Part shown: in pieces, positions 1 to 23,526 of the stretch
Layout of the letters: each line of letters starts with the position of its first letter
How positions within the stretch are numbered: the stretch's first letter is position 1
Source of the DNA: a virus
Virus record (IMG/VR): IMGVR_UViG_3300037584_000314
Span: 1-23,526 of that record
Direction: 5' to 3' (one strand)
Length of the DNA stretch: 23,526 bases
The notes under the pieces: generated by a model
Databases searched by the model: none
The model's input: only the letters and a program-made list of their open reading frames with translations
Told to the model about the DNA's origin: nothing
Program-made: the position numbers and the translations under genes

Positions 1-115
1 AGATAGTGGACCTATTAATATAAGTTTACCAGACGAAGGTGTAAAATTTGAGACAAACTTAAAAATTAATATTTCTGCAAATGGTGCTAGTGGCGTAACA
101 GTATTTTTTGCATAA
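1..115 (+). CDS. C-terminal end of an unidentified small protein (partial)
   Basis: An open frame enters from the left edge and ends at TAA 113-115. The visible 37 residues end in ISANGASGVTVFFA, a beta-rich tail of short polar and hydrophobic residues. Its stop overlaps the ATG of the next gene in a TAATG arrangement, so the two are probably translationally coupled. The position just before the neck genes would suit a small structural or decoration-type protein, but this is inference from context only. The start lies outside the window. Confidence 0.6.
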   Translation, partial: DSGPINISLPDEGVKFETNLKINISANGASGVTVFFA

Positions 116-804
116 TGGCTACATCGAATACAGCAACTTTTAATCTTACAGTTAATGACTGTATACAAGAAGCATTTGATAGAATAGGAGGTGATCCTAT
201 TTTAGGTTATGATGTGCGTTCTGCACGTAGAAGTTTAAATATAATGTTTAGCGATTGGGCTAACAGAGGTTATAATCAATGGACAGTAGAGTTAAAAGAT
301 CAAGCAGTTGCACAAGGAACTACTGAATATACTTTAGATTATGATTTAGTAGACATAATAAATGCGAACATCGTAGATAGTGATGGAACAGAATATTCTA
401 TGACTAGATTAGGTTTAAATGATTATGCTGCAATATCAAATAAAACATTACAATCAAGACCGACACAATTTTATTTACAAAGGTTAAACACACCTGTAAT
501 TAAAATTTATCCTGCTCCAGATAAAGCATACACATTAAGATATTATAGAATGAGAAAAATACAAGATGTAACTGCTTCTACTGTAGATGGAGTACAACAA
601 AATTTTGATATTCCATTTAGAGCTTTTGAATGTATGTGTGCAGGTCTTGCATATTATCTTTCTAAAAAAAGAGTTAACATAGATCAAGCACAAAGAATGG
701 AATTAAAAGCAGATTACGAACAAGCTTACACAAGATTAGTTGCTGGTGATGATACACCATCTACAAGAATTTTACCTGCAACAACTAATAGATTTTATAC
801 ATAA
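115..804 (+). CDS. Head-to-tail adaptor-like protein 1 (neck protein)
   Basis: This 229-residue protein probably joins the portal ring to the tail at the phage neck. Visible support is a helical N-terminal part (about residues 10-55, with DCIQEAFDRIGGDPILGYD), a central beta-rich part with the motif VIKIYPAPDKAYTLRYY (about 128-144), and a helical C-terminal part (about 165-210). The P-x-P-D-x-x-Y-T-L-x-Y signature is typical of podovirus adaptor or tail-accessory proteins in the P22 gp4/SU10 adaptor class. The same signature recurs in the gene at 1971-2630, so the two look like distant paralogues. The start overlaps the upstream stop (TAATG) and the stop overlaps the next start the same way. 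The family call rests on pattern recognition, not a search. Confidence 0.7.
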   Translation: MATSNTATFNLTVNDCIQEAFDRIGGDPILGYDVRSARRSLNIMFSDWANRGYNQWTVELKDQAVAQGTTEYTLDYDLVDIINANIVDSDGTEYSMTRLGLNDYAAISNKTLQSRPTQFYLQRLNTPVIKIYPAPDKAYTLRYYRMRKIQDVTASTVDGVQQNFDIPFRAFECMCAGLAYYLSKKRVNIDQAQRMELKADYEQAYTRLVAGDDTPSTRILPATTNRFYT

Positions 805-1187
805 TGGCAAATAAATTAGGTGATAGAAGTACAAGACCACATAGAGCACCACATAATAAATTTAGTGGTGGTAAATATGCTAGAGCTATATCAGATAGAT
901 CAGGTTTAGAATTTCCATATCAAGAAATGGTTTTTGAATGGAATGGATCATTTGTACATAATTCTGAATTTGAACCTAAACAACCACAATTAGATTTAAC
1001 ATATTTTACTGATGCAGAGTCCTTACAAGATGCTAGACCACAAGCAAACTTATCAGTAACAGGTGGTGTACCAGATCAAATAAATATAATCTTTCCATCA
1101 ACAGGATCTATACCAGCTATTGGAATAGCACAAGCAAGCACAAATTTGTTATCAACTGCATTAGGAAGTGTTACAGTAGTAACATGA
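804..1187 (+). CDS. Small structural-region protein of unknown role, zinc-ribbon-like N-terminus without cysteines
   Basis: The 127-residue product has a basic N-terminus, then SDRSGLEFPYQEMVFEWNG (residues 30-48) and HNSEFEPKQPQ (52-62). This spacing resembles small phage proteins that carry a CxxC...CxxC zinc knuckle of the form CDRCG-x-x-(Y/F)P followed by PKHPQ, but here the cysteine positions are Ser and other residues, so zinc binding is unlikely. The C-terminal half (about 75-127) is a beta-rich, small-residue segment. The gene is coupled on both sides: its ATG overlaps the stop of the adaptor and its TGA overlaps the next ATG (ATGA at 1184-1187). It lies among neck genes, so a virion role is plausible but unproven. 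Confidence 0.6.
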   Translation: MANKLGDRSTRPHRAPHNKFSGGKYARAISDRSGLEFPYQEMVFEWNGSFVHNSEFEPKQPQLDLTYFTDAESLQDARPQANLSVTGGVPDQINIIFPSTGSIPAIGIAQASTNLLSTALGSVTVVT

Positions 1188-2002
1188 ACATAGAAAAAAA
1201 ATATGGTGTTATGATTGCTACACCTTGTTATGGCGGTCAACTTACTGAAGCTTATTTACACGGAATTTTAAGTACAACAGTAAAAGCTCAACAAAAAGGA
1301 ATTCAAGTACATTTAAATACTATGGGTAATGAAAGTTTAATTACTAGAGCTAGAAATACTTTAGTTACTCAATTTTTAGATTTTGATAAAAAAGATCCAG
1401 ATAGATTTACACATTTATTATTTATAGATAGCGATATAGGTTTTAGTGCAGAAAATGTAATTAGATTAGTTGAATCAGATTATGATGTATCTGCTGGTAT
1501 TTATCCAAGAAAATCTATAGATTGGAAATCTATTCCTAAATTTATTAAAGAAACAGGTGAAGAAAATATTGAAGCAAAATCTTTAGGATATAATTTAAAT
1601 TTTGCACATCCAACTAATATTAAAGTAAAAAATGGATTTACTGAAGTTTTAGATGCTGCTACTGGTTTTATGTGTATTAAAAAAGAAGTCTTTTATAAAA
1701 TGAAAGAAGCTTACGCAAATTTAAAATATACATCTGATCAAATAATAAATAATGAAAGGTTTAGTAGTGATAATTGTTATGCATTTTTTGACTGTATTAT
1801 TGATGAAAAAAGTAATAGATATTTATCAGAAGATTATGCTTTTTGCAGATTATGGCAAAAAATTGGTGGTAAAATCTTTGCTGATGTAATAAGTCCACTT
1901 ACTCATTATGGAACATATCCATTTAGAGGAAATGTATGGACTAAATTTGATGTAGAAGGAGTAAATAAAAATGCCGATGACATACAGCAGTCTAAAGACT
2001 GA
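1184..2002 (+). CDS. GT-A fold glycosyltransferase
   Basis: This 272-residue protein looks like a nucleotide-sugar-dependent glycosyltransferase of the GT-A fold. It begins with a Rossmann-like strand, VMIATPCYGG (9-18), followed by SLITRARNTLVTQFL (51-65). The metal and sugar-nucleotide DxD motif is in HLLFIDSDIGF (77-87, DSD at 82-84). Later elements are TGFMCIKKEVF (160-170), the acceptor-side acidic motif YLSEDYAFCRLW (213-224) and a candidate third metal ligand in LTHYGTYPFRG (His 241). No membrane segment or signal peptide is seen, so it should act in the host cytoplasm. It sits inside the structural module, overlaps the previous gene by four bases and the next by 32. Sugar donor and acceptor (capsid protein, fibre, DNA or host glycan) cannot be deduced. 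Confidence 0.82.
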   Translation: MNIEKKYGVMIATPCYGGQLTEAYLHGILSTTVKAQQKGIQVHLNTMGNESLITRARNTLVTQFLDFDKKDPDRFTHLLFIDSDIGFSAENVIRLVESDYDVSAGIYPRKSIDWKSIPKFIKETGEENIEAKSLGYNLNFAHPTNIKVKNGFTEVLDAATGFMCIKKEVFYKMKEAYANLKYTSDQIINNERFSSDNCYAFFDCIIDEKSNRYLSEDYAFCRLWQKIGGKIFADVISPLTHYGTYPFRGNVWTKFDVEGVNKNADDIQQSKD

Positions 2003-2630
2003 TATACAAACTTGGGCTGAAAATACTGGAACTGATTTTACTAATCAATTAGATACATTTATTGGTAATACACAAAATAAATTATCAAGAGAAATTGATC
2101 CAACTGGTTTTAATCAAAATGTAAATTCAAGTACAAGTGTTGGAGATAGATTTATTACTTTGCCAACAGCAATAGCACCAATGTTATTAAATTATGTTAA
2201 TATTATTGTTAATAACGAAAGACAATTTTTAGAAATTAAACCTTTAGAGTATGTTCAAGAATACTGGCCTAATGCTTCTATTACATCAACACCTAGATAT
2301 TTTTCTAATTTTGATGATAATACATTGTATATAGCTCCGACACCAGATGCTGAATATACTATAGAACTTGGATATCAAGGTAGAATAAATCCTCTATCAA
2401 ATACTAATACAACAAATTGGTATACTGAAAATGCTTCTGATGCTCTTTTATATGGTTGTTTATCTGAAGCAAATCTCTTTACAAAGAACATGGAAGACTA
2501 TAATATATACAAACAAAAGTATGTCGAAAGTGTGGCTGCTATCAATAATGAAGCTCGTAGAAACAGAAGAACTGACTATAAGTTTCCTGGTAGTCCACTA
2601 GGCGAAAATACATTAACTGGAGGACAATAA
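1971..2630 (+). CDS. Head-to-tail adaptor-like protein 2
   Basis: The 219-residue product has an N-terminal helical stretch (TYSSLKTDIQTWAENTG, 4-20), a second helix (26-41, FIGNTQNKLSREID), a beta core with STPRYFSNFDDNTLYIAPTP (106-125) continuing into DAEYTIELGY, and a helical C-terminus ending in basic residues. The PxYF...LYIAPTPDAEYTI pattern matches the adaptor class of SU10-like podoviruses and echoes the first adaptor at 115-804. It most likely forms part of the collar between portal and tail. The ATG at 1971 was chosen because AAGGAG (1956-1961) lies nine bases upstream; ATG 1977 in the same frame is an alternative. The start lies inside the end of the glycosyltransferase gene. Confidence 0.7.
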   Translation: MPMTYSSLKTDIQTWAENTGTDFTNQLDTFIGNTQNKLSREIDPTGFNQNVNSSTSVGDRFITLPTAIAPMLLNYVNIIVNNERQFLEIKPLEYVQEYWPNASITSTPRYFSNFDDNTLYIAPTPDAEYTIELGYQGRINPLSNTNTTNWYTENASDALLYGCLSEANLFTKNMEDYNIYKQKYVESVAAINNEARRNRRTDYKFPGSPLGENTLTGGQ

Positions 2631-2632
2631 AC

Positions 2633-3058
2633 ATGGCAATATCTCAAGCGATTACAGTGTCGTTTAAGCAAGACTTAATGTCGCCTGGCGGAAACTTAGA
2701 AGCTCAGACATTAAAGTGTGCACTTTACGACAACACTGCAACTCTTAATCAAAACACTACTGCATATATTACAGCTAATGAAATATCTAGCAGTGGAACA
2801 AACTACACTACTGGTGGTGCAACACTAACAAATGTTGCAATTTCAACTGATGGTACAACAGCTATCTTTGATGCTGATAATGTTTCATTTGCAAATGCAA
2901 CAATTTCTGCTCAAGCTGCATTAATTTATAATGCTAACAATAGTAATTCTTCTATTGCAGTATTAGATTTTGGTGGTGTAAAAACTTCTACTAACGGTAC
3001 ATTTGAGTTACAGTTTCCTAACGCTGACGCAAGTAACGGTTTGATAAGAATAGCATAA
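2633..3058 (+). CDS. Small beta-rich virion protein
   Basis: This 141-residue protein begins AISQAITVSFKQDLMSPG and continues with alternating polar and hydrophobic strands, including TLKCALYDNTATL (26-38), a Thr/Gly-rich NYTTGGATLTNVAI, AQAALIYNA and SIAVLDFGG, ending in LIRIA. That all-beta, Ala/Thr/Asn-rich profile is typical of small phage structural proteins often found beside fibre genes. No catalytic motif is visible. GGAGGACAATAAAC precedes the ATG, giving a clear ribosome binding site, and a similar AAGGAG just after its stop serves the next gene. The precise role (decoration, tail accessory) is not determinable. Confidence 0.6.
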   Translation: MAISQAITVSFKQDLMSPGGNLEAQTLKCALYDNTATLNQNTTAYITANEISSSGTNYTTGGATLTNVAISTDGTTAIFDADNVSFANATISAQAALIYNANNSNSSIAVLDFGGVKTSTNGTFELQFPNADASNGLIRIA

Positions 3059-3072
3059 GGAGATAATTCCTT

Positions 3073-4161
3073 ATGGCATCAGCATGGAACAGTGGTGATT
3101 GGAATTTAGGTACCTGGAATAATGCCTTTTCAGGAGCTACTCTTGCAGGGCAACAACTTACTGCTTCATTAGGAACTATAACAGTTGATGCTGATATAAG
3201 ATCAGGTTGGGGTAGACAGGCTTGGAACACTTTTCCTTGGAATAGTGGACCTGATGCTAGAGTTACCATAACTGGAAATCAAAGTAATATTTCTAATGGA
3301 AGTGCAACTTCTACAGGAACATCATTAACTCCTTTAACAGGACGAGCATTATCATCATTAATAAATAATGTAAATGCTCAAGCTGGTTCTGTTAATTTAA
3401 TAACTGGTCAACAATTAAATATTACATCTAATACTGTTGTTATTGGAGAAGGTACAGGTGCAATAATATCTGGTCAACAATTATCAGTTAATTTAAATGC
3501 AGGTACTGGTTGGGGTAGAGATGAATGGAACAACGGTCCTTGGAATACAGATTTAACTTCTATTGTAACTGGTTCTGGAACTGTATTTATAGAAGATGGT
3601 CAAGAATTAACTTCATCTTTAAATAATTTATCATCAATTACAGGTAATTCAGACATAGTTATTAGTGGTGAAAATTTAACAATTTCGAAAGGTAATATTA
3701 CATTAAATACAAATAACTTTATATCTATTGATGGTGAGCCTTTAGTTGCTGCAACAGTAGATAGTTTTGCTGTACAAGCAGGTGGTTCTATTACAATAAA
3801 TACACCTACTTTTGAAGCAAATGTTGAAGTAAGTAACATAACTACAGGTAGTGCTTCTTTCTTTAGTATTACAGGTCAAGAGTTACAAATAAATATTGGT
3901 GATGTAACTACTACATCAGAAAACTTTATACCTGTTACTGGAGAAGAATTAACAGGATCTGCTAATACAATAAATATTAGTTCAGCTCAAATACTAACAA
4001 TTACTGGAAATGGAGTAACAATAAGCTCAACTTCTATAGTGCCTAATTCGCAAAATTTCTTATCAATAGATGGAAATCAAATAAATGCTAATGTTACAAG
4101 TCTTAAATTTTGGGATCCTATTACTGGTAATATTACTGAAAATTGGACTAATATTCACTAG
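3073..4161 (+). CDS. Repeat-containing fibre-like virion protein with WN motifs
   Basis: The 362-residue product is built from repeats and is probably an extended virion or fibre protein. Three tryptophan-asparagine clusters are present: SAWNSGDWNLGTWNNAF (3-19), GWGRQAWNTFPWNSG (45-59) and GWGRDEWNNGPWNTD (146-160). Between and after them runs a repeat of about 22 residues centred on (I/V)(T/S/D)G(Q/E/N)xL, with the central Gly at 68, 90, 112, 134, 176, 199, 221, 268, 290, 312 and 334. Such regular spacing of Gly, Asn and beta-branched residues suggests a beta-solenoid or beta-hairpin stack. No cysteine-rich, enzymatic or membrane segment is seen. AAGGAG lies ten bases before ATG. A tail-fibre role is inferred from repeats and position. 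Confidence 0.65.
   Translation: MASAWNSGDWNLGTWNNAFSGATLAGQQLTASLGTITVDADIRSGWGRQAWNTFPWNSGPDARVTITGNQSNISNGSATSTGTSLTPLTGRALSSLINNVNAQAGSVNLITGQQLNITSNTVVIGEGTGAIISGQQLSVNLNAGTGWGRDEWNNGPWNTDLTSIVTGSGTVFIEDGQELTSSLNNLSSITGNSDIVISGENLTISKGNITLNTNNFISIDGEPLVAATVDSFAVQAGGSITINTPTFEANVEVSNITTGSASFFSITGQELQINIGDVTTTSENFIPVTGEELTGSANTINISSAQILTITGNGVTISSTSIVPNSQNFLSIDGNQINANVTSLKFWDPITGNITENWTNIH
3265..4090 (+). repeat. About 22-codon repeats encoding (I/V)(T/S/D)G(Q/E)xL units
   Basis: At least eleven units of one degenerate protein repeat occur in this stretch. Seven of the ten gaps between successive central glycines are exactly 22 residues, one is 23, and the other two (42 and 47) are close to twice that. 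The 42-residue gap contains the WGRDEWN cluster. Conservation is at the protein level; the DNA copies are diverged. Confidence 0.7.
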
Positions 4162-4219
4162 ACAAATATTAACAAATATATATTATTTACATTATTTAAA
4201 ATATGGAGTATAAAAAATT

Positions 4220-5281
4220 ATGGCATCAAGTTTTACATCAAGATTAAAATTAGAGAGACAAGCTTCAGGAGAAAACTCTGGAAACTGGGGAAATTTAGTA
4301 AATTATGTTTTTAATAGAGTTGATGCTTCTGTTGCTGGATATCAAGCAGTAAGTGTTGCTGGATCTGCAAATGTTACATTAACATCTAATAACTCTACAA
4401 GTAATACAGATGATGATGCTACTGATGATCAAGTACATAACGCAGTATTAGAATTTACTGGTGCTTTAACTGGAGACATTCATGTATTTACTGATGCAGT
4501 AGAACAACACTATACTGTATTTAATAATACTTCAGGATCACAAACATTAAAATTCGCAAACACTGGTCACGCTGCAAATGCAATTACACTTAAACAAGGT
4601 GCTAAAACAATTGTATATACAAATGGCTCTACGATGTTTGATGTAATGGCAGATTTAGGAGATGTTGCAATGACATCTGTAACTTCATCTGGAAACGTAG
4701 CAGGTACAAATATAAATGGATCTGCAGTTATTTCAACTGGAAATGTTTCTGGAACAAATATGAATGCAACAGCTAATACAATTACTTTAGCTGGTTCTGC
4801 ACCAAATATTGCTTCAACAACAGCTAACTCTGATTTATTATTATCTACAAATGGAGTTGCTGGAAGAGTTACATTTAACGGTGGTGGTAAAATTCAACAA
4901 TTAGCAGAAAAAGCAACTGTATCTGCAACTGCAGCAACTGGAACAGTTAATTTTGATGTTCTTACACAAGCAGTTTTATATTTTACAACTAATGCTTCAG
5001 GTAATTACACTTTAAATATCAGAGGCGATAGTTCGAATGCTTTAAATGCTATTATGGATACTGGTGAATCAATAACAATTGCTCACTTAGTTACACAAGG
5101 TTCATCAGCTTATTATAACAATGCAGTTACTATTGATGGATCAAGTATTACTCCAGAATGGCAAGGTGGTTCTGCACCAGATGCTGGAAACGCAAGTTCA
5201 GTTGATGTTTATTCTTATACAATATTTAAAACTGGAGATGCTTCTTTTACAGTATTCGCTGCTCAAACACAGTTTGCATAA
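4220..5281 (+). CDS. Tail fibre protein
   Basis: This 353-residue protein starts with SSFTSRLKLERQASGENSG followed by NWGNLVNYVFNRVD, the pattern (L+LExxxxGxxxxxWGxxxN) common at the N-terminus of marine phage tail fibres, where it may attach the fibre to the tail. The middle (about 150-240) is a Thr/Asn/Ser-rich low-complexity shaft with repeated GNVxGTNxN phrases (SSGNVAGTNINGSAVIS, then TGNVSGTNMNATA). The C-terminal third is beta-rich and ends DVYSYTIFKTGDASFTVFAA, which resembles fibre C-terminal domains. GGAG (about 4204-4207) lies upstream of ATG in a 58-base A+T-rich gap in which I see no terminator. Receptor specificity is unknown. Confidence 0.7.
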   Translation: MASSFTSRLKLERQASGENSGNWGNLVNYVFNRVDASVAGYQAVSVAGSANVTLTSNNSTSNTDDDATDDQVHNAVLEFTGALTGDIHVFTDAVEQHYTVFNNTSGSQTLKFANTGHAANAITLKQGAKTIVYTNGSTMFDVMADLGDVAMTSVTSSGNVAGTNINGSAVISTGNVSGTNMNATANTITLAGSAPNIASTTANSDLLLSTNGVAGRVTFNGGGKIQQLAEKATVSATAATGTVNFDVLTQAVLYFTTNASGNYTLNIRGDSSNALNAIMDTGESITIAHLVTQGSSAYYNNAVTIDGSSITPEWQGGSAPDAGNASSVDVYSYTIFKTGDASFTVFAAQTQFA

Positions 5282-5349
5282 TATGAATGAGTTTGTTGAA
5301 TTATTATTCAAACTTAAACTTAGAAGAAATAAGGAGAAATAAAAACAGT

Positions 5350-5805
5350 ATGTTATATGTTGCTGCTCAAATTGATGAAAATAATGTTGTAGTTGATGCT
5401 ATTATTGTAGATGAAGCAGATATTTCTGATGAAAATGGTTTAAGTGATTCTATAACAACTTCTTTTGCAAATTCAATAAGACAAACTACAGGTACTTGGA
5501 AATGGGCTGGTATGTATCAAGAAGGTCGAGGTGATGTTAGAAAAATTCAACCAGGTATAGGAGATAATTGGCATGCTGAAACGTCACAATTTTATCAAAA
5601 AAAACCACATGATTCATGGATTCTAGATAGTAATTTAGATTGGAATCCTCCTGTTGCAAAACCAAATAATACTACTAAATGGATTTGGAATGAAGAAAAT
5701 CAATCATGGGAATTACCAGAATCAAATTTTTATACAGGTTCAACATATGACGAAACTTCAGGGGATCCAGATAATGAAGTTTTTTCAGGGAGAATAGGAG
5801 AATAA
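5350..5805 (+). CDS. Small fibre-associated protein, cyanophage-like WxLN/WxxP type
   Basis: The 151-residue protein starts LYVAAQIDENNVVVDAIIV and ends with a tryptophan-rich part: TGTWKWAGMYQEG, KPHDSWILDSNLDWNPP and KWIWNEENQSWELPES. This order (AxIDENNxV start, G.GD region, then PxxSWILD...W.PP...W.W.E....WELP) matches a small protein family seen near tail fibres of marine phages, thought to be structural; the exact role is not known. I chose ATG 5350 because homologues as I recall them begin near MxYVAxIDENN; AAGGAG at 5331-5336 is about 13 bases upstream, which is long. The frame is open back to ATG 5287, so a 172-residue form is possible. Confidence 0.6.
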   Translation: MLYVAAQIDENNVVVDAIIVDEADISDENGLSDSITTSFANSIRQTTGTWKWAGMYQEGRGDVRKIQPGIGDNWHAETSQFYQKKPHDSWILDSNLDWNPPVAKPNNTTKWIWNEENQSWELPESNFYTGSTYDETSGDPDNEVFSGRIGE

Positions 5806-5806
5806 T

Positions 5807-6667
5807 ATGCCATTATTAGGAACAAGAGGAGGAGGATCAGCAAGAGGATTTGGATTTCAAGGAGCTGGTGAAAAATTTATGGTAGCTACAGGTGGATCTA
5901 TATCTACTTCAGGAAGTTTTAAAATACATACATTTACATCATCAGGTACATTCTCTGTAACTCAAGAATATACAAACCCAGGTGATTATCCTGTTGAAGT
6001 TTTAGTTGTCGCTGGAGGCGGCGGCGGAGGTGATGGTGGAGGTAACGGCGGTGCAGGTGGTGCTGGCGGTTATCTTCAAGGAACATTTACAAATTTAACA
6101 GAAGGATCTTATCCTGTTGGTGTCGGTAACGGCGGTAATACTAATAACAATGGTAATTCTAACGGACAAGCAGGTTCACCTTCTACTTTCAACGGAGCTA
6201 CTGCAAATGGCGGTGGATCTGGTGGAGGCGGAGGTCAAGGTGGTGGAACTGGAGGTAACGGCGGCTCAGGCGGAGGCGGAGCAAGAGGAGGGGGCGGTAG
6301 CTCTAACCAAGGTAACTCTGGTGGATTAAGTGGATTCGGTAACTCTGGCGGATCTGGTTCTCCTAATACGAGATCAGGTGGTGGCGGCGGAGCTGGAGGC
6401 GGCGGCGGTCAAATGGGTGGAGGCAGTGGAAAATCATGGCCTGGAAACTCAACTACTTACGCAGGTGGCGGCGGAGGCTCTCACCAAAATGGCGGAGGCG
6501 GTTCTGGTGGTTCTGGTGGCGGAGGCCCTGGATCTTCTGGTGTTGGTGGTTCACCTGGAAACGGTACTAATGGTTTAGGTGGTGGCGCAGGTGGCGCATG
6601 TGATTCACCTAGTGGTTCATCTGGTGGTTCTGGAACAGTAATCATTAAGTATCAATTTCAAAAATAA
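5807..6667 (+). CDS. Glycine-rich tail fibre / receptor-binding protein
   Basis: This 286-residue protein begins MPLLGTRGGGSARGFGFQG, a phrase frequent at the start of marine phage fibre genes. Residues 37-69 (GSFKIHTFTSSGTFSVT, then PVEVLVVAGG) match the beginning of the glycine-rich fibre domain seen in many phage adhesins. From about residue 70 to 277 the sequence is dominated by Gly with Ser, Asn and Ala; the C-terminus GTVIIKYQFQK is a final beta strand. Gly-rich segments of this kind in phage adhesins such as T4-like gp38 pack as polyglycine II helices and carry the host-range loops. GGAG lies just before the ATG. The six oxygenase genes start 41 bases downstream. Confidence 0.78.
   Translation: MPLLGTRGGGSARGFGFQGAGEKFMVATGGSISTSGSFKIHTFTSSGTFSVTQEYTNPGDYPVEVLVVAGGGGGGDGGGNGGAGGAGGYLQGTFTNLTEGSYPVGVGNGGNTNNNGNSNGQAGSPSTFNGATANGGGSGGGGGQGGGTGGNGGSGGGGARGGGGSSNQGNSGGLSGFGNSGGSGSPNTRSGGGGGAGGGGGQMGGGSGKSWPGNSTTYAGGGGGSHQNGGGGSGGSGGGGPGSSGVGGSPGNGTNGLGGGAGGACDSPSGSSGGSGTVIIKYQFQK
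6014..6637 (+). repeat. Glycine-codon-rich low-complexity tract
   Basis: This stretch encodes runs of Gly broken by Ser, Asn, Thr and Ala and contains many GGC/GGA/GGT repeats. It is visibly much richer in G and C than the rest of the window. The tract is in frame throughout and contains no stop codon in the fibre frame. Other open frames inside it are by-products of this composition. Confidence 0.85.
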
Positions 6668-6708
6668 ATATTTGTTTTACATTTATAAATACTGTTTACA
6701 AAGAGAGA

Positions 6709-7485
6709 ATGGAAAAATTTTTTCAAACTCAATTTGTAGATAATTTTTTTGAAAGTCCTGATGAAATTGTAAAATTTGCTAATACATTAGATTTTACAAT
6801 AGGACCTAAAGGATATTGGCCAGGTTTAAGGACTCAAGGCTTACATTTAATTGATAAAAATTTATTTAATAGTATATTACAAAAAATATTTTCTACATTC
6901 TTTGATTATAGATTTGCTAATGTAACTTGGGATAATGTAGAAATGTATTTTCAAAAAACTTATCCATATGATTTAAAAAATAAAACAAGTACATTAAATA
7001 CAGGAATGATACATCAAGATGGAGATTATCCAATGGTTGGTTTAATTTATCTTACTAAAAATGCTAATATAGAGTCAGGCACATCTATATTTTTTCCAAA
7101 AAAATTTCAAAAAGACTATAAAAAAATAACTTCAGCTTTTGCTAATAGAAAGAAAAAAATATATAAAAAACCTATAGAAAAGCTAACTAAAAAAGATTTA
7201 ATTGAATACGAAAATTTACTTAATGATGTTAATAGTAATTATAACGAATCAGTAAGATTTAACAATATTTATAATAGATTAATAACTTATAATGGAAATG
7301 ATTATCATAAATGTAATTCATTTTATACTGGTCAAAAAGAAAGACTTACTTTAGTTTTTTTTGTAAGACAAATACGAAGCTCTTCCTTTTTTCCAATTCA
7401 AAGAATTAATGCTATTAAAACAAGTTTTAGTAATGATAATACAAAAAACAAATATAATAAAAAAAGAAACGGTAGAAAACATTAA
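6709..7485 (+). CDS. 2OG-Fe(II) oxygenase 1 (DUF6445-like)
   Basis: This 258-residue protein has the signature of a non-haem iron, 2-oxoglutarate-dependent oxygenase of the double-stranded beta-helix fold. The iron-binding HxD is in GMIHQDGDYPMVGLIYLT (His 102, Asp 104), the distal His is likely His 200 in NDYHKCNSFYTG, and Arg 212 in ERLTLVFFV fits the 2-oxoglutarate carboxylate contact. The N-terminal region with FFESPDEIVKFAN and GYWPGLRT is typical of the DUF6445-type group. Between HxD and the distal His lies an unusual highly charged insertion (about 131-190), and the C-terminus after about 230 is a basic tail. Substrate is unknown. First gene of the six-gene oxygenase array; AAGAGAG just before ATG is a weak ribosome site. 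Confidence 0.75.
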   Translation: MEKFFQTQFVDNFFESPDEIVKFANTLDFTIGPKGYWPGLRTQGLHLIDKNLFNSILQKIFSTFFDYRFANVTWDNVEMYFQKTYPYDLKNKTSTLNTGMIHQDGDYPMVGLIYLTKNANIESGTSIFFPKKFQKDYKKITSAFANRKKKIYKKPIEKLTKKDLIEYENLLNDVNSNYNESVRFNNIYNRLITYNGNDYHKCNSFYTGQKERLTLVFFVRQIRSSSFFPIQRINAIKTSFSNDNTKNKYNKKRNGRKH

Positions 7486-8002
7486 CAATATAGTTTCTTC
7501 AGAAATTTTTCCTTGGACTTTATTTAATGAAAGTTATAGTGAAACCAAACATTTAGGAACAGGTTTTGAAGAAAAATTAAATAAAAAATATAAATCTACA
7601 GATACTTTTCAATTAGTACATGTTTTATATAAAGTAAACACTAGACAAAAATCTGTGTATTTTAATGAATTTTATAATTTGTTTCAAGAAATAGTAAATA
7701 AAATGATAAAAAAAGATGTGGAACTTTTAAGAATGAAAGTAAATTTATTATTTAAAAAACAAAATAAAACTATAAATAATTTTCATATAGATGATAATAA
7801 AGATTTAAATTTTAAAACTGCTATTTATTACATAAATAATTCTGATGGAGATACAGTTATTTATAACAATAACAAATTAAAAAAGATTAAACCAGAAGCA
7901 GGAAAAGTATTATTATTTGATGGTGATTTGTATCACGCTTCAAGTAATCCGATTAAAAATAATTTAAGAAAAGTTGTAAATATTAATTTTAGATATGTAT
8001 AA
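7409..8002 (+). CDS. 2OG-Fe(II) oxygenase 2
   Basis: The 197-residue frame encodes a compact oxygenase. The iron site is HID (His 126, Asp 128) in NNFHIDDNKDLNFKTAIYY, the distal His is His 176 in LLFDGDLYHASSNP, and Arg 187 in NNLRKVVNINF is the likely 2-oxoglutarate ligand. The arrangement HxD...AIYYINNSDGDTVIY...FDGxxYHASSxP...RxVxNxNF is that of the 2OG-Fe(II) proteins frequent in T4-like cyanophages. The gene overlaps the previous one. ATG 7433 (residue 9) is an equally good start, shortening the overlap to 53 bases; neither start has a clear ribosome site, so translation probably depends on the upstream gene. Function is likely hydroxylation of an unknown substrate. Confidence 0.75.
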   Translation: MLLKQVLVMIIQKTNIIKKETVENINNIVSSEIFPWTLFNESYSETKHLGTGFEEKLNKKYKSTDTFQLVHVLYKVNTRQKSVYFNEFYNLFQEIVNKMIKKDVELLRMKVNLLFKKQNKTINNFHIDDNKDLNFKTAIYYINNSDGDTVIYNNNKLKKIKPEAGKVLLFDGDLYHASSNPIKNNLRKVVNINFRYV

Positions 8003-8609
8003 ATTTGATTCAGGATTTAACGAACTTAAAATAGACGCATGGTTTCCTACTCTAATAGGTGTATCTTTTTATAAAGATCATAAAAAAGATGCTTCTAGTA
8101 TTATTAAAAATCTAGAAACTGTTAAATCTAAATGTCCTAAATCTACAGGTGAATCTAGCTTTTTTCTTCATTCTTGCCATAAAGATAAAAAATTAAAAAA
8201 TTTAAATTTATGGATTCAAAATAGAGTAAATGAATATACTAATTTTTATGGTTTTCCAAAAAAAGTAAAACCAGTTGAATCATGGTTTCATTGGTATAAA
8301 GAAAATAATCATAATGATACACATGTACATTTAGGAAGAACTATATCTGTTATTTATTATTTACAAAGTGATCCAGAAGATTCAAGAGTTGTTTTTCATT
8401 CTCCAGTACCAGTAGATATGAAAAATCCTTTTAATATTACAGCAAATGATAATAAAGAATACTTACAAAAAGATCATTCTTTTACTGAATGTTTTTACAA
8501 ACCTGTTGAAGGTATGTTATTAATTTTTAGATCATATTTATTACATAAAGTAGAATTAAAAAATAATAAATTGAAAGACAGGATAATTATAAGTTGGGAT
8601 TTAGATTAG
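7995..8609 (+). CDS. 2OG-Fe(II) oxygenase 3 (putative 2OG-FeII_Oxy_5 type)
   Basis: This 204-residue product begins with an IDAWFPTLIG segment (13-22), a start typical of the putative 2OG-Fe(II) oxygenase group named 2OG-FeII_Oxy_5 in Pfam. The core has ESWFHWYKENNHND (95-108) followed by THVHLGRTISVIYYL (109-123). In this group an HxH (His 110, His 112) stands where others have HxD, so metal binding may be altered. The second half has GMLLIFRSYLLHKV (His 184) and DRIIISWDLD with Arg 196 as possible 2-oxoglutarate ligand. Its ATG overlaps the stop of oxygenase 2 and no Shine-Dalgarno is seen. It belongs to the same family as the sixth gene of the array (9789-10448) but is strongly diverged from it. 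Confidence 0.72.
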   Translation: MYKFDSGFNELKIDAWFPTLIGVSFYKDHKKDASSIIKNLETVKSKCPKSTGESSFFLHSCHKDKKLKNLNLWIQNRVNEYTNFYGFPKKVKPVESWFHWYKENNHNDTHVHLGRTISVIYYLQSDPEDSRVVFHSPVPVDMKNPFNITANDNKEYLQKDHSFTECFYKPVEGMLLIFRSYLLHKVELKNNKLKDRIIISWDLD

Positions 8610-9218
8610 ATGTTATATAAAAATGGATATTGGTATTTTAAAAATGCTGTCAATAAATCTTTTTGTAAAAAGATTGAGGGTATTGTAAAAAAGATAAAAC
8701 CAATAAAAGGAACTATATCAGGAATAGATAACCCTAAAAAAGAAAAAGAAAAATTATTTAAAAAAAGAAATTCAGATATAAAATTTTTTTCAGATCAAAC
8801 TATTTATGATGAACTTTTATATTATGTAAGAAAAGCAAATGAATCAGCTAATTGGAACTATGAGTTTGATTGGGTAGAAGAAGCTCAATATACTATATAT
8901 AGAAAAAATCAACACTACGATTGGCATTGTGATCAACCAGATGAAATGTATGAAAGTGATGATAAGAATTTTAATGGTAAGACAAGAAAACTAAGTTGTA
9001 CTTTACTTTTAAATGATACAAGTGAATATGAAGGTGGAGATTTTGAATTTGATTTTAGAAATAATAAGAAAGGTAAGAATATTAGAAAAGTTACAGAATT
9101 AACTAATCAAGGTGATTTAATAGTTTTTCCATCTTATGTATGGCATAGAGTAACACCAGTAACAAAAGGAACTAGAAAAAGTTTAGTATTATGGTATATA
9201 GGACCACCTTTTAAATGA
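8610..9218 (+). CDS. 2OG-Fe(II) oxygenase 4 (PKHD/prolyl 4-hydroxylase type)
   Basis: This is the most canonical member. The 202 residues carry HYDWHCDQP with HxD at His 106 and Asp 108, then KLSCTLLLNDTSEYEGG and DFEFDF (127-149), GDLIVFPSYVWHRVTPV with distal His 179, and GTRKSLVLWYIGPP with Arg 189 as the 2-oxoglutarate contact. The EGGDFEF strand and FPSxxxHRVxPVxxGxRxSLVxW signature identify the PKHD-type hydroxylases related to prolyl 4-hydroxylase catalytic domains (as in PiuC). The reaction would be O2- and 2-oxoglutarate-dependent hydroxylation with succinate and CO2 release; the substrate is unknown. ATG follows directly after the TAG of the previous gene with no gap. All catalytic residues are present. 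Confidence 0.85.
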   Translation: MLYKNGYWYFKNAVNKSFCKKIEGIVKKIKPIKGTISGIDNPKKEKEKLFKKRNSDIKFFSDQTIYDELLYYVRKANESANWNYEFDWVEEAQYTIYRKNQHYDWHCDQPDEMYESDDKNFNGKTRKLSCTLLLNDTSEYEGGDFEFDFRNNKKGKNIRKVTELTNQGDLIVFPSYVWHRVTPVTKGTRKSLVLWYIGPPFK

Positions 9219-9796
9219 GTTTTAAAAAAAATAAATATTTAGTTGTTAGAAAAGCTGTACCAGAAGTAATTGCAAACGTAGCTTATCATTATCTTTTATT
9301 AAAAAGAGAAGTATTTAATAAATGTAATGAAAAAGGATTACAGCTTAATCATTTTGGAACTTATAAAGATAAACAGATACCAAACAGTTATTCTCATTAT
9401 TCTGATATTTTAATGGAAACTTTATTAGCAGAATTAATATCTACAGTAAAAAATAAAACTAAAATTGATGTTATACCTACTTATAGTTATTGTAGGTTGT
9501 ATAAAAAAGGTGATGAATTAATTAAACATAAAGATAGACCTAGTTGTGCTATATCTACAACTTTATTTTTAGGAGGAGATCCTTGGTCTATATATTTAGA
9601 GCCAAATATAAAAGTAGATTTAAAAATAGGAGACATGTTAATTTATGCTGGTTGCGAACTTGAACACTGGAGAAAACCATTTAAAGGTAATGAATGTGCA
9701 CAAGTATTTTTACATTATAATGATTCTAAAAACAAAGATTTTCAATTTGATAAAAGACCAATGTTAGGATTACCAATGGAGTTTAAGCATGCCTAG
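9215..9796 (+). CDS. 2OG-Fe(II) oxygenase-like protein 5
   Basis: The 193-residue protein has the oxygenase layout: TYSYCRLYKKGDELIKHKDR (HxD at His 105, Asp 107), SCAISTTLFLGGDPWSIYL (110-128), then GDMLIYAGCELEHWRKPFKG (distal His 151) and AQVFLHYND. The YxxGxxLxxHxDRxSCxxSxTxxLGG phrase is familiar from phage and cyanobacterial 2OG-Fe(II) proteins. The position where most relatives carry the 2-oxoglutarate-binding Arg (about nine to eleven residues after the distal His) holds Asn, Glu or Cys; Arg 153 or a Lys would have to replace it. Its ATGA overlaps the stop of gene 4. Active enzyme is likely but less sure than gene 4. Confidence 0.72.
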   Translation: MSFKKNKYLVVRKAVPEVIANVAYHYLLLKREVFNKCNEKGLQLNHFGTYKDKQIPNSYSHYSDILMETLLAELISTVKNKTKIDVIPTYSYCRLYKKGDELIKHKDRPSCAISTTLFLGGDPWSIYLEPNIKVDLKIGDMLIYAGCELEHWRKPFKGNECAQVFLHYNDSKNKDFQFDKRPMLGLPMEFKHA

Positions 9797-10448
9797 AAAA
9801 AAGAAACAAATAATACATAACGTACCTCTTCATAAACACCACCATTTATTTGCACATATTGGAGCACATTTTATGATTCCTACATTTGTAACAAAATATA
9901 ATGGTATATCTAATGAATTAAATATTAGAAAAACTAAATATTACAAATCTAAAGGTGGACAAACAATAAATTTACAAAAAGAGCCTTATTTTAAAGAGCT
10001 TGTTAAAAAAATTAAAATATCAGTATTAAGACTTTCTGAACAATATTATAAAGCACGAAAAGGATATAAAGTTGACGTAGTATCTATGTGGTTAAATTCA
10101 AATGAAAAAAATAGATATCATCCTCCTCATAATCATCAGAATACATTTATTAGTGGAGTTATTTGGTTAGATGGAGAAAGAAATGACTATCCATCTTTAA
10201 AACTTTTAAGACCATATGCTTTACCTAATCTTCCTATAATAGAAAATTATAATCAAATAAATAGTAATGTTATTTCTGTCGAAAGCGAAAAAGATAAAAT
10301 TATTTTTTTTCCATCATATTTATATCATTATGTAGATAAAAATTTAAAAGCTAAACCTAGAATATCTATTGCATTTGACACAATTTTAAGAGGCCCTTAT
10401 GGAGAAATAATAAATAATGGCGAAACAGTTGGCCAGTACAAGATATAA
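9789..10448 (+). CDS. 2OG-Fe(II) oxygenase 6 (putative 2OG-FeII_Oxy_5 type)
   Basis: The 219-residue product has a His-rich basic N-terminus (KKKQIIHNVPLHKHHHLF, 4-21), FMIPTFVTKYNG (28-39), and the core VSMWLNSNEKNRYHPPHNHQ followed by NTFISGVIWLDG (98-129). His 114 and His 116 form the HxH seen in this Pfam-like group in place of HxD. DKIIFFPSYLYHYVDKN (His 180) and KPRISIAFDTIL (Arg 191) complete the site. GGAG about eight bases before the ATG makes it one of the few array genes with its own ribosome site. The stop is followed by a 52-base gap before the tail hub gene. Substrate unknown. It closes the array and shares its family with gene 3. Confidence 0.75.
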   Translation: MPRKKKQIIHNVPLHKHHHLFAHIGAHFMIPTFVTKYNGISNELNIRKTKYYKSKGGQTINLQKEPYFKELVKKIKISVLRLSEQYYKARKGYKVDVVSMWLNSNEKNRYHPPHNHQNTFISGVIWLDGERNDYPSLKLLRPYALPNLPIIENYNQINSNVISVESEKDKIIFFPSYLYHYVDKNLKAKPRISIAFDTILRGPYGEIINNGETVGQYKI

Positions 10449-10483
10449 TATCAAAGTCTGGTAGATTTTATTTTATTCTTGTG

Positions 10484-10489
10484 TATAAT
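10484..10489 (+). promoter_or_regulatory. Possible -10 element before the tail hub gene
   Basis: A perfect TATAAT occurs eleven bases before ATG 10501 in the short gap after the oxygenase array. No good -35 is seen at the right spacing, and there is no Shine-Dalgarno between it and the ATG. If used, the transcript would be nearly leaderless. In such A+T-rich DNA this may be chance. Confidence 0.25.
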
Positions 10490-10500
10490 ATTGTTTAATT

Positions 10501-12348
10501 ATGCCATTAACTCGATTAAATTTTATACCTGGATTAGATACAGAGAATACCGAAACTGGTGCCGAAGGTAGATGGACAAATTGCGATAAAGTAAGATTTA
10601 GAAAAGGTCTACCTCAAAAAATAGGTGGATGGGAAAAATTCAGTCAAGACTATTATGTTGGAGTAGGTCGAGCTTTACATCAATGGTTTGATAATACTGG
10701 TAATAGATACGAAGGTCTTGGAACAGATAGGAAAGTTTATGTTTATAGATCAGGAGATAATGCTGATATAACTCCTATTAGACAATCAAATGCTTTAACA
10801 ACTGTATTTAATACAACTTCGGGTAGCTCTAATGTTATTGTAAATCATTCTACTCATGGAGCTCAATTAGGAGATTTTATAACTATTTCAAATACAGTAC
10901 CAACAAACATAGGTGGTATTTCTAATACTGCTATGGACGCAGAGTATGAAATTATTGAAATTACTAACGCTGATGCTTATACAATTCAATCTAGTGCAAC
11001 TGCAAATGCTAATGTAACTGCAACTGGTAATTGTAATATATCATATCAAATTTCAGTTGGTCCAGATAAACAAACATTTGGCTTTGGTTGGAATACTGGT
11101 ACATGGAATGCTTTAGCTTGGAATCAACCAAGAACTACGTCTAATGTAACTTTAGATATGAGACAATGGTCTATGAATAATTGGGGAGAAGATTTAATAA
11201 TAACAGCAAGAGATGGATCTACTTATCTCTGGAATACTTCAGATGGTTTAACTGATAATCCTGCTTCAGTAATTTCAAATGCACCTACAACGAGTACATT
11301 ATCAGTAGTGTCAACAGAAACACGACATTTAATTCTTATGGGTACAGAAACTACAATAGGTACACCTTCAACTCAAGATAAAATGTTTATTAGATTTAGT
11401 GATCAAGAAAATTTTAATTCTTTTCAACCTAATGTTACTAACTCAGCTGGTTCTCAAAGAATAGCAGGTGGAAGTGAAATTAGATGTGCTAGACCTGCTA
11501 AAGGTACAATTTTGATATGGACAGATACTACAATGCACTCTATGTCATTTATCGGTCCACCTTTTATTTTTGGATTTAGACAACTTGGTAATGATTGTGG
11601 ATCTGTTGGTATGAACAGTGCTATAGTAGTAGATGATATTGCTTATTGGATGTCAGATGGACAATTTTTTAGATATGCTGGTGCAGTACAAGAAATACCT
11701 TGTAGTGTTTTAAATTATGTATTTAATGATATTAATAAAAATCAGTATAGTCAGGTATATGCAGGTCAAACTTCAAATTTTTCAGAAATAGTATGGTATT
11801 ATTGTTCAAGCAGTTCAGATCAAATAGATAGATATGTTATTTATAATTATTTAGAAAATAGTTGGTATTTTGGTAATTTGCCTAGAAGTACATATCAAGA
11901 TAATGGTGTTGAACTAAATCCTTTAGCTACAGAGTATTTACCTAATGCAACTAACAATACTTATTCTACAATAAACGGATTAACTAAAGGTAGAAGTTTA
12001 ATTTATAGACACGAAGAAGGTGTTGATGCTGATGGTGTAAGTATGACTTCTTTTATTGAATCTGGAGATGGAGATATAGCTGATGGTGAAAATTTTAGTT
12101 TTATAAATAAAGTTATTCCTGATTTTAAAAACCAAACAGGAAATGCTGTAATTACTTTAAGTACCCGGGATTATCCTAATAGTTCTAAAACTCAAGGAGA
12201 AGCAATAACAGTTTCAAATACCACTAATTTTTATAATTCTAGAATAAGAGGAAGACAATCTTCTGTAAAAATAGAAAGTACAGAATTAGGTAGTAATTGG
12301 CGTTTTGGTACATTAAGAATCCAAATTAGACCAGATGGAAAAAGATAA
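10501..12348 (+). CDS. Tail hub / stabilisation protein (P22 gp10-like)
   Basis: This 615-residue protein begins PLTRLNFIPGLDTENTETGA and EGRWTNCDKVRFRKGLPQKI, then GGWEKF, the opening of phage stabilisation proteins that form the hub below the portal and adaptor, closing the capsid. The middle and C-terminal parts show repeating beta strands (for example SVGMNSAIVVDDIAYWMSD; YRYAG-like FRYAGAVQEIPCSVLNYVF; ENSWYFGNLPRSTY), consistent with a propeller-like hub. The end contains RIRGRQSSVKIESTELGSNW and RFGTLRIQIRPDGKR, a conserved C-terminal feature of this class. A WNxGTWNxLAWN cluster (197-208) resembles those in the protein at 3073-4161. No signal or membrane segment. No Shine-Dalgarno precedes ATG. 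Family call from recognised ends and length. Confidence 0.75.
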   Translation: MPLTRLNFIPGLDTENTETGAEGRWTNCDKVRFRKGLPQKIGGWEKFSQDYYVGVGRALHQWFDNTGNRYEGLGTDRKVYVYRSGDNADITPIRQSNALTTVFNTTSGSSNVIVNHSTHGAQLGDFITISNTVPTNIGGISNTAMDAEYEIIEITNADAYTIQSSATANANVTATGNCNISYQISVGPDKQTFGFGWNTGTWNALAWNQPRTTSNVTLDMRQWSMNNWGEDLIITARDGSTYLWNTSDGLTDNPASVISNAPTTSTLSVVSTETRHLILMGTETTIGTPSTQDKMFIRFSDQENFNSFQPNVTNSAGSQRIAGGSEIRCARPAKGTILIWTDTTMHSMSFIGPPFIFGFRQLGNDCGSVGMNSAIVVDDIAYWMSDGQFFRYAGAVQEIPCSVLNYVFNDINKNQYSQVYAGQTSNFSEIVWYYCSSSSDQIDRYVIYNYLENSWYFGNLPRSTYQDNGVELNPLATEYLPNATNNTYSTINGLTKGRSLIYRHEEGVDADGVSMTSFIESGDGDIADGENFSFINKVIPDFKNQTGNAVITLSTRDYPNSSKTQGEAITVSNTTNFYNSRIRGRQSSVKIESTELGSNWRFGTLRIQIRPDGKR

Positions 12349-12790
12349 ATATAAAATAAGACAAGCTCGTATTGATGATGCTGTACGTGTACGAGAATTG
12401 CTTAAAACGTGGCTTCCAGAATCACCATACAACTTTGGAAACGTAAATAATAAGAAATTATTAGATCATATTGTATTTTACATTAAGAATAGTTTTGTTA
12501 TAGTAGTAGAATATGAAAATGTTATTGTAGGAACTATGGCTGCCGCTGTAGACGAAACATGGTATAGCGACAAAAGATTTCTAAGAAGTCTATGGCTTCA
12601 TGTTAATCCTAAATATCGTAATTTTCATATCTTTAGGGCTATGATGTTAGTTTTTAAAGAATACGCACAAAGTAAAAAATTAACTGCTTTATGCGAAATA
12701 ACACAAGGTAAAGACGTTGAAAGAAAACATAACGCCTTTATTAAATTAGGTTATAAAAATATCGGAGGAACATATATTATCAATGGGTAG
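12335..12790 (+). CDS. GNAT-like acetyltransferase
   Basis: The 151-residue product has the outline of a GNAT acetyltransferase: IRQARIDDAVRVRELLKTWL (8-27), VVEYENVIVGTMAAAVDE (57-74), SLWLHVNPKYRNFHIFRAMM (85-104) and HNAFIKLGYKNIGGTYI (132-148). The final FxKLGYKxxGxxY is a typical GNAT end. The acetyl-CoA loop, normally (R/Q)xxGx(G/A), reads RNFHIF and lacks glycines, so cofactor binding may be weak or changed. The gene overlaps the tail hub gene by 14 bases and the next gene by eight, so all three should be co-translated. GNAT-like genes occur in this position in several marine phages; substrate unknown. Confidence 0.65.
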   Translation: MEKDKYKIRQARIDDAVRVRELLKTWLPESPYNFGNVNNKKLLDHIVFYIKNSFVIVVEYENVIVGTMAAAVDETWYSDKRFLRSLWLHVNPKYRNFHIFRAMMLVFKEYAQSKKLTALCEITQGKDVERKHNAFIKLGYKNIGGTYIING

Positions 12791-13817
12791 TCTTTTTAAA
12801 CCATCAACAACAGTTGTACAAGCGCCAAGTCAACAAACAGTTACTTCGCAAATACCAGAATATTTTAAAGAAATTCAAGAACGTACTTTAAGACGTGCTG
12901 AAAATGTATTTTCAGAACCTTACCAAGCTTATCAAGGTCAACGTGTAGCACAACTTTCTCCGCAAGAACAACAAGTTGCTAATGTATTTAGTAATCAAAT
13001 TTTACCACAAGCAGGTCAATTAGCTCAAATAGGAGCACAAACATTTGACACAGCAACTGCACAACAGTATATGAATCCTTATACGAATAATGTAATTCAA
13101 TCAACTATATCAGATTTAGGAGAAGCTTTTGCACAACAAGAAAGAGGAATGGCAGCAAGAGCAATAGGAGCAGGAGCTTTTGGTGGATCTAGAGAAGGTG
13201 TAGAAAGAGTTTTAGGTAGAGAACGATTTTTAGATCAAGTTGCCGATACTTCATCAAGATTAAGACAAGCTGGTTTTGAATCAGGTGCACAAAGATTTGC
13301 TGCAGATAGAGCAGCACAATTACAATCAGCGCAAGCACAATTAGCAGGACTTGCTGGTGCTGCACAAGGTTTAGGACAAGCTGGTGCGTTAAGCAGAGGA
13401 ATTGAACAAGCTGAACTTACAGAAGCATTTAGAGATTTTATAGAAGAAAGAGATTTCCAAGGTGGACAAGTAAGATCAATGATTGGTTCTTTAGCAGGTG
13501 CACCTATAAGAACATATGGAGAAGAAAGATCAGCAATGGTTGGAACACCAGTAGGTGCTCCTAGTCCATTTGCACAAATTGCTGGTGTAGGTCAAGCTTT
13601 TGCTGCAATGTCAGATATTAGAGCTAAAGAGAATATTCAATTAGTTGGTCAATCTCCTAGTGGTATAAATATTTATAACTTTAAATATAAAGGTGACAAT
13701 ACAACTTATCAAGGTGTTATGGCACATCAAGTACCTTATGCTTCTATTGTTAATGATGATGGTTACTTAATGGTAGATTACTCTAAGATAGATGTTGAAT
13801 TTAAAAAGGTAAATTAA
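12783..13817 (+). CDS. Virion protein with C-terminal S74 (intramolecular chaperone) domain
   Basis: The 344-residue protein has a Gln/Ala-rich helical N-terminal part (about 20-230; PEYFKEIQERTLRRAENVF, RFAADRAAQLQSAQAQLAGL), resembling podovirus DNA-ejection or internal proteins, followed by a short C-terminal domain MSDIRAKENIQLVG (276-289), NIYNFKYKG, YQGVMAHQV and DGYLMVDYSKIDVEF. This is the signature of the S74 peptidase/chaperone domain, which helps trimerise the attached protein and cuts itself off at the Ser. The Ser-Lys dyad would be Ser 277 and Lys 282, spaced as in endosialidase tails. The N-terminal function is inferred from composition and from neighbours: tail hub upstream, large internal proteins downstream. 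It overlaps the GNAT gene by eight bases. Confidence 0.72.
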   Translation: MGSLFKPSTTVVQAPSQQTVTSQIPEYFKEIQERTLRRAENVFSEPYQAYQGQRVAQLSPQEQQVANVFSNQILPQAGQLAQIGAQTFDTATAQQYMNPYTNNVIQSTISDLGEAFAQQERGMAARAIGAGAFGGSREGVERVLGRERFLDQVADTSSRLRQAGFESGAQRFAADRAAQLQSAQAQLAGLAGAAQGLGQAGALSRGIEQAELTEAFRDFIEERDFQGGQVRSMIGSLAGAPIRTYGEERSAMVGTPVGAPSPFAQIAGVGQAFAAMSDIRAKENIQLVGQSPSGINIYNFKYKGDNTTYQGVMAHQVPYASIVNDDGYLMVDYSKIDVEFKKVN

Positions 13818-15262
13818 TGGCTATACTATTTGCACAAACAGAAGATGGTCCTTCTAAAATAAGAGTTGACGAAGATAAATTAAATAAACAAGAAAAAGAT
13901 GCTATTGATTTAGCTAAAAAAAGTGGATTCTTAACTACATCAGAAAGTGAATTTAAACCTACTGATTCTAAAATAGAAGTACAAGGCGGTAATGCATTAA
14001 CAAGTGAAATAGATAAAACTACAGTTGATGAACAAAATGATACTGGTTCTGATGGTGGTAAAAAGAAAGATAGTGGATTTAAAAGTTTTGTAAATAGTGT
14101 AGGAGATGCTTTAACTAGCTTTACTGACGGTGTTGAAAAGAAATTAGAAACTGTATATGATGACCGAGAAAAGAGAGCTATGTTTCTTTCTGGTCTTAAT
14201 ACTGTAATAGAAGCTTCTTCTTTTACTCCTATAAATCAAGCTAAGTCTGTAGTTGGTAAGATAGCTGCAGGTCAGAAAAAAGGATTTTTAGAATCAGAAG
14301 CTATACAAACTAAACGAGATACAATAGAAGCAAAAAAACTTGATGCAGAAGCTAAAAAAAATCAACTCGCAAATAAAGCATTAATAGATATGCTTAAATT
14401 AAATATAGATAAAGATAAAGCTAACACTGCTCAGATGAAACCTTTATACGATAGATTATTTAAAAAATATGAATTTACAGATAAAGCTGGATCTAATCAA
14501 ACTTACTTTGATCAACTAAAAAAACTAACAGCTGAAGAAATTATTAAATCAGGCCAGATTCCTGTTGGTTTGATTTATTCTAAATTTCCAAAAGGATTAC
14601 AAGCTTTCGCTGATGTACTTCCAGCATCGTTAAAACCAGATAATGCTTTCTTTGATAAAATTCAAGATGAAGCAACATATTTACAACAAGTAAGTAAATT
14701 AATTGATTCTATGGTACTAGGAGATATTGGGCAATTAGTACCTGTATCTGATAAAGATGTAGAAATTAAAAGAAATACATTTCCAACAGAAAAGAACTCA
14801 CCTTTAGCATTTGTTTATGCTTTAAGAACTCAAGATGCTATTAATAAAATAAATGCGTATAAAGGTGAATTTTTAAATTCATTTGCTATAGGCAAAGGTT
14901 TAGAAAAAGGCAAATCGTTTGAAAGCTCTTTTAATCAAGAAGGAGCTGATTTAATTAGAGCAGATTTAGTTAATAAGTATAATAAAGATGAATTATACAA
15001 AGAAGCTGCTGCATTAGGTTTTCAACAAGATTATAATAAATATACAGAAGGTGAACCTGACTTTTCACCTTTAGCTCTTGCTGAAGCTGCAGCGTCTATA
15101 GACTTAGGTGGTTTTAATAAATATTCTCAAATTACTTCTTCTGATTTTGGTAAAGGAGGAGATAATGATCCTCCTGCACCAATAGTTTCAAAAGATAAAA
15201 AAACTAACGAGCAATTACTTGATGAAGCAACTAAAGAATTAGGTAGTGCTCCCGATTTATAA
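13817..15262 (+). CDS. Putative internal virion protein, unknown function
   Basis: The 481 residues do not match a family I recognise. The N-terminal 80 residues are acidic and polar (KIEVQGGNALTSE, DTGSDGGKKK). A region of about 85-150 has FKSFVNSVGDALTSFTDGVE and Ser/Phe-rich parts, and residues 160-200 form a likely coiled coil (IQTKRDTIEAKKLDAEAKK). The rest is mixed helical without membrane segments or known catalytic motifs. ATG overlaps the previous stop (TAATG). In podoviruses the genes in this position, after the tail hub and before lysis, encode DNA-ejection proteins; that role is inferred from place, length and helical content. Confidence 0.55.
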   Translation: MAILFAQTEDGPSKIRVDEDKLNKQEKDAIDLAKKSGFLTTSESEFKPTDSKIEVQGGNALTSEIDKTTVDEQNDTGSDGGKKKDSGFKSFVNSVGDALTSFTDGVEKKLETVYDDREKRAMFLSGLNTVIEASSFTPINQAKSVVGKIAAGQKKGFLESEAIQTKRDTIEAKKLDAEAKKNQLANKALIDMLKLNIDKDKANTAQMKPLYDRLFKKYEFTDKAGSNQTYFDQLKKLTAEEIIKSGQIPVGLIYSKFPKGLQAFADVLPASLKPDNAFFDKIQDEATYLQQVSKLIDSMVLGDIGQLVPVSDKDVEIKRNTFPTEKNSPLAFVYALRTQDAINKINAYKGEFLNSFAIGKGLEKGKSFESSFNQEGADLIRADLVNKYNKDELYKEAAALGFQQDYNKYTEGEPDFSPLALAEAAASIDLGGFNKYSQITSSDFGKGGDNDPPAPIVSKDKKTNEQLLDEATKELGSAPDL

Positions 15263-15274
15263 TATGTATGAACT

Positions 15275-18200
15275 ATGTCAAGAGAAGAATTAATTGTAGC
15301 AGCACAAAACGAATCAAAAAATATAGAGGCAACTAAAGGTGCTACAAAAGAAGAAGAAACAATTTTAAATTTTCTAGACTGGTTTAAAACAAAAGATAAT
15401 GGCTCGTATGCAACTTACGATGATGCTGTTGAATTAATTAAATCTAATAAAAATCCAGAAACTTGGTTAAAAATTAAAACTGATTTAGCTAATAGAGCAC
15501 AAACTGATTTGGATTCTAAATATACTACAGGTGTAGATATAGAATTAGCAAAAAATACTATTTTTGATGTAAGAAAGAAAGTTGCACAAGACGATGTTGA
15601 ACTTGCTAAAACTTTAAATAGAAGCTCTATTATAGAAAATTATTCTAATATAAATAAATATTTAGATACTGAAGATATATTTAAAATTGAAGGTATAAAT
15701 CCAGACGAAGGTGCACCATCTGATGCTCGTATATCTATGTCATTTTCTGGTTTAGGTGGAAATAATGAAAAAGCAATTAAAAATGCAATTCTTTATTCTT
15801 TGCCCGAGGATCAACAGAAAAAATATTATAGTTTAAATTATAAAGGACCAGATGTTCATGTACAATTAAAAGAATTTGCTGATGGTAAAAAAAGAGCTAT
15901 CTTTAAAATACCAACTGAATTAGGCGGAGATAATCAATATAGATTATTTAATGAGCCAGGCGAATGGAAAAAAGACGTACAAGGTTTTACTGCTGATATA
16001 CCAATAATTTTAGCTGACTTAGTTGCTGGTTATTATACTGCAGCTGGTGGACCTAATGCTGTAGCACTTTCTACTGGTATGACAAATGCTGTTGGTGAAT
16101 ATTTTAAAATGAAAATTGGTCAAGATTATTATAATCAAAATCAAGATATGACTGATATGGATATGATGCAACAAGCTATAGTTTTAGGAGGAATTGCAGG
16201 TGGTGCAACTAAATTAATGTTCCCTGTAATGAATCAAGCTAAAAGAATTTACTTAACTATGAAATCTAGTTTAGGTTTAGGTGAAGGTGCTTTATCAAGA
16301 AAAATAATAAAAGATTTTGTTAATTCTTACAAAGAAGGTGCTGGAAAAAATTTAGATAATGATCAGCTTTTAAAAGAAATGAAAGATCAGCTAATGTTGC
16401 CTAAAGATCAAGGTGGCTTAGGTTTAAACGAATTAGATGCTAATAAATTTATTAAACAAAATTTAGGTAACACTGATCCTACTACTATTGTAGGTCAAAC
16501 TGCTAAAGAACTTTCAACAAGTCCTGTAACTGGTGATACTTTCTTAGGTTTTGGTAAAGCTAAAGTAAAAAAATCTGCAATTAATGAAGTTAAAAAAATA
16601 AGTGAAATGAATCTTGATATGCAGAAAAAATTAATATCTGATATTACAGGAATAGATGTAACTAAATTATCAGAATTAAATTTAACTGGAGAAGCATATA
16701 AAAAAATTCAAGCAATAGCTAATGAAAGATATACATCTAATTTAATAAAACAACAAAATTTTACAGAAAAATTTGTAAACGAATGGAAAGATTATTCTAA
16801 AAAATACATTGGAGCTATTCAACCAGAAGAAGCTAATTTTAATAAAGTATTTACTGAAATAATAGGAGATATACAAACTAATAATTTTGCACGATCAAAT
16901 AATTTAAATTCTCAATTAAATAATATTTTAGGTAATGTTACTGTAACTATACCGAAAACAAATGTTAAACAAGTTTCTCCATCAAAATTAATGACAGATG
17001 CAATAAATGACATAACTAAGTTTAGTAAATTTGCAAAACAAAATTTATTAAACGAAACTGATTTGAAAAATTTAGGAGATGCTAAAGTAGCATTGAATGG
17101 TTTAAAAGCACAATTTAAGACTAATTCTAAAATGTCAGCTTTAGATGTTATGTCAGCTTTAGATAACATTGAAAAATTAAAAGCTTATTATCCACAAATT
17201 TCATCTAATTTAACAGCGTTACAATCTTCTTTAAGATCAGCAATGAATAAAGCAAAAGCTTCTATGCCTGATTCTGGTAAAAATCTTTTAGAACAACAAT
17301 TTAAATTTATAGAAAATAATCGAATGACTAAAGATGGTGTCATTGGAGAAATGATTAGCAAACTTGGTGGAACTAAAGGACCTGTTGTTAAATTTAAAGG
17401 TATGGTTTCAAACGATATGTTTGATACTTTATTTGGTAATAGTCAATCTCAAATACAAGCTCTTAAATATATTAAATCAGGTTTAGATGGCGGACTATCT
17501 AAAGACCGTTCTGATGTTTTAAAAACTATTATGCATAACAAGTATATTGATTTTGTAACAACTTCTACATCTAAAAATCCAACTAAAGATTTTTTAACTA
17601 AATATGGAAATGCTTACAAACAAATATTTTCGCCTAAAGAAATGAGAGCTTTTATTAATGTTACTAAAAGTAAACAAGCTTTAGAAAAAATTGTAACAGG
17701 CCAATTAAATACTTCACAAATTGCTAAAAATGTTTTTCCTACTTTAAAAAATGTAGACATCAGTAATATGAATTTTTATACAATTTCTCAAGCTTTACTT
17801 GATCCTACAAATACTCCTAGACAAGTAAAAACTTTTTTTAATACTGTTTCTAAATCGGAAGGTGGAGAACAAGCTGTCAAATCTATTAAAGCAAATTATT
17901 TAAAAACTATATTTGATCAATTTAAAACTCAAGATCCTGTACTTATGAGAAAAACTTTAGATGGCGAAAAGTTTTTTACTTGGTTAAGTAATGTAGAAAA
18001 TGAACAAGTTTTTACTAATATGTTTGGTGAATCTGCAACTAAAAATATGAAAGTAATTGCAGCACAGATGAATTTAATGCAAAACTTTCCTAAATATGTA
18101 AATAGTAATTTATCAGAAGCTGCACAAGCAAAAATGAGAGAAACAGCTACACGTATGGTTTATGGACCTTTATCTCATGAAAACGTATTAATTAAAGGTG

Positions 18201-18625
18201 CTATATTTTTTCTAAATCAATTTGATCAAAAATTAGGAAAAGAATTATTTGATTATGATTTCTTTATAGAAAAATTTAAAAATTCATACATGGCAAAATA
18301 TGCACCTGCTCTTAATGATAAAAAATTTATGGGATTATTTAATACTTATGATGCAGGTACTAAACAAAGTTTATATACTACCATAAATACTACTTTAGGT
18401 TTAGGTGTAAAAGAAGAACAAAAAGGAAGTGCTTTAGCAGATACTGGTCTTCCTGTTTTTGATTTTGGTGAAGCTGCCGAATTAGCACAAGGAACTATAA
18501 TCGAACCTGTTGCTAAAAACATAAGTAAATCTGTAGATGTAATTTTAGGTAATATTGAAAAAACTAATTTAAAAAAGAAAAAAGAAGATACACTTAAAAA
18601 AATGAGAGAGTTAAAAGATGAGTAA
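15275..18625 (+). CDS. Very large putative internal (DNA-ejection) virion protein
   Basis: This 1116-residue protein is the longest in the window. It is mostly predicted-helical and Lys/Asn-rich. The part about 240-320 is hydrophobic and Gly/Ala-rich (FTADIPIILADLVAGYYTAA, then AIVLGGIAGGATKLMF), suggesting a membrane-interacting segment; flanking parts are soluble. No transglycosylase or peptidase motif was found by eye. Large, helical internal proteins encoded between the tail hub and lysis genes are the ejectosome proteins of podoviruses (for example T7 gp16), which cross the host envelope. ATG 15275 was taken because the upstream ATGs at 15264 and 15268 are out of frame; there is no clear Shine-Dalgarno. 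The assignment is by length, composition and place. Confidence 0.6.
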   Translation: MSREELIVAAQNESKNIEATKGATKEEETILNFLDWFKTKDNGSYATYDDAVELIKSNKNPETWLKIKTDLANRAQTDLDSKYTTGVDIELAKNTIFDVRKKVAQDDVELAKTLNRSSIIENYSNINKYLDTEDIFKIEGINPDEGAPSDARISMSFSGLGGNNEKAIKNAILYSLPEDQQKKYYSLNYKGPDVHVQLKEFADGKKRAIFKIPTELGGDNQYRLFNEPGEWKKDVQGFTADIPIILADLVAGYYTAAGGPNAVALSTGMTNAVGEYFKMKIGQDYYNQNQDMTDMDMMQQAIVLGGIAGGATKLMFPVMNQAKRIYLTMKSSLGLGEGALSRKIIKDFVNSYKEGAGKNLDNDQLLKEMKDQLMLPKDQGGLGLNELDANKFIKQNLGNTDPTTIVGQTAKELSTSPVTGDTFLGFGKAKVKKSAINEVKKISEMNLDMQKKLISDITGIDVTKLSELNLTGEAYKKIQAIANERYTSNLIKQQNFTEKFVNEWKDYSKKYIGAIQPEEANFNKVFTEIIGDIQTNNFARSNNLNSQLNNILGNVTVTIPKTNVKQVSPSKLMTDAINDITKFSKFAKQNLLNETDLKNLGDAKVALNGLKAQFKTNSKMSALDVMSALDNIEKLKAYYPQISSNLTALQSSLRSAMNKAKASMPDSGKNLLEQQFKFIENNRMTKDGVIGEMISKLGGTKGPVVKFKGMVSNDMFDTLFGNSQSQIQALKYIKSGLDGGLSKDRSDVLKTIMHNKYIDFVTTSTSKNPTKDFLTKYGNAYKQIFSPKEMRAFINVTKSKQALEKIVTGQLNTSQIAKNVFPTLKNVDISNMNFYTISQALLDPTNTPRQVKTFFNTVSKSEGGEQAVKSIKANYLKTIFDQFKTQDPVLMRKTLDGEKFFTWLSNVENEQVFTNMFGESATKNMKVIAAQMNLMQNFPKYVNSNLSEAAQAKMRETATRMVYGPLSHENVLIKGAIFFLNQFDQKLGKELFDYDFFIEKFKNSYMAKYAPALNDKKFMGLFNTYDAGTKQSLYTTINTTLGLGVKEEQKGSALADTGLPVFDFGEAAELAQGTIIEPVAKNISKSVDVILGNIEKTNLKKKKEDTLKKMRELKDE

Positions 18626-18815
18626 AAAAACAGCAAATACAGCGCATAGTAGATTAGACAGTCACGAAAAATTATGTCGTATTATGCAAAAACAAACTCA
18701 TGATAAAATAGAAGGATTAGCAAATCAAATTGCTAGATTGGAGAAAATATTAGTTGGAGCAGCGGGCCTTATAATCACAGGTTTAGGTACAGCATTGCTT
18801 CATTTAATAGATTAG
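18618..18815 (+). CDS. XhlA-like small membrane protein (holin accessory)
   Basis: The 65-residue product has SRLDSHEKLCRIMQKQTHDK (11-30), a short coiled coil IEGLANQIARLEKI (31-44), and one C-terminal membrane segment LVGAAGLIITGLGTALLHLI (45-64). This coiled coil plus C-terminal helix pattern matches XhlA-type proteins, which accompany holin and amidase in phage lysis cassettes. The gene overlaps the end of the large virion gene by eight bases and is followed by the nuclease-like gene. The call fits with the amidase and holin-like genes just downstream. Family assignment is by pattern. Confidence 0.6.
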   Translation: MSKKTANTAHSRLDSHEKLCRIMQKQTHDKIEGLANQIARLEKILVGAAGLIITGLGTALLHLID

Positions 18816-19111
18816 TGATAAGTAAAAATAAAGGTTGTCTCTGTGAAAATTTTGCTGTAGTCTGGTTACAAGAACAAGGCTACTACGTTTATAAAGGTTC
18901 ACAAACTCAATCTCCTATAGATATAATTGCAATAGATCCTAAAACTCTAAGAAGCTCTTATTTTGATGTAAAACATATAGGTCGTAGAAAGAATGGAAGT
19001 ATTATTTCTAGAGTACCGAGAATCAAAGACCCTAGAGTACAAATATTGAGTGTAGACTTAGATAAAAAAAAGTGTAGAATAGTGCCAAGAAGGAGTGCTG
19101 TATGGACTTGA
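18815..19111 (+). CDS. PD-(D/E)xK nuclease-like protein
   Basis: The 98-residue protein starts with GTG 18815, which overlaps the stop of the previous gene (TAGTG). It contains GCLCENFAVVWLQEQGYYVY (7-26), SPIDIIAIDPK (33-43) and YFDVKHIGRRKNGS (49-62). Glu 11, Asp 36 and Asp 51-Val-Lys 53 align with the E...D...(D/E)xK core of small PD-(D/E)xK endonucleases such as Holliday-junction resolvases. The C-terminus continues with basic residues likely to touch DNA. Its job could be junction resolution or host-DNA cutting; it is unusual to find it between lysis genes. Catalytic core present, exact family not identified. Confidence 0.65.
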   Translation: MISKNKGCLCENFAVVWLQEQGYYVYKGSQTQSPIDIIAIDPKTLRSSYFDVKHIGRRKNGSIISRVPRIKDPRVQILSVDLDKKKCRIVPRRSAVWT

Positions 19112-19545
19112 GAAAAAAAACAGATTCAATAATAATTCATTGTGCTGCAACTAAGCCATCTATGGATATTGGCTATAATGAAATTAGAAAGTGGCATGTA
19201 GATCAAAATGGTTGGGATGATGTAGGTTATCATTTTATAATTAAACGAAATGGTCAATATGAAAAAGGTAGACCTGAAGGATACTCAGGAGCACATGCAC
19301 CTTCTCATAATGGTAGAAGTATAGGTATCTGTTTAGTGGGTGGAATGGCAGAAGATGGAGGACCAGAAAATAATTTTACTCTAGAACAATTTTTAACTTT
19401 AAAAGATTTAATAAATATGATAATGGACAAATATTCAGACATAACTGATGTTCTTGGTCATTGTGATGTACAAGATAACAAACCTAATTGTCCAGGCTTT
19501 AATGTAAAAGAATGGTTACATAAGGAGGCTATCAATGTGGCTTAA
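19102..19545 (+). CDS. N-acetylmuramoyl-L-alanine amidase (T7 lysozyme-like endolysin)
   Basis: The 147-residue enzyme cleaves the amide bond between N-acetylmuramic acid and L-alanine of peptidoglycan to release progeny. It matches the Amidase_2 fold: IIIHCAATKPSMDIGYNEI (His 13), GWDDVGYHFIIKRNGQYEKG (Tyr 43), GAHAPSHNGRSIGICLVGG, and VLGHCDVQDNKPNCPGFNV with zinc ligands His 120 and Cys 130 and the catalytic-type Lys 127. These correspond to His 17, His 122 and Cys 130 of T7 lysozyme. No signal peptide or SAR domain is seen, so it needs a holin. AAGGAG (19090-19095) lies six bases before ATG, which is within the end of the nuclease-like gene. T7 lysozyme also inhibits T7 RNA polymerase; nothing here shows that. 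Confidence 0.9.
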   Translation: MDLRKKTDSIIIHCAATKPSMDIGYNEIRKWHVDQNGWDDVGYHFIIKRNGQYEKGRPEGYSGAHAPSHNGRSIGICLVGGMAEDGGPENNFTLEQFLTLKDLINMIMDKYSDITDVLGHCDVQDNKPNCPGFNVKEWLHKEAINVA

Positions 19546-19924
19546 TATTGCAAGTAAGCTTGTCCCGGGAATGATTAAAACTGGAATGAAAATTGCAGCT
19601 AATCGTAGACAAGCTAAAGAATTTGAATCTATGGCTGAAATGAAACATGCAGAAAGGATGGCCAATGGAGAATTGGAATATAAAAAAGAAGTTATTAAAA
19701 ATAATCAGCAGGGCTGGAAGGATGAGTTCGTGCTCATTTTGGTATCCGCTCCTGTTCTTATATTGGTGTATTCTATTTTTTCTGACGATCCAGAAATTCA
19801 TGCTAAATTAAAATTATTCTTCGATCAATTTAATAATATGCCTTACTGGTATCAAGCATTGTTTATTGGTGTTGTATCAGCTATCTACGGATTGAAAGGA
19901 GCCGACATAATTAAAAGAAAATAA
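19535..19924 (+). CDS. Holin-like membrane protein
   Basis: The 129-residue product has an amphipathic and charged N-terminus (about 1-60), then QGWKDEFVLILVSAPVLILV with a membrane segment (about 65-82), a polar loop, and MPYWYQALFIGVVSAIYGLK with a second membrane segment (about 105-121). The order of a charged helix, WKDE and P-x-WYQ...G pattern resembles the 3-TM holins described for gene transfer agents. In this cassette it would form membrane holes that let the amidase reach the cell wall. AAGGAGG (19522-19528), the strongest ribosome site here, precedes ATG 19535, which overlaps the amidase end. Confidence 0.7.
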   Translation: MWLNIASKLVPGMIKTGMKIAANRRQAKEFESMAEMKHAERMANGELEYKKEVIKNNQQGWKDEFVLILVSAPVLILVYSIFSDDPEIHAKLKLFFDQFNNMPYWYQALFIGVVSAIYGLKGADIIKRK

Positions 19925-19939
19925 TATGGAGTATGCCAA

Positions 19940-20014
19940 GTGGATTACAGATTTACAGCAATTCTTATTATCTTATTATGTTTGCTTGCGTTCTTCGGTG
20001 GTCCACCTAGATAA
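19940..20014 (+). CDS. Possible 24-residue membrane peptide
   Basis: A GTG-initiated frame encodes VDYRFTAILIILLCLLAFFG ending in GPPR, a short N-terminal stretch, one hydrophobic helix and a positive end. GGAG at 19928-19931 lies eight bases upstream. It follows the holin-like gene and its end overlaps by eight bases the 3' end of the minus-strand helicase. Small membrane peptides are common in lysis cassettes. No similarity is claimed, and an alternative ATG frame at 19926 (31 codons with stop) overlaps it, so this is tentative. Confidence 0.35.
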   Translation: MDYRFTAILIILLCLLAFFGGPPR

Positions 20015-21482
20015 ATAATTCTTTCCAATTATCACCTGTTATTTGATCTGCAAGTTTTTTCTTATTACTTAAAGTTTTAAGTATCTTTTCATCTATAGTT
20101 TTAGGACAAACAAAATCTATGTATAATACTTTATCTTTTTGACCTATTCTATGTGCTCTATCTTCTGATTGTAATCTTACTTCCATATCATAAGTGTTAT
20201 TAAAATATATTACTGTTTTAGCATTAGTTAATGTAAGACCATATCCACCAGTTCTAGGTTGGCCTATAAAATATTTAATCTCTCCTTTTTGAAACTTCTC
20301 AACTATTTCTTGTCTTACCTCTGATTCTGTTTCTCCATAATATGTAGCAACTTTACTTGCGCCATATTTTTTAGCTAGTGCGTCACGGATCATTTGTATA
20401 GTTCTTCTAAATGTAGCCCATATAATTACACCACCTTGAGTTTCTTCAAGTACATCCATAAGTTCATCTAACCTAGGATTGCTACCTTTAATAACTTCTT
20501 CAGTTCCATCATCAAATTTAACAAATCCACATAATATCTGCTGTAAACGTAGAATTCGTGTGATTATAAGAGGCGCAGTCACTAATTTCTCTTGTTCTAG
20601 CTCTAGTATAGCACGTTTTTTAAGTTGAGTGTACATGAGCTTCTGAGCCGGCGTCATGTCTATTTGTCTAATAGTTCGTACTTTTGGTGGTAAATCTAAG
20701 CATTCTTCTTTAGTAACTCTAAAACTATGTTTATCTAATATAGATTGTAATTCTTCTAGTCTTTGATAACCTACAATTTCATCAAAACTATGAGTAGATA
20801 CTCGCCTACGTCTAATAACACAAAAAGTATTTCTGTAAGCATAGAAACTATTTTGTAAAATATATTCATCAAGAAAATTTACTTGAGCCCATAAATCTAA
20901 TGGACCTTGAGTTACTGGTGTACCAGTTAATATTCTTCTATATTTTGCAAGACGACCTAATTTAAGACAAGCTTTTGTTCTTCTTGCTGTTCTATTTTTA
21001 ATATTTGTACTTTCATCTATACAGAAAAAAGCTTTACTTGAATTTAATAATCTATGTAAATAGTTTTTACCTTTGTCTGTAGATAGAGCTTCTATATTTA
21101 TAATAAAGAATTTTAAATTATGATTGGGTTTTAAAAAATCTGTAAGTGATTCTATATTAGATTTAGTTTCGTTAGGAGACCATACTAACATTTCAGTAAA
21201 TTCTTTTACATCATCAGGCATGTGAGTGTTAAACTCAGAGCTTAACCAATTACGATATACACCTTTAGGTGCTGCAATAACTGCTGTATCTATTTTACCT
21301 TCTCTATAAAGATAAGCGATATTATCTATGATTACTTTAGATTTACCTGTACCTTGTTCCATAAACAAAGCGTAACTATCTTTATCTTTACATTTTAAAA
21401 ATGCATCATATTGATGTTTATAAGGTTTTGTTTTAAACTTATACTTTATAAAATCATTATCATCTATAAACTGTACTTGCAT
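20007..21482 (-). CDS. SNF2-type DEAD/DEAH-box helicase
   Basis: The 491-residue protein is an SF2 ATPase of SNF2 type, the only minus-strand gene here. Visible motifs are Q-motif KPYKHQYDAF (Gln 24), Walker A FMEQGTGKSK (40-49), Ia VIAAPKGVYRNW, Walker B AFFCIDESTNIKN (Asp 156, Glu 157), III ILTGTPV (184-190), and in the second RecA-like lobe GVIIWATFRR, FIGQPRTGGYGLTLTNA (motif V) and LQSEDRAHRIGQKDKV (motif VI, 437-452). DRxHRIGQ is diagnostic of SNF2 relatives. It would translocate on DNA with ATP; roles could include replication, recombination or clearing protein from DNA. Its 3' end faces the lysis cassette, and its 5' end diverges from the early genes through an 83-base gap. Many podoviruses carry such a helicase close to replication genes. 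Confidence 0.9.
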   Translation of the reverse strand: MQVQFIDDNDFIKYKFKTKPYKHQYDAFLKCKDKDSYALFMEQGTGKSKVIIDNIAYLYREGKIDTAVIAAPKGVYRNWLSSEFNTHMPDDVKEFTEMLVWSPNETKSNIESLTDFLKPNHNLKFFIINIEALSTDKGKNYLHRLLNSSKAFFCIDESTNIKNRTARRTKACLKLGRLAKYRRILTGTPVTQGPLDLWAQVNFLDEYILQNSFYAYRNTFCVIRRRRVSTHSFDEIVGYQRLEELQSILDKHSFRVTKEECLDLPPKVRTIRQIDMTPAQKLMYTQLKKRAILELEQEKLVTAPLIITRILRLQQILCGFVKFDDGTEEVIKGSNPRLDELMDVLEETQGGVIIWATFRRTIQMIRDALAKKYGASKVATYYGETESEVRQEIVEKFQKGEIKYFIGQPRTGGYGLTLTNAKTVIYFNNTYDMEVRLQSEDRAHRIGQKDKVLYIDFVCPKTIDEKILKTLSNKKKLADQITGDNWKELFI

Positions 21483-21502
21483 ATATTCTTTCTGTTTTCT
21501 AA

Positions 21503-21531
21503 TTATTAATTTACTTTATATAGAATATAAT
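21503..21531 (+). promoter_or_regulatory. Candidate sigma70-type promoter for the early genes
   Basis: In the divergent gap between the helicase and the plus-strand early genes lie TTATTA (21503-21508) and a perfect TATAAT (21526-21531) with a 17-base spacer. The -35 is poor, but spacing fits. The gap must also serve the helicase in the other direction, where no convincing element is seen. Confidence 0.4.
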
Positions 21532-21565
21532 TTATAAGTAAATCTAAAAATGAGAAAGGAGAACT

Positions 21566-21895
21566 ATGGCGAAAGTTTATGTAGTGCAAGAAAATCCTAG
21601 AGTTAATATTCTTGCAGCGGGAAGATATGGCGAATTGATACCGTTATTAAATCCTGGTAAACAAATTACATTATCGTCTGCTCCTGTAGTAAGATTGATG
21701 CGTCAGAAATTAAAAGATTATAATGATGATGATTTTATTCTTGCGATGGGTGATCCAGTAGCTATTGGAATTTCTTGTATAATTGCTTCTGAAGTTAATA
21801 ATGGAAAAGTAAATATACTTAAATGGGATAGAGAAAATAGTTGCTATTATAATGTAAAAATAAATATGTATCAGAAAGGAGAAAGCGATGTCTAA
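21566..21895 (+). CDS. Early-region protein of unknown function
   Basis: The 109-residue product starts AKVYVVQENPRVNILAAGRY, and continues with GELIPLLNPGKQITLSSAPVV-like and DFILAMGDPVAIGISC segments, in an alpha/beta mixture without membrane segments or catalytic motifs I recognise. It is the first gene of the rightward early operon, beginning with AAAGGAG (21555-21561) four bases before ATG. Its stop overlaps the start of the next gene by eight bases. Similar small proteins precede replication genes in many phages; function unknown. Confidence 0.6.
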   Translation: MAKVYVVQENPRVNILAAGRYGELIPLLNPGKQITLSSAPVVRLMRQKLKDYNDDDFILAMGDPVAIGISCIIASEVNNGKVNILKWDRENSCYYNVKINMYQKGESDV

Positions 21896-22472
21896 AGAAA
21901 CATGGATATTTGACGAAGTTGAAAAGCATAGTAAAAAGAAAAAATTACCAAATGTAGGACTAGAAGTAGTAACTAAAATTGGTAATAAATTGGTAGAGAA
22001 GAAAAAAAATCTTGCTAAAGAAGAAGAAAGATTGAAAACTTTAAAAGCAGAGATTAGAGAAATAGAAGAACGAGAGCTACCAGATGCTATGAGGGCGTGT
22101 AATGGAATGACACGTTTCGATTTAAAAGATGGAAGTCAAATAAAAGTAAAAGACGAAATATTTTGTTCTATACCATTAGATAAAAAAGCAGATGCTTTAA
22201 AATGGTTAGAAGAAAATGGACACGCAGGACTTATTAAACACGATGTTAAAGTAAGTTTTGCGAAAGGTGAATATGACGAAGCTGATAAGTTAATTAAGGT
22301 ATTAAATAAAAATTTTAAAAATATACCTTATGACGAAAACAGTACAGTCCATTCACAAACACTAAAAGCTTTTGCAAAAGATCAGTATAAATTAGGTCAA
22401 ACTCTTCCAGAGGGTTTATTTAATACATACGAAGCTTCAATTGCAAAAGTAACACTTGGAAAGGAGAAATAA
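21888..22472 (+). CDS. Early-region coiled-coil protein of unknown function
   Basis: The 194-residue protein has a likely coiled coil (about 30-64; KKNLAKEEERLKTLKAEIRE), followed by ELPDAMRACNGMTRFDLKDG (64-82) and a globular part containing LKWLEENGHAGLIKHDVKVS and TVHSQTLKAFAKDQYK, ending in LPEGLFNTYEASIAKVTLG. The combination is familiar from conserved early proteins of podoviruses lying next to an ssDNA-binding protein, but I do not recall an assigned function. AAAGGAG (21875-21881) gives a strong ribosome site; the TAA overlaps the next ATG (TAATG). A role in replication is inferred from place. Confidence 0.6.
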   Translation: MSKETWIFDEVEKHSKKKKLPNVGLEVVTKIGNKLVEKKKNLAKEEERLKTLKAEIREIEERELPDAMRACNGMTRFDLKDGSQIKVKDEIFCSIPLDKKADALKWLEENGHAGLIKHDVKVSFAKGEYDEADKLIKVLNKNFKNIPYDENSTVHSQTLKAFAKDQYKLGQTLPEGLFNTYEASIAKVTLGKEK

Positions 22473-23230
22473 TGAGTGATAAACAAATCGCTAAAAAATC
22501 AAATTCTGAAATTGCAACATTATCAGATGATTTAATTTTAGCAAACGCAGGTAAAGGGTTACAAAATATAAGTAACGATGACGTTACTATACCTAGACTT
22601 GCGATAATACAATCAGGTTCACCTCAACGTAAAAAGAAAGATGAGAAATACATTGATGGAGCTGATGAAGGTATGATATTTAATACTGTTACAAATGAAC
22701 TATACAAAGACAGTTTAGAAGTAATACCTTGTGGATACAGAAAAACCTATGTAGAGTGGGTACCTAGAGATAAAGGTGGCGGACTTGTAGCAGTACATGA
22801 TTACAAGCCTGAAAAAGCTGTAACTGATCCTAAAACTAGAAAAACAATGTTAGGCGAAAATCAAATAGTTGATACAGCAGAACATTTTGTTTTAGTTAAA
22901 ACTGCTGATGGTTATTCACCTGCAGTATTGACAATGACATCTAGTAATCTAGGCGTTTCAAGAAAGTGGAATACACTTCTTAAAATGAAAAGAATAAATG
23001 TCAAAGGTCAAACAGTTGAAGCACCTTCATTTTTATATAAATTTAAATTATCTACAGTCGAAGCAGAGAACGATTTAGGTAATTGGCATAAATATAAAAT
23101 AGAAGAAGCAGGCCAAATTGAAACTAAAGACATTTTCAAAGAGGCAGAAAAATTAGCTGATTCAGTAACAACTGGAAAAGTTAAAGCATCAGAACCAACA
23201 GAAACGTCTGGAGAAGATGCACCATTCTAA
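22472..23230 (+). CDS. Putative single-stranded DNA-binding protein
   Basis: The 252-residue product has an acidic, disordered C-terminus ending SGEDAPF, very like the DDIPF tail of bacterial SSBs, which recruits replication partners. The central part has beta-rich sequence suited to an OB fold (DSLEVIPCGYRKTYVEWVP; EHFVLVKTADGYSPAVLTMT; PSFLYKFKLSTVEAENDLGN). N-terminal residues 1-35 are polar. Neighbours are a primase downstream and an SF2 helicase upstream, which fits replication. The AAAGGAG site (22460-22466) is strong. The OB fold is inferred; a recombination annealing protein is an alternative. Confidence 0.6.
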   Translation: MSDKQIAKKSNSEIATLSDDLILANAGKGLQNISNDDVTIPRLAIIQSGSPQRKKKDEKYIDGADEGMIFNTVTNELYKDSLEVIPCGYRKTYVEWVPRDKGGGLVAVHDYKPEKAVTDPKTRKTMLGENQIVDTAEHFVLVKTADGYSPAVLTMTSSNLGVSRKWNTLLKMKRINVKGQTVEAPSFLYKFKLSTVEAENDLGNWHKYKIEEAGQIETKDIFKEAEKLADSVTTGKVKASEPTETSGEDAPF

Positions 23231-23526
23231 ACTCTTTAGAATATTTCCAGGTCTACATCGGGCTTATGGTCATTTTTTTATTACAGAAAGAAAAGGACCT
23301 AAGCTTGATGGATATGGAAAAACAATAAGAGAAAAGTATGATGAAAGCTTATGGGTAGAACACCTATCTGGTAAAATTGGATTAGGTGTTATACCCATCA
23401 ATGAAGATAATAAATGTAAATGGGGTTGTCTAGATGTAGATGACTATTCTGTAAATATAGAAAAAATTTCAAAACAATTTGTTAAAAAAAATTTAATTGT
23501 ATGTAGATCAAAATCAGGTGGTGCTC
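23217..23526 (+). CDS. Archaeo-eukaryotic-type primase (TOTE-like), N-terminal part
   Basis: The frame starts at ATG 23217, inside the end of the preceding gene, and runs off the right edge after 103 codons. Visible are HRAYGHFFITERKGPKLDGY (14-33), LWVEHLSGKIGLGVIPINED (45-64) and CKWGCLDVDDYSV (67-79), then IVCRSKSGGA at the edge. Asp 73 and Asp 75 form the DxD metal site of the archaeo-eukaryotic primase superfamily, and the whole order (HLxGxxGLGVxPIxEDNxCxWGCxDxDxY) resembles the primase domain of TOTE-type proteins. It would make primers for phage DNA synthesis. Later motifs (sxH and downstream domains) are beyond the window. GGAG (23210-23213) sits shortly before the ATG. Confidence 0.75.
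   Translation, partial: MHHSKLFRIFPGLHRAYGHFFITERKGPKLDGYGKTIREKYDESLWVEHLSGKIGLGVIPINEDNKCKWGCLDVDDYSVNIEKISKQFVKKNLIVCRSKSGGA

Follow-up and report, generated by a model that had tools for sequence, protein, structure and literature searches.

Six consecutive genes in the virion block of a marine phage are predicted, from sequence profiles and structural models, to encode 2-oxoglutarate (2OG)-Fe(II)-oxygenase-type proteins, and our comparisons support the view that they form a module that neighbours a probable glycine-rich adhesin and the adhesin's small partner protein and is able to move together with both. We propose, at a probability of about one half, that the array is a late, adhesin-linked tailoring cassette whose products would hydroxylate the adhesin or the tail fibre. 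The sequence studied (the window) is one strand of 23,526 nt, positions 1–23,526 of IMG/VR record IMGVR_UViG_3300037584_000314, and belongs to the HTVC023P-type pelagiphages, a group of P22-like marine podoviruses reported to be the most abundant known SAR11 phage group (PMC12753301).

Layout, fold and metal sites of the six-gene array

ORF calling in the window gave six successive plus-strand ORFs, g1–g6, at 6709–10448 (Table 1), confirming the adjacent, mostly overlapping oxygenase-like genes described in a sequence-only reading of this DNA. The g1/g2 junction is a 77 nt overlap, or 53 nt if g2 starts at its second ATG; g2/g3 and g5/g6 overlap by 8 nt each, g4/g5 by 4 nt, and g3 abuts g4 without overlap. 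The mutual divergence claimed for the six proteins was also borne out, no pairwise similarity among them being significant (best E value 0.04). Since they cannot be aligned with one another, a recent tandem duplication of one gene is ruled out. In a promoter and terminator scan, sites were no commoner than in shuffled sequence, and no terminator-like site was found between the adhesin and the gp10-like gene.

Table 1. Genes of the array and its flanks in the window
Gene	Product or description	Position	Strand	Basis
fib353	fibre-like virion gene, C-terminus in common with relative L090	4220..5281	+	
o172	small conserved protein accompanying Gly-rich proteins	5287..5805 (start probably 5350)	+	PHROG 7759
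glyR	glycine-rich protein, probable fibre-tip adhesin	5807..6667	+	PF21722 Gly_rich_2 4e-15, adjacency
g1	DUF6445-type oxygenase; PHROG 1644 'minor coat protein'	6709..7485	+	Pfam, AF2/Foldseek, ligands H102xD104...H200
g2	2OG-FeII_Oxy_3-like; PHROG 274 'DNA endonuclease V'	7409..8002 (start perhaps 7433)	+	sub-threshold Pfam, PHROG, ligands
g3	2OG-FeII_Oxy_5 with HxH...H	7995..8609	+	Pfam, ligands
g4	2OG-FeII_Oxy_3, PKHD-type; PHROG 61	8610..9218	+	Pfam, ligands
g5	prolyl-hydroxylase-fold protein (predicted); PHROG 2954 'ferrochelatase'	9215..9796	+	AF2, Foldseek, ligands
g6	2OG-FeII_Oxy_5 with HxH...H	9789..10448	+	Pfam, ligands
gp10-like	'stabilization' protein, backbone anchor 3' of array	10501..12348	+	PHROG 3287 1.8e-83, annotated relatives

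Pfam searches assigned g1 to DUF6445 (E 3.5e-10), g4 to 2OG-FeII_Oxy_3 (2e-16), and g3 and g6 to 2OG-FeII_Oxy_5 (PF13759, 'Putative 2OG-Fe(II) oxygenase'; 3.4e-15 and 2.4e-17). With g2, the match to 2OG-FeII_Oxy_3 (9.8e-5) lies under the curated cut-off of that family, and only 2OG-FeII_Oxy_3, Oxy_5 and PhyH were listed at E ≤ 1; a sequence search of g2 against solved structures gave nothing useful. No Pfam family matched g5 at E ≤ 1, and at the same limit none of the six matched the AlkB or TET/JBP families. PHROG profiles placed g2 in PHROG 274 (3e-36), g5 in PHROG 2954 (1e-47) and g1 in PHROG 1644. The subtypes recognised earlier (DUF6445-like, cyanophage-type, PKHD-type and an Oxy_5 pair) hold as family assignments.

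The AF2 model of g5 (mean pLDDT 96.6) was closest in Foldseek to Pseudomonas putida P4H (E 1.1e-9, probability 1.0), with the P4H–EF-Tu complex among the best matches, and also resembled PHD2; the nearest solved folds include protein hydroxylases. The g1 model (mean pLDDT 78; best E 3.7e-5, probability 1.0) resembled solved PHD2, OGFOD1 and PiuC. Small-molecule oxygenases (SnoN, HygX and EctD) also appear in the lists for g1 and g5. On these models, g1 and g5 adopt a prolyl-hydroxylase fold, and they are like P. putida P4H, PHD2/EGLN and the viral collagen prolyl hydroxylase vCPH in predicted fold and in HxD...H, although sequence identity to these enzymes is about 10–20% and g3 and g6 carry HxH instead. 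Similarity of fold is what would make g1 and g5 candidate prolyl hydroxylases in function. Other phage 2OG proteins (PHROG 61) have been matched to EGLN3 (PMC12774648).

The predicted metal ligands, recognised beforehand as HxD or HxH with a distal His, are nearly invariant across 15–139 homologues per family. An HxD/E...H triad is present in g1, g2, g4 and g5: H/D/H is kept in 15/15 homologues of g1 and 130/130 of g5, H/(D,E)/H in all 139 of g4, and in the g2 family H is found in 75/75, D/E in 73/75 and the distal H in 73/75. The triad is absent from g3 and g6, whose families have HxH...H in its place (77/82 and about 84/89 homologues); since both proteins pass the PF13759 profile, they are oxygenase relatives by homology despite HxH. 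An R/K after the distal His, at the 2OG-binding position, occurs in g2 (74/75), g4 (139/139), g1 (13/15) and g6 (85/89); homologues of g3 most often have F in this column, and g5 showed no R/K in the range examined. Membership of the jelly-roll (double-stranded beta-helix) fold is indicated by AF2 and Foldseek for g1 and g5, by Pfam over the cut-off for g3, g4 and g6, and by sub-threshold Pfam plus PHROG profiles for g2. Fewer than three of the six thus lack the fold or the metal site, with g3 and g6 having the HxH variant. The predicted reaction of each product is hydroxylation of a side chain with Fe(II), O2 and 2-oxoglutarate.

Two database labels were rejected on these grounds. The g5 protein is not a ferrochelatase (no Pfam match, a P4H/PHD2-like model, H/D/H kept), nor is g2 a DNA endonuclease V (oxygenase families only in Pfam, oxygenase ligands kept). 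The PHROG 2954 and PHROG 274 members here are oxygenase-type proteins, and the labels 'ferrochelatase', 'DNA endonuclease V' and 'minor coat protein' conceal the length of the arrays.

Flanking genes and occurrence of arrays in related phages

The array sits in the virion gene block, between glyR/o172 and the gp10-like gene. By analogy with S16 gp38 and Pam3 gp24, glyR is probably the adhesin at the fibre tip (PMC9608196). In S16 (gp38) and Pam3 (gp24/gp25), Gly-rich adhesins occur with a chaperone (PMC9608196), and there, as here, a small partner gene neighbours a Gly-rich receptor-binding protein, but at the limits applied no solved structure was matched in sequence by glyR or o172. In 15 of the 19 stretches from named phages, o172, which has a conserved P/W motif, comes immediately after a Gly-rich ORF; from gene order alone, its product is possibly a chaperone.

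Among relatives fetched by gp10, the slot preceding the gp10-like gene is complete in 34, and 32 of these carry 1–11 oxygenase-type genes, mostly 3–7, and over these 34 loci the arrays are confined to that slot rather than scattered. The sequence-only reading had taken single members to be common and a run of six to be a specialised, expanded module; the module stands, but a run of six is not unique, comparable arrays also being found in the T4-like phages HTVC008M and S-RSM4. A Gly-rich ORF or o172 lies in the left flank of 36 of 37 g5-fetched arrays (right flank, 4/35), and the single miss, L140, has o172 on the other side because its array is inverted. In the gp10-fetched set the corresponding counts are 24/28 on the left and 0/44 on the right. 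The adhesin or o172 also lies beside arrays in a second virion type, the T4-like S-RSM4, S-SSM5, S-CAM8 and HTVC008M, and beside single oxygenase genes in DSL-LC04 and ctNMl277. These T4-like phages share a number of the array families, in a fibre-region run that has o172 and a Gly-rich protein nearby; they differ in virion type, in including cyanophages with other hosts, and in that the genes are partly annotated as endonucleases and ferrochelatase.

Adhesin and o172 often occur with no oxygenase gene within ~8 kb, as in Greip, HTVC025P, CRP-207, CRP-143, phiPsal1, Bellamy, Melnitz, zth2-2 and ctn9Y15. Such pairs, present in roughly half of the named phages that were examined, do not support o172 being a partner or substrate that the oxygenases require. 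A different fibre type lies beside the array in L048, L075, L080, L083 and HTVC027P. Some relatives' arrays contain other tailoring genes, among them those for a sulfotransferase and a NodU-type carbamoyltransferase; arrays with such extra enzymes are a minority (7, 5 and 3 loci), and the window array has none. Glycosyltransferase annotations are found near the arrays of HTVC023P and HTVC027P, and a GT-like gene is present in the window.

Wittmers et al. (2022, PMC9599517) described eight non-orthologous 2OG-Fe(II) genes, often close together and near 'ferrochelatases', in the same phage group. There the genes are nearby but not adjacent and the ferrochelatase is a partner enzyme, whereas the runs seen here abut and reach up to 11 genes, their 'ferrochelatase' is a protein of oxygenase fold and the run is tied to an adhesin.

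Exchange of adhesin and array, and candidate substrates

Compared with L090, the window has a gp10 at 37%, o172 at 61%, the adhesin at 75% and g1–g6 at 56–77%, in identical order; for L009 and L140 the values are 29 (gp10), 85 (o172), 81 (Gly-rich protein) and 82 (array). Conversely, in pairs with gp10 above 78%, array similarity was below 45 in 236 of 256. Over the full set, array similarity tracked that of o172 (r 0.32, Mantel p 0.0002) but did not follow the backbone (r −0.13), although in the gp10-only set the correlation with o172 was weak (r 0.12, p 0.14). On the gp10-pair comparison and the r of −0.13, we rejected the idea that array content follows the phage backbone. Judged by these sequence comparisons, whole adhesin-plus-array cassettes recur on distant backbones, the single cases of L090 and L009/L140 being clear. 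The array–adhesin adjacency, the independence of array content from the backbone and the cassette exchange are new here.

In the mechanism that we propose, the six genes would be expressed late from the virion block, presumably as one transcript. Their putative substrates, the most inferential element, would be residues of adhesin or tail-fibre proteins from the same block, so that each phage would pair its adhesin with a fitting set of enzymes, and passage of the pair between phages would alter or disguise receptor binding. The joint swapping of set and tip suggests chemical decoration, by these enzymes, of the probable tip with which the virus grips its host. The fold and ligands, the virion-block position, the overlapping junctions without a terminator-like site, the conserved slot, the adhesin adjacency, the same arrangement in a second virion type, the cases of joint exchange, the full-set correlation with o172, the companion tailoring enzymes and the protein hydroxylases nearest the g5 fold count for this tailoring cassette; the adhesin–o172 pairs without oxygenases, the arrays beside another fibre type, the weak gp10-only correlation and the small-molecule oxygenases in the Foldseek lists count against it. 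We found no proposal of phage tail-fibre hydroxylation in the literature, most subscription papers lying outside the search.

Joint exchange can also arise from physical linkage alone, through recombination within gp10 and the conserved N-terminal part of the fibre. The oxygenases could then be passengers of a recombination hot-spot, riding with the frequent exchange of the fibre or adhesin region and acting on unrelated host targets such as translation factors (a solved P. putida P4H structure contains EF-Tu), defence systems or further proteins of the host. Linkage would account for the exchange of adhesin and array, which are direct neighbours; the oxygenase-free pairs, the weak gp10-only correlation and the P4H–EF-Tu match also fit. 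Against this, both virion types show the same neighbour, at differing genome positions, and the arrays keep to one slot over the 34 loci. We regard this reading as unlikely, if the strongest of the rivals. Less probable still is that the array, with the sulfotransferase, carbamoyltransferase, methyltransferase and glycosyltransferase, changes a sugar or lipid of the host surface (as a superinfection block or release aid) or a virion glycan. The usual substrates of the sulfotransferase and NodU-type enzymes are small molecules or sugars, and the glycosyltransferase-type genes and the Foldseek small-molecule oxygenases point the same way, but such enzymes are restricted to a minority of arrays and no sugar-biosynthesis genes were recognised beside the window array.

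Auxiliary metabolism, in iron/heme, nitrogen (2OG) signalling or DNA repair, has been proposed (PMC3037559, PMC9599517, PMC12753301), 2OG and 'ferrochelatase' genes being read as having ecological meaning (PMC9599517, PMC11561400), and host iron-uptake genes are up during HTVC027P infection (PMC12753301). The heme link, however, depends on a 'ferrochelatase' label contradicted by the g5 fold and ligands, many unrelated families are unnecessary for draining 2OG, AlkB and TET/JBP families were not matched in Pfam at E ≤ 1, and the array is in the virion block, not among replication genes. We consider this reading improbable.

One adhesin-linked array of oxygenase-type genes replaces the heme and nitrogen story with a directly testable one. 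Marine phages of two virion types may, we tentatively suggest at somewhat below even odds, carry exchangeable hydroxylase and tailoring sets that modify their own adhesins after translation, so that receptor binding would be diversified chemically and combinatorially in addition to sequence variation. If true, this would add to phage host recognition a layer of protein modification of which we found no earlier description in the literature searched.

Layout and identity of the six genes

The window, a 23.5-kb IMG/VR virus record, carries a P22-like virion block; judged by the gp10-like protein, it is nearest, among named phages, to Phage DSL-LC04, 023Pt_psg01 and the pelagiphages HTVC027P and HTVC023P. 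Every junction between g1 and g6 overlaps or abuts, and the array is AT-richer than its surroundings (GC 0.21–0.26 at 7001–10000 versus about 0.27–0.36 over most of the window).

Features of the window and of related loci (L handles)
Feature	Coordinates	Strand	Remarks
Glycosyltransferase-like gene	1184-2002		PHROG 1574/34859; within virion block
Glycine-rich protein (probable adhesin)	5807-6667	+	left neighbour of array; PF21722, 4e-15
Array g1-g6	6709-10448	+	between glycine-rich protein gene and gp10-like gene
g3	7995-8609	+	HxH for HxD, conserved in homologues
g6	9789-10448	+	HxH for HxD, conserved in homologues
gp10-like gene	10501-12348		right neighbour of array
Partial ORF	23217-23525		primase-like (TOTE-type systems) by eye; truncated at record end
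167-185 aa family	e.g. L105 8343-8888; L162 8549-9052
103-143 aa family	e.g. L041 4299-4631; L005 8571-8912
Tryptophan-halogenase-like gene	L167 21755-23158		HTVC008M

The sequence-only reading of six oxygenase-type genes in a row holds by Pfam, structural models and metal ligands, with a non-canonical metal motif in g3 and g6. Pfam cut-offs were exceeded by g3, g4 and g6 (2OG-FeII_Oxy_5 or _3) and by g1 (DUF6445); g2 matched Oxy_3 below threshold, and the Pfam search gave no match for g5. PHROGs family labels read 'DNA endonuclease V' (g2), 'ferrochelatase' (g5) and 'minor coat protein' (g1). AF2 models of g1 and g5, built on alignments of homologues from the fetched loci (mean pLDDT 78 and 96.6), matched PDB structures in Foldseek at probability 1.0. 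The g1 model (best E 3.7e-5) hit PHD2, OGFOD1 and PiuC; the g5 model (best E 1.1e-9) hit P. putida P4H, PHD2 and vCPH. Since TM-scores were moderate (about 0.4 and 0.6), the matches indicate fold membership, not close homology; as modelled, both proteins belong to the 2OG-oxygenase/prolyl-hydroxylase fold and are not close homologues of solved structures.

Metal ligands of g1–g6 are almost without variation across many diverged homologues, which argues for retained function. The exception is HxH where HxD is expected in g3 and g6, so that the canonical metal triad is lacking in both; the conservation of HxH raises the question of whether PF13759 proteins have a three-histidine iron site. The 'ferrochelatase' label of PHROG 2954/3531, the g5 family of cyanophages and pelagiphages, looks wrong. 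Separate parts of the PHROG 3531 profile (49–167 and 246–361) are matched by g5 and g4, suggesting that this family includes fused proteins. Wittmers et al. (PMC9599517) described eight 2OG genes in HTVC023P-type phages that are not orthologous to one another, with 'ferrochelatases' as partners, and PHROG 61 and PHROG 2954, the latter as ferrochelatase, were reported as seasonally enriched (ISME J 2024, PMC11561400).

Array length and content in relatives

HMMs of g1–g6 were run against the ORFs of two sets of loci: a gp10-fetched set of 80, for which gp10 was the only query, and a g5-fetched set of about 80. Among 34 gp10-fetched loci having the whole slot upstream of gp10, 32 held at least one oxygenase gene and 28 held 3–7; the longest arrays, both uninterrupted, had 11 (L018) and 10 (L023). 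Among T4-like phages, S-RSM4 has a run of about nine and HTVC008M one of about five. In family scans most array members of L018, L023 and S-RSM4 matched 2OG-type families (Oxy_5 16, Oxy_3 15 and JmjC_2 one among 32 proteins, multiple matches per protein being possible). The window is therefore typical of its group; its run is real but not unique.

Relatives' arrays also contain tryptophan-halogenase-like genes (7 loci, named by similarity to an annotated HTVC008M gene), sulfotransferases (5), NodU-type carbamoyltransferases (3), methyltransferases and one JmjC protein; Pfam matches were below cut-off for the methyltransferases and above it for sulfotransferase, carbamoyltransferase and JmjC. 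The halogenase-like genes lie in or beside the arrays of L167, L005, L012, L027, L074, L125 and L145.

Association with the probable adhesin

A Gly-rich ORF or o172, its small partner, lay within 4 kb on the left of 36/37 g5-fetched arrays versus 4/35 on the right, and in the gp10-fetched set on the left in 24/28 versus 0/44 on the right; the loci are mutually related, so these are not independent events. In 15 of 19 stretches from named phages o172 comes directly after a Gly-rich ORF, whether or not oxygenases are present; it is thus a companion of the adhesin, and the array is an addition to the pair. Twenty-two loci encode a 167–185 aa family without Pfam match, placed between o172 and the array in several; by eye, its end looks like the C-terminal part of a beta-helix in which metal ligands are not obvious, and it is possibly a degenerate oxygenase. 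A conserved 103–143 aa family (35 ORFs) immediately precedes gp10 in several loci; none was seen in the window.

The backbones of the window and L090 are distant (gp10 37% over 444 aa), whereas their cassettes are close (fibre C-terminus 69%, o172 61%, adhesin 75%, g1–g6 56–77%), with order kept and one more oxygenase gene in L090. L009/L140 provide a second such cassette. Conversely, L016, L018, L023, L010 and L029 share 80–86% gp10 identity with the window, yet their o172 and array genes differ. Array similarity was uncorrelated or negatively correlated with backbone similarity (r about 0 or negative). In the full set, which is biased by being fetched in part with an array gene, it correlated with o172 (r = 0.32, Mantel p = 0.0002, n = 52); when only gp10-fetched loci were used, this correlation was not significant (r = 0.12, p = 0.14, n = 29). 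Physical linkage on its own could produce this joint pattern.

Sullivan et al. (PMC3037559) proposed nitrogen signalling and DNA repair, and human EGLN3 is matched by phage 2OG proteins (PMC12774648); our literature searches found no proposal of virion modification by these oxygenases. We infer that the array may act by decorating the adhesin, with a probability of about 0.5; the main rival is that its genes are passengers in a recombination hot spot. Two of the new results stand most firmly: the g5 and g2 families need new annotations, and the array lies next to the adhesin.
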